This document shows positions 1 to 64,000 of a stretch of DNA of 64,000 nucleotides, piece by piece. Below the pieces are notes generated by a model. The model had not been told where the DNA came from. It saw nothing but the letters and a program-made list of their open reading frames with translations, and searched no databases. Origin of the DNA: Bacteroidota bacterium (GTDB lineage Bacteria > Bacteroidota > Bacteroidia > Cytophagales > Cyclobacteriaceae); the NCBI GenBank assembly GCA_018266055.1, contig JAFDYT010000015.1, positions 62,001 through 126,000 on the forward strand, read 5' to 3'. A program made the translations under genes and the position numbers. Every line of letters begins with the position of its first letter. The first letter of the stretch is position 1.

Positions 1-522
1 CTGAACAATGTGGAGAATACGGCGCGTCAGCAAATACTCGGCGGCTCGGTAAGGTACGACTATACACTTAACGACGTTTTGCTAATTGGATTGAGTGCAC
101 AGATCAGCCGACAAAAAACGGAATACGACTTTACAAAGAATCTCAATCAGGTTTACACCAACAATACCTACTCGGCAGAAGGTAACCTCACCTTCCTGAA
201 GAACTATCAGTTCAACAGCACGCTCGACTATTATATTTACAAAAGCGAAACCACAGGCTTCAGCCGCAACTTCCCGATCTGGAATGCATCGCTTTCAAGG
301 TTCTTACTGAAGAATAAAACTGGTGAACTGAAGCTTGCCGTGATGAACATCCTCGACCAAAGCATGAGTGTAAACCAATCGGCCAACACGAACTACCTGC
401 AGCAGGAAACCACCAACAACCTGGGCCGGTACATCATGTTGAGTTTCACCTATTCCATCAACAAACAACTTAACCCGATGGGTGCGGGTAATGGAGGAAT
501 GCGTGTGATGATCAGAAATTGA
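1..522 (+). CDS. Outer-membrane beta-barrel protein, C-terminal part
   Basis: The reading frame is open from the first base, so the gene begins upstream and only the last 173 or so residues are seen. They show the alternating polar/aromatic strands of an outer-membrane barrel, with repeated Tyr/Phe-rich strands and a late segment ending in the strand 'YIMLSFTYSIN'. The tail is short and rich in Gly and Met (GAGNGGMRVM). This resembles the C-terminus of the outer_membrane beta-barrel family (PF14905-like) or a TonB-dependent receptor of Bacteroidota. Substrate cannot be inferred. The next gene is 181 bases downstream with no clear terminator between them. Confidence 0.75.
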   Translation: MNNVENTARQQILGGSVRYDYTLNDVLLIGLSAQISRQKTEYDFTKNLNQVYTNNTYSAEGNLTFLKNYQFNSTLDYYIYKSETTGFSRNFPIWNASLSRFLLKNKTGELKLAVMNILDQSMSVNQSANTNYLQQETTNNLGRYIMLSFTYSINKQLNPMGAGNGGMRVMIRN

Positions 523-703
523 TCGAGCGCGCACTTCGCAAATAATACACTAAAAAATCAAGAGTCTTGATGTAATTCAACCCGTAATGTATTACCGGTG
601 TTTCTGATGGAGGACTCAGACGACTCATTTTCAAATGATCTCCGTCTTTATTAATTTGGATCCATTATATTCTCATCGCGCTAAATAAAAATCAATTCAT
701 TTT

Positions 704-2614
704 ATGGAAAACCCGTTGGCTAGTTACTGGTGGATACTGGTATTGATTCTGTGTATTGCACTTTACAAATTCATCTTTCGTTTTTTGCTGGGCATGGTCA
801 TCGTGCCCGAAGATAAAATCGGTTTGGTCACCAAGAAGTTTGTGCTTTTTGGCAAGAACCGCGAGCTACCCGACGGCCGCATCATCGCTACGTTAGGCGA
901 GGCCGGCTTTCAGGCACGCACACTCGCCCCTGGCTTGTATTTCTGGAAGTGGGTGTGGCAATACAGCATCTCGATGGAATCGTTCACCATCATTCCGGAA
1001 GGAAAAATAGGACTCGTGTTGTCGAAAGACGGCGCGGAGATTCCCAGTGGAAACATTCTCGCACACCGCGTAGAGTGCGACAACTTTCAGGATGCTGAAA
1101 AGTTTCTGCAAAATGGCGGACAGCGCGGTCGTCAATCCAATTACATCACCGCCGGTTCGTACCGGATCAACACGTTGCTCTTTCAGATTTCCATTACCAG
1201 CATGGTGCGCATTCAGGAAAGTATGGTGGGTATCGTCACTACACTCGACGGTCTGCCGATTGAAGCGGGACAGATTGCAGGTAAAGTGATTGAAGGTCAT
1301 AACAACTTTCAGGACTTTGGCACCTTTATTAAAAACGGTGGAAACAAAGGTCTCCAACCACAGGTCATCCTGGCGGGTTCGTACAACCTGAATCCGTGGG
1401 CGGTGCAGGTAGAGGAAATCCCCATGTCGGAAATTCCAATTGGGTATGTCGGTGTGGTGATCTCTTACATCGGGCAGGAAGGCAAAGACCTTACGGGCAT
1501 CGATTTCAAACACGGCAATATTGTAGAGAAAGGATACAAGGGCGTGTGGCTTGAACCGCTCGGCCCCGGCAAGTATCCGATCAACACCTATACGATGAAA
1601 CTTGAACTGGTGCCGACGACTAACCTGGTATTGAACTGGGCGACGGCGCGCAGCGAAGCACACAACCTCGACAAGAATCTTTCTACCATCACGGTGCGCT
1701 CGAAAGACGGATTCCCATTCAACCTCGACGTGGCGCAGATCATTCACGTTCCCTCCAACGAAGCGCCTAAGGTTATCGCCCGCTTTGGAAATATGGTGAA
1801 CCTGGTATCGCAGGTGCTGGAGCCAACGATTGGCAACTACTTCCGAAACTCGGCGCAAGACAGCGACGTGATCGCCTTCCTCACCACACGTAAGGAACGA
1901 CAAGAGTCCGCGAAAGCGCACATCAAAAAAGTGTTGGACGAATACAACGTCAATGCAGTAGATACCCTTATCGGGGATATCGTTCCTCCCGAAACGTTGA
2001 TGAAAACATTGACCGACAGGAAGATTGCGGAAGAACAAAAGGTGACGTACGAGACTCAAAAGAAAGCACAGGAAACACGGCAGGGCATGGAGAAAGAAAC
2101 CGCCATCGCCGACATGCAAAAGGATATCGTGAAGGCACAACAGAGCGTGGAGATTGCCGAGCGCACCGCCAACGCCACAGTAAAGAAAGCCGAAGGTGAC
2201 GCGAGCAGTGTGAAGCTTGCTGTAAGCGCCGAAGCAGAGTCAACCAAGATGCGCGCCCATGCCGAAGCGGAGTCGACCCGCGCCAGAGCGCAGGCCGAGT
2301 CGGAAGCCATCAAGCTCAAAGCGTCGGCGCAAGCTGAACAGATTTCACTGACGGGTAATGCCGAAGCGAGCAAGATCCTCGCCGTGGGTAAATCTACTGC
2401 CGAAGCCTACGAACTGGCCGTGAAGGCGCTGGGCGGAGATAACTTTACACGTTATAAAATCACCGAAGAGCTTTCGAAAGGAAACATCAAACTTATCCCC
2501 GACGTGCTCATTGGTGGCAACGGTGCCAACGGCAATGCCGTAGAAGGAATCCTGGGATTGAAATTGATGGAAATGATCGACCCCGGCAAGCTGGAGCAAC
2601 AGAAAAAGAAGTGA
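704..2614 (+). CDS. Flotillin-like SPFH-domain membrane protein
   Basis: 636 residues. One N-terminal membrane segment (about 9-32) is followed by four tandem modules of about 65-75 residues (33-96, 97-169, 170-243, 244-305). Each starts with a Pro/Gln-x-x-x-Val/Ile-Gly-hydrophobic strand and ends near a (P/A)G-x-Y motif, followed by INT or LNP in modules 2-4. An SPFH/band-7 region follows (about 320-450), then a long Ala/Glu/Lys-rich coiled coil (about 440-580) typical of flotillins and a Gly-rich segment before the end. Flotillins scaffold ordered membrane domains. The repeated N-terminal modules make it longer than a usual flotillin. The ATG start precedes the membrane segment directly. 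No operon partner is visible. Confidence 0.85.
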   Translation: MENPLASYWWILVLILCIALYKFIFRFLLGMVIVPEDKIGLVTKKFVLFGKNRELPDGRIIATLGEAGFQARTLAPGLYFWKWVWQYSISMESFTIIPEGKIGLVLSKDGAEIPSGNILAHRVECDNFQDAEKFLQNGGQRGRQSNYITAGSYRINTLLFQISITSMVRIQESMVGIVTTLDGLPIEAGQIAGKVIEGHNNFQDFGTFIKNGGNKGLQPQVILAGSYNLNPWAVQVEEIPMSEIPIGYVGVVISYIGQEGKDLTGIDFKHGNIVEKGYKGVWLEPLGPGKYPINTYTMKLELVPTTNLVLNWATARSEAHNLDKNLSTITVRSKDGFPFNLDVAQIIHVPSNEAPKVIARFGNMVNLVSQVLEPTIGNYFRNSAQDSDVIAFLTTRKERQESAKAHIKKVLDEYNVNAVDTLIGDIVPPETLMKTLTDRKIAEEQKVTYETQKKAQETRQGMEKETAIADMQKDIVKAQQSVEIAERTANATVKKAEGDASSVKLAVSAEAESTKMRAHAEAESTRARAQAESEAIKLKASAQAEQISLTGNAEASKILAVGKSTAEAYELAVKALGGDNFTRYKITEELSKGNIKLIPDVLIGGNGANGNAVEGILGLKLMEMIDPGKLEQQKKK

Positions 2615-2771
2615 TAAAAGGACATGGGACCGAAATCGACACCTTTTACATTTGGTCGAAGAACTATACGTGGCCATCCAAATAGATTGGGGTAAGTGTT
2701 GTCTTTGTCTTAGGCTTACATGAAAGCTCATCCTTTCCCGGCTTTTTGTATCTTTAGCTTGCAATCATTGT

Positions 2772-5342
2772 ATGTCTTTCAAATCCTGGCTGCTGATTTT
2801 CGCTTTCGTGCTCACCCAAAAAGCCGTAGGTCAGCATATTGATAATTCCTATTGGTATGAGGTTTATGGTACGCCTCAGTATGTGAGCGCGGTGGAAGCA
2901 TCGGACGGCGGCATACTCCTTTTTGGAAACATCGACTACTATGGCTCTACTCCTACGGCCAGTATGATTAAAATAAACAGACTGGGTAAAATTGATACCA
3001 CATTCAAAAAGGTATATGCCAATCAACCGGTTCAAATCGCACGTGTATTGCCTGACGGTAAGCTTTTAATTTGCGGAAACTTCACCGCTGTGAACGGTGT
3101 GAGTTGCCCTGGTCTCGTACGGCTTTTTCCCGATGGCACACTTGATCCCACGTTCAAATTTCAGTCTGGTATGTCTGTCTGGGATGTAAGGATTCAAGCC
3201 GACGGCAAAATACTAGTCAATCATTTCCTTGAAAATACGATAAAGCGCTATACTGCTGATGGAGCTTTTGACCCTACCTTCAATATTCACATTACAATTG
3301 CAGCCGCAGCTTTATTTCCAACTCCACTGGGAATTGTTGTAGCTGATCCGGAGAGTAACTTCTATCGCCTGAACTACGATGGAAGTTTGGATTCACGATT
3401 TGCAAATGCCTTTCCCGATGCCAACCAATATAATTCTTACAACATATTGTATCTGTTGGCGGCGCAGGAAGATGGTAAAGTAGTAGTAGGTTATCAAGAT
3501 GGTGTGTACCGAGTTAATACTGATGGATCGGTGGACTGGAGTTATCAATTCGTGGACAACCAGGCGCGTTCTGCAACGATCCGAAAGAACGGAAGGATAC
3601 TGGTGGCCGGAAGTGGTGCAGGAGTTGAACTGAACGCCGACGGCACGCTGTACCAACATATTGCTTTCTCACCCAATTTGATTTATTCGTATAAAACGAT
3701 GAATGTCACGCCATACCTCGAGTTGTATGATCAGCATATTCTGGTAAGCGGTGCCACACTACGAGTAGTGAATCCGGACATATCGATTGATGAGAACTTC
3801 CCCGTGACACAGGTTTCTTCTGCACCCAATTATTTCTTTAATGATATTCAATTTGATTTTCAAGGCAGAGCTTTGATCTCTATTGGCAATCTGTTTTCAC
3901 CCGGTTTTTCATCTGAGTTTTTTAGAGTAGGTTACAATGGAAAACGTGACTCCACTTTTTATGCGCCCCCCTTATGGTCAAACTCCATGGCGCTGGAAGA
4001 AGATAATAAAATTTTTGTCACAGGCGGGTTGAACAATCCTCTGGCCAGTGTTTCCAGATTGAATACGGATGGTACTATCGACTCTACATTTTACAGCCCT
4101 TCTACACCAGGCTTTATCTCCAAAATAAGATACAACGGTGCCAATATTATTGTGGGAGGACGATTCTCCGCCTATGATAACACGGTGGTCAACGCCATGG
4201 TAAAACTTGATAAGTCGGGAAAGGTGGTGGGAACATATGCCATTCCCGAGGGTCAGGAGGTCACCGATTTCGATCTTCAATCGGATGGTTCGGTGGTGGC
4301 GATTTGCTCAGGAACATCGCCACCGCGATTGTACCGGTTTTCACCGGATTGTTATTTAGACACCAGTTTTCCCGGGTCTGTTTTCAAATTGTACTCTGAC
4401 GTTCATATGAAAATCGACTCCAAGAATAGAATTTACCTTGTTGGCGTTGGAGTTCCCAACCGGATCATGCGGCTTAGTGCCAACGGCACAATCGACGACA
4501 CTTTTAAAGCGGGTACGTTTGACACCGAATTTCCCAACTTGAAGGCCATCGATATCTTGCCCGATGGCAGTATCGCGATAGGTGGTTCGTTTGGTTCCTA
4601 TCAGGGACAACCTACCGGTGGACTTGTCATTATTAAAGAAGACGGCAGCTTTGTTATCCCGACACCGCTTACTGATCCTTCCACTAGTTTGCTATGGGTA
4701 AAGTATGCAGCAGGTAACCTCTATGTGGGGGGAAGGATTTCGATGAACAATGGAAGAAAATTAGGCGCCATTGCGCGGTTTCTGTTTGACGGCGCATACG
4801 TGCCCAAGCCTCCAGATCCTGTCAACCTGAACGGAAGGATTGCTAACAAAGCTAACCTTCAGTTGGGTTGGGTGTACACCTCGGGCGCCGAAGATGGCTT
4901 TATTCTTGAGCGGTCTACCAACGGCGGTAATTCATTTGACGAGCGTGCGAAGCTTTATAGGAAAACTTTTGCTTTTATTGATGACGAAATTGATACAACC
5001 AAAACTTATTATTACCGCATTCATGCTTTTAATACAACAGGAAGTTCAGGCTACTCCAACACATTCAAATTTCCCGCTGATGTAATCACCAGGGCAGAGA
5101 CTCCCTTCACCGCGGTTGCTTTTCCTAACCCGACGCACGGGCTAATCACCATCACCACAAATACTCCGTATAGCAAAGTTGAAGTGTTTAATATACTTGG
5201 TCAGTCGGTAACCCCAATGGATGTAATATGGGGAGAGCATTCGGTAAGCATCAACCTGGCCTCCTTACCAAATGGAGTGTACTCTGTAATTCTAACTTCG
5301 AGTCAGTCTACTTTGCGCACTACCAAAGTAGTGAAATACTGA
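2772..5342 (+). CDS. Secreted delta-60 repeat protein with T9SS sorting tail
   Basis: 856 residues. A signal peptide (1-21, ending AVGQ) precedes many delta-60-type repeats with D-G-(T/S)-(L/I)-D-x-x-F and DGKILV-like strands, which build a beta-propeller. A fibronectin type III-like segment lies around 685-770. The last 75 or so residues form a type A T9SS sorting domain, with a PNPTHG-like start, a VEVFNILGQSV strand and a LPNGVYSV strand. The protein is thus probably exported through the Por system and anchored or released at the surface. Ligand or role is unknown. A TATCTTTA box (2749-2756) lies just upstream but has no good -33 partner. The gene is convergent with the next one, with 6 bases between the ends. 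Confidence 0.88.
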   Translation: MSFKSWLLIFAFVLTQKAVGQHIDNSYWYEVYGTPQYVSAVEASDGGILLFGNIDYYGSTPTASMIKINRLGKIDTTFKKVYANQPVQIARVLPDGKLLICGNFTAVNGVSCPGLVRLFPDGTLDPTFKFQSGMSVWDVRIQADGKILVNHFLENTIKRYTADGAFDPTFNIHITIAAAALFPTPLGIVVADPESNFYRLNYDGSLDSRFANAFPDANQYNSYNILYLLAAQEDGKVVVGYQDGVYRVNTDGSVDWSYQFVDNQARSATIRKNGRILVAGSGAGVELNADGTLYQHIAFSPNLIYSYKTMNVTPYLELYDQHILVSGATLRVVNPDISIDENFPVTQVSSAPNYFFNDIQFDFQGRALISIGNLFSPGFSSEFFRVGYNGKRDSTFYAPPLWSNSMALEEDNKIFVTGGLNNPLASVSRLNTDGTIDSTFYSPSTPGFISKIRYNGANIIVGGRFSAYDNTVVNAMVKLDKSGKVVGTYAIPEGQEVTDFDLQSDGSVVAICSGTSPPRLYRFSPDCYLDTSFPGSVFKLYSDVHMKIDSKNRIYLVGVGVPNRIMRLSANGTIDDTFKAGTFDTEFPNLKAIDILPDGSIAIGGSFGSYQGQPTGGLVIIKEDGSFVIPTPLTDPSTSLLWVKYAAGNLYVGGRISMNNGRKLGAIARFLFDGAYVPKPPDPVNLNGRIANKANLQLGWVYTSGAEDGFILERSTNGGNSFDERAKLYRKTFAFIDDEIDTTKTYYYRIHAFNTTGSSGYSNTFKFPADVITRAETPFTAVAFPNPTHGLITITTNTPYSKVEVFNILGQSVTPMDVIWGEHSVSINLASLPNGVYSVILTSSQSTLRTTKVVKY

Positions 5343-5348
5343 CAGTTC

Positions 5349-5747
5349 TTACTTCAGTTTTGATTGTATGCCGATGGGCACCACGTCGGTAAGCTCCAAC
5401 TTCTTGACCATGTTAGCTACGGTGGCCTTGTATTTCTTAAAGTGCTCGGTGAGAATGTGCGCCTTGTAGGCATCTACACTCGCATAGATTTCGAAGATCG
5501 TAATCCTGGAAGGGTTTTGCTTGTCGTGCACTGCCGTGTAGGCCAGCACTCCTTTCTCATTGGCGATGGCCGCATTCATCTGTTCTTTCAGCGCGGTGGT
5601 GTACGCGTCGAGCATCGTACTGTCGACCGTAATTTTAGCAATGCGCATGTAGGTTGATTTTTCCTGGGCATGCACGCGGGTGGTGTCCGTGATCATCAGA
5701 GTAAGAATAAGGATAAAGAAGACAATCGGTTCTTTCATCGTTTTCAT
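5349..5747 (-). CDS. Exported antibiotic biosynthesis monooxygenase (ABM) family protein
   Basis: 132 residues. An N-terminal signal peptide (about 1-28, ending VHAQ) precedes a ferredoxin-like ABM domain: a MRIAKITVD strand, a helix over residues 50-65, a VLAYTAVHDKQ strand, an ITIFEIYAS strand and the helix with HILTEHFKKY. Family members act as small dimeric oxygenases or as autoinducer- or heme-related proteins, so the exact reaction is unknown. Two in-frame ATGs exist, at 5747 and 5738. A TACTTTTG box (5755-5762) places a likely transcription start very near 5747, which favours the second ATG. A second, cytoplasmic ABM protein lies at 57648. Confidence 0.75.
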   Translation of the reverse strand: MKTMKEPIVFFILILTLMITDTTRVHAQEKSTYMRIAKITVDSTMLDAYTTALKEQMNAAIANEKGVLAYTAVHDKQNPSRITIFEIYASVDAYKAHILTEHFKKYKATVANMVKKLELTDVVPIGIQSKLK

Positions 5748-5959
5748 CGTATGTCAAAAGTATGAATATGTGTAAGTCCTTTTTTCGATAAAGGAAATTT
5801 AAGTTAACGTTTTGGATTGTATAGTGAAACCTATACTTCCAAATAACAATCAGCGATCCGCTTTAACCGCCTGCACATTCAGTAGTATAGAATTTAATAT
5901 TCTCATTCCGCGTGTGATCAAAAAACTCTAATTTTCACTGAATTCTTATCCACACCGGT

Positions 5960-8683
5960 ATGCCCCGCAAACTCCTCACCTTCGTTATTGCAATTCTCTT
6001 TGTGTCTGTCGCTGTAGCGCAGACTAAAGTCGCCGACCTGCAAACAGAAAACACTACCAACCCGATCGGCCTTGGCACTGCCCATCCGCGCTTCGGCTGG
6101 AAGATCGTGTCCACCAAAAGAGCGGTGATGCAAACTGCTTATGAAGTGCAGGTCAGCACTACACTCGCAGGCCTTTCAAAAGGCGCCGTGTGGAACTCTG
6201 GCAAAATCACTTCTGATCAATCGGTGTTTGTGGATTATAATGGTGCGGCACTTCAATCGACCACGCGCTATTTCTGGCGTGTGAGAATATGGGACGAAGC
6301 CGGCAAAGCCACCGCGTGGAGTGAACCGGCATTCTTTGAAACAGGGTTCCTCTCTCCTGCCGACTGGAAAGCCAAATGGATTGAATCAGGATTACCCGGC
6401 GACATTGTGCTTGGCGCAAGTCCTTATTTCCGCAAGGTGTTTGACGTGACTAAACCTATCGCTTCGGCGCGACTCACCATCACCGCGCACGGCATGTACG
6501 AAGCGTCGATCAACGGCAAGCGCGTAGGCGATGCCTACCTCACGCCCGGATGGACCAGCTACAAAACACGCTTGCAATACCAGGTGTACGACGTTACGGC
6601 GTCTGTAGCGCAAGGCAAAAACGCCATCGGCGTAATCCTCGGCGACGGCTGGTACCGCGGCCACCTGGCGTGGGAAGACAACAAGAATTTTTACGGCAAC
6701 AAACTCGGCGTACTCGCACAGCTCACTGTCACCTACAGCGACGGCACTTCAGAAGCAATCGTCACCGACGACCAATGGAAAGTACGCACCGGCCCGATCG
6801 TAAGCTCCAGCATTTATCATGGCGAAGTGTACAACGCGCAACTGGAAATGCCCGACTGGAACAAAGCTTCGTTTGATGCGTCGGCATGGACACCGGTGAC
6901 TGTGAAAGACTTTCCGTTCACAAACCTGACGGCCAGCGAAAGTGCCAACATCACCAAACACGAAACCTTCAAACCGATCAAGGTGATCACCACACCCAAA
7001 GGAGAAAAGGTAATCGACTTCGGGCAAAACCTTACGGGATGGGTTCACTTTAAGGTATCCGGCGCGAAAGGAACGCAAGTGACGATACGTCACGCCGAGG
7101 TGCTCGACAAGAAAGGAAATTTTTATACCGACAATCTGCGCGCGGCAAAAGCAGAAGTACACTATACACTAAAGGGCAATGGCATTGAAAGCTATGAGCC
7201 TCGCTTTACGTTCTTTGGCTTCCGATATATTCAGATCATGGGGTATCCCGGCGAAATCACCGCCGATAATTTTGAAGCGATCGCATTGTATTCCGACATG
7301 AAAGGCACGGGGCAGTTCTCGTGCTCGAATGCGTTGGTCAATCAACTGCAACACAACATTCAATGGGGCCAGCGTGGCAACTTCCTTGACGTGCCCACCG
7401 ACTGTCCGCAGCGTGATGAACGCCTCGGCTGGACGGGCGACGCACAGGCCTTTGCGCGCACCGCCACGTTTAACTTTGACGTCGAAAACTTCTTTGCTAA
7501 ATGGCTGAAAGACCTCGCGGCCGATCAGCAACCCGACGGACGAGTGCCGTTTGTAATTCCTAATGTACTCAAGCCCGCCGACGGAGGTTCTGCGGGCTGG
7601 GCCGATGCCGCCACGATCATTCCGTGGACGATGTATGTCGCATACGGCGACAAGCGGATTCTGGAGGATCAGTACGCCAGCATGAAATCATGGATTCGCT
7701 TCATGCAAACCAACAGTACTGACAACCTGTGGAACAAAGGATTTCATTTCGGCGACTGGCTTTTCTACCGCCCTTTTGATGACAACGACGGACGTTCGGC
7801 GGTGACCGACAAATACCTGATTGCACAATGCTTCTATGCGCATTCTCTGGACCTTACCATCAAGACAGCCAAACTGCTCGGCGCGACAGACGATGTAAAC
7901 CAATACACCGCCTTGCTGGAGAAAGTAAAAGCTGCTTTCATGAACGAATACGTCACACCCAACGGCCATCTGGTGTCAAGCACACAAACGGCTTATGTGC
8001 TGGCGTTAAACTTTGACATGCTACCCGAAGGCATGCGCAAGCAAGCGGCAGATTTTCTGGTGAAGAACATCAAGTCGTACGGCACACACCTTACTACAGG
8101 TTTTCTTGGCACACCGTATCTCACGCACGTGCTCACACGCTTTGGCTACACCGACGTTGCCTATCAACTGCTTTTGCAGGAGTCGTATCCGTCGTGGCTG
8201 TATCCGGTGAAACTCGGAGCCACTACGATCTGGGAACGGTGGGATGGTATCCGCACCGACAGCACCTTTCAAACTCCGGGCATGAATTCTTTTAATCACT
8301 ATGCCTATGGCGCCATCGGCGACTGGCTGTATCGTGCTGCCGCAGGCATTGACACTGACGAGGAAGGCGCAGGCTATAAACACATCAATATCCACCCGCA
8401 TATGGGAGGCGGGTTTTCCTTTGCCAACGCAGAGCTGAACACACATTATGGTACCGTGAGTGCCCATTGGAAAACTGACAACGGCACCTTCACACTCACC
8501 ATCGATGTGCCTGCAAACACCGTAGCCACGGTTTATGTACCCGTGTTAACACCGGAGTCCATCACGGAAAGCGACAAGGCACTCAGCACGTCTAAGGAAA
8601 TCAAAGTGCTGGGAAAAGCCGACGACGCCACGATGCTGCAGGTGGGTTCGGGGCATTATACGTTTGCTGCTAAACTGAATTAG
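5960..8683 (+). CDS. Alpha-L-rhamnosidase, GH78 family
   Basis: 907 residues with a signal peptide (1-20, AVAQ). The order of domains is that of bacterial GH78 enzymes: N-terminal fibronectin/beta-sandwich domains (about 25-130), a rhamnosidase N domain with the WK(A)KWIE motif near 140, a concanavalin-like domain, the (alpha/alpha)6 catalytic barrel, and a C-terminal beta-sandwich. The catalytic motif DCPQRDERLGWTGD starts at D481, with conserved E487, and a WERWDG motif lies later in the barrel. It releases L-rhamnose from rhamnosides, probably in the periplasm. It is the first gene of the rhamnose operon, and its stop codon directly abuts the start of the transporter gene. Confidence 0.95.
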   Translation: MPRKLLTFVIAILFVSVAVAQTKVADLQTENTTNPIGLGTAHPRFGWKIVSTKRAVMQTAYEVQVSTTLAGLSKGAVWNSGKITSDQSVFVDYNGAALQSTTRYFWRVRIWDEAGKATAWSEPAFFETGFLSPADWKAKWIESGLPGDIVLGASPYFRKVFDVTKPIASARLTITAHGMYEASINGKRVGDAYLTPGWTSYKTRLQYQVYDVTASVAQGKNAIGVILGDGWYRGHLAWEDNKNFYGNKLGVLAQLTVTYSDGTSEAIVTDDQWKVRTGPIVSSSIYHGEVYNAQLEMPDWNKASFDASAWTPVTVKDFPFTNLTASESANITKHETFKPIKVITTPKGEKVIDFGQNLTGWVHFKVSGAKGTQVTIRHAEVLDKKGNFYTDNLRAAKAEVHYTLKGNGIESYEPRFTFFGFRYIQIMGYPGEITADNFEAIALYSDMKGTGQFSCSNALVNQLQHNIQWGQRGNFLDVPTDCPQRDERLGWTGDAQAFARTATFNFDVENFFAKWLKDLAADQQPDGRVPFVIPNVLKPADGGSAGWADAATIIPWTMYVAYGDKRILEDQYASMKSWIRFMQTNSTDNLWNKGFHFGDWLFYRPFDDNDGRSAVTDKYLIAQCFYAHSLDLTIKTAKLLGATDDVNQYTALLEKVKAAFMNEYVTPNGHLVSSTQTAYVLALNFDMLPEGMRKQAADFLVKNIKSYGTHLTTGFLGTPYLTHVLTRFGYTDVAYQLLLQESYPSWLYPVKLGATTIWERWDGIRTDSTFQTPGMNSFNHYAYGAIGDWLYRAAAGIDTDEEGAGYKHINIHPHMGGGFSFANAELNTHYGTVSAHWKTDNGTFTLTIDVPANTVATVYVPVLTPESITESDKALSTSKEIKVLGKADDATMLQVGSGHYTFAAKLN

Positions 8684-9739
8684 ATGCAAGTCCTTCTCGG
8701 CATTTTCTTCCACTTCATCGGTGGAGCAGCCTCCGGTAGTTTTTATATTCCATTCAAGAAAGTAAAAGGATGGCATTGGGAAAGTTACTGGATCATCGGT
8801 GGACTTTTCTCGTGGTTGATTGTTCCGCCACTCGCGGCGTGGCTCACGTTGCCCGGCTTCGGTGCGATCATCAGTAACACTTCTTCAACTGTTATTTTCT
8901 TTACCCTCTTGTTCGGCGTGCTGTGGGGTATCGGCGGCCACACGTATGGACTAGGCGTGCGCTACCTAGGCATGTCGTTGGGCAATTCTGTGGTGCTTGG
9001 GTTCTGCTCTGCCTTTGGCGCGCTCGTTCCTTCCGTGTATTACGATATCGTTCCGACCTCCGGTAAAACGACATTCAATGATTTGCTTTTCACGCCATGG
9101 GGAAGAGTAATTTTGCTTGGCGTGTTGATCTGTCTGGCGGGAATATACGTGTGCGGTCGCGCGGGCATGCGCAAAGAGAAAGAACTCTCTGACACCGACA
9201 AAAAGAAAAGCGTGGCCGAGTTTAACCTTGTCAAAGGATTGGTGGTGGCCATCACCTCGGGGATATTAAGCTCGTGTTTCAACTTTGGCATTGAAGCCGG
9301 CAAGCCAATGGCAGAAGCTGCTGTGGCGCAAGGACTCAATCCGCTTTATCAAAACAATGTTACATATGTGGTTTTATTGTGGGGCGGCCTTGCCACGAAT
9401 CTGGTGTGGTGCGTGATCCTCAATTTCAAAAACAAATCGTTTGGCGACTACACCAGTAAGGCTTCTCCCCTTCTCGGGAATTATCTGTTCTCGGCGCTGG
9501 CCGGCACCACGTGGTTCCTTCAGTTCTTCTTTTATGGAATGGGTGAAAGTAAGTTAGGCAATGGTGCAAGCTCATGGATATTACACATGGCCTTCATCAT
9601 TATCATTGCCAACATCTGGGGCATTGTATTGAAGGAGTGGAAAAATGTAAGTGGTAAAACAAGAGTAACGATCTTTGCCGGCATCAGCCTGATTATTCTG
9701 TCGGTGCTGGTGTTGGGTTATGGGAATTCAATTAAATAA
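8684..9739 (+). CDS. rhaT: L-rhamnose-proton symporter RhaT
   Basis: 351 residues with about ten membrane segments and the family signatures GAASGSFYIPFKKVKGWHWE near the N-terminus and a WGIGGHTYGLGVRYLG stretch. RhaT imports L-rhamnose across the inner membrane with protons. The ATG follows the TAG of the rhamnosidase with no spacer, so the two are almost certainly translated from one message. Context agrees fully: every downstream gene belongs to rhamnose breakdown. The family is short and well conserved, and the length is normal. Confidence 0.95.
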   Translation: MQVLLGIFFHFIGGAASGSFYIPFKKVKGWHWESYWIIGGLFSWLIVPPLAAWLTLPGFGAIISNTSSTVIFFTLLFGVLWGIGGHTYGLGVRYLGMSLGNSVVLGFCSAFGALVPSVYYDIVPTSGKTTFNDLLFTPWGRVILLGVLICLAGIYVCGRAGMRKEKELSDTDKKKSVAEFNLVKGLVVAITSGILSSCFNFGIEAGKPMAEAAVAQGLNPLYQNNVTYVVLLWGGLATNLVWCVILNFKNKSFGDYTSKASPLLGNYLFSALAGTTWFLQFFFYGMGESKLGNGASSWILHMAFIIIIANIWGIVLKEWKNVSGKTRVTIFAGISLIILSVLVLGYGNSIK

Positions 9740-9751
9740 TTGATAAGAAGT

Positions 9752-11869
9752 ATGGCAAACGCGAAGGAGTTTAAGCATGTGAGTTATTTGTGGGATGAGA
9801 AGAAAGCCGAGGAACTCAAAGGCAACGAAGTAGACCTTTTGATTTACCGCTCGAACCTGCTTGGCGCCGACTTAAGGCTCACCAACTACGGCGGCGGTAA
9901 CACGTCCTGTAAAGTAAAAGCAAAGGATCCCCTCACGGGAAAAGATACCGAAGTGATGTGGGTGAAAGGCTCAGGAGGCGATCTGGGTACATTAAAGAAA
10001 AGCGGACTTGCTGCCCTCTATCTCGACCGCCTGCATGCGCTGAAGAGCGTGTATCGCGGCCTTGCCTTTGAAGACGAGATGGTAGCCCTGTTCAATCATT
10101 GCATTTACGACCTCGACTCCAAAGCACCTTCTATTGACACGCCGTTACACGCGTTTCTTCCCTTCAAACATATTGATCACCTGCACCCGGATGCTGCCAT
10201 TGCCATCGCTGCCGCGAAAGACGGCCAACGAATCACACAGGAAATCTTCAAGGGAACGTTTGGCTGGGTAGAGTGGCAACGTCCCGGCTTTGATCTTGGA
10301 CTGAAACTAAAGCAATGCCTCGACAGTAACCCAGGCATCCGCGGCATCATGCTTGGGTCACACGGTTTGTTTACCTGGGGCGACACGGCGTACGAAAGTT
10401 ATCTCAACACCTTGCAAGTGATTGAACATTGTGCGGAATATCTTTCGAAACATGTCGGCGTAAAGCGAGCAGTCTTTGGAGGCGTAAAGATTACCTCTCA
10501 AGATGCTTCAACTCGTCGCATGCAGGCGGCAGCACTCGCGCCAGTACTTCGCGGACTATGCTCGTCGCACACGCGCATGATCGGCCACTTCACCGACAAC
10601 GAGCGTGTGCTTGAGTTTATTAATTCCAATGACTTATCAAGGCTTGCGCTGATGGGCACCAGTTGCCCGGATCATTTTTTGCGTACGAAAATCAGTCCGC
10701 TGGTACTTGACCTTACTTCTGGCGAAGACCTCACAGACGCTAACGCGGTGCGTGCAAAGTTGGAGGGTTCATTTGCATCGTATCGCACGATGTATGAAGA
10801 ATATTATACCTCATGCAAGCATTCAAATAGTCCCGCTATTCGTGATGCCAACCCGGTGGTAATCTTGTATCCCGGCATCGGTATGTTTACGTTTGCCAAA
10901 GACAAAGCCACCGCGCGTGTAGCCAGTGAGTTTTACATCAACGCCATCAACGTCATGAAAGGCGCGGAAGCCATTTCCGAATACACGGCGCTACCTCGTC
11001 AGGAAGCGTTCAACATTGAATACTGGCTTTTGGAAGAAGCGAAGCTGCAACGCATGCCGAAGCCCAAACCACTCACTGGAAAAGTAGCCTTCATCACGGG
11101 AAGCGCCGGAGGCATAGGAAAAGCAATCGCCCGGAAGTTTGTCAGTGAAGGGGCTAACGTAGTAATCATCGACAACGACAGCGATCGCCTGGCCCACGCC
11201 GAAGCAGAGTTCTTAAAACTGTTTGGCAAGGATGCCTTCACTGCCGTGCTGCTCGATGTAACGCAACAATCGCAAATTCACGAAGCATTTCAGAAGACCG
11301 CGCTCGCCTTCGGCGGTGTGGATATTGTGGTAAACAGCGCCGGCATTTCTATTTCAAAGTCGATTACCGATCATACCGAAAAAGACTGGGACTTACTCTA
11401 CGATATTTTAGTGAAGGGACAATTTATGATCACGCAGGCCGGCGTAGAAATCTTGCGCAAGCAAAGTGTTGGCGGTGATATCATCAACATCGTCAGTAAG
11501 AATGCGCTGGTGAGTGGTCCGAACAATGCTGGCTATGGTTCGGCAAAGGCGGCACAGCTTCACCTTAGCCGGTTGAATGCAGCCGAACTCGGCGTTGATA
11601 AAATCCGTGTGAACGTGATCAACCCCGATGCGGTAATTGCCGACAGTAAAATATGGGAAGGCGCGTGGGCCGAAGGTCGCGCGAAAGCCTATGGCGTAAC
11701 GGTAGAAGAGCTTCCCTCCTTTTATGCCAAAAGAACCTTACTGAACGAAATCATTTTACCTGACGACATCGCCAATGCCTGCTTTGCTTTTGTGGGAGGA
11801 TTGCTCAACAAGTCCACCGGCAATGTGCTGAATGTAGACGGAGGCGTAGCGATGGCGTTTGTTCGTTAA
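9752..11869 (+). CDS. Bifunctional rhamnulose-1-phosphate aldolase / short-chain dehydrogenase
   Basis: 705 residues from the ATG at 9752. A TTG four codons upstream also lies in frame but is less likely. The N-terminal half (about 1-430) is a class II aldolase/adducin domain with an HLHPDAAIA metal-site motif and a GSHGLFTWG motif. The C-terminal half (about 440-705) is a short-chain dehydrogenase with the TGSAGGIG cofactor loop (near 449), an NSAG motif and the Y-x3-K pair (about Y595/K599). The aldolase half is expected to split L-rhamnulose 1-phosphate into dihydroxyacetone phosphate and L-lactaldehyde, and the dehydrogenase half to oxidise or reduce the lactaldehyde. The fusion is a known family (RhaD aldolase-dehydrogenase type). 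The gene lies 12 bases after rhaT. Confidence 0.93.
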   Translation: MANAKEFKHVSYLWDEKKAEELKGNEVDLLIYRSNLLGADLRLTNYGGGNTSCKVKAKDPLTGKDTEVMWVKGSGGDLGTLKKSGLAALYLDRLHALKSVYRGLAFEDEMVALFNHCIYDLDSKAPSIDTPLHAFLPFKHIDHLHPDAAIAIAAAKDGQRITQEIFKGTFGWVEWQRPGFDLGLKLKQCLDSNPGIRGIMLGSHGLFTWGDTAYESYLNTLQVIEHCAEYLSKHVGVKRAVFGGVKITSQDASTRRMQAAALAPVLRGLCSSHTRMIGHFTDNERVLEFINSNDLSRLALMGTSCPDHFLRTKISPLVLDLTSGEDLTDANAVRAKLEGSFASYRTMYEEYYTSCKHSNSPAIRDANPVVILYPGIGMFTFAKDKATARVASEFYINAINVMKGAEAISEYTALPRQEAFNIEYWLLEEAKLQRMPKPKPLTGKVAFITGSAGGIGKAIARKFVSEGANVVIIDNDSDRLAHAEAEFLKLFGKDAFTAVLLDVTQQSQIHEAFQKTALAFGGVDIVVNSAGISISKSITDHTEKDWDLLYDILVKGQFMITQAGVEILRKQSVGGDIINIVSKNALVSGPNNAGYGSAKAAQLHLSRLNAAELGVDKIRVNVINPDAVIADSKIWEGAWAEGRAKAYGVTVEELPSFYAKRTLLNEIILPDDIANACFAFVGGLLNKSTGNVLNVDGGVAMAFVR

Positions 11870-11880
11870 CTGAATAGCTT

Positions 11881-12195
11881 ATGACGCGCATAGCATTCAA
11901 AATGAAATTACATGCCGACAAAGCAGCTGAGTACAAAGTCAGGCATGACGCACTATGGCCTGAGCTGCGCGAATTGCTCAAGGCGACTGGCATTTCAGAG
12001 TATTCTATTTTCCTAGATGAGAATACCCACGACCTATTTGGTGTAATGACCATCGCGCAAAAAGAAAAGTTTGACACCTTGCCTGATCATCCTGTGATGA
12101 AAAAATGGTGGACCTATATGAAAGATATCATGGACACCCACGACGATCACTCACCGGTGAGCATTCCATTAAAAGAAGTATTTTATCTCCCTTAG
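11881..12195 (+). CDS. rhaM: L-rhamnose mutarotase
   Basis: 104 residues, the usual size of this family. Visible family features are the RIAFKMKLH start, the RHDALWPEL motif with its active-site His, the ISEYSIFLDE strand, and a late WW pair in KKWWTYMKDIMD. The enzyme interconverts the alpha and beta anomers of L-rhamnose so that the isomerase receives the correct anomer. The gene is 11 bases after the aldolase gene and two bases before the isomerase ATG, well inside the operon. Confidence 0.95.
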   Translation: MTRIAFKMKLHADKAAEYKVRHDALWPELRELLKATGISEYSIFLDENTHDLFGVMTIAQKEKFDTLPDHPVMKKWWTYMKDIMDTHDDHSPVSIPLKEVFYLP

Positions 12196-12197
12196 CC

Positions 12198-13472
12198 ATG
12201 ATTCTCCCTCACACTTCCATTGAAAAGAGTAACGCGCCTCGGCTCGCCGCACATCAACGAAAGGTAGAGCATCTCCTATCTTTTTTTGCAGGAGGCGAAG
12301 AAGTGATCAAGCGACTCATGGAATTTCAAATCGCGATTCCCAGTTGGGCGCTGGGTACGGGAGGCACACGGTTCGGCAGATTTGCCGGCGGTGGCGAACC
12401 GCGCTCACTCGAAGAAAAGATTGAAGACATTGCGCTGCTTCATACACTCAATAAATCAAGTGGTGCGATTTCATTACACATTCCGTGGGACATTCCTCAG
12501 AACCCTCAAGCGATTAAAGCCCTGGCCGCACAGCATGGCATTCGCTTCGACGCTATGAACTCGAATACGTTTCAGGATCAGCCCGGCCAAAAGCTTAGTT
12601 ATAAATTCGGTTCGCTGCATCACGTCAGCAAAGCCGTGCGTGACCAAGCCATCGCGCACAATATCGAGGTCATTCGTTATGGCGAAGCATTGGGTTCAAA
12701 GTCGCTTACCGTGTGGCTTTCGGATGGCTCTTCTTTCCCGGGTCAACTCAATTTTCGAGAAGCCTTTCAACACACACTCGCCAGTCTGAAGGAAATCTAC
12801 GCAGCACTTCCCGCCGACTGGAAAATGTTCATTGAATACAAAGCCTTTGAGCCTAACTTCTATTCCATGACCGTGGGCGACTGGGGACAGTCGTACCTGT
12901 ATGCAAGTAAGCTCGGACCGAAAGCATTTACACTGGTCGACCTTGGACATCATCTGCCAAATGCCAACATTGAGCAAATTGTTTCTTTACTGTTGATGGA
13001 AGGAAAGCTTGGAGGTTTTCACTTCAACGACTCCAAATACGGCGACGATGACCTCACTGTGGGAAGCATCAATCCCTACCAGCTCTTTCTTATTTTTAGA
13101 GAGTTGGTGGAAGGAATGGATAATCAAAAAATGAATCACGCATCGTCGCTGGGCTGGATGATCGATGCTTCGCACAACGTGAAAGATCCACTGGAAGATC
13201 TTTTGCAATCAGTAGAAGCCATCAAGGTGGCGTATGCTCAGGCATTAATTGTCGATCAGGAAAAACTCGTTCTTGCTCAACGTGAAAACGACGTGGTGCT
13301 GGCGCAGGAAGTACTACAGGAAGCCTACCGTACTGATGTGCGAGCATTGGTTGGTGAAGCACGATTGCGTATGGGCGCCGCGCTGGATCCAATTGCAGCA
13401 TTCAGAGAACAGGGTGTTCGCAAAGCGCTGATTGCCGAACGAGGTTCATCCACTCAGGCTACGGGACTCTGA
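12198..13472 (+). CDS. L-rhamnose isomerase (sugar isomerase, RhaI-like)
   Basis: 424 residues from the ATG at 12198. A longer frame reaching back to 12105 overlaps rhaM and is rejected. The TIM-barrel motifs are visible: SLHIPWDIP, FIEYKAFEPNFYSM with the metal-binding Glu, a VDLGHHLPN stretch, GGFHFNDSKYGDDD with metal-binding His and Asp, and a WMIDASHNVKDP segment. These match the RhaI-type isomerases rather than classic enterobacterial RhaA. It converts L-rhamnose to L-rhamnulose. Its TGA overlaps the ATG of the kinase gene by one base (TGATG), so translational coupling is likely. Confidence 0.9.
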   Translation: MILPHTSIEKSNAPRLAAHQRKVEHLLSFFAGGEEVIKRLMEFQIAIPSWALGTGGTRFGRFAGGGEPRSLEEKIEDIALLHTLNKSSGAISLHIPWDIPQNPQAIKALAAQHGIRFDAMNSNTFQDQPGQKLSYKFGSLHHVSKAVRDQAIAHNIEVIRYGEALGSKSLTVWLSDGSSFPGQLNFREAFQHTLASLKEIYAALPADWKMFIEYKAFEPNFYSMTVGDWGQSYLYASKLGPKAFTLVDLGHHLPNANIEQIVSLLLMEGKLGGFHFNDSKYGDDDLTVGSINPYQLFLIFRELVEGMDNQKMNHASSLGWMIDASHNVKDPLEDLLQSVEAIKVAYAQALIVDQEKLVLAQRENDVVLAQEVLQEAYRTDVRALVGEARLRMGAALDPIAAFREQGVRKALIAERGSSTQATGL

Positions 13473-14851
13473 TGACTTCGTCATCCACATCGGCCTCTCC
13501 TGTCATTGCTGTTTTTGACATCGGCAAGACCAACAAAAAATTGATTCTCTTCGACGAAACGTACCGCGCAGTGTATGAAACGTCGGCACGTCTTGACGAG
13601 AAAACCGATGAAGACGGCTTTCCCTGTGAAGACCTAATGACGTTAACGCATTGGGTGAAGGATTCCTTCCGTAAGGCTTCCTCTCAGCGCGGGCTATTCA
13701 TCAAAGCCATTAATGTTTCGGCGTATGGTGCCAGCTTCGTTCATTTGGATGAACGGGGATTGCCAGTAGGAGAACTCATCAACTACCTCAAGCCATTTCC
13801 CGACTCCTTGATGAGTGATTTCCTTGCGAAGCATGATCCGCACCATCGGATATTTCAGGAGACGGCGTCACCGAAACTTGGTCATCTTAACTCAGGACTT
13901 CAACTGCTCTGGTTAAAGTATCAGCGGCCAGCGTTGTTTTCACAGATCAGACACTCACTTCATCTGCCGCAGTTCATCAGCTTTTTGTTTTCAGGAAAAA
14001 CGCATACCGAAATGACCAGCATCGGTTGTCATACGTTGCTGTGGAATTTTCATCAGAATAAATACCACGACTGGGTACGCGCAGAACAACTCGACAGATA
14101 TTTTCCTGCCGTCGTTCCGTGCGATCATACAGACGAACTAAACGAAGGATATCTTACCGTAGGCGTGGGTCTGCACGATAGTTCAGCCGCGTTGCTTCCG
14201 TATCTTCGAATTATTAATGAACCATTTGCCCTCATCTCTTCCGGCACGTGGTGTATTACGTTGAATCCCTTTAATCATAGGCCGCTTACGGAAGACGAGC
14301 TAGCCGCCGATTGTCTTTGCTACATGAGTTGTGAAGGCAAACCGGTGAAGGCGTCGCGACTATTTGCCGGGCAAGCGCATGAGGTGGCGGTTAAAAAAAT
14401 AGCAGCACACTTTCATACCGCTACCGAGGCTCATCATTTCGTTTACTTTCAATCAGAATTGTTCGATAAGCTCGGTGGAAAAACCGCCTACGCAAGCATG
14501 ACCGGAGAAGGAAACTATTTATCCCGATTTCAGGAGAAAAATTTATCAGAATTCGATTCGTATGCTGAGGCATATCATTACTTTATGATACATCTTGTAC
14601 AGCAACAATATCACTCGACGCAGCGCGTGGTAAAAGGAAGTGGAGTAAAAAAGATCTTTGTGGATGGTGGCTTTAGCAACAACGAGGTATTCATGAACTT
14701 GCTTGCTCAAGCTTTTCCCGACCATGAGGTTTATAGCTCATCAATGCCGCAGGCATCATCCATTGGCGCAGCTTTAGCTATTCATCATCATTGGAACTCT
14801 TCGCCTCTACCCAAAGAGATTATTCAATTTAAGAGATACCTCAGCCTTTAA
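13472..14851 (+). CDS. Rhamnulokinase-like FGGY carbohydrate kinase
   Basis: 459 residues. The FGGY/actin-fold phosphate motif is seen at the N-terminus as AVFDIGKTNKKLILFD, a variant of the usual DxGT(S) motif. A second phosphate motif ISSGTWCI lies in the middle, and the adenosine motif appears as FVDGGFSNNEVFM near the end. By position it should phosphorylate L-rhamnulose to the 1-phosphate that the aldolase needs. The sequence is distant from enterobacterial RhaB, and the substrate is inferred from the operon. It is the last gene of the operon and is convergent with the ROK gene. No clear terminator was seen in the 21 bases between them. Confidence 0.85.
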   Translation: MTSSSTSASPVIAVFDIGKTNKKLILFDETYRAVYETSARLDEKTDEDGFPCEDLMTLTHWVKDSFRKASSQRGLFIKAINVSAYGASFVHLDERGLPVGELINYLKPFPDSLMSDFLAKHDPHHRIFQETASPKLGHLNSGLQLLWLKYQRPALFSQIRHSLHLPQFISFLFSGKTHTEMTSIGCHTLLWNFHQNKYHDWVRAEQLDRYFPAVVPCDHTDELNEGYLTVGVGLHDSSAALLPYLRIINEPFALISSGTWCITLNPFNHRPLTEDELAADCLCYMSCEGKPVKASRLFAGQAHEVAVKKIAAHFHTATEAHHFVYFQSELFDKLGGKTAYASMTGEGNYLSRFQEKNLSEFDSYAEAYHYFMIHLVQQQYHSTQRVVKGSGVKKIFVDGGFSNNEVFMNLLAQAFPDHEVYSSSMPQASSIGAALAIHHHWNSSPLPKEIIQFKRYLSL

Positions 14852-14872
14852 TTTCTGAAGCTCTCTAAGAGA

Positions 14873-15793
14873 TTAAGAAAGATAGGCGGCTCCAAACACA
14901 CCAGCACTGTCGCCGAGTTTGGGGCGAAGCATTGGCGTATCAAAGCGATCATTGAAGATATACTTTTGAAGCGACGCGCGCCCTTCGGTGTAAATCAAGT
15001 CGATGTTGCCCACACCGCCGCCGATCACAATTACATCGGGATCAAGGATGTTTACCACCACACTTAGTCCCAAACCAAAGAAGTGAATCATCCGCTCGAT
15101 GGTGAGTTTAGCAACCTCATCGTTGCCTGCTTTGTAGTTTTCGTAAATCTCTTTCATAGTTCGCTTTACACCGCGGTTTTCGAAATAGAATTTCTCTAAC
15201 GAAGGTCCCGCGAGAATCTTTTCTACGCATCCCACCTTGCCACAATAACAAAGGTCTTTCACCGAGTCGTCGAGGTAATTGTGGCCCCACTCTCCTCCTA
15301 TCCCATGAAAACCGTTCACCACTTTTCCATCGACTACCACACCGCCACCAGTACCAGTGCCAAGGATCACACCGAATACCACGCGTGCGTCAGGAAACTT
15401 TTCTTTGACGATGCCCATGTTGGCTTCCGCCAGCGCAAAGCAGTTGGCGTCGTTGGCCATGTTAATCTTAATGCCAATCTTTTTTTCCAGATCTTCTCTC
15501 AGCGGCATTCCATTAAGACACGTAGTGTTGCAGTTGCGCATCAATCCTGTGTTTCTATCCCGAATGCCCGGCGTTGCGATTCCAATCTGCTGAGGTCTGT
15601 AGCCCAGGCTCGCAGCCATCAGGTCCACCATCTTTTTTAACTGATTCAACATGTGATCGTAGCCGAGATGACTCTCGGTAGCTACACGATCTCTGAACAA
15701 TACTTCAGGGTTTTCTTTCGATAATAAAACTGCACCTTCAATTTTTGTTCCACCGAGGTCAATGCCCCAGAGATTTACCTTAGCATCCTTCAT
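14873..15793 (-). CDS. ROK family sugar kinase (glucokinase-like)
   Basis: 306 residues. The ROK features are complete: an N-terminal GIDLGGTKIEGAVL phosphate loop (10-23), catalytic D115 in MANDANCFA, a GTGTGGG loop (146-151), H163 and H171 around GIGGEWGHN, and the zinc cluster C-x-C-G-x-x-G-C (C182, C184, C189). It likely phosphorylates a hexose such as glucose, though ROK members also use N-acetylated sugars, mannose or fructose. No DNA-binding N-terminus is present, so it is an enzyme and not a ROK repressor. It is followed upstream on the same strand by an oxidoreductase with a 37-base gap. Confidence 0.9.
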   Translation of the reverse strand: MKDAKVNLWGIDLGGTKIEGAVLLSKENPEVLFRDRVATESHLGYDHMLNQLKKMVDLMAASLGYRPQQIGIATPGIRDRNTGLMRNCNTTCLNGMPLREDLEKKIGIKINMANDANCFALAEANMGIVKEKFPDARVVFGVILGTGTGGGVVVDGKVVNGFHGIGGEWGHNYLDDSVKDLCYCGKVGCVEKILAGPSLEKFYFENRGVKRTMKEIYENYKAGNDEVAKLTIERMIHFFGLGLSVVVNILDPDVIVIGGGVGNIDLIYTEGRASLQKYIFNDRFDTPMLRPKLGDSAGVFGAAYLS

Positions 15794-15817
15794 TACGTGT
15801 ATCGTTATAAATTCTAA

Positions 15818-17131
15818 TTACAAGTTAGGCACGACATATCCGTTTTGGTAGTGCGCGTTGATCAGCACATTCGCTTTATCGTCCGTGAATTTGCCTGCAC
15901 GCTCGTCCCACACTACGCGCGCGCCGGTCTTATAGGAGATGTTACCCATCTGGCAAACTTTGGCAACATGAGCGCCATCCTGAATAGAGCATTTGAGTTT
16001 ATTAAAATCACGCGACTTGATCACGTCAACAAAATTGATCATGTGATTTTCGAGTCCCGAACCTTTGTTGGGTTGAAAGGGAACAGGCTCCATACGCTTT
16101 TCATCAGCGATCACTTCCCATCCGCCGCGATCAAGCACCAGCGTACCGTTGTTGCCGATGTAGGCTATGCCGTGGTCGCGTCCATACTGGCCATTGCTGA
16201 TTCCCTGTGCATGCTCCCAGATAAGGTTGTAATCGCCAAACTCATAGAGCGTAGCAAGTGTATCGGGTGTTTCTTCCGGTCCATCGGGATAGGCATATTT
16301 CCCGCCAAGGGCCACTGCCGATTTTGGAAACTTCGCGTCCATTCCAAGTAAGGCATAATCAATCAGGTGAACACCCCAATCGGTCATCAAGCCACCCGCA
16401 TAATCCCAATACCACCGAAAGTTAAAATGAAAGCGATTAGGATTGAACGGCCGTGTGGGTGCTGGTCCTAGCCACATTTTGTAATCCACACCGGCCGGAA
16501 CAGGACCGTCAGGTTGAGCTGTCATGGGTTTCATCCAGCCCTGATACGCCCAGGCTTTCACGGTGCGAATCTTGCCAAGCTTTCCTGTCTTTAAAAAATT
16601 CAACGCATCTACAAAATGAGGAACGCTGCGTTGCCATTGCCCTACCTGCACCGCGCGACTATAGCGTTGCTGTGCGGCCATCATCACGTTACACTCCTGT
16701 ATGGAGTTGCCCACAGGCTTCTCCACGTAAACATCCATACCGGCACTGCACGCTTCCACCATTTGCAAACAATGCCAGTGATCAGGTGTGCCGATGACTA
16801 CAATATCGATGTCTTTGTTTTCCAGCAGCTTGCGATAGTCGCCATACGTTTTGGGTTGAATGCCAAGTTTGCCGAGTTCCTGCTTGCGCGAATTCAATAC
16901 ATTTTCATCCACATCGCAGAGCGCCACCACATTGGTGCCGGGCACTTTCATCAATTGCTTAAGGTCTCCCCACCCCATTCCGTTGATACCGATAGCGCCT
17001 ACATTGAGACGATCGCTCGGCGCAAGTTTTTTAACGTGCGCAAGCGCATCAAGTGAAACGAACGAAGATAAACCCAAAGCAGCAGCGGCTTTGGATGAAG
17101 TGTGGAGGAAAGACCGGCGTGTGTGTTTCAT
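15818..17131 (-). CDS. Gfo/Idh/MocA family oxidoreductase, Tat-exported
   Basis: 437 residues from the ATG at 17131. A TTG four codons further upstream is also in frame. The N-terminus TRRSFL followed by a hydrophobic Ala/Leu stretch is a twin-arginine signal. Next comes a Rossmann domain with GINGMGWGDL, a VVALCDVDE strand, and the EKPVGN motif characteristic of the family. The C-terminal domain carries the substrate side, with GGLMTDWGVHLID. Such periplasmic members act on sugars or sugar derivatives with a tightly bound nicotinamide cofactor. Substrate is unknown. It probably shares a transcript with the ROK kinase. Confidence 0.9.
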   Translation of the reverse strand: MKHTRRSFLHTSSKAAAALGLSSFVSLDALAHVKKLAPSDRLNVGAIGINGMGWGDLKQLMKVPGTNVVALCDVDENVLNSRKQELGKLGIQPKTYGDYRKLLENKDIDIVVIGTPDHWHCLQMVEACSAGMDVYVEKPVGNSIQECNVMMAAQQRYSRAVQVGQWQRSVPHFVDALNFLKTGKLGKIRTVKAWAYQGWMKPMTAQPDGPVPAGVDYKMWLGPAPTRPFNPNRFHFNFRWYWDYAGGLMTDWGVHLIDYALLGMDAKFPKSAVALGGKYAYPDGPEETPDTLATLYEFGDYNLIWEHAQGISNGQYGRDHGIAYIGNNGTLVLDRGGWEVIADEKRMEPVPFQPNKGSGLENHMINFVDVIKSRDFNKLKCSIQDGAHVAKVCQMGNISYKTGARVVWDERAGKFTDDKANVLINAHYQNGYVVPNL

Positions 17132-17202
17132 AAATTTGATCAATGTATAATCGATAAAGTTACACGATTATCAATTAACCAAAAATCACAAGGGCCTAAA
17201 AA

Positions 17203-18471
17203 TCAGCGCGAGGAGAAATCGATGGGGAGGTCATTTCCCTGAAGGAATCCAAGCGGTTTATATTCTTTCAATCCCGGAAAGATGTAGCCAAGTTTTTTGT
17301 TCTGTAAACGGCGAACGACAATCTCGCTCAGCACAGTTCGGTAGTCGGTGGTAACGGCAAGATCGACATGGTTGTCAAGTTGCTCGTTGGAAAGACCTGG
17401 CCATTGGCCGTACATCTTTCCTCCGTTAACTTTATTTCCAAGCACAAACATCACGTTGCCGTGACCGTGATCGGTGCCGCCGCTTTTGTTGGCTTTCAAC
17501 CTTCGGCCAAACTCACTCATCACCAACACCGTAATGTTTTTATTTTGATTGGCAACGTCATTATAAAATGCGCCCAGCGATTTTGACAATCCCTCGGTAA
17601 GGTTTGCAAACACGTTGGGCTGATGTTCGTGCGTATCCCAGCCGCCATAATCCACAGTAGCTACTTGCAAGCCTACATCGAGTTTGATCACTTGTGCAAG
17701 AGAGGCCAGCGAACGGCTGAACGGATTATTCTCTAGATATCCTGCCTTTCGCAGATAGGCGTTGTCGATTGTGCTAGTGTTAGATGACACTTTGCTATTC
17801 AGAAAGCGCACGGAGTCCAGCGTGTTGTTCGCCACCTTATCGATAAGGCGATCTCCTTTGTAAAACGTTCGTAGTAAATCTGAAATGCGCGGATCGCCAT
17901 GCAGTTTGTAATCGTTAAGGTTGTTCAACGCCACTGTCGTGTTGCTCCCAAGAAAAGAGGAAGGCATCGCAGCCCCCAAGGCGAGCGAACGAAATGGAGA
18001 ATCGCCGATGGCAGCGCTTTTCAAATAGCGTGTGAACCATCCTTCCGACAGATTCTTATCATTAGGAGAGCCACGCTCAATAAAATCCTGTGCATCAAAA
18101 TGACTGCGGGTTCCGTTAGTTAGCCCTGCGCTGTGAATGATCGCCAGACTGTTGTTGTCATAAAGCTCTTTGAGCTCGGCTGCTTTGGGATGAAAGCGAA
18201 AGTCAATTCCCGTCAGTGAGTTTTTAAGGATAAGCCCCGCATTGTCACCGGAGTCGGTCAGGCGCAATTCAAGCGGCCGCTCGGCAAAATAAAATGAATC
18301 GTTGACAGGTCCTACCAGGTTGAGGCCATCGCATCCGCCACGCAAAAAGACATAAATAAAGATGTCGTCCATCGAACTTCCTTCCGGGGAAAAGGAAAAG
18401 CCTGTGATTCTACTTCCCGCCATGGCGGCAATCGCTGCCGAACATCCCACTATAAATTCTCTACGTTTCAT
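17203..18471 (-). CDS. DUF1501 domain exported protein
   Basis: 422 residues. The start KRREF plus a hydrophobic stretch is a Tat-like signal. The body has DUF1501 features: a FLRGGCDGLNLV motif near the N-terminus, HSAGL, SHFDAQDFIERG, a VATVDYGGWDTHEHQ segment, a VMSEFGRR motif, and GGTDHGHGNVMFVLG. The fold is related to the alkaline phosphatase/sulfatase superfamily, but no activity is established. The gene starts two bases downstream of the DUF1800 stop. The two families occur as a pair in many Bacteroidota and Planctomycetes, which suggests they work together in the envelope. Confidence 0.93.
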   Translation of the reverse strand: MKRREFIVGCSAAIAAMAGSRITGFSFSPEGSSMDDIFIYVFLRGGCDGLNLVGPVNDSFYFAERPLELRLTDSGDNAGLILKNSLTGIDFRFHPKAAELKELYDNNSLAIIHSAGLTNGTRSHFDAQDFIERGSPNDKNLSEGWFTRYLKSAAIGDSPFRSLALGAAMPSSFLGSNTTVALNNLNDYKLHGDPRISDLLRTFYKGDRLIDKVANNTLDSVRFLNSKVSSNTSTIDNAYLRKAGYLENNPFSRSLASLAQVIKLDVGLQVATVDYGGWDTHEHQPNVFANLTEGLSKSLGAFYNDVANQNKNITVLVMSEFGRRLKANKSGGTDHGHGNVMFVLGNKVNGGKMYGQWPGLSNEQLDNHVDLAVTTDYRTVLSEIVVRRLQNKKLGYIFPGLKEYKPLGFLQGNDLPIDFSSR

Positions 18472-18473
18472 TT

Positions 18474-20075
18474 TTATTTCAATTGAAAGTCAGGAGTCAT
18501 CAATAGTAATGCAATCAACGGAGGAATAGCTTTCTCTACATCCGCGGCAGGTATGGACGATAGATTTGCTTTGCCCTTGGCCAGTGCGTTGCCCATGACG
18601 CTGATAAATTCATCGGGTTTCTGGCGAAGTAAAATTCGTTGTGACCAAAATCGAATCGCTTCGTTCACTGTTTTTACTTCCGGCATCATGGACTTGAAAT
18701 TGTATTGCGCCATTTGCTTAGGTGGATTCACGAGAAGACCCATTGCCATGTTCCATCTCGTCAGCATGGTATTAGAACTAAGCCAATACTCCATCTTGTC
18801 CGGATGGCCAGTTGGCGTTGGCCAATGATAATGAAGATAACCCATCAGGTTGAGAAACCCTGTCATCTGCGGATGAGGCGTAAAATCCGCTTCCGTGACG
18901 CGCAAGATGGAAGCAATCAACTCAAAAGGAGTTTTCACTTTTTGTCCCCAGCCTTGCGTAAACTCTTTCGATAACAGAATAAACCGCAATACTTCTTTAA
19001 TCTGATGCGGATTGCTTTTGTTAGCAACCCATACTTCCGCTGCCCCTTTCACCACAGACGCCGGCGGATTTTCATGAATTAACTTCGTACATAGTTTGCG
19101 GCAAATGTTTTTCGCTGTCGCGGGATGATTGGCCACCAGATCGAGAACCTTTTTTCCATCAGCCAGCGGAGGCTGATTCGGACTAAACTCAACGCCAAGC
19201 ACACGCTTCTGGTAATTGTCATGCCACCCATCGTAATAGTAGAATGAACCTGTCAACGGCAAAGACTCTCCTTTGCCAGTACCAGCGCCATCAGCAATCG
19301 TCCAACCAGTAAAGGCGCGTGCGGCTTCGTACACATCTTCGTCAATATACCCAATGGGCTTTCCTGTCAGCGCTCCTGGCACTTCCCTCCATCGGTTATA
19401 AAGACTATTCAGATAATTATCCGATCCGAGGGTATGCAGCTCAAAGAGTTCACGTGCATAGTTTTCGTTGGCAGGGCTTGCCTTACTCGAAGCATTGTCT
19501 AAGTAGTATTGCATGGAAGCGCTCTGCGCTACGTCTTCAAGAAATGCCCTGAAATTACCAAAACAGTTCTTGCGAATCACGTCGCGGTCATACACAGGGA
19601 ACGAAACTGAAATCTTGATGTCGCTGTCGGGATTCACATTGAAATGGTTGTGCCAGAACTCCACCATGATTTCCTGGAGCTGCCACTGGCTGTATACAGC
19701 CCTGATCCACGACACCGCTCTCATCTCTTCCAGCGGACGATTGCGCTCTTGCTGCGGCATCGGAGTTTTATGATTGGCTAGCGGCCAGAGCCTCTCTATC
19801 GACGCATTCCATAAACCTAATGAGCGATTCTCATCAACGGCAGGATACTTGTCTTCTTTGGCTTCGTATCGAATGGGCAAAAGTGTTTTATTGATTTTCT
19901 GAGTTACCAATTCATCCTTATCAGAAGGATTGAGCTGCTCTTCTATAAAATTCTTCAACCCCGATTTGGTTACCTGGTCTACAAGAGAAGATGTGGCGCC
20001 ATAAGTCATTCGGCCAAGGGCAATCACATTTTTATCAGGAACAGTGGCGGTTAATTCATCAGGACCAGGATTCAT
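18474..20075 (-). CDS. DUF1800 domain protein
   Basis: 533 residues from the ATG at 20075. A TTG at 20108 would add 11 residues, but a TAACTTTG box at 20110-20117 puts the transcription start at about or just after that codon, which favours the ATG. Family motifs include ALGRMTYGA near the start, a QEIMVEFWHNHFNV segment, NYARELFELHTLG, an AARAFTGWTI stretch and a late WNMAMGLL region. The function of DUF1800 is unknown. No clear signal peptide is seen from this start, which is odd beside a Tat-type partner. It forms a two-gene unit with DUF1501. Confidence 0.9.
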   Translation of the reverse strand: MNPGPDELTATVPDKNVIALGRMTYGATSSLVDQVTKSGLKNFIEEQLNPSDKDELVTQKINKTLLPIRYEAKEDKYPAVDENRSLGLWNASIERLWPLANHKTPMPQQERNRPLEEMRAVSWIRAVYSQWQLQEIMVEFWHNHFNVNPDSDIKISVSFPVYDRDVIRKNCFGNFRAFLEDVAQSASMQYYLDNASSKASPANENYARELFELHTLGSDNYLNSLYNRWREVPGALTGKPIGYIDEDVYEAARAFTGWTIADGAGTGKGESLPLTGSFYYYDGWHDNYQKRVLGVEFSPNQPPLADGKKVLDLVANHPATAKNICRKLCTKLIHENPPASVVKGAAEVWVANKSNPHQIKEVLRFILLSKEFTQGWGQKVKTPFELIASILRVTEADFTPHPQMTGFLNLMGYLHYHWPTPTGHPDKMEYWLSSNTMLTRWNMAMGLLVNPPKQMAQYNFKSMMPEVKTVNEAIRFWSQRILLRQKPDEFISVMGNALAKGKANLSSIPAADVEKAIPPLIALLLMTPDFQLK

Positions 20076-20109
20076 TAAGAATTCAATTTTATCGTGAAAC
20101 GACGGCAAT

Positions 20110-20117
20110 CAAAGTTA
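20110..20117 (-). promoter_or_regulatory. Probable -7 box for DUF1800-DUF1501
   Basis: TAACTTTG on the minus strand matches the Bacteroidota -7 consensus TAnnTTTG exactly. No good TTG/TTTG -33 element is present at the expected distance, so the call rests on the -7 box and its position 35 bases before the ATG. The terminator at 20155-20192 lies just upstream, so an independent promoter here makes sense. Confidence 0.4.
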
Positions 20118-20154
20118 GGTATAATTTGAAGGCTTAAATTTTATGATTGTGTTA

Positions 20155-20192
20155 AAATAAAAAAGCTCCGCTCCTTTGACAGAAGCGAAGCC
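20155..20192 (-). terminator. Rho-independent terminator of the ATP-grasp unit
   Basis: Read on the minus strand, GCTTCGCT (20191-20184) pairs with AGCGGAGC (20172-20165) over an 11-base loop, with one G-U pair. It is followed by TTTTTTATTTT. It lies about 75 bases past the ATP-grasp stop codon and separates that unit from the DUF1800 gene. Confidence 0.8.
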
Positions 20193-20193
20193 A

Positions 20194-20214
20194 TTAGGTT
20201 TAGGTTTAGGTTAG
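20194..20214. repeat. Short TTAGGT tandem repeat
   Basis: Three and a half copies of the hexamer TTAGGT in a row, located between the terminator and the ATP-grasp stop codon. No function is evident. It resembles telomere-type repeats only by chance composition. Confidence 0.6.
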
Positions 20215-20267
20215 TTAAAATTAAAATATTTTTCCGAATCTTAAATAATTAAAAGAAAAAAATCCGT

Positions 20268-21242
20268 TCAGAATACCGGAACAGGTTCGTGATCATAAAT
20301 CGGTCTCATCCGTTCTTCGATGTAATCCACTAGATCAACGTGCGGATCAAAGCCCAACACATTGATTGGGTCATTAACATAATTGGATAAGGCGATGATG
20401 TTGCAGAAATACAATTGGTCGTTCACAGCGCTTGTGACGTATTCTACTGCGCCGGCATCAAGTCGAGCAGCCTTTGCAATACGCAAGGCGTCTTCTACTA
20501 TTTTCTGTGAAGGAGAATAGGCTTCGACACGAATGGCATTGCGGTTATTTTCATTCGACCAATGATTTGCCGATCCGTATGTCAGTTCCGAGGGTCGCAA
20601 GTTGAAGCTTTCGCTTCGGGTATGAATCTTTACGGCGTAGAGGAACTTACCATTCAGAGTTTCGATCCTGACTATGGTATTTTCTTTAGCTGGAATATAC
20701 TCCTGAACTAACGCCGTATGATCGCTACCCAAATTGATCTGGTGAAGATCGATCGCTTTCTGCAGATTACCGATCGACCCGAAGCGCAACACGCTGGCCA
20801 CACTTCCTGAAAGATTTACCTTGATAACAATAGGAAAACGAAGAGCCAGCGCCGCCGGAAGGATTTGATTCACATGGTTGACGATGCGTGTTTTAGGAAA
20901 AGGCAATCCCAAGGAAGCGAGTAGTTCTAGCTGCTTAGCTTTTGAGCTTTCTATTTCCTGCGCAGCCGTTCCATTGATCACTGAAACGCCAAGTCGTTCC
21001 ACATGCGACAAATAGTTGGCCGAGTGAAACACACCTTGAGAATTCCCCCGAAGGTAGGCCGACGAGCTCACACGGTTTACCACCAGGTTATAGGGTACTT
21101 CGCGCTCTGCAGGATTGTATTGATGGTTGGCAGCATGAATGCGAACGAAAGGAATTCTTCTCTTTTCTAATTCTTTAAACAAGGGCTTGAACCAGGCCGG
21201 GTGCTCATAAAAAATACCGATAGGGCGTTTGGATATACTCAT
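20268..21242 (-). CDS. ATP-grasp (RimK-like) protein with atypical active-site motifs, SAM-riboswitch controlled
   Basis: 324 residues. An N-terminal RimK-like domain with NRVSSSAYLRG (56-66) and VINGTAAQEIESSKAKQL (88-105) precedes the ATP-grasp core: Lys141 in PIVIKVN, a hinge VQEYIP (179-184), and a late ALSNYVND motif (284-291). Two key sites differ from what I know of the family. The Gly-rich loop reads LSGSVASV (144-151) where relatives have several glycines, and the metal site usually of the form D/E-x-N reads C280-N-I-I. The enzyme may be inactive or changed in chemistry. The substrate is unknown; relatives add amino acids to peptides or small acids. It is preceded by its own promoter, a SAM-I riboswitch and a possible 42-codon ORF, and followed by a strong terminator. 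Confidence 0.8.
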   Translation of the reverse strand: MSISKRPIGIFYEHPAWFKPLFKELEKRRIPFVRIHAANHQYNPAEREVPYNLVVNRVSSSAYLRGNSQGVFHSANYLSHVERLGVSVINGTAAQEIESSKAKQLELLASLGLPFPKTRIVNHVNQILPAALALRFPIVIKVNLSGSVASVLRFGSIGNLQKAIDLHQINLGSDHTALVQEYIPAKENTIVRIETLNGKFLYAVKIHTRSESFNLRPSELTYGSANHWSNENNRNAIRVEAYSPSQKIVEDALRIAKAARLDAGAVEYVTSAVNDQLYFCNIIALSNYVNDPINVLGFDPHVDLVDYIEERMRPIYDHEPVPVF

Positions 21243-21353
21243 AATACAGAAATTAAGGAGTTAATGATTTTGAATTTTGTTGCGAAGAGAGAAAAGAAAG
21301 AAGGAGGAGTCCCAAACTCTACCAAAGAAAAGAATCACCTCCCCTTTCCAGAC

Positions 21354-21482
21354 TTAACAACAACAACTTTGATTAAGACGATTCGAGGCCGTGTGGCCCG
21401 GTGTATAAATGACGGCGCTTACAGCGAAGCGCGAGGGAAATTTGATTTTCCCGTTGATGCGATTTTTCAAATGCTTTTTCAT
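21354..21482 (-). CDS. Possible small ORF ending in Cys-Cys-Cys
   Basis: 42 codons, starting at an ATG nine bases after the 3' strand of riboswitch helix P1. The product is basic, starts MKKHLKN and ends NRLNQSCCC. The three cysteines come from a short GTT-type repeat. The stop lies 111 bases before the ATP-grasp start. A peptide encoded between a SAM riboswitch and an ATP-grasp protein would fit a modified-peptide precursor or a regulatory leader peptide. Against this, the stretch holds two 6-base-pair hairpins (GGGAAA/TTTCCC at 21434-21451 and GCGCTT/AAGCGC just after), so it may instead be structured untranslated leader. I do not recognise the sequence. Confidence 0.28.
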   Translation of the reverse strand: MKKHLKNRINGKIKFPSRFAVSAVIYTPGHTASNRLNQSCCC

Positions 21483-21490
21483 AACAATCA

Positions 21491-21597
21491 ATTTATAGTT
21501 CCCCATGTGTGGGCAGGTTGTGGCACTTATTCAGGTATTGCTACCAGAAAGTTGCCAGAGGATCTTTGAGCCTGTCTCTCCCCTCTTCTTTATAAAT
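21491..21597 (-). ncRNA. SAM-I (S-box) riboswitch
   Basis: The minus-strand leader folds as a SAM-I aptamer. P1 pairs ATTTATA (21597-21591) with TATAAAT (21497-21491). P2 pairs AGAGG (21586-21582) with CCTCT (21561-21557) and carries an inner GAG/CUC helix where the common form is GGG/CCC. The P2 loop CAGG (21574-21571) can form the pseudoknot with CCTG (21517-21514), where the common form is CUGG/CCAG. The conserved GGCAAC follows P2. P3 is GGTA-GCAA-TACC (21545-21534). The J3/4 region reads AAGTGCCACAACC, and P4 is CCCA/TGGG (21513-21502) followed by GGAAC. Two covarying helices plus all conserved single-stranded blocks make the call strong. It binds S-adenosylmethionine and normally represses when SAM is plentiful. 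Confidence 0.88.
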
Positions 21598-21603
21598 ATG
21601 ATG

Positions 21604-21633
21604 TAAAGGTAATACAATTTTTAAATAAGTCAA
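21604..21633 (-). promoter_or_regulatory. Bacteroidota promoter of the riboswitch/ATP-grasp unit
   Basis: On the minus strand TTG (21633-21631), a 19-base spacer and TACCTTTA (21611-21604) match the primary sigma consensus TTTG-N19-TAnnTTTG with one change in the -7 box. The predicted start falls at about 21598, exactly where helix P1 of the riboswitch begins. Confidence 0.75.
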
Positions 21634-21940
21634 GTTACTCTATCGGTTTTATAGATTATTATTCTATTTTTTTACCCTGCTGCTTTGTTCAATGTTTCCT
21701 CTCGAATTTCACTAAATTTAATGGTGTCTGGGACTAAGCTATTACGAACCCTAGACATCAAGCTTAAAACGATTGCACCCATAGCGCCGGCTAAAATTGA
21801 AAGCAAAAGTCTTCTTCATTTAAGGCCAAAGCCACATGACGAAAGTCTTGCCGCAACCCTGTTTTTGATCATATAGGATAAAAATAAGGCTGCGTTATTT
21901 TGTATAGTAACAATGAAGTAACCGATTAACCACAAACCCT
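21634..21940. other. Intergenic region upstream of the CoA-transferase
   Basis: About 307 bases between the divergent riboswitch promoter and the CoA-transferase gene. A minus-strand frame (21872-21672, 66 codons) encodes a hydrophobic stretch LLLSILAGAMGAIVLSLM but is broken by one in-frame TGA after 18 codons, so it is at most a decayed small membrane protein. A plus-strand open frame over the same bases looks like its antisense shadow. No clean promoter for the CoA-transferase was found; a TTATTTTG at about 21895 is the nearest candidate. Confidence 0.4.
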
Positions 21941-23242
21941 ATGGAAAAATATATATCCGCCGAAGAAGCTGTGAAAGTGATCAAGCCCGGCGACCGCGTA
22001 TTTATTCACGGAGGAGCCGCCTCTCCCACCCATTTAATTAACAAGATGGTAGAGCGAGCCCCTGAACTTTACGATGTAGAATTAGTCAGCGTAAGCTTGC
22101 AGGGTAATGCCATCTTCACAGACAAAAAGTACAAGGATAATTTCAGGATCAACTCGTTATTTGTATCGCAGAACATTCGTGAAGCGGTAAATGACGGCCG
22201 CGGCGATTACATCCCGATCTTTCTTAGCGAAATACCAAATCTATTCCGGAGAAATATTTTGCCTCTTGACGTAGCCTTGGTACAAGTATCGCCTCCCGAC
22301 AAACATGGATATTGCTCACTCGGTGTATCGGTTGACGTTGCCGCCACTGCGGTAAAAACTGCCAAGTATGTGATTGCACAGGTAAACCCGAGAATGCCGC
22401 GTACAATGGGTGATGGAATTTTTAAGATCGACTCTTTCGACGCGCTTGTGTATCAGGAGCAAGAACTTCCGGTGGTGCAATACAACGAAACATTTTCTGA
22501 GATTGCCCAGCGTATTGGAACCAATTGCGCCGCTCTGATTGAAGACGGTGCTACTATCCAAACTGGTATCGGAACCATTCCAGATGCTGTTCTCAATTCA
22601 TTGATGGGCCACAAAAACCTTGGAATCCACACTGAAATGTTTTCCGACGGTATTTTGAAACTAGTGGAGAAAGGTGTTGTCACTAACCACTTGAAGAAAA
22701 AATACAGGGAAAAAATTGCAACTGGGTTTCTATTAGGTAGCCGCAAACTATATGACTTTGTAGATGACAATCCTTCTGTTGTAGTATTGAACATTGATTA
22801 TGTAAATGACACCGCCATCATCCGCACCAATCCTAAAATGACGGCAATTAACAGCGCCATTGAAGTGGATATCACTGGTCAGGTTTGCTCAGACTCCATC
22901 GGCACGTATCACTACTCGGGTGTAGGCGGGCAAATGGACTTCATGCGCGGAGCTGCATTGTCCGAAGGCGGCAAACCGATCATCGCCTTGCCTTCCACAA
23001 CTTCGAAAGGAGCATCGCGGATTGTATCTATGCTGAAGCCGGGCGCTGGTGTGGTAACTACCCGCGCGCACGCACACTACATTGTGACCGAATATGGAGT
23101 GGCCAACCTGTATGGCAAAAATTTGCGTCAACGTGCAAAAGCTTTGGTGGACATTGCTCATCCAAACCACCGCGAAGCTTTAGATAAAGCCGCCTTTGAA
23201 CGTTTTAAGAGCTATCAGTTTGAGCATTCACTTATGAGTTAA
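21941..23242 (+). CDS. Acetyl-CoA hydrolase/transferase family protein
   Basis: 433 residues of the 4-hydroxybutyrate CoA-transferase/acetyl-CoA hydrolase type. Visible features are the N-terminal GDRVFIHGGAASPTHL, a SPPDKHGYCSLG motif, GIGTIPDAVL, the GIHTEMFSDG motif bearing the catalytic Glu that forms the CoA thioester, and GVGGQMDFMRGA in the C-terminal half. It moves CoA between acetate and another short acid or hydrolyses acetyl-CoA. Substrate is not determined by sequence. It is a single-gene unit ended by the terminator at 23267. Confidence 0.9.
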   Translation: MEKYISAEEAVKVIKPGDRVFIHGGAASPTHLINKMVERAPELYDVELVSVSLQGNAIFTDKKYKDNFRINSLFVSQNIREAVNDGRGDYIPIFLSEIPNLFRRNILPLDVALVQVSPPDKHGYCSLGVSVDVAATAVKTAKYVIAQVNPRMPRTMGDGIFKIDSFDALVYQEQELPVVQYNETFSEIAQRIGTNCAALIEDGATIQTGIGTIPDAVLNSLMGHKNLGIHTEMFSDGILKLVEKGVVTNHLKKKYREKIATGFLLGSRKLYDFVDDNPSVVVLNIDYVNDTAIIRTNPKMTAINSAIEVDITGQVCSDSIGTYHYSGVGGQMDFMRGAALSEGGKPIIALPSTTSKGASRIVSMLKPGAGVVTTRAHAHYIVTEYGVANLYGKNLRQRAKALVDIAHPNHREALDKAAFERFKSYQFEHSLMS

Positions 23243-23266
23243 CTGAAGAACAGTACTAATAAAGAA

Positions 23267-23292
23267 AAACCCCGGCCAAATGGTCGGGGTTT
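23267..23292. terminator. Bidirectional terminator between convergent genes
   Basis: AAACCCCGGCC pairs with GGTCGGGGTTT over the loop AAAT, an 11-base-pair stem with one G-U pair. It is flanked by A-rich and T-rich runs on both sides, so it can serve both the CoA-transferase gene and the response-regulator gene. Confidence 0.9.
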
Positions 23293-23313
23293 CTTATTTT
23301 CAACATCTAAAAA

Positions 23314-24375
23314 TTATAGCGCCACATTCCAGCGAATCACTTTTTCCAGACTACCCGGCTGTATCACTTTGATTTTTCCGCTTTCGATCTCGATCAGCTT
23401 CTCGTCTTTGAAATCAGAGAGCACCCGAATCACAGATTCCGGAGCTGTTCCCACCATTTTTGCAAGGTCATCGCGCGATACTTGAATTTTGTCTTTAGAA
23501 TCTTTCAATTGCGTAAGCTTCAACAGCGCTTCAGCAATTCGTTGCCTTACAGAATTGTAGGCCAGGTTCAATAGCTGCTTCTCTTTGTCCGCCACTTTCT
23601 TACAAAGAAGGCCAATGAAACTCGTCGATACATCCTTTTGACTGTACACTAACGTCAAAAAGTCAAACTTTGGAATCACGATGATTTCAGAATCTTGAAG
23701 CGCCACCACTGATTCCTGGTATGGAACATTTTCCAGCACGGGCTCAAATCCAAAGAAGTCATTCTCTTTATAAATATCCGTGATCAACTCCTTACCATCC
23801 TGATTGGACTTGAAGGCTTTCACACTTCCCGATTTAACAAAGAAAACCGAAAGCGGAAGATCGCCTTCCATGAACACCTCTCCCTTCTTTTTGAACTGCT
23901 TAATTTTCTTGTCCTTGCAAAGATCGTGAAGGTTTAGCGCCTTCTGTGCATCTTCAATGAAGGTCTCAAGACCTTCGGTGGTATTCTGGTATTCCTTTAC
24001 GCGGATCGCATACTTACGAAGGCGTGTCTCCACCGCATTCAACAATTCTGTATCGTCAAAGGGTTTGGTCAGGTAATCATCGGCGCCCAATTCCATACCT
24101 TTACGGATATCTGCTTTCTCGGTCTTCGCAGTCAAAAAGATAAACGGGATTTGGGCCGTCTCTTGTTTTTTACTGAGAATGTGCAGCACACCATAGCCAT
24201 CAAGTTCAGGCATCATGATATCACAAATGATCAGGTCTGGCTTCTTTTCGTTGGCGAGTGTAACACCAACTTTGCCATTCTCGGCAGTAAACACTTCATA
24301 ATTGGCCAACGACAGAATCTCGGCCGTGTTTTCTCTGATCTCGGTATTGTCTTCAATAAGTAAAATCCTTTTCAT
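23314..24375 (-). CDS. Response regulator with cNMP-binding and Crp-type HTH domains
   Basis: 353 residues. A receiver domain (1-125) has the acidic pocket E8-D9, phospho-acceptor D52 in CDIMMPELDG and K104 in TKPF. A cyclic-nucleotide-type beta-roll follows (about 155-260), then a Crp/Fnr winged helix (about 280-345) with the recognition region VSRDDLAKMVGTAPESVIRVL. This joins phosphorelay input, an effector-type domain and DNA binding in one protein. The cNMP-like domain lacks the arginine-containing phosphate-binding cassette that is typical of true Crp proteins, as far as I can see, so it may act only as a structural or dimer domain. It lies 6 bases after the partner kinase. Confidence 0.9.
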   Translation of the reverse strand: MKRILLIEDNTEIRENTAEILSLANYEVFTAENGKVGVTLANEKKPDLIICDIMMPELDGYGVLHILSKKQETAQIPFIFLTAKTEKADIRKGMELGADDYLTKPFDDTELLNAVETRLRKYAIRVKEYQNTTEGLETFIEDAQKALNLHDLCKDKKIKQFKKKGEVFMEGDLPLSVFFVKSGSVKAFKSNQDGKELITDIYKENDFFGFEPVLENVPYQESVVALQDSEIIVIPKFDFLTLVYSQKDVSTSFIGLLCKKVADKEKQLLNLAYNSVRQRIAEALLKLTQLKDSKDKIQVSRDDLAKMVGTAPESVIRVLSDFKDEKLIEIESGKIKVIQPGSLEKVIRWNVAL

Positions 24376-24381
24376 AAATAA

Positions 24382-25632
24382 TTAATTGGGTATGGTAACG
24401 GTGAATACAGACCCTTTGCCATACTCACTTGAAAAATTTAGCGAACCATTCAGCAATTCTACGTAACGTTTTACAATCGTCAAACCTAATCCGGTTCCTT
24501 GAATGTTAGAAACATTGCTGGCGCGAAAAAAACGCTCAAACAAATACTTTTGCTCCTTCTTGGGAATTCCGATGCCTTCGTCTTTTATACTGATCACCAA
24601 AAGGCTTTCGGTTGTGTGGCAATTCAAGAAAATGCGTTTGTTCACTTCCGAGTATTTACTTGCATTGGAAATCAAGTTAAACAATATATTTCGCAAAATG
24701 CGTGCATCGGTGGCAATAGTCGATTGAGTAAGCGCCAACTCCACCAGAATCTGCTGTCCTTCTTTCAGGGTCGACCGCATTTCCTCTACAATATCTTCGA
24801 AGAACGTCTTAAAGTTAATCGGCTCATAGATTACATCTACTTTCCCTTCCTCGAGTTTGCCCAGCGAAAGGAAGTCATTTAGAATAGAGGTCAGGTGATT
24901 TACCGAAGCCTTTACGCGCTGCGTATGCTTGGCGATTTTGTCAAGTTCGCCGCGGTCTTTGTACTGATCGATAAGCGAAATGGAGCTGAGTACCGAACTC
25001 AATGGCGTTCTGAATTCATGTGACGCAATGGATACAAACTTGGATTTCAGTTCACTTAGTTCGCGTTCACGCTCCAGCGACTTCCTTACCTCTTCTTCTG
25101 CCTTTTTGCGTTCGGTTACTTCACGCTCAAGTTTTTGGATCGTCAGGTTTAAATCTTCGGTACGCGACTTTACTTTCTTTTCCAACTCAGAGGCATACAC
25201 AATTAGTTGCTCCTCACTTTGCTTGAGCGCTTCCTCCGATTTCTTGCGCCAGGTAATGTCGCTGATGAAAGCAATGGCCAGAAAATTGCCCCGGTTTTGC
25301 GAAGAGCTCAAACTAATTTCAACAGGAAACTCTGTACCGTTTTTCTTTACCGCTGAAAGATCCCGACCAAACCCCATGCGTCGGGGCGAAGGGTTATCCT
25401 TGAAACTCATCCGGTGCTTAGAGTGGCCACCGCGGAAACGCTCCGGCAGCAGCACCTCAAGGTTTTGGCCGGTGAGTTCATCTTTATCATAGCCAAACAT
25501 TTCTTCAGCTACTTTATTGACCACGAGGATATTTCCTTCCTCGTCGATCACCACGATACCTTCCGTCATACTCTGAAAGACTTCGCGAAAAGCCTCGTCA
25601 GATATGACAGCCAGTTTAAAAGATCTTGACAT
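24382..25632 (-). CDS. PAS-domain sensor histidine kinase
   Basis: 416 residues and no membrane segment, so it is probably cytoplasmic. A PAS domain (about 12-128) with a Q-S-M-T-E-G-I-V-V-I-D start and PAC end is followed by a coiled coil (about 130-195), a HisKA dimer domain with H205 in ASHEFRTPLSSV, and an HATPase domain with N-box ISNASKYSE, GIGIPKKE and GTGLGLTIVKRY. It should phosphorylate D52 of the response regulator encoded 6 bases downstream. The PAS ligand or signal is unknown. Confidence 0.93.
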   Translation of the reverse strand: MSRSFKLAVISDEAFREVFQSMTEGIVVIDEEGNILVVNKVAEEMFGYDKDELTGQNLEVLLPERFRGGHSKHRMSFKDNPSPRRMGFGRDLSAVKKNGTEFPVEISLSSSQNRGNFLAIAFISDITWRKKSEEALKQSEEQLIVYASELEKKVKSRTEDLNLTIQKLEREVTERKKAEEEVRKSLERERELSELKSKFVSIASHEFRTPLSSVLSSISLIDQYKDRGELDKIAKHTQRVKASVNHLTSILNDFLSLGKLEEGKVDVIYEPINFKTFFEDIVEEMRSTLKEGQQILVELALTQSTIATDARILRNILFNLISNASKYSEVNKRIFLNCHTTESLLVISIKDEGIGIPKKEQKYLFERFFRASNVSNIQGTGLGLTIVKRYVELLNGSLNFSSEYGKGSVFTVTIPN

Positions 25633-25781
25633 TGCGGCAATTTAATAAATGTAAACCAGATGATTAAAATCATACCCAACAATGACTCATGTAATCCCCT
25701 TCCTTACCCTAGTCTGTGATATTTACTCTCGTGAATCAGACCATAAAAAGTGGTCGGTGTAACTACTAATACGTAGCAGAA

Positions 25782-26204
25782 ATGATAGTTCAGCCCTCGA
25801 TTTTGTGCATCATGGATTTCACTGAGTCCTCATTGGAGGCTTTGAAATGGGCCGCGGGGATGGCCAAAAAATTTGATGCGCACTTAACTATTTTACATCC
25901 CTACCGCCTTAATCAACTACAAAAAAAAGAAGACATGATTTGGGTAAAGAAAAAAATTGATCAGGATGCAGCCAAGGATTTTGACAAGATCGCCGCAGAT
26001 TTATTAAAGAATGGTAAAATCTCGTACGAGTTCCGTTCTGAAGTTGGATTTATTAACGACCGTGTACAGGAACACGCACGCAAAAACAATACGTTATTTC
26101 TTGTAATAGGAAAGGACTTTGCCACAGAAAATAAGGAAGCCCTCAATGACCTGATTGAGCAGACCGAAGTACCTTTGGTAATTATTCCGGCTAACAAACA
26201 CTAA
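25782..26204 (+). CDS. Universal stress protein (UspA) family protein
   Basis: 140 residues with a Usp fold: an ILCIMDFTESSLEALKWA start, an AKKFDAHLTILHPY segment, and a C-terminal VPLVIIPANKH strand. The usual nucleotide-binding G-x2-G-x9-G(S/T) motif is not clearly present in the FLVIGKDFATENKEAL region, so it may be a non-ATP-binding member. It stands alone on the plus strand, divergent from the kinase and convergent with the DUF1080 gene. An inverted repeat GACCA-N7-TGGTC (25739-25755) lies upstream. Confidence 0.75.
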   Translation: MIVQPSILCIMDFTESSLEALKWAAGMAKKFDAHLTILHPYRLNQLQKKEDMIWVKKKIDQDAAKDFDKIAADLLKNGKISYEFRSEVGFINDRVQEHARKNNTLFLVIGKDFATENKEALNDLIEQTEVPLVIIPANKH

Positions 26205-26211
26205 GCGGTTT

Positions 26212-26823
26212 TCAATCCGGGAGGAGTCTTACCATTATTTCCTTATAAAATACTTTGCTCTTGGGGTCATGGCCTTGCAACGCAAACGTGCCGCTCGACA
26301 ATCGCCCCCCTTCAGCAGGCTCTGTATATTCATTGATTACTTTGCCGTCAATCATAATGGTAATCTTCTTTCCTTTCACAATGATTTGCTCCGTAAACCA
26401 TTCGTCGTCCTTGGCGGGTGCTTCCTTCACATCCTGCACGGCATAAATACTACCAGTCTTACGCCAATCGGTGTGCGTGTTGTTAACCTGAATTTCATAT
26501 CCTTTTTTAGGCCAGCCGCTTTCCTGAAATTCGGTGTGAATGAAAATTCCAGAGTTTGATCCTGGAGTCGTCTTTATCTTAATTTTGAATTCAAAGTTCT
26601 TGAAGGAATGATTGGCCACCGGCCCTTCGTAAAACAAATGAGCGCGCTCACCAAAAACCACAATCATGCCGTCGGCAATGGTAAAGGTTTCCGGGTGCTC
26701 GTTGACACGCCATCCAGCGAACGACTTTCCGTCGAAAAGGCTTATCCAATCACCATCCTTTCCATTTTGTGCGTTGCAAATGATTGAGCTGGCCAGAAAT
26801 AATACCAAGAAACCTTTTTTCAT
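26212..26823 (-). CDS. DUF1080 (3-keto-disaccharide hydrolase) family exported protein
   Basis: 203 residues from the ATG at 26823. A TTG eight codons upstream is in frame but would spoil the signal peptide. The signal peptide (about 1-19, ICNAQ) is followed by a concanavalin-like DUF1080 domain: WISLFDGKSFAGWR, FEFKIKIKTTPGSNSGIFIH, KGYEIQVNNTH, and the late GTFALQGHDPKSKVFYKEIMVRL. The family includes hydrolases acting on 3-keto-glucosides. Together with the Gfo/Idh/MocA oxidoreductase at 15818 it could take part in oxidative glycoside breakdown, but the two genes are far apart. Confidence 0.88.
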   Translation of the reverse strand: MKKGFLVLFLASSIICNAQNGKDGDWISLFDGKSFAGWRVNEHPETFTIADGMIVVFGERAHLFYEGPVANHSFKNFEFKIKIKTTPGSNSGIFIHTEFQESGWPKKGYEIQVNNTHTDWRKTGSIYAVQDVKEAPAKDDEWFTEQIIVKGKKITIMIDGKVINEYTEPAEGGRLSSGTFALQGHDPKSKVFYKEIMVRLLPD

Positions 26824-26918
26824 AAATAGAAATTTAATGTAGGTCAAATCCTTTTGATTAAAAATAAAACCTTTTCGATCGGATTTTAAATCAAGATTAA
26901 TAATAGTGATGAGCGGTA

Positions 26919-27788
26919 TTATTTACGGGTAAGCCAGCCTTCATCTTTCAGCCAATCGGCTATACGTTGAGGCCACGTTTTCAACGTCACAAACTCGCTT
27001 CGTGAACCCATATTAAAGGCATGGGCACCTTTCGCATACAAATGCATTTCTACCGGTATCTTTTCCTTGCGGTGCATTTGAAGAAGTTTCACAATCGGTT
27101 CAGAACAGCACTCATCGCCATTGGCAGCTAATAAAAAGGTGGGCGGCGCATCGGTCGGGATACTTTCCGGAACAGCCAATGGCCCAGGGTAAATCAAAAT
27201 TTGAAACGCCGGTCTGAATTTCAGTTTATCAATTGGATCAATCGGCGTATAGGCTGAGGGAGCTTTACCGTAAGACACCCAGGATGCCACCTCTCCGCCT
27301 GCCGAAAAACCCATCACTCCTATCCGCGATGAATCTACTCCAAACTCAGCAGCTCTGCTGCGTACTAACCGCATTGCTCGAAAGATATCCTGGGTGGGGT
27401 GCTGCTGTTGATAAGGCGAACCTTCCATGCGGAATAGTCGGTATTTGAGGACAAAGACCGCGACCCCCAGGCTAGTAAGATAATGTGCCGCATCGCGCCC
27501 CTCAGAATTAAAAACAATATTTCTAAATCCACCGCCCGGACAAACCACGACACCCGTGCCAGTAGCTATTGATTTCGGTGGAAGAAATACGGTGATGCTT
27601 GGATTATGGATATTCCTTACCCACCAATCTTTTGCCTGCTCAGGCTCTGCCCTTCGGCTTTCAAAACCTGGAGCACCGTTTTTCCATAACGGAACAACAA
27701 GGCTGTCCTGCGCCCATCCGAATTCCACAAAAGAGGCTACGAACGCTGCGATTATGAGAACGATTTTCAAACTAGTGTGAGGTGTCAT
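26919..27788 (-). CDS. Exported alpha/beta hydrolase (esterase)
   Basis: 289 residues with a signal peptide (about 1-26, GWAQ). The fold markers are VVCPGGGFRNI (oxyanion region), the nucleophile elbow GFSAGGEVASW, a LLAANGDECC strand and the late GAHAFNMG carrying the catalytic His. Such proteins are usually carbohydrate esterases (acetyl xylan esterase-like) in Bacteroidota. The exact ester is not shown by the sequence. It stands in the same direction as the DUF1080 gene, 95 bases upstream of it. Confidence 0.85.
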   Translation of the reverse strand: MTPHTSLKIVLIIAAFVASFVEFGWAQDSLVVPLWKNGAPGFESRRAEPEQAKDWWVRNIHNPSITVFLPPKSIATGTGVVVCPGGGFRNIVFNSEGRDAAHYLTSLGVAVFVLKYRLFRMEGSPYQQQHPTQDIFRAMRLVRSRAAEFGVDSSRIGVMGFSAGGEVASWVSYGKAPSAYTPIDPIDKLKFRPAFQILIYPGPLAVPESIPTDAPPTFLLAANGDECCSEPIVKLLQMHRKEKIPVEMHLYAKGAHAFNMGSRSEFVTLKTWPQRIADWLKDEGWLTRK

Positions 27789-27862
27789 TCAATAAATTTA
27801 GTCGATTGCACCAAAGGCTCCTTGAATTATTATTCGAAAATTCACAATTGCTCCATATGATT

Positions 27863-28798
27863 CTAATAATTAATCTCTACTACCTTTTTATTCTGAAGCT
27901 TGTGCATGGGTTTGGGTACGATATTCAGAATTTCTTCCATCAGGGTTTTAATCAGCCTGGTCTTGATGTGATTGCGATGCGTAATCAGGCTTACCTCACG
28001 AGCCGGCCCGGGTTGCTTCAGCCTCTTCACCAGTTTCATTTGCGATTTACTAAACTCCATGACGGCAAGTTCAGGAAGAATGGTAATACCATCGCTTTTG
28101 TCCACCATGCGTTTGAGCGTTTCAATGTTTCCGGTTTCATACTTAAAATGAAAATCGGAGCTTTTGCGTAATTCACAGAGGTTAAGAATCTGCGACCTAA
28201 AACAATGTCCCTCTTCCAGCAGCCAAAGTTGGTCAGGATCAATCTCTGTGGCCAGCACATACTTTTTGTCGTACAGCGCATTTTTTCGTGACACGTACAC
28301 AAACAGTTCTTCGTAAAACAGCACTTCTTCTTTGATCGAAGGATCCTGTAAAGGAGTCACCACAAGTCCGCAATCTAAACGGTTGGCTTTAAGTTCTGAA
28401 AGCACTTCTTCCGTGATGGTCTCTTTGATCACAAGGTTGAGTTGCGGATATTTTTCCCGCATCTGCTTGAAGAGCGGCGGCAACAGGTACGGTGCGAGCG
28501 TAGGAATTATACCAATGCGAAGTTCACCGCTAAGAGTATCTTTCTGATCGTGAATGATCTGCTGGATCATCGCGGCCTCCCGAAGGATCACACGCGCCTG
28601 GGCAATCAAGGCCGCACCGATCTCGGTCGGGATAACCGGCTGCTTCGTCCGGTCGAATATCTTCACACCCAGTTCTTCTTCCAATTTCTGAATCTGCATG
28701 CTCAGTGTCGGTTGGGTAACAAAACACTTTTCGGATGACAGCACAAAATGTCGGTGGGTGTCGAGGGCAACGATGTATTCCAGTTGAGTTAAGGTCAT
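27863..28798 (-). CDS. oxyR: OxyR-type LysR family peroxide sensor
   Basis: 311 residues. The N-terminal LysR winged helix includes the FVTQPTLSMQIQKLEEELG recognition region (26-44). The effector domain carries C199 in EEGHCFRS and C208 in LNLCEL, the same spacing as the disulfide pair of E. coli OxyR. It therefore likely senses hydrogen peroxide and activates the divergent katG gene 107 bases away. The downstream gene order and the redox pair together make the assignment firm. Confidence 0.93.
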   Translation of the reverse strand: MTLTQLEYIVALDTHRHFVLSSEKCFVTQPTLSMQIQKLEEELGVKIFDRTKQPVIPTEIGAALIAQARVILREAAMIQQIIHDQKDTLSGELRIGIIPTLAPYLLPPLFKQMREKYPQLNLVIKETITEEVLSELKANRLDCGLVVTPLQDPSIKEEVLFYEELFVYVSRKNALYDKKYVLATEIDPDQLWLLEEGHCFRSQILNLCELRKSSDFHFKYETGNIETLKRMVDKSDGITILPELAVMEFSKSQMKLVKRLKQPGPAREVSLITHRNHIKTRLIKTLMEEILNIVPKPMHKLQNKKVVEINY

Positions 28799-28826
28799 AG
28801 AGAGAAACTATATCATCATAAAAATA

Positions 28827-28871
28827 ATCAATTTGATTTATTATTCACTCCGTCGTAATCTTGGTTACCAA
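28827..28871 (+). promoter_or_regulatory. katG promoter with probable OxyR sites
   Basis: Two perfect 11-base palindromes lie between the divergent oxyR and katG genes: ATCAATTTGAT (28827-28837) and TTGGTTACCAA (28861-28871). A TTTG (28832-28835), a 20-base spacer and TAATCTTG (28856-28863) form a near-consensus promoter for katG, so the first palindrome overlaps the -33 box and the second overlaps the start region. LysR proteins usually bind T-N11-A dyads, which fits the first site. The assignment is inferred. Confidence 0.45.
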
Positions 28872-28889
28872 ATCAATAAGAACAATTAA

Positions 28890-31124
<2,235 letters not shown>

Positions 31125-31147
31125 CTGTTCAACTTAATATAATAATG

Positions 31148-31180
31148 GAGGTGATCGGGAAACGGGTCACCTCTTTTTTT
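31148..31180 (+). terminator. Terminator of katG
   Basis: GAGGTGA (31148-31154) pairs with TCACCTC (31167-31173) and is followed by seven T bases. It sits 23 bases after the katG stop codon. Confidence 0.9.
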
Positions 31181-31203
31181 AATTATGAAAGTGGGTTGAA
31201 GGA

Positions 31204-31234
31204 TTTGTCGTTCGCTGTTCAAGCGGTATCTTTG
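31204..31234 (+). promoter_or_regulatory. Bacteroidota promoter for the 31250 gene
   Basis: TTTG (31204-31207), a 19-base spacer and TATCTTTG (31227-31234) match the Bacteroidota primary sigma consensus perfectly. The predicted start is only about 10 bases before the ATG, so the leader is very short. Confidence 0.75.
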
Positions 31235-31249
31235 ACAAAACCCTGACCT

Positions 31250-32194
31250 ATGAAAAAATTGTGTTCTTACCTGCTGCTTTTGCTTTCTATTCAGCTGATT
31301 TTCCTTGGTTGTAGCAAACCTGATCCTCTGGCCGAAGGGCAAGGTTATATCAATGTAGAAGGCGGCAAAATCTGGTACCGCGTTGTGGGCACAGGAAACA
31401 AGACACCCTTGCTACTGCTTCATGGTGGCCCCGGAGTTCCAAGCTATTACCTGAAGCCAATGAGCGAATTGGGCAAGGACCGGAAAGTAATTTTCTTTGA
31501 TCAGTTAGGTTGCGGCAAATCCGATCACATCACAGACACGACACTGATGACGGTGGATCATTACGTGGAAGAAGTAAACACCGTAGTAAAGCATTTTGGG
31601 TTGAAGGAGTATTATCTCTACGGACAATCGTGGGGCACAATGCTGGGCACGGAGTTTTACCTGAAACATCCAGAAGGAATTAAGGCTGTGTTATTGAGCA
31701 GCCCTGCGATCAGCATTCCGCGCTGGTTGAAAGATGCTGACTCTTTAATTTCATTGTTGCCCGATTCGGTAGCGCAAGCCATCCGTACCAACGAAAAAAA
31801 CAAAACCTATAATGCACCCGAATACAAAAAAGGCGTACAGTTATTTTATGAAAACTTTGTTGCTCGCAAAGTGCCTTGGTCAGCTGACATTGACAGCGCC
31901 TTCTTACAGATTGGCAAGCAATACGAATACATGAACGGTCCAAGTGAATTTACAATTGTGGGTCCATTGAAAACCTTTGACCGCACCGACAGGCTGCATG
32001 AAATTAAAGTACCTACCCTTTTCATCACTGGTGAGTTTGATGAAGCGTGCCCCAACACAGTTAAGTACTATCAAAGTTTAGTGCCGGGTGCGAAAATTGA
32101 GATTATTCCCGGCGCAGGCCACCTCACTATGCAGGATGCCAAAGAGCTGCATAACAAGGTAGTGAGTGATTTCCTGGCAGATCTGGAGAAGTAA
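31250..32194 (+). CDS. Proline iminopeptidase-like alpha/beta hydrolase lipoprotein
   Basis: 314 residues. A lipoprotein signal ends LIFLGC (Cys21). The alpha/beta hydrolase has the oxyanion motif LLHGGPGVPS, the nucleophile elbow GQSWGTMLG, an acidic residue in FITGEFDEACP, and the catalytic His in GAGHLTMQD. HGGPG plus GQSWGG-like motifs mark the S33 proline iminopeptidase family, which removes N-terminal proline from peptides. It is probably held on the membrane, facing the periplasm. It forms its own unit with a consensus promoter. Confidence 0.88.
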   Translation: MKKLCSYLLLLLSIQLIFLGCSKPDPLAEGQGYINVEGGKIWYRVVGTGNKTPLLLLHGGPGVPSYYLKPMSELGKDRKVIFFDQLGCGKSDHITDTTLMTVDHYVEEVNTVVKHFGLKEYYLYGQSWGTMLGTEFYLKHPEGIKAVLLSSPAISIPRWLKDADSLISLLPDSVAQAIRTNEKNKTYNAPEYKKGVQLFYENFVARKVPWSADIDSAFLQIGKQYEYMNGPSEFTIVGPLKTFDRTDRLHEIKVPTLFITGEFDEACPNTVKYYQSLVPGAKIEIIPGAGHLTMQDAKELHNKVVSDFLADLEK

Positions 32195-32452
32195 ACCGGT
32201 TCACTAACTTTTCCTTAGCGAGGAGATTACCTCTGATTCTACATACCGATAGCGTAAACCTAAAATAAATTTCTTCGCAAGAAAGTATGAACATTTAAAG
32301 GATTGCAAACGTGTACAATTTGCTATTTCGATTCAATCATTAATAATATTTATTCATAATATAAAAAATATAAATACAAAAATTAAACTGAATTCCTTCT
32401 AATTCGCGTTCAAACGCAGTCGATGTTGAATAGTGAATCAGAATTTTAGCTT

Positions 32453-32827
32453 GTGAAACCGTTCGTAAAGTATTCCGTCATCCTCTTCTTGTTTTTGTTG
32501 ACCGGCTACTGCCAGCTGTTTTCACCGCTGGTCAAAAATTTGGGTTACTCACCCCAATCATACGACGTCATTCAATCCGCTTCTGACAAGCCCATGCTTA
32601 GCAAAGTGGTCGAAAAGGAATCTGTCTTCATGGAAGAAGAAGAGAAAGAAGACGACGAACGATTCCACACTCGAAAGCTCCCTAAAGTATTTACAGTTCT
32701 TTTTTTCGGTCACGCACCTGACGTGCTTCAGGCTCGCCTCCAGAGCCATTTGGCCATTCACAACACTAGGTATAGTAGCTCTCGCGCTTCTTTTTCAGAA
32801 GGAGTATGTCGTATTCTAAGACTATGA
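32453..32827 (+). CDS. Small exported protein of unknown function
   Basis: 124 residues with a GTG start. A hydrophobic signal (about 5-20) leads to an exported segment with a Glu/Asp-rich stretch (EEEEKEDDER, near 61-70) and a basic, Ser/Arg-rich C-terminus ending RILRL. I do not recognise a named family, though small exported proteins of this shape occur near transport genes in Bacteroidota. A perfect terminator begins 8 bases after the stop, which supports it being a real single-gene unit. The RND efflux operon begins 141 bases downstream. Confidence 0.65.
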   Translation: MKPFVKYSVILFLFLLTGYCQLFSPLVKNLGYSPQSYDVIQSASDKPMLSKVVEKESVFMEEEEKEDDERFHTRKLPKVFTVLFFGHAPDVLQARLQSHLAIHNTRYSSSRASFSEGVCRILRL

Positions 32828-32834
32828 TGGGTTC

Positions 32835-32873
32835 CTCAGGCTTCTTTTTAAAAGCCTGAGTTATTTTCTTTTT
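32835..32873 (+). terminator. Terminator after the small exported protein
   Basis: CTCAGGCTT (32835-32843) pairs perfectly with AAGCCTGAG (32852-32860) over an 8-base loop, followed by TTATTTTCTTTTT. It separates the 124-residue gene from the RND operon, or could act as an attenuator ahead of it. Confidence 0.88.
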
Positions 32874-32968
32874 ACAACCTGTCCAGTTCTATTAAGTTGA
32901 ATTGATTCGTATTGGTATTTGCTTTTTACGATAGCAGGTCACTTGTATTGTTTTAATAAAATTAATTT

Positions 32969-34054
32969 ATGAATAGAAATCTCATGATCATGAGCATGAT
33001 GGCTTTGTTTTGTTACACAGGCTGCCAGTCTCACAAAGAAGAACAAGAAGAAGAATTTAAATTTTCAGTGACAAGCCCACTGCGCAAAGACACGCTCGTT
33101 ATCAAAGACTATGTATGTCAGATCCGCGCCATTCAGCACATTGAAGTGAGGGCACTGGAAAAAGGATACCTGCAAAATATTTTTGTGGACGAAGGAAAAT
33201 TTGTCAAGCAAGGGCAACTGATGTTTCAGATTATGCCACTGATGTACAAAGCCGAATTACAAAAGGCCGAAGCAGAAGCAAAATTTGCCGAGATCGAATT
33301 CCTCACCACGAAGTCGCTCGCCGACAGTAATGTGGTTTCGCCCAATGAACTGGCGTTAGCAAAAGCTAAGTTTGATAAAGCTAAGGCTGAGGTTTCCTTA
33401 GCTCAGGTTCACCTCGGGTTCACCGAAATACGGTCTCCGTTTGACGGGATCATGGACCGCTTTCAGGTGCGACTCGGAAGCCTTGTGAACGAAGGAGACC
33501 TGCTCACCACCATGTCAGACAACAGCAAGATGTGGGTGTATTTCAACGTGCCCGAAGCAGAATACCTGAATTACAAAATGACTGCACGGCCGGATAGCAT
33601 GATGCACGTGAATCTGTTGATGGCGAACAATGTTCTCTTTGATTACCCAGGCCTAGTACAAGCCATTGAGGCAGACTTCAACAACGAAACCGGTAACATC
33701 GCTTTCCGTGCGACCTTCCCTAACCCTAAGGGATTACTCCGCCACGGCGAAACCGGAAATGTGGAGATGACAGTACCGCTGAAGAATGCGCTCATCATTC
33801 CGCAGAAAGCAACCTTCGAAATTCTGGAAAAGAAGTATGTGTTTGTGGTGGACAAAGAGAACGTGGTGCATCAGAAAGAAATTACCATCGCCGCAGAAAT
33901 GCCCGATCTCTACGTGATCAAAGAAGGAGTATCAGAGCATGAACGAATTGTGCTGGAAGGAATCCGTAAAGTAAAAGACAACGATAAGCTGGCTGAGTAT
34001 GAATATCACGATCCCAAAGTAGTGATACCTCATCTTAAAGTGTATGTCGAATAA
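32969..34054 (+). CDS. RND efflux periplasmic adaptor (membrane fusion protein), lipoprotein
   Basis: 361 residues. A lipoprotein signal ends CYTGC (Cys19). The adaptor order is standard: lipoyl-type half, a helical hairpin (about 100-150) rich in Ala/Glu/Lys, a second lipoyl half with FTEIRSPFDGIMDR, a beta-barrel and a membrane-proximal domain. It bridges the inner-membrane pump encoded next and the outer-membrane channel encoded last. Its stop overlaps the pump gene by 11 bases. Confidence 0.93.
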   Translation: MNRNLMIMSMMALFCYTGCQSHKEEQEEEFKFSVTSPLRKDTLVIKDYVCQIRAIQHIEVRALEKGYLQNIFVDEGKFVKQGQLMFQIMPLMYKAELQKAEAEAKFAEIEFLTTKSLADSNVVSPNELALAKAKFDKAKAEVSLAQVHLGFTEIRSPFDGIMDRFQVRLGSLVNEGDLLTTMSDNSKMWVYFNVPEAEYLNYKMTARPDSMMHVNLLMANNVLFDYPGLVQAIEADFNNETGNIAFRATFPNPKGLLRHGETGNVEMTVPLKNALIIPQKATFEILEKKYVFVVDKENVVHQKEITIAAEMPDLYVIKEGVSEHERIVLEGIRKVKDNDKLAEYEYHDPKVVIPHLKVYVE

Positions 34055-37000
34055 CAATCAAAAAAAATATAGCAATCAAATGTTCAGTAAGTTCATACAT
34101 AGGCCTGTACTCGCTATCGTCACGTCTCTCGTGATTTTGTTTGTGGGTGTATTGGCTATTAAGACATTGCCTACCTCTCAATTTCCTGAAGTAGCGCCGC
34201 CCGTGGTAATGGTCAGCGCCTCTTATCCTGGTGCGAGTGCAAAATCGTTGGCCGAATCTGTAATCATTCCTCTTGAGCAATCGATCAACGGTGCCTGGGG
34301 CATGCGCTACATGACCTCCGATGCCACCAGTGCAGGAGAAGCAAACATTCAGGTAATCTTTAATCCGGGAACGGATATCAACCAAGCCCTCGTGCAAGTT
34401 TCCAATCGTGTACAGCAAGTGACCAACCGCCTTCCCATACTTGTACAACGGGAAGGGGTAATCATTACGCCTGTAATTCCCAGTATGCTCATGTATGTGA
34501 ATTTGTATAGTAAAGACAAAAACGCCAACATGAAATTCCTCTTCAACTACGCAGGGGTAAACATGGTGCCGGAGCTTCAGCGGATCAACGGTATCGGACA
34601 AGTGCGCATTCTGGGTAGTCGTCAGTATGCCATGCGCGTCTGGTTAAATCCAGACCGCATGCGCGCGTATAAAATTTCGCCCGACGAAGTGATGGAAGCC
34701 TTGAGCAGTCAAAGTATCATTGGTAAACCGGGGCGTATCGGACGTGGCGATAGTAAACGCGCCGAGGCGCTTGAATTCGTGTTGGCATATTCTGACCGAT
34801 TCAGCGATCCGAAGCAGTACGAGAATGTAATTCTTAAAGCAAATCCAAAGGGTGAAATCCTGAGGTTGAAAGACGTAGCCACGGTAACACTGGGTAGTGA
34901 ATATTACGATATCTACTCCAGTATGAATGGCCATCCCTCGGCAGCCATGGTACTCAAACAGACGTATGGCAGTAATGCCAGTGCCGTGATTGAAAAGGTA
35001 AAAGAAAAACTGGACGAACTAAAGAAGACCTTCCCTCCGGGAATGGATTATGAAATCAGTTACGACGTGTCAAACTTCCTGGATGCGTCCATTGAAAATG
35101 TGATTCACACCTTGCGCGACGCATTTATCCTGGTAGCACTTGTGGTGTTTATATTTCTTGGCGACTGGCGTTCTACGCTGATCCCTACCCTCGCTGTGCC
35201 GATCTCGCTGATTGGGGCCTTCTTCTTTATGCAAGTGTTCGGCTTGACGATTAACATGATTACCTTGTTTGCGCTTGTATTGGCGATAGGTATTGTGGTT
35301 GACGATGCGATTGTAGTGGTTGAAGCAGTGCATGCTAAAATGGAAGAGGAACACCTCTCACCCTACGCAGCCGTGCAAAAAGTAATTGGTGAAATCAGCG
35401 GGGCTGTTATCGCGATTACGCTACTTATGGTATCGGTGTTTATTCCGGTATCGTTCATGTCTGGCCCGGTGGGTACATTCTATCGTCAGTTTTCCATTAC
35501 CATGGCGTCAGCTATTGTGTTGTCGGGAATTGTGGCGTTGACAGTAACACCTGTGCTGTGCGCAATGATTCTTAAAAACAATCATGGTAAGCCAAGAAAG
35601 AAGACGTGGATGAATCGATTCCTAGATGGGTTCAATCATCTGTTTGAAAAACTCACTGGCCGCTATGTGGGTTTGTTGCGACTTATCGCTCATCGCCGAC
35701 TCATCACTGTCAGCTTGTTTGTAGTTTTTGCAGTGGGTATCGTGGGTATTTCTAATAATCTTCCTTCGGGTTTTATACCTAGCGAAGATCAGGGTATGCT
35801 CTACGCGATCATTCAAACACCTCCTGGCTCTACACTTGAGCGTACCAATGATTTATCCAACAAACTGGTCGAGTTAATCAACACGGTAGAAGGCGTAAAA
35901 TCTGTTTCGTCAATCGCCGGGTACGAAGTACTTACCGAAGGACGCGGATCAAATGCCGGAACCTGTTTGATCAATTTAAAAAACTGGTCGGAGCGGAAAC
36001 ACACGGTAAGCGAAATCATTCTGGAGCTTGAAGAGAAAGCGAAGTCTTTGCCAGGAGCTACCATTGAGTTCTTCGACCCTCCCGCTGTTCCAGGATTCGG
36101 TGCGGCTGGTGGTTTTGCATTGCAATTGCTAGACAAGACCAATTCTGGCGATTATTTACAGTTGGAGAAAGTGACCAACGAGTTCATGGCCAAGTTGAGG
36201 AAGCGTAAAGAAATCACCGGCTTGTTTACTTTCTTTAGCGCCAATTATCCCCAATACGAAATTGAAATCGACAACGAGCTGGCGATGCAAAAAGGAGTTT
36301 CGATTGGTAATGCCATGAACACCCTTTCTATTTTTGTTGGAAGTACTTACGAGCTTGGTTTCATCAAGTATCAACGCTTTTTCAAAGTGTTTGTACAAGC
36401 TGCGCCAGAATACCGCAAGCTTCCCACCGATGTACTTAACCTTTGGGTGAAAAATGATCGCGATGAAATGGTGCCTTTTTCCGCGTTCATGAAAATTAAA
36501 AAGAAACAAGGCGCGAACGAAATCAACCGCTATAACATGTACAACACTGCAGCCATTCGGGGCGGTCCTTCGCCGGGCTACAGTAGTGGTGAAGCCATCA
36601 AAGCGGTACAGGAAGTCGCGGCTAAAGATCTGCCCAACGGATTTGACATCGACTGGGCAGCCCTCTCCTACGACGAAACGCGGCGCGGCAACGAAGCCAT
36701 CTACATTTTCATTATCGTGCTGGTGTTTGTGTACTTCGTATTGGCCGGCCAGTACGAGAGCTTTATCATCCCGCTGGCGGTGGTGTTTTCTTTACCTGCG
36801 GGTGTATTCGGATCATTTTTATTGATCAAAGGCCTCGGACTTGCCAACGATATTTATGCACAGGTGGGACTGGTGATGTTGGTTGGTTTGCTTGGTAAGA
36901 ACGCGGTGTTGATTGTTGAGTTTGCAGTGCAAAAACATCATCAGGGTGCAACAGTATTAGAAGCAGCGATCGAAGGAGCGAAAGTTCGCTTCCGCCCAAT

Positions 37001-37286
37001 CCTGATGACTTCGTTCGCGTTCATCGCCGGACTAATTCCCTTGGTTCTGGCCCACGGTGCCGGAGCTATTGGTAACCGTACTATTGGCGCATCTGCCCTT
37101 GGCGGTATGCTCTTCGGTACCATCTTCGGAGTTATTATCGTGCCCGGTCTCTATTACATTTTCGGCACACTTGCAGAAGGCCGTAAGCTCATCCGTGATG
37201 AAGAAGAAGACTCGTTAACCGAAGACATCGTCCACCACATGGATGCTTTTCCCCAACCTAAAGAAAGTGACGACCATGCGCAGTAA
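34044..37286 (+). CDS. RND efflux pump inner-membrane transporter (AcrB/MexB type)
   Basis: 1080 residues with 12 membrane segments and two large periplasmic loops. The proton-relay aspartates are seen in GIVVDDAIVVVEAVH of TM4. Family motifs include the FIHRPVLAIVTS start, the LPTSQFPEVAPP stretch and GLLGKNAVLIVEFA in TM10. It is an HAE1-type drug/hydrophobe exporter. An ATG at 34080 (MFSKFIHRP) would also be a typical family start, but the ATG at 34044 gives the same 11-base overlap as the next gene junction and is preferred. The substrate is not predictable. Confidence 0.95.
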   Translation: MSNNNQKKYSNQMFSKFIHRPVLAIVTSLVILFVGVLAIKTLPTSQFPEVAPPVVMVSASYPGASAKSLAESVIIPLEQSINGAWGMRYMTSDATSAGEANIQVIFNPGTDINQALVQVSNRVQQVTNRLPILVQREGVIITPVIPSMLMYVNLYSKDKNANMKFLFNYAGVNMVPELQRINGIGQVRILGSRQYAMRVWLNPDRMRAYKISPDEVMEALSSQSIIGKPGRIGRGDSKRAEALEFVLAYSDRFSDPKQYENVILKANPKGEILRLKDVATVTLGSEYYDIYSSMNGHPSAAMVLKQTYGSNASAVIEKVKEKLDELKKTFPPGMDYEISYDVSNFLDASIENVIHTLRDAFILVALVVFIFLGDWRSTLIPTLAVPISLIGAFFFMQVFGLTINMITLFALVLAIGIVVDDAIVVVEAVHAKMEEEHLSPYAAVQKVIGEISGAVIAITLLMVSVFIPVSFMSGPVGTFYRQFSITMASAIVLSGIVALTVTPVLCAMILKNNHGKPRKKTWMNRFLDGFNHLFEKLTGRYVGLLRLIAHRRLITVSLFVVFAVGIVGISNNLPSGFIPSEDQGMLYAIIQTPPGSTLERTNDLSNKLVELINTVEGVKSVSSIAGYEVLTEGRGSNAGTCLINLKNWSERKHTVSEIILELEEKAKSLPGATIEFFDPPAVPGFGAAGGFALQLLDKTNSGDYLQLEKVTNEFMAKLRKRKEITGLFTFFSANYPQYEIEIDNELAMQKGVSIGNAMNTLSIFVGSTYELGFIKYQRFFKVFVQAAPEYRKLPTDVLNLWVKNDRDEMVPFSAFMKIKKKQGANEINRYNMYNTAAIRGGPSPGYSSGEAIKAVQEVAAKDLPNGFDIDWAALSYDETRRGNEAIYIFIIVLVFVYFVLAGQYESFIIPLAVVFSLPAGVFGSFLLIKGLGLANDIYAQVGLVMLVGLLGKNAVLIVEFAVQKHHQGATVLEAAIEGAKVRFRPILMTSFAFIAGLIPLVLAHGAGAIGNRTIGASALGGMLFGTIFGVIIVPGLYYIFGTLAEGRKLIRDEEEDSLTEDIVHHMDAFPQPKESDDHAQ

Positions 37287-38712
37287 TTTTTCATTCAACT
37301 ATACTATCGGGTGTATTCTCCTCAGTTTGTTTTTTGCTTCGTGTACTGTACCTACACTTGTAAAAAAAGAAGAGAACAAGAATATGCACGCCACTTATGC
37401 TGGCTCGCTAGACAGTACGAACACCGCCAAAATTAAATGGAAGGACTTCTTCACCGACCATCATTTGACGGCGCTAATCGATTCTGCGTTAATCAAAAAT
37501 CAGGAACTTAACATTACGCTCCAGGAAATCCAGATTGCACAGAATGAAATTCGTGCGCGAAAGGGTGCGTACTTACCCTTTGTTGATCTGGGCGCCGGAG
37601 CAAGTGTGGAAAAAACACCTCGCTACACGCGAGCAGGTGCTGTTGACGCCAATACGACTATTGTTCCCGGCCAGCAGTTTCCAGATCCACTAACGGATTA
37701 CATGCTTGCCGCAAACCTGTCGTGGGAGGTGGACATCTGGAAAAAGCTACGCAATGCAAGGAAATCGGCAGTGTACAGTTATCTCTCCACTACGGCCGGG
37801 AAGAATTTCATGGTCACGCATTTGGTTGCTGAAATCGCCAATGCATACTATGAACTTGAGGCGTTAGACAATCAATTGGAAATTCTGCGAAAGAATATTG
37901 AAATTTTTCAAAATGCCCTTGAGATTGTCAAGCTTGAAAAAACTGCAGCCAAAGTAACTGAGCTCGCTGTACGACGCTTTGAAGCTGAAGTGCTTAAAAA
38001 CCAAAGCAGGCAGTATTATATCCGACAGCAAATTACGGAAACCGAAAACCGAATTAATTTTCTTGTTGGTCGATTCCCTCAGCACGTGGAGCGAAACTCA
38101 CAAACCTTCAGCGACCTGGTGCCAGATAGTATTCATGCAGGTATCCCCTCACAACTACTCGCCAACCGACCCGACATAAGGCAAGCTGAACTCGACCTAA
38201 TGGCGGCGAAGCTCAACGTAAAAGTGGCGCGAACCTATTTTTACCCTACGCTGAATATATCAGCAGCAGTAGGTTTGGAGGCGTTCAATCCGACCTACTT
38301 GGCTACAAAGCCAGAGTCTATGTTTTACTCTCTGGCTGGTGGGTTCGTAGGGCCATTGATCAATAGAAATGCAATCAAAGCCACTTACTACAGCGCAAAT
38401 GCGCGGCAAATACAGGCAGTCTATAATTATGAAAAAACGATCCTTACTGCATACATAGAAGTAGCAAATCAGCTTTCAAACATTGGCAACCTGCAAAAAA
38501 GCTACGATCTAAAAGCCAAACAGGTGCAAGCGCTTACACAATCAATTGAGATTTCGACAAGGCTTTTCAAATCTGCGCGTGCAGATTACATGGAAGTGTT
38601 ATTGACACAACGTGATGCCCTGGAGTCAAAATTTGAACTAGTAGAAACTAAAAAACAACGCATGAATGCCATGATCAACATTTACCGTGCCCTTGGTGGC
38701 GGATGGAATTAA
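37276..38712 (+). CDS. Outer-membrane efflux channel lipoprotein (OprM/NodT type)
   Basis: 478 residues from the ATG at 37276. A longer frame from 37243 lies inside the pump gene. The lipoprotein signal ends LFFASC (Cys23). Two repeats of the TolC-like helical barrel follow, with WKDFFTDHHLTALID near the start, NLSWEVDIWKKLRNA in the middle and LLANRPDIRQAELDLMAA, the typical mark of OprM relatives. It forms the exit duct of the tripartite pump. It overlaps the pump gene by 11 bases (ATGCGCAGTAA). Confidence 0.95.
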   Translation: MRSNFSFNYTIGCILLSLFFASCTVPTLVKKEENKNMHATYAGSLDSTNTAKIKWKDFFTDHHLTALIDSALIKNQELNITLQEIQIAQNEIRARKGAYLPFVDLGAGASVEKTPRYTRAGAVDANTTIVPGQQFPDPLTDYMLAANLSWEVDIWKKLRNARKSAVYSYLSTTAGKNFMVTHLVAEIANAYYELEALDNQLEILRKNIEIFQNALEIVKLEKTAAKVTELAVRRFEAEVLKNQSRQYYIRQQITETENRINFLVGRFPQHVERNSQTFSDLVPDSIHAGIPSQLLANRPDIRQAELDLMAAKLNVKVARTYFYPTLNISAAVGLEAFNPTYLATKPESMFYSLAGGFVGPLINRNAIKATYYSANARQIQAVYNYEKTILTAYIEVANQLSNIGNLQKSYDLKAKQVQALTQSIEISTRLFKSARADYMEVLLTQRDALESKFELVETKKQRMNAMINIYRALGGGWN

Positions 38713-38758
38713 TGGCGATGATCCTAAGATATACTTGAAAAACGCCAAATACCTTCGC

Positions 38759-39268
38759 ATGAAACTTCATGAGTTTTACACGAAATCTAAAACCAATTAT
38801 CCGACGCTGGTCAATCCTATCTTCAGCAAAAGAAATTGGTGGCAGGTAGTGTTAATCACTGCCTTTGCAGTGTTGGTTGAGCCGTTGGTGTTGTACCGAC
38901 AGCAACGGCTCAATAGTTTTTCATTAGACTATTACCTAAAAATTGCCGAATATTTTCTCATTATACTAGTACCCTTTGTTGCCTTCTTGATGTGGACCAA
39001 CTGGCGCGAATCAGTGAAGCGAAGTAAGGGATATTGCTGGATGGGGAAATTCGAAGTAGTCACCAAAGAAACTACCTTGGTTGGCAACTATATCATATTA
39101 TCCCCCAGCCTAGACAAAATGCGGGTTGACAGGAAACTTTTTGAAAAAATAAGGGAAGGCGATTTTATTCAGGTAAGGCGAGACGTCTTTGGCCAACTTG
39201 AAGAAATAAAAAGAGTAAATAGCTTTTCCTCCCGCTTGGCAAAAATACGTAATCGAAGGGTAGTTTAA
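38759..39268 (+). CDS. Two-helix membrane protein of unknown function
   Basis: 169 residues from the ATG at 38759. A longer frame into the channel gene is less likely. It has two membrane helices (about 28-48 and 62-82), the first beginning NWWQVVLIT, which resembles the N-terminal membrane part of some Bacteroidota LytTR regulators. However, no LytTR DNA-binding domain follows. The soluble C-terminus (about 90-169) is basic and beta-rich. The gene follows the RND channel gene by 46 bases and may be the last gene of that operon. Confidence 0.7.
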   Translation: MKLHEFYTKSKTNYPTLVNPIFSKRNWWQVVLITAFAVLVEPLVLYRQQRLNSFSLDYYLKIAEYFLIILVPFVAFLMWTNWRESVKRSKGYCWMGKFEVVTKETTLVGNYIILSPSLDKMRVDRKLFEKIREGDFIQVRRDVFGQLEEIKRVNSFSSRLAKIRNRRVV

Positions 39269-39461
39269 CCTAGCTTTTTCTTGCCCTTAAAAAGGTAAAC
39301 TTATCTAGATTTTTATTTAATAATTCAGGATAATTCCATCTTAAGATTCCCTGTCAAAATTGGCATCAGAACAGGAAAACTGGTCTGATTTACTTGAGCC
39401 AAGTCAAGAAATTGCATTCTTTGTGAAAATTCATTTCGAGAAATTGTTTTCGAATGCCAAG

Positions 39462-39482
39462 TTTCGTGTATATAGCACGAAA
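39462..39482 (+). promoter_or_regulatory. Inverted repeat before XRE gene, probable operator
   Basis: TTTCGTG (39462-39468) and CACGAAA (39476-39482) form a perfect 7-base inverted repeat around a 7-base TATATAG spacer, ending 9 bases before the XRE ATG. Further TTTCGA-type half-sites lie at about 39434 and 39447. Such a dyad before a Cro/CI-type gene is typical of autoregulation, but this is inferred. Confidence 0.45.
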
Positions 39483-39491
39483 AAAAAGACA

Positions 39492-39809
39492 ATGAAGTTT
39501 TCAAAAAGATTCAGAGCCCTCCGTCTTGAGAAAGGATGGAGCATCGAAGAAGCCGCAAAAAGGTTAGGTGTTTCGAAGGAAACAATTCATACCTATGAGC
39601 GCGACACAAAACCAAATTTTAAATACCTAGCACGCATGGCTAGCCAATTTGGTATAACCCTAAACTATCTCGTAATGGGTGCTGATGAGCAACCTCCTCT
39701 GGTAAAGGATTTCGAGTGGTTTAAAAAGTACTACGCATCTACCACAAGCGCAGAGAAAAAGAGAATCAACGAATTCATTGATTCAAAAACCAAGAAAAGG
39801 AGAAGCTAA
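39492..39809 (+). CDS. XRE (Cro/CI-type) transcriptional regulator, paralog 1
   Basis: 105 residues from the ATG at 39492. An open frame continues upstream to a TTG at 39360, but the paralog at 43257 aligns only from this ATG. The N-terminal HTH_3 domain (about 6-62) has the helix-turn-helix SIEEAAKRLGVSKETIHTYE. The C-terminus (about 70-105) includes FEWFKKYYASTTSAEKKRI and is shared with the paralog. The two proteins are roughly half identical. An inverted repeat directly before the gene suggests self-regulation. Targets are unknown. Confidence 0.88.
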   Translation: MKFSKRFRALRLEKGWSIEEAAKRLGVSKETIHTYERDTKPNFKYLARMASQFGITLNYLVMGADEQPPLVKDFEWFKKYYASTTSAEKKRINEFIDSKTKKRRS

Positions 39810-39821
39810 TCTTGGCTCTCT

Positions 39822-39889
39822 GGAATTAAGGACCGAGCTAATGACAATTGTATGACATGAATTGTCTGAATAGTTAAGTCCTTAATTCC
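39822..39889. repeat. 68-base nested inverted repeat between convergent genes
   Basis: A perfect 12-base outer arm GGAATTAAGGAC (39822-39833) matches GTCCTTAATTCC (39878-39889), and a perfect 7-base inner arm GACAATT (39843-39849) matches AATTGTC (39860-39866). There is no clean T-tract on either side, so it is not a standard terminator. It may be a REP- or MITE-like element, a long hairpin terminator of another kind, or a protein-binding site. Confidence 0.75.
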
Positions 39890-39909
39890 TTTAGTGAATT
39901 GGGCTTTGG

Positions 39910-40830
39910 TTAATTCTTCAACTTTATTCCAATCACAAGCTGATACTTATCTTTGCCTTGCTCTTCGCAACGTACACCTACCTTTTCCACATAAGTAATC
40001 TCAAATGTTTTGCCATTATAGGCAGGGTTTGGCGCTACGTCATCAGCCGGGGCAGGAACAGTAAGGGATTCCCACAATGCTTGTGAGGACTGATCAAGGA
40101 AGGTCACTGCATTACCGAAGTCACCACAATCAAATTCGAGGTGAAAGCAATCACCAAGGCCAGCACCTTGTAATACACAGTTTGTCACTTTTGCATTGGC
40201 ACCCATGAGGATACCCCAGACTGCATCAGGATCGAATCTCGTAATCTCCGGTAAGATGATCTTATGTTGCCGAGTGGTCGTTTTATTGTTAGCCTTATTA
40301 AATACATCTTTCTTAGTGATGATTATGCTACCCGTGTACAGATTATAATCATAGGTTTCAGTAACCGCATCCGTCTCAAGAGTGTATGTAGCACCGATAA
40401 CATAAAACGCGCCGCCCTTAAACCAATACCGATGGGTTGTTCCCCATTTCTCACGAGACCCACCATAAAAATCAATTCGCAATACATTTTGTTTGATTTC
40501 CATTGAGGCAAAGGGATCTCCCAATGCCCCTCCGGACTGACTACCAAGAATCACCTGATCTGCCCGGCTGACCTGATGATATGTATCGTCGGTTTTATTG
40601 TTCTTCAGCAGAATCAGCAACGCCCTGGCTTTCTCACCTTCTTCATCAGGTGTCATATTTTCGATCACTATAGCAACATCCACGAGGCTGTCCTTATTAA
40701 GATCACCGGAAGCTTCCTGAAAAATAGTCCACCCCGCAGGAATGAATGATTTCTTTGGGCCATTTTGGTCTTGACCTGATGCGATCACACTATAAAATAC
40801 CAGCAAAGCAAGGCCACTCAGTTGTTTCAT
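39910..40830 (-). CDS. Exported protein with a short FG-GAP/VCBS-like motif
   Basis: 306 residues with a signal peptide (about 1-19, IASGQ). Near residues 42-57 it has the calcium-loop-like motif GDLNKDSLVDVAIVIE, seen in FG-GAP and VCBS proteins but here as a single copy. The rest is beta-rich, with two cysteine-containing segments (NCVLQGAGLGDC, DCGD) and VGVRCEEQG near the end. No enzyme signature is seen. It lies convergent with the first XRE gene and is preceded by a 224-base gap before the next gene on the other strand. Confidence 0.8.
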   Translation of the reverse strand: MKQLSGLALLVFYSVIASGQDQNGPKKSFIPAGWTIFQEASGDLNKDSLVDVAIVIENMTPDEEGEKARALLILLKNNKTDDTYHQVSRADQVILGSQSGGALGDPFASMEIKQNVLRIDFYGGSREKWGTTHRYWFKGGAFYVIGATYTLETDAVTETYDYNLYTGSIIITKKDVFNKANNKTTTRQHKIILPEITRFDPDAVWGILMGANAKVTNCVLQGAGLGDCFHLEFDCGDFGNAVTFLDQSSQALWESLTVPAPADDVAPNPAYNGKTFEITYVEKVGVRCEEQGKDKYQLVIGIKLKN

Positions 40831-41054
40831 AGAACTTCAGATTTTATGGAAGATAACTATTTATCTAAAATTTTGACCAACTAGTTTTTCCTGTTTTAAT
40901 ATTGTCGCTCTAAAGACTAAAGCGGTAACGCTCATCTTTTCCGCAATGTGAGTGTCCTTTCGTGGATGTGCGATCAGGTGTTTTATGAATTAAGAAAAAA
41001 AAAGATTTGTTTCCTTACTTCACATCAAGAGGAAAATGAAGTATTTTAACTTCT

Positions 41055-41987
41055 ATGAAACCGGTGGGGCTCGTACTTATTATTTTCTTGTTGGGCTGCG
41101 GCAACTCCCGGAGTGATCACCACGACAACAGCGACGAACAGATCGAAAGTTTGGATATCTCCCCTGACGATAAGAGGATTCTATTATTGAGCGCACGGCA
41201 TGGAGTAACCTGCATATTTGAAATTAGGATAGATGGAGGATCGCCAAGGCTCATCATGAAGTCTTCGAATGAAGAACTTTATTCGAATCCACGCTACTCT
41301 CCAGACGGGCAACGGATTGTGTTCATCAAACATTCGAAGAGTAAATTCTGGGAAGGCTCTGTGTTCATCTGCAACATCGATGGCACGGGCGTCGAAGAAC
41401 TCACGCAAGGTGGCGAGTTTGTTACAGAAGCACTATTTACTGCACATGGCAACCAGGTGCTGTACTGCTCCTCACAACAATACAACACCAGCAAAAAGAA
41501 AGGCACAACCACAGTCCGTGGTTTTGATATATATTCAATTTCCCTGAACGACCGAAAGGTTTCGAAACTATCTAGTCTCAATGCCACGGGGATTGATAAC
41601 CTCACCGAAATAAATGATAAGTATTTGCTCTTTCACCTTAACGGTAAAAAGAGCGGGATTTTTTCATTTGAAAAGGAAAACCCAACGCGAGTGTTACGAA
41701 TATTTCCTTCCAATGGTACCGAGGAATCCACACTGCTCGACAAGCCTGGCTATGTGCCCGACCGCTTCATCGTTTTTACCGCGCTTTATGAATTGTATGC
41801 CATGAATTTGGACACTCGTGAAAACCAACTCATTTATAGCGCAAAGGGTGGTCATTTGATTGAATTGGTTCGAGGCTTCCACACACGCTCAACCGTGCTT
41901 TTTAAAAAATTCGATGAACCGAAACTCACAGTCATCAATATGGATGGCTCTGGCCTCAAGTCAATTGAAGTGGAGTTTCCAGAATAG
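41055..41987 (+). CDS. TolB/WD40-like beta-propeller lipoprotein
   Basis: 310 residues. A lipoprotein signal ends FLLGC (Cys15). Repeated propeller strands are visible, of the kind ISPDDKRILLLSA, YSPDGQRIVFIKH and CNIDGTGVEELTQGG. These are PD40/TolB-type repeats that form a partial or full beta-propeller. The protein is likely anchored in the periplasm or outer membrane, and it may bind a protein or glycan. No partner gene is apparent. Confidence 0.82.
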   Translation: MKPVGLVLIIFLLGCGNSRSDHHDNSDEQIESLDISPDDKRILLLSARHGVTCIFEIRIDGGSPRLIMKSSNEELYSNPRYSPDGQRIVFIKHSKSKFWEGSVFICNIDGTGVEELTQGGEFVTEALFTAHGNQVLYCSSQQYNTSKKKGTTTVRGFDIYSISLNDRKVSKLSSLNATGIDNLTEINDKYLLFHLNGKKSGIFSFEKENPTRVLRIFPSNGTEESTLLDKPGYVPDRFIVFTALYELYAMNLDTRENQLIYSAKGGHLIELVRGFHTRSTVLFKKFDEPKLTVINMDGSGLKSIEVEFPE

Positions 41988-42004
41988 ACAACCAACGTAA
42001 GAAC

Positions 42005-43081
42005 TTAATGTTTCTCAGTTTGATAATGTTTCCTTAACACATCTTCACCGTATTCATTTCCTTTTTCTCTCCAAATAGCATGAATGTGATTGGCGCTATT
42101 GCGCGGTCCACCGTTATTATCAAATTCTATTAAAAATGTCGGTCCGTTGATCACAAAGTAGTGCGCTTTCTTCTCTTCCTGCGCCCCTATCCATCCAAAA
42201 TAGATATTGTCAATCCCCGCTTTCACAATTCGTTCATATTCCACCACAGCCTTTTCATTTTCAAGGTTGAAAACAAATTCACGAATAATATTTTGAAGAA
42301 TGGATTTTTGCGCTGGGAGAAGTTCTGACGTCTTTATTCCCCAGTGGTCAATCAAACGCCTTCCGCTTTCTGCTCCTGTGATGATATCACCTGGTACTTC
42401 CTCGCTGGCAATTGTCTTCTTCTTTTGAGACTCTGACATCGTCATCATTAATCGTAAGCCCAAATCCTCTTCCTGTCCAAGCACACGCCACCCTGCATAT
42501 TCGGTGATCATAAACTCTGCCGGATCAGTGCCTACAAAAAAGGGTGTCACCGAAACGTTTTGATTCGCAAATGTAAAGTTTACCGACAAGTGATGGCCTT
42601 CCAGCTTAAAGCCCCAATGAGCATCGGAAGGCGCACCAAAGAATGCGAAAAAGTAATTTTTTGGCGACCACTTCAGTGCTTTGATGAAATTATAGGTAGT
42701 ATCTGAAAACGCCTTCTGCACATGCAGGCTGTCGTAAAAACGATTGATCAGTTCATCCAGGTGCATGATTCCTGTAGCCTTCAGATAGCCTTGTGAACTC
42801 AATGCTGCCGATAAAATCCGATGAAGCAGCCTTCGCTGATCGTTGCTCATGTTACCCACACTGGTGCCAACCCTCGCTCTGAGACCCACCGGAAGGTTAT
42901 TCCACTTGAGGCGGGAAGTATCAGCAAAAGAAAGCAACGCCGACTGCTGCTGCTTTTTTGAAAATGAAGCATACAACTCTATGCTGTACTTTCTCAATTC
43001 AGTAGTATACTCCGTCTGGGCGGCGCTTGCGAACCAGTAAAAGATGAAAAAAGTCAATAACAAGCGCTTGAACATTTTCAT
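42005..43081 (-). CDS. DUF3500 domain exported protein
   Basis: 358 residues from the ATG at 43081. A longer frame from 43174 has no signal peptide and is rejected. A second ATG two codons later is also possible. The signal peptide (about 1-21, ASAAQ) precedes DUF3500 features: RRLLHRILSAALSSQGY, FFAFFGAPSDAHWGFKLEGHHLSVNFTF, a PFFVGTDPAE segment and a late YFVINGPTFLIEFDN. DUF3500 has no established activity, but the His-rich central motif suggests metal binding. It diverges from the second XRE gene with a 175-base gap. Confidence 0.9.
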   Translation of the reverse strand: MKMFKRLLLTFFIFYWFASAAQTEYTTELRKYSIELYASFSKKQQQSALLSFADTSRLKWNNLPVGLRARVGTSVGNMSNDQRRLLHRILSAALSSQGYLKATGIMHLDELINRFYDSLHVQKAFSDTTYNFIKALKWSPKNYFFAFFGAPSDAHWGFKLEGHHLSVNFTFANQNVSVTPFFVGTDPAEFMITEYAGWRVLGQEEDLGLRLMMTMSESQKKKTIASEEVPGDIITGAESGRRLIDHWGIKTSELLPAQKSILQNIIREFVFNLENEKAVVEYERIVKAGIDNIYFGWIGAQEEKKAHYFVINGPTFLIEFDNNGGPRNSANHIHAIWREKGNEYGEDVLRKHYQTEKH

Positions 43082-43256
43082 ATTGAATGAGTTTGGGATC
43101 GAGAATAAATAAAAAAAAGACAAAACAGCCTCCCAATGTATTGAATAATGATCGATCGACAAGACATAGGTCAATTTTTTCAGATTTTTGAGGTGATCTT
43201 TAAAACTTACCCTGGGTTAGCGCTGGATTTTTGATACTAATCCTCTACATTTAATT

Positions 43257-43571
43257 ATGTTTTCAAAACGATTCAAAAAAATGCGGCTGCAAAAAGGCTG
43301 GAGCCTTAAAGAGACCGCCCAAAGAATTGGGGTTTCAGTGGAAACCGTTTGTACCTATCAGCGTGGTACTACACCCAACTTCAAATACCTCACAAAAATT
43401 GCCAAAGCCTTTGACATTTCGCTTGAGCAATTGATTACCGGGTCAGATGAAAAGATGAAACCCCTGGTGCACGATTTTAACTGGTTTAAGAAGTATTATT
43501 CGTATACGACCAGAGTCGAAAAGATTAAGATCCGCCAATTCATCGAAGCCGCAGAAAAGAGGAAAAAGTAG
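43257..43571 (+). CDS. XRE (Cro/CI-type) transcriptional regulator, paralog 2
   Basis: 104 residues. It has the same layout as the regulator at 39492: an HTH_3 domain with SLKETAQRIGVSVETVCTYQ, a PNFKYLTKIAKAFDISLEQL segment, and a C-terminal FNWFKKYYSYTTRVEKIKI tail. The identity is about half over the full length, and the PNFKYL and WFKKYY blocks are unchanged. The recognition helix differs between the two (KETIHTYE against VETVCTYQ), so they may bind different sites. It lies divergent from the DUF3500 gene and convergent with the DUF4097-like gene. Confidence 0.88.
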   Translation: MFSKRFKKMRLQKGWSLKETAQRIGVSVETVCTYQRGTTPNFKYLTKIAKAFDISLEQLITGSDEKMKPLVHDFNWFKKYYSYTTRVEKIKIRQFIEAAEKRKK

Positions 43572-43593
43572 GATTGCAATACCTATTCACAGA

Positions 43594-44454
43594 CTATTTG
43601 GTCTGCAATTTCACGCGGGCATCATCGGCATGAATATCTACGTTGGCATTGCCATTGGCTAATGAAAATTGCTTGCGTTCGTCTGTTTCCTTTACGGCAA
43701 CAAATTTGGAGTCAGCTGTTACCTTTCCATCGTCGTGGTACACATCAAATTTCCCACCACCGCTGGTAACTACGAAAGCAACAGACCCGTCTTCGGCATT
43801 GATGCGGTAATTGCCGCCTTCGGCAAGAGAAGTTTCAATCGACAAATCTCCATCGTCTGTAGATGTTGAAATGGAATTAAATGCACCATTGGAGATGGTG
43901 ATGTGTGCATCATCTCCTTTCACTTCAAGTTTACCCCGACCGCCATTCATGGTTACTCTTCCGTCGTCCACATTAAAATAGAAATCGGCACCCTCACAGT
44001 CTGTCAGAGTAATATCGGCATCATCAAGCCGGAAAGATGCTGCACCATTGATGTGATCTACTTTGTATTTTCCGTCGTCGCCGTGAACATCCACACTTAC
44101 GCTGGCAGGAACATCGATTTCAATAGTGTATTTTTCTGAATAGAACCCTATGACACCGCTGATTGAATGCGGTTTCTCCTTGATCGTCAAGCCATCTTCA
44201 TTCTCATTAATTTCCACATCAAAGGGGTGTTCGTTGAATATCCATCCTTTTTTTGTGACTACGCGGTCAATCCTTACTCTTGCTGTTTGGCGGGACGATC
44301 CATGAATAATCACATGAGCATCCGAAGCCGTAAGCCGTAGTGTGCCGTTGGCACTGATCTTATACTCCTTATCTAAATGAAACTCGTTAGGGTCTTTTTG
44401 TGCGAAAGTAACACTGGCAAGACCAAAGGCCAGAAGAGTTAAAGATGTTTTCAT
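43594..44454 (-). CDS. Exported DUF4097-like beta-helix protein with DDG/DDA repeats
   Basis: 286 residues from the ATG at 44454, with a signal peptide (about 1-19, TFAQ). After a start containing SDAHVIIHG, the protein repeats a turn of the form D-D-(G/A) followed by a beta strand, with acidic pairs at about 126, 144, 163, 181, 200, 221 (ED), 241 and 277. The spacing of mostly 18-21 residues fits one coil of a beta-helix or beta-solenoid as in DUF4097/DUF2807 putative adhesins. The aligned acidic turns could bind calcium. No cell-surface sorting tail is present. Confidence 0.8.
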   Translation of the reverse strand: MKTSLTLLAFGLASVTFAQKDPNEFHLDKEYKISANGTLRLTASDAHVIIHGSSRQTARVRIDRVVTKKGWIFNEHPFDVEINENEDGLTIKEKPHSISGVIGFYSEKYTIEIDVPASVSVDVHGDDGKYKVDHINGAASFRLDDADITLTDCEGADFYFNVDDGRVTMNGGRGKLEVKGDDAHITISNGAFNSISTSTDDGDLSIETSLAEGGNYRINAEDGSVAFVVTSGGGKFDVYHDDGKVTADSKFVAVKETDERKQFSLANGNANVDIHADDARVKLQTK

Positions 44455-44819
44455 GCAAATAATTTTTTTAGTGAGACGCTGCATTTTCTACAAAGGTTGC
44501 AAGACCTTGTTTTGAAGGAAAAAGCGCCATCCACTCCTGATTTCTTCAGAACCTTACGTGTAACAGGAATTAGAGAGGGTTTCCTGTTGCTTCCTTTCTG
44601 GGATAAAAGAAAGCTTTTGTGAAAGACTATAATTACTAGAAAATTAATTAGTTACGTTATCTGGTTCAAGTGAATGCAATCCCATTTGATGGTTCACCAC
44701 ATTTAAATTGTATAGGCATTCGTGAGTACAACACAGTAAAAGTACATGAGCGATGAAGCGAGCATCTACATCACATAGCTCGTTTTGCGGGCCAATACCT
44801 TTGTGCAAAAACCACCTTT
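44455..44819. other. Intergenic region between the DUF4097-like and glycine-rich genes
   Basis: About 365 AT-rich bases between divergent genes. A TACCTTTG (44796-44803) on the plus strand is a perfect -7 box for the glycine-rich gene but has no good -33 partner, and would give a leader of about 10 bases. A small stem CGAGC/GCTCG lies at about 44760-44785. No coding frame of note and no known RNA were recognised. Confidence 0.4.
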
Positions 44820-45662
44820 ATGAAATCCAGTCTCAAATTCTTTTTAGCGAAAAGGATGCACTTGTCGGCGATCCTTTTCGCGGTTTGCCTGCAGGGTATG
44901 GCCCAAAACGGGGGTACTCTTGAAGTTGCCGCCCACCAATCTTTTACTGTGAATAAAGATACCCTGGTGCTCGACGCCCTGATCTTAGGAGACTCGGCGA
45001 AGATAGTGCTCAGTAAACCTTCAACCTATTTTAAGGTAAACCGGATGACCATCGGAAACGGCAGTCAGTTTGTTGGCATTGGTACAAAAGGAGAAAATGC
45101 CAAAGCAGGCAAATCCTTTCCGGCACCTCTGGGCATCTGTAAATCAGGAGTCAATGGCGAAGCAGGCGGTCAAGGGATAGAGGGTGGTGCAGGTAAAAAT
45201 CTTATTATCGATGCTCAACTGGTGAGCATTCAATCCATGCTGATCGTAGAACTTAATGGAGGTAATGGCGGAGATGGCGGAAAAGGTGGAAAAGGAAGTC
45301 ACGGCGGCAGCACCACGGTACACTGCGTGGCCAATGGCGGAAATGGTGGCAACGGAGGTAACGGTGGCAATGGTGGCAACGGAGGAACTTTTACACTTAT
45401 TGTACAAAAACAGACTAAGGCAGATCTGGTAGGAAAGATTACCCTCATCAACCGCGGCGGATACAGAGGTATTGGAGGTGATGGAGGCCAAGGCGGACAT
45501 CGCGGCACAGGTCCTGGAGAAAAGAAATCCTCCATCGGTGTAGCTGGTAAGGTGGGAAATGACGGTAAATACGGACAAGACGGTCGGTTGCTTTTCTACT
45601 CTATCTTTAAAGCCGGTGACCTTGATTCGGCTACTTCGGGAATTGCGGTGAGAGGTAAGTAG
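44820..45662 (+). CDS. Exported glycine-rich protein with GGN repeats
   Basis: 280 residues. The signal peptide is best seen from the second Met (44856, HLSAILFAVCLQGMAQ), though the first ATG at 44820 is also possible. A beta-rich N-terminal region (about 30-90) is followed by a Gly-rich half with NGGNGGDGG and a run of NGG triplets (about 165-190), then further Gly-rich loops. GGX triplets can form polyglycine-II helices bundled together. No collagen GPP repeat is present. The role is unknown; a surface or matrix protein is plausible. A strong terminator follows. Confidence 0.8.
   Translation: MKSSLKFFLAKRMHLSAILFAVCLQGMAQNGGTLEVAAHQSFTVNKDTLVLDALILGDSAKIVLSKPSTYFKVNRMTIGNGSQFVGIGTKGENAKAGKSFPAPLGICKSGVNGEAGGQGIEGGAGKNLIIDAQLVSIQSMLIVELNGGNGGDGGKGGKGSHGGSTTVHCVANGGNGGNGGNGGNGGNGGTFTLIVQKQTKADLVGKITLINRGGYRGIGGDGGQGGHRGTGPGEKKSSIGVAGKVGNDGKYGQDGRLLFYSIFKAGDLDSATSGIAVRGK
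45330..45390 (+). repeat. Nine-base tandem repeats coding NGG triplets
   Basis: Within the glycine-rich gene the DNA repeats a unit close to GGTGGCAAC or GGAGGTAAC about six times. Units are multiples of three, so gain or loss would change protein length but keep the frame. Confidence 0.6.
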
Positions 45663-45683
45663 ACGGCTTTTCTTAAGATAAAG

Positions 45684-45720
45684 AATTCTCTGGCGTGACC
45701 CGTCAGAGAATTTTTTATTT
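45684..45720 (+). terminator. Terminator after the glycine-rich gene
   Basis: AATTCTCTGGCG (45684-45695) pairs with CGTCAGAGAATT (45701-45712) over a 5-base loop, with one G-U pair, followed by TTTTATTTT. It lies 22 bases after the stop codon. Confidence 0.92.
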
Positions 45721-45856
45721 TAATCCAGGACAGTCATGTCTTTCATCTCATTCACTGACCAAAATCAGCATCGCTGAGAACGCAAGTCATGAGCGTTTCG
45801 GCATCTTCACGTTATCTTAGAGCAGTGCAGAAAATTGCACCTAATCCTTTAACAAT

Positions 45857-46345
45857 ATGGTTGATATGCCAATTATTGCTTCTACTGACAGAAGTCTGCT
45901 CAAATCCAGGATACTGGAGGCAGGAATAGCTCAGCAAAAAAAAGTAATGGAAGACTTTCGCCGTAGGATTAGTGAGATTATGGCTAGTGAATCCAGCGAA
46001 AGCGAAGAATACGATTCCCATCAGCAATCGTTCCGGTCTGAAACCATGGCAGAAGTAAGTTTGCTCTCCGATCAACTTAATCTGGTGAGTCATGAACTCG
46101 ATCAGTTGATGCACCTGCAACCTTACTACAATGAAAAGCATGTTTCTGCCGAATACGGTACGGTGGTTAAAACCGACAAAGAGATATTTTTCATTTCCTC
46201 CGGCATCGAAAGGTTTTATGCCGATAATATCCCTTTGATTGGCCTTTCAGTACACAGCCCTCTTTACCTTGCTATGAAAGGAAAAAAGGTAGGTGAATCT
46301 TTTGCCTATGGAGGAATTACCTACTGCATTGAGGAAATATTTTAA
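45857..46345 (+). CDS. GreA/GreB-like protein
   Basis: 162 residues. An N-terminal coiled-coil-like helical region (about 12-90) is followed by a GreA/GreB C-terminal-type domain: EYGTVVKTDKEIFFIS, IGLSVHSPLYLAMKGKKVGESF and a final YCIEEIF strand. The SPL-x-x-A-x-x-GKKVG block is the family mark. The coiled-coil tip of true Gre factors bears two acidic residues; here the acidic stretch ESSESEEY (about 45-52) lies in that region, but equivalence is uncertain. It may bind RNA polymerase under stress. The next gene is 23 bases downstream. Confidence 0.78.
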   Translation: MVDMPIIASTDRSLLKSRILEAGIAQQKKVMEDFRRRISEIMASESSESEEYDSHQQSFRSETMAEVSLLSDQLNLVSHELDQLMHLQPYYNEKHVSAEYGTVVKTDKEIFFISSGIERFYADNIPLIGLSVHSPLYLAMKGKKVGESFAYGGITYCIEEIF

Positions 46346-46368
46346 CACGTGTTTTAAGGTTCACTTTT

Positions 46369-46896
46369 ATGAAAGCATTCATTCACGATCTCAACCAGGC
46401 CCTCACCTACAGCCTGGAAGGCATGTACGACGCCGAAAAAAAACTACAACAAGCCATTCCCGGGTTTAGTAAGAATATTACAAGCCCTGATCTGAAGAAA
46501 GCCCTGAAGAGCTTTGGTGCCAACCGGAAAGATTGCCGCACCAAGCTGAAGCGCATCTTCAGCTATCTGCTGGCCGGCCCTTTCCAACGCAAGAATACCA
46601 TCATGGATCAGATGATTCACGAGGCAGCGCTGGCCTTTAAGTTAGCGCCGATGAACGAGCTGAAGGAAGTGATGTTTATTGAGCATCTGCTTACCATCAA
46701 CCATTACCAGCTATCTACCTACCACCAGTTGAAGGCCAAAGCTGATTTTCTGGAGTTGCATGCCGTATCTGAATTGCTTGATGAAATCATCACCTTACAG
46801 AAAGAGACTCAGCACGAGTTGATTGCCCTTTGCACGATCACTACACGAAATGTGTTGCAGTTCGAAGACGAGCGCGCACTGGCGTTTGAAGTATAG
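46369..46896 (+). CDS. DUF892 ferritin-like protein (YciE/YciF type)
   Basis: 175 residues and wholly helical. The family start FIHDLNQALTYSLEGMYDAEKKLQQAIP is clear, with the conserved Tyr-Asp-Ala-Glu-Lys motif where a metal ligand lies. Later helices include MIHEAALAF and the pair HLLTINHYQLSTYHQL, and a last helix ETQHEL. DUF892 proteins are stress-linked diiron-type proteins. The gene lies directly after the GreA-like gene and probably shares its transcript. It is convergent with the GH3 gene, with 20 bases between. Confidence 0.85.
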   Translation: MKAFIHDLNQALTYSLEGMYDAEKKLQQAIPGFSKNITSPDLKKALKSFGANRKDCRTKLKRIFSYLLAGPFQRKNTIMDQMIHEAALAFKLAPMNELKEVMFIEHLLTINHYQLSTYHQLKAKADFLELHAVSELLDEIITLQKETQHELIALCTITTRNVLQFEDERALAFEV

Positions 46897-46916
46897 CGTT
46901 ATTCGTTTGGGTACAG

Positions 46917-49226
46917 TTACTTTCGCACCAATTTGAACCTCGTTTTCAGAGGGCCTACTGTAAGTGTAAAATATCCGTCTTCCAGAATTTGCTTTCCTGT
47001 TTTGTCGGGGAACCACAAGCTCTCGCCGGGCTTGATCACAAAGCTGTATTCTGCTGATGCACCCGGCGCAAGAGTTTTCTTTTCATAAAATTTCAAGTCA
47101 CGGATCGGCCTGGCCAAACTCGCTACTTCATCGAATAAAAACCAAAGCACGGCCTCTTTTCCTTCTCGGCTGCCCGTGTTCTTCACCGTTACTGTTGCTT
47201 TAATCTCACCCAATTCCGAAGCGATCACCGAATCGCTCAACACAAGATTGCTGTACTCAAAGGTAGTGTAGCTAAGTCCTGTGCCGAAAGGCACCAACGC
47301 AATGGGGTTGGGTATCTCGTGGGCAAGAAGTACTTCGCTGATCTTGTGGTTGTGGGGTACCAGCCGATTAACCGCATTCGGAAAGTTGAAACTCATCTTC
47401 GCACTGGGATTTACCTTACCGCTGATGATTTCTGCAATGGCCTGACCTCCCTGAAAGCCGGGAAGTCCTGCAAACAAAACGGCCTTGCATCCGCCGTACA
47501 CTTTGGTAATCACACGCGGTCTTCCGCTCACCATCACCAACACCACCGGCTTCTTTGTGGCTTGCGCGGTTTCGATCAGCAAGAGTTGATCGTCCGGTAG
47601 CGTAATGTCCTGAATGCTTCCGAATCCTTCAGAATACGACGGCTCTCCTACTACCAGGATCAAAGCATCGGCACTAGCTGCTTTTGCCTTTAGTTCAGAG
47701 GCATTGGATGCCAATACAACTTTCGACTTCGGAAATTCACTTTGCAATCCTGTAAACACTGTTTGCATTTCGGCGGGGTACAGCGTTTCGTCGTTGGTCA
47801 TCCATCGCAATGTCCAGCCTCCTGCCAGCGCGCTCTTAGAATTGGCATTGGGTCCGGCCACCACGAGGTTTCTTACCTTAGCAGGATCCAGTGGCAATGT
47901 GTTTTCATTTTTCATCAGCACGATCGATTCGCGCGCCGCTTCAAGTGCCTTCGCTTTGTTTTCGGCTGCGCCGATGCGGTTAAACCGGTCGTTGCGCGGA
48001 TACGGGTTTTCAAACAAGCCAATCTCCAGTTTCATACGCAAGATGCGGGCTACGCTTAGGTCAATGCGTTCCTCGGTGATCTTCCCTTCTTTCACCAGCG
48101 CATTCAGGTGATCGCCAAAGTCAGTGGTGTACGGCGTCATCGCCATGTCAATACCGGCGGTGATGGCCTGATAGGTTGCGTCTTTTTCATTCGCTGCCGT
48201 GCGATGATTGCGGTATAGCCTGACTATATCTTCCCAGTCGGTCACGCAGACTCCTTTGAACTTCAGTTCATCGCGCAACAGTTGTGTCAGCAACCGGTAC
48301 GACGAGTGTACAGGCTCTCCGTTGACTTCGCCGCTATTCACCATCACCGATTTGATTCCTGCGTCAATGGCAGAGCGGAAAGACGGCACATGAAATTCGT
48401 ACATGGCTTGTTCCGACATGTCGGTCTCCCCTCGGTCCCACCCGTATTTCGGATCGGAATATCCTAAAAAGTGTTTCGCGGTAGCGGCCATTTTATACGG
48501 CGCTATTTCGGTTTCGCCCTGAATGGTGTTAATAAAAATAGTGGACATCGTTTTCGACACATACGGCGACTCACCCAGCGTTTCGTAATAGCGACCCCAC
48601 AGCGGGGTGCGCGCAATGTCGAGCACAGGAGCAAACAACCACAAATGCCCAATGTCAGCCGTTTCAATGGCAGTCACGTGCGCCATATCGGCCGCAAACT
48701 GATTGTTGTACGTTGCCGCCGTGTTTATCGCATGAGGAAACACGGTACCACCTTTCAGGTAATTTGGCCCATGCATGTGATCCACACCATATATAATGGG
48801 AATCTTCAGGCGCGATACTTTCATGTTGTAGTCCTGAATATCCTTGTAAAACTGATACCATGTTTCGGGTGGCTCGGCGACGCCATTTAAAAACGATCCC
48901 ACATAATACTTGCGCAGAATCTTTCCCAACTTGGCAGTATCTACTTTGGTAGTAATGCTCAAGTCACTGCCTGCACCCCAATTGGACTGAGTGACAATCG
49001 TGGAGTTGTTCAACTGTGTCATTTGCCCGATCTTCTCTTCCATAGACATCTGACTAAGGAGGTCATCAATCTTCTTTTCGATGGCCTGGTTGTCGGTTCG
49101 TTCAGCCTTTCTTCGCTCAGCAAGGCTCATCGAACTTTTGACGACAGCACTATCTTTTACTGAGCATCCGGTAGCCAAGGCAATAAGGAAAACAGCGCAG
49201 GCCAACGTTAAAATTCTAAGAGGCAT
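46917..49226 (-). CDS. Glycoside hydrolase family 3 beta-glucosidase-like lipoprotein
   Basis: 769 residues from the ATG at 49226. The frame continues upstream to 49343 but only this start gives a lipoprotein signal (ending ALATGC, Cys21). The GH3 N-terminal barrel shows IPIIYGVDHMHGPNYL, AATAKHFLGY, and VCVTDWEDI with the nucleophile Asp. The second alpha/beta domain and a C-terminal fibronectin type III-like domain follow. It removes beta-linked glucose or xylose from oligosaccharides, likely on the periplasmic side. It is divergent from the SGNH gene. Confidence 0.93.
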   Translation of the reverse strand: MPLRILTLACAVFLIALATGCSVKDSAVVKSSMSLAERRKAERTDNQAIEKKIDDLLSQMSMEEKIGQMTQLNNSTIVTQSNWGAGSDLSITTKVDTAKLGKILRKYYVGSFLNGVAEPPETWYQFYKDIQDYNMKVSRLKIPIIYGVDHMHGPNYLKGGTVFPHAINTAATYNNQFAADMAHVTAIETADIGHLWLFAPVLDIARTPLWGRYYETLGESPYVSKTMSTIFINTIQGETEIAPYKMAATAKHFLGYSDPKYGWDRGETDMSEQAMYEFHVPSFRSAIDAGIKSVMVNSGEVNGEPVHSSYRLLTQLLRDELKFKGVCVTDWEDIVRLYRNHRTAANEKDATYQAITAGIDMAMTPYTTDFGDHLNALVKEGKITEERIDLSVARILRMKLEIGLFENPYPRNDRFNRIGAAENKAKALEAARESIVLMKNENTLPLDPAKVRNLVVAGPNANSKSALAGGWTLRWMTNDETLYPAEMQTVFTGLQSEFPKSKVVLASNASELKAKAASADALILVVGEPSYSEGFGSIQDITLPDDQLLLIETAQATKKPVVLVMVSGRPRVITKVYGGCKAVLFAGLPGFQGGQAIAEIISGKVNPSAKMSFNFPNAVNRLVPHNHKISEVLLAHEIPNPIALVPFGTGLSYTTFEYSNLVLSDSVIASELGEIKATVTVKNTGSREGKEAVLWFLFDEVASLARPIRDLKFYEKKTLAPGASAEYSFVIKPGESLWFPDKTGKQILEDGYFTLTVGPLKTRFKLVRK

Positions 49227-49368
49227 AGCAGGTTTGTTTTTAGGTATGATGAAGGTACTAAAATTTGAATCGGCATGGAAATCAAAATTGTACAATTGCC
49301 GGTCATGATGGAACGGTTTTGTAAATGCGTAAAAACAAACCATATTGAATCCATTAAATCGTCATTCC

Positions 49369-50046
49369 ATGCAAAAGTCTTTCCTCTTTCTCTGCTTTAC
49401 ACTTATGAGTCTTTCACTTTCTGCTCAAGATTGGGCTAACCTGAAGCGATACCAACCCGACAATAAAAAAGCCGGACTTCCCCGAGCAACTGAACAGCGC
49501 GTAGTCTTCATGGGAAACTCAATCACTGAGGGTTGGGTTCGGATGGACTCAGCCTTCTTTCAAAGCCGGTCATACATAGGGCGTGGCATCAGCGGCCAAA
49601 CTACTCCACAGATGCTATTGCGTTTTCGTCAGGACGTCATTAACCTTAAGCCTGCCGTGGTGGTGATTCTGGCGGGGACCAACGACATTGCCGGCAACAC
49701 TGGCCCCGCTACGCTGGAAGAAATTCTTGGCAACATCGTCTCGATGGCCGAACTGGCGAAAGTAAATCATATCAAAGTGGTATTGTCATCGGTATTACCT
49801 GTGTTCGACTATCCGTGGAAACCCGGGTTGCAGCCGGCTGAAAAAATCGTGGCGCTGAACAAGATGATTAAAGACTATGCCGACACGCACGACTGTGTTT
49901 ATCTCGACTACTTTACTTCCATGGCCGATGAGCGCCACGGCCTGAAGTCTACGCTTGGCGACGACGGCGTGCACCCCAACCTTGCCGGATACAAAATCAT
50001 GGAGCCGCTTGCCGAAAAGGCGATTACAGCAGCCTTAAAGAAGTAA
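49369..50046 (+). CDS. SGNH/GDSL hydrolase, exported
   Basis: 225 residues from the ATG at 49369, with a signal peptide (about 1-18, LSAQ). Blocks of the SGNH family are clear: block I VFMGNSITEGW with the nucleophile Ser, block II GRGISGQTTPQ with Gly, block III LAGTNDIAG with Asn, and block V DDGVHPNLAGY with Asp and His. It is an esterase or acetylhydrolase, in this lineage often for acetylated sugars. The divergent GH3 gene suggests joint action on polysaccharide, but the link is inferred. Confidence 0.92.
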   Translation: MQKSFLFLCFTLMSLSLSAQDWANLKRYQPDNKKAGLPRATEQRVVFMGNSITEGWVRMDSAFFQSRSYIGRGISGQTTPQMLLRFRQDVINLKPAVVVILAGTNDIAGNTGPATLEEILGNIVSMAELAKVNHIKVVLSSVLPVFDYPWKPGLQPAEKIVALNKMIKDYADTHDCVYLDYFTSMADERHGLKSTLGDDGVHPNLAGYKIMEPLAEKAITAALKK

Positions 50047-50156
50047 GTTTTTCTCAAGCACTTTTACCCTACTCTGCTACTGATTCCTATCATAGTATTA
50101 AATCACCATTGCATTTAGTTTTAGCTTAAATTAGGAGAAACAAAATCTCCCTGGCT

Positions 50157-52688
<2,532 letters not shown>

Positions 52689-52693
52689 TCATG

Positions 52694-55498
52694 CTATCCC
52701 AGGGATTCCTTTTCACGTTCAGTGCTATACGCGCTGGGAGCTACACCAAATCGTTTTTTGAAACGCTTGGCGAAATAAGACTGATCATTAAATCCTACCG
52801 CGTAAGCAATCTGCGACAGCGTATCGGTCTTTGCTCTGATCATTTCAGAAGCCCGTTGCAGACGGATTTCGTTAATAAACTCATTCGGCGACATCCCTAC
52901 GATGGCTTTTAGTTTACGGAATAACTGCGCCCGACTCACGTTCATGTCAGCCGCAAACTCTTCCACGCCATACGTTGCGTTATCCAGATTGGCAAGCACC
53001 AGATCTCTAACTTTAACCAAAAAGCGTTCGTCTAGAGAAGGCTCATGGCTTTCCTCAAGGATCAATGACAACGGTTCAGTAGTACTGCCGATTTGCTGCT
53101 TGTATTTTTCAGCTAGTTTTTTCCTTTGCTCGAGCAAATTGGTCGTACGCAACGATAACTCTTCAGTGGAAAAAGGCTTCGCCAGGTAATCGTCCGCGCC
53201 GGTCTTCAGTCCCGCTAGCCGCGATTCCAGATCGGCTTTTGCTGTCAGCAAGATTACCGGGATATGACTGGTGCGCTCATCCGACTTAATTTTCTCGCAC
53301 AATTCAACTCCACTCACGCGAGGCATCATTACATCTGAAATGATAAGGTCAGGTACATGCTCTGTGGCCAGCGCCCATCCTTCTTCCCCATTTGCGGCGG
53401 TGAGTACACTATAGTTCTCTTTAATTACAGTCTGCAGGAATTTACGGAGTTCGTCATGATCTTCTACCAGCAGTACTGTGGGTCTACCTGGTCCTTCGGT
53501 ATCTTCTTCAGTGGTATTGTCTTCTTCTGTTGCACTCGTTGTTGCAATAGCAGGCAACGGTTTTTCCATCTCAGTTTTGCCTTCGGTAAAATGAGCGTGC
53601 GTAAGCTTCGCGACGGTGGCGGGCAACGACACAATGATAGTAGTACCTTCACTCACTTTGCTTTCTAACCGGATGGTTCCACCATATAAGTCCACCAGTT
53701 CTTTTACCAACGCGAGCCCCAGTCCAGTGCCTGGCAGATCGTGCGAAGTACTCCGTACCCTGTAAAAAGAAGAAAATAGATGCTTTTGTTCTTCGGGGGC
53801 AATTCCAATCCCCTTGTCAGCAACGGTAATAAGCAGTGTCCCCGTTTCCGTCTTATTCGTCACCGTGATAGAAACACTTTTTCCGGCGGGGGTAAACTTA
53901 AAGGCGTTGATCAGTAGGTTGTTTAAAATCTTTTCAAATTTATCGGCATCAAACCACATCGCATCTTCAGTCAGTTCAAAGCTTTTCTGAAACATAATTT
54001 GTTTGCTTTCAGCCAATGAATCAAACGAGGCGGTGATCACACGCACAAACAGCGCAAGATTTCCCTTCTTCACAGTAAGCTCCATCTTCTTTGCTTCAAG
54101 CTTGGAAAGGTCCAGCAGGTCATTCACCAGGGAAAGAAGTTGATGCGCATGTCGCGAAATTTGATGGTATTGATTTTTCACTACAATGGGAAGCTGGGCA
54201 TTTTTCCGAAGTTCATCTTCCACGGGAGTAATAATGAGGGAAAGCGGGGTTCGGAACTCGTGCGAAATGTTGGCAAAAAAACGCGACTTCATCTGATCGG
54301 TTTCTTGCAATTTGCTGTTCAATTCTTGCTGTACCTCCAGCAAATGCTTTATTCTTTTGTTGTTGGCACGTTGCAACCTGTAAATAAGAAAGGAGGCGAG
54401 CACCACTACAATCAGTCCACCGGCCAGAAACCATTGCTTCAGGTTTTGAATTTGTTCCTGCTGTTGCAAAGACCGGATGGTTTGTTCTTTTTGTTCTACC
54501 TCAAACTTCGTTTGTATGGTGGCTACCTGTGCGGCTTTTTCTTTATTGAAAATACTGTCGCGCAACTGATCTTTCAGTTCTTCATACCGAAAGGCTTCGG
54601 TGTAGTTTCCCTTTGCCCTCTCCAATTGTATCCGGAAATTGTAGATTTCCAGCGTGGTACTCTTGTCGAGTTTTTTCGCCAGTCTCTCAGCATTATTAAA
54701 GACGTCTTCGGCTTCTTTGAAACGCTTTAGTTGAGTGTAAATGATTCCCAGGTTAGTGTAGTTCAGCGACCGCACTAGGTTGTTTTGTAATTTCTCCTTA
54801 TCCAGAAACTCGAATGATTTACGGATGGCTTCGAGTGCCTTATCGTATTGCTCCCGGCTCACATATACATCCACTAGGTTGGAGTAGACACCAGGCATCG
54901 ATTCTTTATCGCCAATTTCTGTTAATAGCCTAAGGCTCTCTAACGATTTGCGTTCCGCCGAATCATACATGCGCATGTGCGAAAGAAGAGCAGACTGATC
55001 ATTAAGTACGTAGGCCAGGTCAAGTTTCAGGTTAGTCTTTCTTAAAAGAGCCTCACCCTTTTGATAGTATTCCAACGCTTTGGGATAATTGTTATCCGCG
55101 AAGTATATGCCTGCCAGCAATTGCAATGATTGTATTTTGCCTCGCTCAAAATTCGCGTTCTCGCACACTTTCTGCATGGTATGTGCATATTCAATCGCCT
55201 TTTCAAAATCGCCTTGCTTCATGTAGCAATGACTTAAATTGCCGTACGCAAAGCCCAGTCCTTTAAGATCATTTATTTTTTCAGAAATCCGCAAAGCCTG
55301 TTCGGCATGTTTTTTTGCCGACAACAGGTCTACGGATGATTCATAGAAAAACATATAACGCAGTATTTTGGCCTTCAGGGTATCCTCCTGCGGATGCTTT
55401 TCAAGTTCTCTTTTTAGGCTGTCAAGTTCTCTGCCTTGTGCAAGGCATGCGGTGAGCGATACAATTAAGAAATAAATACAAAAAGCTGCTCTTCTCAT
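52694..55498 (-). CDS. Hybrid two-component regulator with TPR sensor and AraC-type output
   Basis: 934 residues, one protein for the whole phosphorelay. Signal peptide (1-20), then TPR repeats (about 30-335), a coiled coil, one membrane helix (about 353-372), HisKA with the phospho-His in ANISHEFRTPLSLI, an HATPase domain with INAFKFTPAG and GTGLGLALVKEL, a Ser/Thr/Glu-rich linker, a receiver with DVMMPRVSG, and a C-terminal AraC HTH with FAADMNVSRAQLFRKLK and IAYAVGFNDQSYFAKRFKKRFG. The TPR input replaces the usual propeller of polysaccharide sensors, so a protein or peptide signal is likely. A palindrome GGACAC-GA-GTGTCC (55515-55528) lies just upstream. Confidence 0.94.
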   Translation of the reverse strand: MRRAAFCIYFLIVSLTACLAQGRELDSLKRELEKHPQEDTLKAKILRYMFFYESSVDLLSAKKHAEQALRISEKINDLKGLGFAYGNLSHCYMKQGDFEKAIEYAHTMQKVCENANFERGKIQSLQLLAGIYFADNNYPKALEYYQKGEALLRKTNLKLDLAYVLNDQSALLSHMRMYDSAERKSLESLRLLTEIGDKESMPGVYSNLVDVYVSREQYDKALEAIRKSFEFLDKEKLQNNLVRSLNYTNLGIIYTQLKRFKEAEDVFNNAERLAKKLDKSTTLEIYNFRIQLERAKGNYTEAFRYEELKDQLRDSIFNKEKAAQVATIQTKFEVEQKEQTIRSLQQQEQIQNLKQWFLAGGLIVVVLASFLIYRLQRANNKRIKHLLEVQQELNSKLQETDQMKSRFFANISHEFRTPLSLIITPVEDELRKNAQLPIVVKNQYHQISRHAHQLLSLVNDLLDLSKLEAKKMELTVKKGNLALFVRVITASFDSLAESKQIMFQKSFELTEDAMWFDADKFEKILNNLLINAFKFTPAGKSVSITVTNKTETGTLLITVADKGIGIAPEEQKHLFSSFYRVRSTSHDLPGTGLGLALVKELVDLYGGTIRLESKVSEGTTIIVSLPATVAKLTHAHFTEGKTEMEKPLPAIATTSATEEDNTTEEDTEGPGRPTVLLVEDHDELRKFLQTVIKENYSVLTAANGEEGWALATEHVPDLIISDVMMPRVSGVELCEKIKSDERTSHIPVILLTAKADLESRLAGLKTGADDYLAKPFSTEELSLRTTNLLEQRKKLAEKYKQQIGSTTEPLSLILEESHEPSLDERFLVKVRDLVLANLDNATYGVEEFAADMNVSRAQLFRKLKAIVGMSPNEFINEIRLQRASEMIRAKTDTLSQIAYAVGFNDQSYFAKRFKKRFGVAPSAYSTEREKESLG

Positions 55499-55807
55499 AA
55501 ATAGCTACAATTAGGGACACGAGTGTCCTCATAAGCCAGCCTTAGGTGCGACAAAAGTAATGCAAACAATTCATCCGCCGCAACTGTCCGGAATTGTGTC
55601 CGCTATTGATCACTTCGAACAGTTCGCATTGCCTTTAATTGATTTGAATCCGTTTTCAGATCGAATTCTCCGATTCTCAAATACTAGCAGTAGAGATTAT
55701 GAAAGGGTAACTGCATAGATGCCCATAGGCTAATTGATTCTGATGCGTCATCGAATGCTTCGCTTGGCAACTCCCGGGGTGGTTGATGCGTTCCAGACAA
55801 TTCTTTT
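55499..55807. other. Intergenic region upstream of the hybrid regulator
   Basis: 309 bases between two minus-strand genes. It holds the palindrome GGACACGAGTGTCC (55515-55528), which is 17 bases before the regulator ATG and may be an operator, and two TGTCCG motifs nearby (about 55586-55605). No good coding frame, terminator or known RNA was recognised. Confidence 0.4.
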
Positions 55808-56752
55808 TCACCCCCCCGCCTTTCCATACGCTTCAATAATATCCCGCACCAGTTTGTGGCGTACTACGTCGCGCTCGTTGAGTTCTACAAAGCCAATCCC
55901 TTTGGTCTGATTAAGGATGCGTACCGCTTCTTTCAAGCCCGACTTTTGATTGTGGGGCAAATCAATCTGCGACGTGTCGCCAGTGACGATCATCTTCGAG
56001 TCTGGACCCATGCGGGTGAGGAACATTTTCATCTGCATGGGGGTAGTGTTCTGCGCTTCGTCGAGCAGGATAAAGGCATTGTGCAGCGTACGTCCGCGCA
56101 TATAGGCCAGAGGCGCAATCTCGATAATCTCACGCTCCATATAAAACTTCAGTTTCTCGTATGCCAGCATGTCGTTGAGCGCATCGTAGATGGGGCGCAG
56201 GTAAGGATCGATCTTCTCTTTCAGGTCGCCAGGCAAAAAGCCAAGGTTCTCTCCTGCCTCTACCGCGGGTCGTGTGATGATGATCTTCTTCACCACTTTG
56301 TTCTTGAGCGCTTTCACAGCAAGTGCTACGGAGATAAACGTCTTACCCGTACCGGCGGGCCCGAGGGCAAACACAAGGTCATTCTCTTTCACCGACTGCA
56401 CCAGCTTTTGCTGGTTGACAGTCTTGGCTTTGATGGCCGCACCCCGTGTGCCAAAAATGATGACACCATCGGGCGAGTCGTCGGGCACAAACTCCTGACG
56501 CTCCTGCGAGATATAGCCGCGCACATTCTCTTCAGTGATTTTACCAAACTGATGAAAGTGATCGACCAGCGCATTGAGGATGTCAGTAATCTGAAGGATG
56601 TCGGGCGACTCTCCTTTTACCAGGATCTCGTTGCCGCGCGAAACGATGCGGCTTTTAGGAAACGCCGAGGCCAGTTCGTTGATGTTTTTGTTTTCAATGC
56701 CCAGAAAATCAAGCAATGAAACGTTTTCGAGTGTAATAGTTTTTTCGATCAA
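55808..56752 (-). CDS. PhoH-family ATPase
   Basis: 314 residues. The start is a TTG at 56752; no ATG lies nearby, and the following residues IEKTITLENVSLLDFLG match the beginning of PhoH proteins, so TTG is the best call. An N-terminal KH-like region is followed by the PhoH domain with Walker A GPAGTGKT, ITRPAVEAGENLGFLPGD, Walker B FILLDEAQNTT and VTGDTSQIDLP. PhoH is a cytoplasmic ATPase linked to RNA metabolism. The 3' end carries a run of seven G on the coding strand next to the stop codon, encoding the final Gly-Gly. Confidence 0.93.
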   Translation of the reverse strand: MIEKTITLENVSLLDFLGIENKNINELASAFPKSRIVSRGNEILVKGESPDILQITDILNALVDHFHQFGKITEENVRGYISQERQEFVPDDSPDGVIIFGTRGAAIKAKTVNQQKLVQSVKENDLVFALGPAGTGKTFISVALAVKALKNKVVKKIIITRPAVEAGENLGFLPGDLKEKIDPYLRPIYDALNDMLAYEKLKFYMEREIIEIAPLAYMRGRTLHNAFILLDEAQNTTPMQMKMFLTRMGPDSKMIVTGDTSQIDLPHNQKSGLKEAVRILNQTKGIGFVELNERDVVRHKLVRDIIEAYGKAGG

Positions 56753-56823
56753 AGAGTAAAGTGGTTGAAATGATTTAATTTTGAACAGTAAATTTAAGAA
56801 AAAGTTCAGCGCCTTTTATACTG

Positions 56824-57597
56824 ATGGCCATCGTCACACTTCTCACCGACAGCGGGGAAACCGACCACTACGTCGCCGCCATCAAGGCAAAAATACTGAG
56901 CGTCAATCCGGGACTTACGCTGGTGGATATCAGTCATCGCATTCAGTCGTGCGATATTGGCCATGGCGCCTTTGTATTAAAAAGTGTATTTCGTGATTTC
57001 CCCAAAGGCACCGTACATCTTGTGGGCGTTGATGCCACAGGTCCTGCGGGCGGCACAGCGGTAGCCATTCAACTGGAAGATCATTTCTTTGTAGGTGCCG
57101 ACAATGGACTGTTTGGTTTGATCAGCGACAAAGCGCACCAACAACTTGTCGATATTAATTCCGTCAACCCGGTGGCGAGTTCATTTCCCGAAAAGGACAT
57201 CTTCGCACCGGTAGCCGCCAAGCTCGCCAGCGGCGTAGCCATCACTACATTAGGCAAACCATTGGCATCGTTCAAGAAGATGATTGGCCGCTCGGTCAAA
57301 GCTACACGCAAAATCATCGCCGGTCATGTGACGCGGGTGGACAGCTACGGAAACCTGATTACCAACATCACCAAAACCGACTTCGATATTTTGAGTAAGG
57401 ACAAAACCTTTACGATACAATTTTCGGGTGAGAAGTTCAGAAAGATACACACCGCCTACTCGCAGGCCGAACAAGGCGATTGCTTTCTGATCTTTAACAG
57501 CATCGGCTTTTTGGAAATTGGTATTTATAAAGGTCGCGCCAACGAACTGCTGGGCATGGAGTACGACAGCGCCGTGAACATAACTTTTGATGAGTAG
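56824..57597 (+). CDS. SAM hydroxide adenosyltransferase (DUF62)
   Basis: 257 residues. The family motifs are LLTDSGETDHYVAAIKAKI with the catalytic Asp, DISHRIQSCDIGHGAFVL, VVGVDATG-like VGVDATGPAGGT, DNGLFG, and a C-terminal domain with GHVTRVDSYGNLITNI and INITFDE-like end. The enzyme hydrolyses S-adenosylmethionine to adenosine and methionine. It is divergent from phoH with a 71-base gap. It is the only other SAM-related gene in the window besides the riboswitch, but it is 35 kb away. Confidence 0.93.
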   Translation: MAIVTLLTDSGETDHYVAAIKAKILSVNPGLTLVDISHRIQSCDIGHGAFVLKSVFRDFPKGTVHLVGVDATGPAGGTAVAIQLEDHFFVGADNGLFGLISDKAHQQLVDINSVNPVASSFPEKDIFAPVAAKLASGVAITTLGKPLASFKKMIGRSVKATRKIIAGHVTRVDSYGNLITNITKTDFDILSKDKTFTIQFSGEKFRKIHTAYSQAEQGDCFLIFNSIGFLEIGIYKGRANELLGMEYDSAVNITFDE

Positions 57598-57647
57598 CCT
57601 TCTATAGACATAAGATACAAGACAAAAGACTAGAAATAACGACGACC

Positions 57648-57944
57648 ATGATCATCCGCATTGTACGCATGACGTTTACTGAAGAAGGCGCGAAAGAGTT
57701 TCTTCCAATCTTTGAAAAGCACAAGGTGGCCATTCGTCATTTTCCAGGTTGCTCACATCTTGAGTTACTGAAAGACATTCGTCAGCCCAACACATACACC
57801 ACGCTGAGTTATTGGGACAAACCTGAGTCGCTCGAAAACTACCGGCAGTCGGAGTTGTTTGAACAAGTGTGGGGAAAAACCAAAATGCACTTCGCCGAAA
57901 AGACGCAAGCCTTCTCGTTCGAGAAATTCATTGAAGTGGATTAA
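57648..57944 (+). CDS. Cytoplasmic ABM-family protein
   Basis: 98 residues, a single ferredoxin-like ABM domain without a signal peptide. Strands IIRIVRMTFT and GCSHLELLKDI, then TYTTLSYWDKPESLENYRQSELF, are typical. Its neighbour upstream is 50 bases away, and the end overlaps the end of the PagL-like gene on the other strand by four bases. The reaction is unknown; related proteins are small oxygenases or heme-binding proteins. Confidence 0.82.
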   Translation: MIIRIVRMTFTEEGAKEFLPIFEKHKVAIRHFPGCSHLELLKDIRQPNTYTTLSYWDKPESLENYRQSELFEQVWGKTKMHFAEKTQAFSFEKFIEVD

Positions 57945-59038
57945 AGGCGAATCATCCGCCCAAGCGAAAGGGCAATAAAGTCCGAATGATCGGTGGTGGC
58001 TTTGAGGGTAACGCCGGCATACCAATGGGGTCTCACTTCGTATTCCAGCAGGTAGCGTTGGAATGATTTCTTGTCGGTACCGGTATCGGGCGAAACATAC
58101 CACACCATCTGCTGACCGAACAAAAGCTTACCAAAAAACAAATAGTGCTGCGCGCTCACTCCTGCCACCAGTGTTTGAAGTTGTCTGCCGCTGCGCTGCT
58201 GATACACGGCGTTGATCCCGTCGTAATATATCTCCCCTCCTGCACCTATTCCATTCAGTCGGGTAATCCTGCGAATCACACCAACATTCACGCCCAATAC
58301 TATCCTCTTTTCTTCAGGCCAGTTTAAATCGGCAAAGGCGGTACGGATGTTGCCAAACAGGTGCGTCATCACACTCCAATGGCGGTCGGCAAACGGCGCT
58401 TTCGGCTGACGATTCAACGCCCGTGGTTGGGGAATGTAGGTGAGCGCTACACCGTAGCCGGGAAAGTTCATGCCTTCGTTAGGGTCTTTCCTTCCTCCGT
58501 TGGAAATGTGATTGAATTGGGCGGTGGCTTTAATCTCTACGTGATCCGTTAAGGAGTACGACAACGAAGTGCCGAGTGACAAAAGATAGCTCAACTTCTC
58601 GCTGAAGAAAATCGGTTGTTTGTTGGCGATGCTATCATACACTTTATTTAAAAAAGCAAAACCGGCACTTCCGCGCAATGAAATTTGGAATCGCTTCGCG
58701 TTAAACAAATAAGGTTCTGTAAAGACACTCACTGTGATTGCTCTTCCCAACTGATCGCGATTAGCAAACGACGTGTAGCCGAGGGAAACTCCGTTGTTGC
58801 TATAGCAATTACAGTAGCTCCATGCTTTTTGGTTTGTGCGTACCACGCCAATATCTACTTGCCCTGTCAGCGGATGATTGCGTGTAAACAGCCGAAGATT
58901 TCCACGCTCCGTCCAGATGGATTGATAAAGGAAATATCCTGTTACGGAAAGCATAGGACGCAGCGAATCTGCCTTTTCACTTTGCCCGTATGCTGCATTC
59001 CACAGCACGCAAAAAAGAGAGACAAAAATCAGCTTCAT
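57941..59038 (-). CDS. PagL-like lipid A deacylase (acyloxyacyl hydrolase family)
   Basis: 365 residues from the ATG at 59038. A start at 59059 would put seven residues before the signal peptide. The signal peptide (about 1-18, AYGQ) precedes a beta-barrel. The key motif is FNHISNGG (H177 and S179), matching the catalytic His-Ser pair of PagL, which removes the 3-O acyl chain of lipid A. The protein is about twice the length of Pseudomonas PagL because of a C-terminal barrel extension. The activity is inferred from the motif. It is divergent from the biotin carboxylase gene. Confidence 0.82.
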   Translation of the reverse strand: MKLIFVSLFCVLWNAAYGQSEKADSLRPMLSVTGYFLYQSIWTERGNLRLFTRNHPLTGQVDIGVVRTNQKAWSYCNCYSNNGVSLGYTSFANRDQLGRAITVSVFTEPYLFNAKRFQISLRGSAGFAFLNKVYDSIANKQPIFFSEKLSYLLSLGTSLSYSLTDHVEIKATAQFNHISNGGRKDPNEGMNFPGYGVALTYIPQPRALNRQPKAPFADRHWSVMTHLFGNIRTAFADLNWPEEKRIVLGVNVGVIRRITRLNGIGAGGEIYYDGINAVYQQRSGRQLQTLVAGVSAQHYLFFGKLLFGQQMVWYVSPDTGTDKKSFQRYLLEYEVRPHWYAGVTLKATTDHSDFIALSLGRMIRL

Positions 59039-59119
59039 TTCAACAGGAAAACAAACCAATTTACTAAAACGGTCGCGAAATATTTAGTAGCATTGCAGTG
59101 TAGTGCACGATAGAACGTT

Positions 59120-60610
59120 ATGAAAAAGATCAAAAAACTTTTGGTCGCCAATCGTGGCGAGATTGCCTTGCGCATCATGCGTAGTGCAAAAGAAATGGGA
59201 ATCAGCACCGTGGCGGTATTCAGCGAAGCCGATCGCAACGCTATGCATGTTCGCTTTGCGGACGAAGCCATTTGTATAGGGCCACCCCCTTCCAATCAGT
59301 CGTATCTGGTGATGGAAAAAATTATCGGCGCAGCAAAACAAACCGGTGCCGATGCCATTCATCCCGGCTACGGGTTTCTTTCCGAGAACGAAGACTTTGC
59401 GCGTGCAGTAAGCGAATCCGGACTGATCTTCATCGGCCCATCGCCCGAGTCGATGGAACTGATGGGCAGCAAGCTTGGCGCAAAAGCTGCCGTATCCAAA
59501 TTTAATGTGCCGCTCGTGCCTGGAACAGCCGAGGCGATCACCGATGTAAACGCTGCTAAAAAAATTGCCGACAACATAGGCTATCCCGTGCTTATCAAAG
59601 CCAGTGCCGGCGGTGGTGGCAAAGGGATGCGCGTGGTTCACCAGGAGGCTGAGTTTGAAGAACAAATGACACGGGCTATCAGCGAGGCTACATCCGCCTT
59701 CGGCGATGGATCGGTGTTCATTGAAAAATACCTGGCCGAGTCACGGCACATTGAGTTTCAGATCTTTGGTGATCAGCATGGCAACGTGGTTCACCTATTT
59801 GACCGCGAGTGTTCGATTCAACGCCGACATCAGAAAGTAGTGGAAGAAGCGCCGTCGTCAGTACTTACGCCTGAGCTTCGCAAAAAAATGGGCGAAGCTG
59901 CGGTAAACGCAGCCAAAGCCGCCAACTATTACAACGCCGGCACCATCGAATTCATCCTTGACGATAAGATGAACTTTTATTTTCTGGAGATGAACACGCG
60001 TCTGCAGGTGGAGCATCCGGTCACGGAACTGATTACCGGTCTTGACCTCGTGAAACTTCAGATTAAAATCGCCGAAGGTGAAAAGCTTCCTTTCACACAA
60101 GAGGATATTAAGATTCGCGGGCACGCCATAGAAGTGCGCGTATGCGCCGAAGATCCTGCCAATAATTTCTTACCCGACATCGGCACCTTGAAAACCTACA
60201 AGCGGCCGCAAGGTCATGGCGTGCGTGTGGACGATGGCTTTGAACAAGGCATGACCATTCCGGTGTATTATGATCCGCTGATTGCCAAGATGATTTGCTA
60301 CGACGAAACACGCGAACTCGCGATTGAAAAAATGATCCGCGCCATCGGCGACTATGAAATCTCGGGCATAGAAACAACCCTTGGCTTCTGCAACTTTGTG
60401 ATGCACCACGATGCATTCCGGTCGGGTAACTTCTCTACTAAATTTGTAGAACGATATTTCAAGCCCGAGTATCTGCAACCTGCCGCTACCGACGAGGTGG
60501 AGAAGATTGCCAGCGCGTTGGCTGTGCATCTCGCCAGTGTTACTCAGGTGGCGCCAGTAATTAATATGGTCGCCTCCACCGAAAGCAAGTGGCGCAAAAA
60601 CCGAGCGTGA
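59120..60610 (+). CDS. accC: Biotin carboxylase subunit of acyl-CoA carboxylase
   Basis: 496 residues. The N-terminal KKLLVANRGEIALRIMRSAKEMGI, the Gly-rich ATP loop ASAGGGGKGMRVV, ECSIQRRHQKVVEEAPS, the FLEMNTRLQVEHPVTE catalytic region and the YDPLIAKMI stretch are complete. No biotin carrier domain is fused; a short extension lies at the end. It may be the AccC subunit or belong to a propionyl-CoA carboxylase, which the sequence alone does not decide. It is followed after 4 bases by the DUF1015 gene, so they are probably cotranscribed. Confidence 0.93.
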   Translation: MKKIKKLLVANRGEIALRIMRSAKEMGISTVAVFSEADRNAMHVRFADEAICIGPPPSNQSYLVMEKIIGAAKQTGADAIHPGYGFLSENEDFARAVSESGLIFIGPSPESMELMGSKLGAKAAVSKFNVPLVPGTAEAITDVNAAKKIADNIGYPVLIKASAGGGGKGMRVVHQEAEFEEQMTRAISEATSAFGDGSVFIEKYLAESRHIEFQIFGDQHGNVVHLFDRECSIQRRHQKVVEEAPSSVLTPELRKKMGEAAVNAAKAANYYNAGTIEFILDDKMNFYFLEMNTRLQVEHPVTELITGLDLVKLQIKIAEGEKLPFTQEDIKIRGHAIEVRVCAEDPANNFLPDIGTLKTYKRPQGHGVRVDDGFEQGMTIPVYYDPLIAKMICYDETRELAIEKMIRAIGDYEISGIETTLGFCNFVMHHDAFRSGNFSTKFVERYFKPEYLQPAATDEVEKIASALAVHLASVTQVAPVINMVASTESKWRKNRA

Positions 60611-60614
60611 TCGA

Positions 60615-61916
60615 ATGGCAGAAATAAAACCGATCCGCGCCTGGCGTTACAATCCAGATGTAGTACAAGAAATTGGAGCGGTGACCGCTCCTTTGTTTGA
60701 TGTCGTGAGCGAAAAACAACGCGCTGCGCTGTATCAAAATCCTCTTAACTCCATTCATCTCTCAGTTCCCCGTCCACCCGACGCGGCCAACCGTGCCAAC
60801 AATTTGCTCGCCAACTGGAAGAGCGAAGGAATCCTGCTTCAGGATAAACTCCCGGCCATCTACGTGTATTATCAATACTTCACACTCGCTGGCGATCCGA
60901 AGGAATATTGCCGCAAGGGTTTTGTGTGCCACATCCGCACTTATCGCTTTGAAGAGAACGTTATTCTCCGCCATGAAAATACAATCCCCAAGTCGGTAAA
61001 CGACCGGATTGAATTGCTGGAGAAAACCGAACTTCACGTGAGCCCCACGCATGGCCTTTACTCCGACGACAGCTTTGAGCTGGAGAAATACATGGACGAG
61101 GCGATCACCAATCCAATTTACGAAACCGAAGACTATCAGGGCGTACGCGACGTGCTTGCCGTGATTCACAACGCGGAAATCATCCATCAATTCATTCAAA
61201 AACTTTCGGAAAAGAAAATTATTCTGGCCGACGGTCATCACCGCTACGAAAGCTCGCTGGCGCTGATGCAAAAGCGAATGAAGGAAAACCCCAACCACAC
61301 GGGACTCGAAGGATACAACTTCCACCTGATGTATCTGACCAACACCGAAGCGGGCGACTTGCGCATTCTGCCCACACACCGGCTGATGAAAGGCCTGAAG
61401 AATTTCGATGCGGAGGAAGTAATCAAAAAACTAAGCGACGATTTCACCGTGCGTGAAATTGAAGATGCCTCTACACTCCACGAAATCATCGTCGGAAAAA
61501 AGTGGGCTTTTGGAATTCTATTCAAAGACCGCGCATTTAAAGTGCGCCTCAAGCCCGAAGCCTTCGCGACGCTGCGCTGGCATTTTCCCGACGAAGTAAA
61601 GGCACTCGACTTAACAGTGTTGCATTACTTCATTATCGAAAAGATATTGGGCATTCCCGGTAAGGAACAACGTGCTTCAGAAAACATTGTATTCGACCGG
61701 AATTTCTCTGACTGTTTCACCAAAGTAGTGTTGCAGGAAGCGCAGATGGCCATCATCACACAGGAAGTTTCCATCGAAGAGATCAAGCAGGTGTGCCAGA
61801 GCGGCTACACCATGCCGCAAAAGTCGACGTACTTCTATCCCAAAGTAATCTGCGGGTTTTTGTTCAGCACCATCCGCGAAGAGGAGTTTCAATGGCCTGC
61901 CTACGCGGGATTGTGA
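60615..61916 (+). CDS. DUF1015 domain protein
   Basis: 433 residues. Family features are the IKPIRAWRYNP start, a DVVSEKQRAALYQNPLNSIHLSVPRP segment, and the ILADGHHRYESSLAL motif resembling a conserved His-His-Arg-Tyr active site, plus ADLTVLH-like LDLTVLHYFIIEKILG near the middle. The function is unknown, though some relatives are annotated as HPr-Ser/Thr kinase-like or linked to D-3-phosphoglycerate dehydrogenase. It ends 2 bases before the end of the convergent gene. Confidence 0.93.
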   Translation: MAEIKPIRAWRYNPDVVQEIGAVTAPLFDVVSEKQRAALYQNPLNSIHLSVPRPPDAANRANNLLANWKSEGILLQDKLPAIYVYYQYFTLAGDPKEYCRKGFVCHIRTYRFEENVILRHENTIPKSVNDRIELLEKTELHVSPTHGLYSDDSFELEKYMDEAITNPIYETEDYQGVRDVLAVIHNAEIIHQFIQKLSEKKIILADGHHRYESSLALMQKRMKENPNHTGLEGYNFHLMYLTNTEAGDLRILPTHRLMKGLKNFDAEEVIKKLSDDFTVREIEDASTLHEIIVGKKWAFGILFKDRAFKVRLKPEAFATLRWHFPDEVKALDLTVLHYFIIEKILGIPGKEQRASENIVFDRNFSDCFTKVVLQEAQMAIITQEVSIEEIKQVCQSGYTMPQKSTYFYPKVICGFLFSTIREEEFQWPAYAGL

Positions 61917-61918
61917 GT

Positions 61919-63883
61919 TTATTTTTTCTTAAACACAAAACTAGATTGCTGTATCTGCACGATGCGTGCAAAGAACTCTTTCAGGTAATGATATTCCTCT
62001 GAAGTGTAAATGGCTTTGTTCAGCGCAATCACACACGCCAACGATACTTTACCGCCGGTGTTACTTACGTTGACAAGGCACTTTCCACCGCTGTTGGGCA
62101 ATGAGAACGCAATACTTTTTGGGGCTTCATCTACCATCATCCCTTCGGGCAATTCAACATTGATATAAAAACCTGTTTCAATAGGCGCGCCAAGATCGAC
62201 GGGATAAAGCCGCTCATTAGATTGAAATGGATTCTTCTCATAGCGATTCATCACAAACGGATTGAAATAGACAATGCTTGAGCCTGAGCCTTCGCCACCG
62301 GCAAGTGTGATGTCCATTTTCTCAACCAATGGTTTGGTCAGGTCCGTTTCATTCTCCACCGAGTAATTTTCAATGACTGCATCGTTCAGTTCTTTGGTGA
62401 GTTCTTTCACATACTCTTCCTTGGTCTTGCCGTTAATTTTCTTTCGCTGATCGATGGCGTCGTAGCCAGAGTATTGTAGCGACATCGTTCCTTTCAGTTC
62501 GCCGGCTTCATCCAATTTCACATTCATAGTGATCACCGTCTTCTGCCTTTGCGTCGGCGTAAGGTTCACCCATCCCGATTCTTCTTTGCTGATGATACGG
62601 CCCTGATCGTTGAGACACCGCATCGGCAACACACCGAATGGAAGAAAATCGTCAGTAGCGTCGAGGAGATATTCCTTCTCTCCTATTTTGACACGCGCTG
62701 CCACATAATTAAAGCTTGTTTGCTGCGGATGGATTTTAATCGGCAAGCCATGGTCTCGGGTAGAAATCAACACAGGACTTGCTTCGAATTCAGCAGCAAG
62801 CAAAGCGCCTACTAGCGCAAGGTTTATCTCGGCCGAATTCCCTTTGCGGGATTCATACACTTTTTTTGCATCAGTTTCTGTGTACACCCGATTATCACCG
62901 TCGAACGAATACCAGTGCCTAACCTGATCATAAATGATCGTAGCTTTTGCCACAGGATCAGCCTCTTTATCAACCAAAGGTTTTATCTTATCTTCCCAGA
63001 GATTTTTATTTCTTTTGATCTGGCCTCCAAAATCTTCATGCTCACGCAACTTACGATCGACATCTTTCCACTCTTCGCCATATTTCGTTTTCGTGCCGTC
63101 AAAGTGCCTGACTTCAGAAAGCTCGAAATAAATTCCTGCAACAAAATTCTTTTTGGCGGTCATGTATTTCTCCTCTTTGAAGGCCGGCACATTTTGCATG
63201 CCATATTTTCCTAGCATGCAATCTCCTTTTTCCGGGATTCCCTCGGGCTGAAAACATTCGTTAAGTACTGAAGTCTCGTTGGTGCTAAGTTTGTAGTAGC
63301 CGCGTAGCGTTATATTGTAAATCCAATTAGCTGGAATCTTACACCAGTATAGACTATTTACTTTAGGAATGTCACTTTGAAATTCCCATGGGTGGAACTG
63401 AAAACGAAAGGGCGACTCAGTGGAATACATTACTTCGATGACAGACCCTACACGCACTTCGGGTAGCGCAAATTTTACTTCATTAAGATATTTGTTGGTC
63501 TTTTCTGTAAATACTTTCTTTTCGTCGAGCTTGTTTTCTTTCCAAGCGCGGTTCTCCAGATTAAACGTTGACCCCTTCACCGAGAGGAGCTTTTCCTCAT
63601 AGCCGTTGTTTTTATAAAGCGGGATATAAAAATCTCCCTCACGTTGTCCTTGAGTCTTCAGGATTTTGATTTTCACATGATAGTCAAAGATGACATTCTG
63701 ATCGTCGTTGATGCGTGCTTGCCCAAACTCGTTCAACACTACGGCCACCGCGCTGGTGTCAGGATCATATTTTGACATCTCGAGTTCTTTGTAGGTCACT
63801 TTGCCAAAATCGAAATCACCCTTTTGGGCGATAGCGAAAATAGAGAGGCTCACAAAAGTCAGTAGCAGTAAAAAACGTTTCAT
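61919..63883 (-). CDS. DUF3857/transglutaminase-fold exported protein, catalytic residues absent
   Basis: 654 residues. A signal peptide (1-19, FAIAQ) leads to a DUF3857 region (about 40-220), a transglutaminase-fold core (about 310-410) and a DUF3858-like C-terminal beta region (about 450-650). In the core the usual catalytic Cys is replaced by S350 in RKGNSAEIN, and the His position by N392 in SFNYVAAR, though the Asp in LLDATDD is kept. The protein is probably not a peptidase or transferase, but a binding or structural domain. It lies 25 bases downstream of the cation diffusion facilitator gene. Confidence 0.88.
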   Translation of the reverse strand: MKRFLLLLTFVSLSIFAIAQKGDFDFGKVTYKELEMSKYDPDTSAVAVVLNEFGQARINDDQNVIFDYHVKIKILKTQGQREGDFYIPLYKNNGYEEKLLSVKGSTFNLENRAWKENKLDEKKVFTEKTNKYLNEVKFALPEVRVGSVIEVMYSTESPFRFQFHPWEFQSDIPKVNSLYWCKIPANWIYNITLRGYYKLSTNETSVLNECFQPEGIPEKGDCMLGKYGMQNVPAFKEEKYMTAKKNFVAGIYFELSEVRHFDGTKTKYGEEWKDVDRKLREHEDFGGQIKRNKNLWEDKIKPLVDKEADPVAKATIIYDQVRHWYSFDGDNRVYTETDAKKVYESRKGNSAEINLALVGALLAAEFEASPVLISTRDHGLPIKIHPQQTSFNYVAARVKIGEKEYLLDATDDFLPFGVLPMRCLNDQGRIISKEESGWVNLTPTQRQKTVITMNVKLDEAGELKGTMSLQYSGYDAIDQRKKINGKTKEEYVKELTKELNDAVIENYSVENETDLTKPLVEKMDITLAGGEGSGSSIVYFNPFVMNRYEKNPFQSNERLYPVDLGAPIETGFYINVELPEGMMVDEAPKSIAFSLPNSGGKCLVNVSNTGGKVSLACVIALNKAIYTSEEYHYLKEFFARIVQIQQSSFVFKKK

Positions 63884-63908
63884 AAATTAAAAGAGTAAGG
63901 TAGTGGGA

Positions 63909-64000
63909 TTAGCATCGTTGCTCACACGCGGTTTGGTCGGCTTTTTCAAACTGAATAGTCGTGTGATCGATATGAAAGTGGGTATGCAGTTCGTGGCTGA
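63909..64000 (-). CDS. Cation diffusion facilitator transporter, C-terminal end
   Basis: Only the last 30 codons are in the window and the gene continues beyond base 64000. The residues HELHTHFHIDHTTIQFE followed by an acidic end with two cysteines match the C-terminal cytoplasmic domain of CDF (CzcD-type) metal exporters, where this strand and its His residues bind metal. It would export zinc, cobalt or similar ions. The 25-base gap before the transglutaminase-fold gene suggests a shared transcript. Confidence 0.7.
   Translation of the reverse strand, partial: SHELHTHFHIDHTTIQFEKADQTACEQRC

Follow-up and report, generated by a model that had tools for sequence, protein, structure and literature searches.

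Short leader open reading frames (ORFs) rich in cysteine codons have been described before actinobacterial cys/cbs operons (PMC1262725; also Canestrari 2020, as cited by others). As given in the accessible part of PMC1262725, these ORFs carry their Cys codons near the stop codon and precede sulfur genes without a conserved terminator, and Rho-dependent control was suggested for them, hairpins being absent there too; translational attenuation is cited elsewhere for M. smegmatis. The proteobacterial uORFC-8-2, located before cysS, also has tandem Cys codons in a leader ORF, at which stalling is proposed when Cys-tRNA is low (PMC8632094, accessible part). A riboswitch and a translated upstream ORF (uORF) stand in one leader in the B12 riboswitches of M. 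tuberculosis (PMC11260477, accessible part), and two inputs act through one leader in the tandem riboswitches that form a Boolean gate in purine metabolism (Sherlock 2018, by its title).

The locus analyzed here lies on the minus strand of a 64,000-nucleotide stretch of DNA (the window) and consists of a SAM-I (S-box) riboswitch aptamer, a poly-Cys leader ORF and a RimK-like ATP-grasp gene. It shares with the SAM-I family (RF00162) the helices, the pseudoknot, the core sequence and a score well over the cut-off, and it differs from the family in that the first ORF past the aptamer is a leader ORF and not the regulated gene, that no terminator is enriched, and that the gene encodes an ATP-grasp protein and is not a met gene. 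With the actinobacterial Cys leaders it has in common the short ORF, the Cys codons near the stop codon, the position before sulfur genes and the lack of a conserved terminator; however, the accessible text on those leaders describes no riboswitch and gives some of them as leaderless, whereas here the ORF is at a fixed distance from SAM-I and in another phylum. The uORFC-8-2 leader, as far as its report is accessible, differs in its proteobacterial origin, in having its own terminator structure and in having no riboswitch. In the accessible part of the M. tuberculosis report, nothing is said of the B12 leaders carrying a run of amino-acid sensor codons, and their ligand and geometry are other than those found here; the tandem arrangement of Sherlock 2018 comprises two aptamers, in contrast to one aptamer and one codon sensor in the present case. 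A combination of SAM-I with a Cys leader ORF was not found in the open full text that was searched (titles and abstract openings, with most subscription papers outside this scope). SAM-I and Cys leaders are each known; the combination appears to be new as far as the open literature shows.

The SAM-I aptamer was assigned to positions 21490 to 21598 (minus strand) from an Rfam scan and from covariation. With cmscan, RF00162 matched over its full length (model positions 1-108) with 67.3 bits (gathering cut-off, 44.4; E = 1.6e-13), and this was the only gathering-level Rfam match within the 64-kb window; the SAM-I identity proposed in the sequence-only reading of this DNA was thus borne out by the covariance-model search of the minus strand. 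For covariation, 32 aptamers of the order were aligned (4 outer pairs were tested for P3); because its members were collected as matches to the family, this alignment is biased in favour of the structure. Standard pairs were found in 97.8% of the 819 cells of the tested helices and the pseudoknot, changes on both sides were found at 18 of the 26 pairs (0 of 500 shuffles reached 18), and pairing fell to 33-46% in the slid-register controls. The helices and the L2-J3/4 pseudoknot therefore hold as that reading had drawn them, and the paired changes to which it had pointed were recovered as double changes, at 3 of 3 pairs in the inner P2 helix (GAG/CUC) and at 3 of 4 pairs in the pseudoknot (CAGG/CCUG). 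Judged by its sequence, the aptamer is a genuine SAM-I aptamer, and SAM binding is predicted. Both strands of P1 (Rfam scan and alignment) consist of A/U only: the 5' strand is at 21591 to 21597 and the 3' strand at 21491 to 21497 (both minus), the latter 9-15 nt 5' of the leader start codon. Two further SAM-I aptamers are present in the same genome, before a metY-like and a metH-like gene (genes recognized by eye).

The earlier observation that no methionine gene lies downstream is literally true, but it misses a leader ORF of 42 codons that ends with Cys-Cys-Cys-stop (21354 to 21482, minus strand; ORF reading, with ORFs of the same kind in relatives). It is the first ORF 3' of the aptamer and precedes the ATP-grasp gene; its start is at 21482, after a gap of 7 nt, the three terminal Cys codons (TGT TGT TGT, from the ORF reading) are at 21357 to 21365 (minus), and the stop codon ends at 21354. 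The translation is MKKHLKNRINGKIKFPSRFAVSAVIYTPGHTASNRLNQSCCC, for which no match was obtained among the NCBIfam models. In the same genome, a Cys run also occurs in the short ORF that follows the SAM-I aptamer of the metY-like locus (...NACCCMKFRC), and no Cys-run ORF was found at the metH-like SAM-I locus. The poly-Cys pattern had 61 matches in this genome versus 42 for the reversed pattern, and among the 30 of the 61 that were scanned, none besides the window ORF was taken by eye for a leader. The poly-Cys match at L299 (near L298) was rejected as a leader, as it appeared inside a long gene region.

The comparison of homologous loci that the sequence-only reading had proposed was performed within the order, where SAM-I is present in 120 of 146 genomes. 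The best 150 SAM-I matches were used (several per genome, with uneven sampling of families). A poly-Cys ORF was scored under a strict rule (a short ORF with 3 Cys within 5 residues that starts between 5 nt before and 60 nt after the end of the aptamer), which underlies the counts out of 150 and the count for ATP-grasp loci with SAM-I (see below), and by which near misses such as L045 (...GCKRCC) are negative. A looser rule, which also admits CC, at most 3 residues and CC, was used for sets of 39 ATP-grasp leaders or 93 leaders overall, from which loci with an unclear gene start were excluded. Under the strict rule, a poly-Cys ORF was found in 59 of the 150 matches, a count that related genomes inflate; dinucleotide shuffles gave 1.8 on average and never more than 5 (30 rounds). 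Runs of Cys (59 loci) exceeded those of Leu (24), Ser (18), Phe (15) and Ala (14). The 59 loci span 10 families of the order (hand tally), with Cys at the ORF end in 42 of them and the leader start 7-11 nt 3' of the aptamer in 52. A short tandem-Cys ORF in the leaders of sulfur genes, recurring 3' of SAM-I across relatives, was thus what the comparison returned.

The downstream genes of the 150 loci were classified as blastp clusters named by eye from the sequences (the NCBIfam run covered the ATP-grasp neighbours only). The poly-Cys ORF was found in 33/50 metY/B loci versus 0/43 metH loci (Fisher's test, 6e-13, with counts that are non-independent among related genomes), and in 6/7 cysH, 5/7 amino-acid permease, 2/2 sulfite reductase, 2/2 ATP-grasp, 1/1 TauE-like, 2/18 metX, 0/4 metK, 0/4 homoserine dehydrogenase, 0/1 cysK-like and 8/11 other loci; the strict rule accordingly left 17 of the 50 metY/B and 16 of the 18 metX loci as negatives. 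Outside the order, no poly-Cys ORF was found in 50 SAM-I loci (high-scoring matches, 22 of them from the same class). These data support a tie of the poly-Cys ORF to the SAM-I aptamer, in both position and occurrence, before predicted sulfur-assimilation genes and not before metH. As for the strict negatives, the metX loci L037, L039, L132 and L156 have short ORFs 7 nt past the aptamer with a two-Cys end, and the metY/B loci L027, L031, L036, L129, L133, L135 and L175 have short ORFs 9-10 nt past the aptamer with no Cys run. The latter ORFs may serve other sensing, or may have lost the cysteine input.

The ATP-grasp loci were compared separately (best 80 of 428 confirmed candidates, including those from Planctomycetes, Acidobacteria and others). 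SAM-I was found upstream in 44 of these best 80 loci (model R1), and the poly-Cys ORF (strict rule) in 36 of the 44 versus 1 of the 36 without detected SAM-I, for some of which the upstream sequence extends to only 89 (L103), 236 (L066) or 396 nt (L092). In the single exception, L084, the sequence begins inside the aptamer. Six of the 8 strict negatives with SAM-I keep Cys-containing ORFs at that place (L045, L076, L077, L085, L089 and L091), and in L047 and L068 no Cys-containing ORF was found there. ATP-grasp homologs were present in 7 of 57 relatives, and in 5 of these SAM-I precedes the gene. The ATP-grasp gene had been regarded as an unexpected member of the regulon; it is indeed not a met gene, but since SAM-I precedes 44 of the best 80 homologs, the gene is a recurrent partner of SAM-I.

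An ATG at 5-13 nt past the aptamer was found in 43/50 metY/B versus 1/43 metH loci (best 150), and in 12 of these 43 metY/B loci the short ORF at this place has no Cys run. An ATG at this distance was also found in 11/50 loci outside the order, in some of which the register is wrong, and in L210 (metX) the gene itself begins 9 nt past the aptamer. The P1 core was TTTATA in 58/59 poly-Cys loci and CTTATC in 37/43 metH loci; as TTTATA was also found in 16/16 metX and 14/17 metY/B loci without a Cys run, the P1 type marks the aptamer group and not the Cys ORF alone. Rough duplex energies of P1, calculated for typical strands, were -1.5 kcal/mol for the poly-Cys type versus -7.1 kcal/mol for the metH type. 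In the 93 leaders (looser rule), A was found in 86% at position -14 of the leader start and in 60-78% at -13 to -10, and this A-rich stretch (-14 to -10) is the site of the P1 3' strand. In Flavobacterium johnsoniae, which belongs to the same phylum, there is little base pairing from about -20 to +20 of start codons and initiation is tuned by structure, and the phylum is without Shine-Dalgarno sequences (PMC6847099, accessible part). Given such weak pairing from -20 to +20, closure of P1 upon SAM binding would put a helix in a favourable position for blocking the leader ORF; blocking of its translation by P1 closure is what we infer from this placement.

The coding character of the leaders was examined with 27 leader pairs from the looser-rule set (equal length, at least 65% identity; the pairs overlap). 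Cys was kept at 150/155 positions and other residues at 490/803, although the retention of Cys is partly built in because the leaders were chosen for Cys runs. Differences by codon position numbered 185, 212 and 250, and the changed codons comprised 318 nonsynonymous and 103 synonymous ones. The peptides thus evolve freely outside Cys, and the case for translation rests mainly on the reading frame and the Cys codons. This is what would be expected if the Cys codons were the only part of the leader that matters, and it is unlike the pattern of a conserved peptide product.

Between the leader ORF and the gene, the spacers are 61-390 nt long (93 leaders), and conservation was poor in those of 19 Hymenobacter loci. 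In the window, a hairpin followed by a T-rich tract was found at 21295 to 21349 (minus strand, -18.8 kcal/mol); as a possible terminator it is not above chance (z of the stretch, -0.02 versus shuffles). A terminator-like hairpin was also detected inside the leader ORF of the window, at 21415-21432 (pattern scan; 2 in the region versus a shuffle mean of 0.6). Terminator attenuation as a general mechanism was rejected: hairpins of -6 kcal/mol or lower were found in 18/39 ATP-grasp leaders and in 48% of shuffles. A helix between the Cys codons and a downstream complement, noticed by eye in the window and in L001, was rejected as well, with RCARCA in 17/93 spacers versus a shuffle mean of 14.8 and duplex energies of mean z -0.35 (7/93 below -2). 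Enrichment was seen for the control pattern YTGYTGY (30/93 spacers versus a shuffle mean of 17.8 and a maximum of 22). The C-over-G excess wanted by the Rho model was found in 87/93 spacers, but this excess resembles that of leaders without Cys ORFs, and a Rho reading from the C-rich spacers was not retained. As neither enrichment nor conservation was found for a trp-type terminator/antiterminator or for a sequestering structure after the Cys codons, we do not propose attenuation of the trp type. The unconstrained fold of the whole leader of the window had -90.7 kcal/mol (2/100 shuffles were as low), and in this fold the P2 purines pair with a downstream pyrimidine tract, by which the aptamer is broken.

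We consider it fairly probable that these elements form a two-input 5' leader, in which the SAM-I aptamer is followed by a poly-Cys leader ORF and then by a sulfur-related gene, and in which SAM gates the translation of the leader ORF. In this mechanism, bound SAM would close the weak, A/U-only P1, the 3' strand of which is about 9-18 nt 5' of the leader start codon, over the initiation region of the leader ORF, and the ORF would be left untranslated; at low SAM, ribosomes would enter and translate the leader, and, if charged Cys-tRNA is also low, they would stall at the terminal Cys codons. The stalled ribosome would allow the downstream gene to be made, and the gene would be on only when SAM and cysteine are both short. 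The stalled ribosome could do so by denying Rho access, by preventing a terminator from forming or by making the start of the gene itself accessible; our first guess, weakly held, is Rho. The more general proposal is that the riboswitch licenses the codon sensor rather than the gene, with SAM deciding whether the poly-Cys leader is translated, such that a two-metabolite AND gate for sulfur assimilation would operate in Cytophagales; to this we assign an even chance.

Alternatively, the two controls could act in series: the aptamer would have an expression platform of its own, through which it acts on transcription or on the main gene, attenuation at the poly-Cys ORF would be separate, and SAM would not gate translation of the leader ORF. 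Both elements are known to work alone, the spacers would leave room for another platform, and the pairing of the P2 purines with the pyrimidine tract could be an alternative structure; however, the fixed distance of 7-11 nt and the tight co-occurrence at the ATP-grasp loci both speak for direct coupling, and no conserved platform was found 3' of the leader, so that we regard two independent controls as unlikely, if still worth serious consideration. That the short Cys-rich peptide is itself the product, namely a substrate, a carrier or a metal-binding peptide modified, for example, by the ATP-grasp protein (as with graspetides or LysW-type carriers), is suggested by the fold of this protein, whose structural neighbours include LysX/ArgX, RimK and the graspetide ligase PsnB. 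We judge this very improbable: metY, cysH, sulfite reductase and permease genes are likewise preceded by the ORF, its sequence is unconserved outside Cys in the close pairs, and L084 is the only ATP-grasp locus without detected SAM-I that has it.

It could also be that only the aptamer matters and that composition, or selection on the RNA sequence, has given rise to the Cys-ending ORF as a by-product, with which the freely varying peptides and some metY/B loci, where the ORF at this place has no Cys, would agree. The excess of poly-Cys ORFs over shuffles and their absence from the 43 metH loci run against this, and we give such a by-product hardly any weight. Under the preferred reading, that of SAM-gated leader translation, two classic devices of RNA control, an aptamer for a metabolite and a leader ORF for an amino acid, would be united in a compact module that has been used many times; the phylum is described as being without Shine-Dalgarno sequences (PMC6847099). 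A response to cysteine and SAM is then predicted for metY, cysH, sulfite reductase, permease and ATP-grasp genes, and a response to SAM alone for metH. The arrangement would provide a simple genetic test case for whether a riboswitch can gate the translation of a sensor ORF, and the SAM-I regulon would gain an uncharacterized ATP-grasp family, often beside an SfnG-like gene.

The gene predicted to be regulated in the window (20268 to 21242, minus strand) encodes a RimK-like ATP-grasp protein of 324 aa, as assigned from Pfam, a structure model and an alignment. PF08443 matched with 29.4 bits (cut-off, 21), and the structure model (mean pLDDT 80) was nearest to ArgX, LysX and RimK (TM 0.75 by query, with 3vpb; 15% identity). 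Of 91 columns with at least 95% conservation among 80 homologs, the protein departs at 15, including three glycines near 145-150 as well as D281 and N283; in the leave-one-out analysis the median number of departures was 0, and the next worst were L068 (11) and L047 (9). The loop glycines and DxN residues of the subfamily, which we take to be catalytic in this family, were sought in the window protein and found to be changed: S145, V148, S150, N281 and I283 stand in place of G, G, G, D and N, which are present in 79-80 of the 80 homologs. The window protein may therefore be inactive or changed in function, as judged from the alignment. These residues have been lost while the leader of the gene stays intact.

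In 49 of the best 80 ATP-grasp loci, including 32 of the 44 with SAM-I, a gene of the SfnG-like monooxygenase cluster lies 3' of the ATP-grasp gene, on the same strand and no more than 3.6 kb away. One representative (L058) matched TIGR04021 (SfnG dimethylsulfone monooxygenase) with E = 1.2e-73 and 248.5 bits, which is below the curated cut-off of 382.95, and the neighbour is thus named SfnG-like only. With SAM-I and SfnG-like neighbours, the setting in relatives looks like sulfur scavenging. A search of the window's own genome for the SfnG-like gene, performed without a positive control, gave no match, and the genes after the ATP-grasp gene in the window (DUF1800 and DUF1501) are not the neighbours found in relatives. 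In L048, L049, L050 and L052, a second SAM-I aptamer without a Cys ORF was observed near 8100-8230, a few kb 3' of the ATP-grasp gene, where it immediately precedes a cystathionine gamma-synthase/lyase-like gene.

Upstream of the aptamer, a promoter-like element was assigned by eye at 21604 to 21633 (minus strand), with TTG at 21631-21633, a 19-nt spacer and TACCTTTA at 21604-21611, from which transcription would start near 21600. We take this TTG/TACCTTTA pair to be of the Bacteroidota -33/-7 consensus type; a sigma-70 scan gave no minus-strand site in 21200-21900. It is plausible that the start from this putative promoter matches the start of P1. Farther 5' of the promoter, a palindrome, TCTAT-N7-ATAGA (21639 to 21655, no strand assigned), was found by locus comparison. 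It occurs 51-58 nt 5' of the aptamer in 9/45 ATP-grasp/SAM-I loci (the window, L045, L047, L048, L049, L050, L052, L055 and L068), all of which are from Cyclobacteriaceae, Flammeovirgaceae or other Cytophagales (Cyclobacteriaceae-like); the arms have 9-10 of 10 matches in these 9 loci and 8 or fewer in the other 36. The single match in the window is by itself not above chance, and the only other exact site of this genome is inside a coding ORF. From its recurrence at this position, the palindrome is a possible candidate operator. Similar palindromes were noticed by eye before ATP-grasp copies without SAM-I (L009 and L012). In many Hymenobacter ATP-grasp loci (for example, L065, L070 and L078), a hairpin of about 9 pairs, CAATTCTTT...AAAGGATTG, was observed by eye between the promoter and the aptamer.
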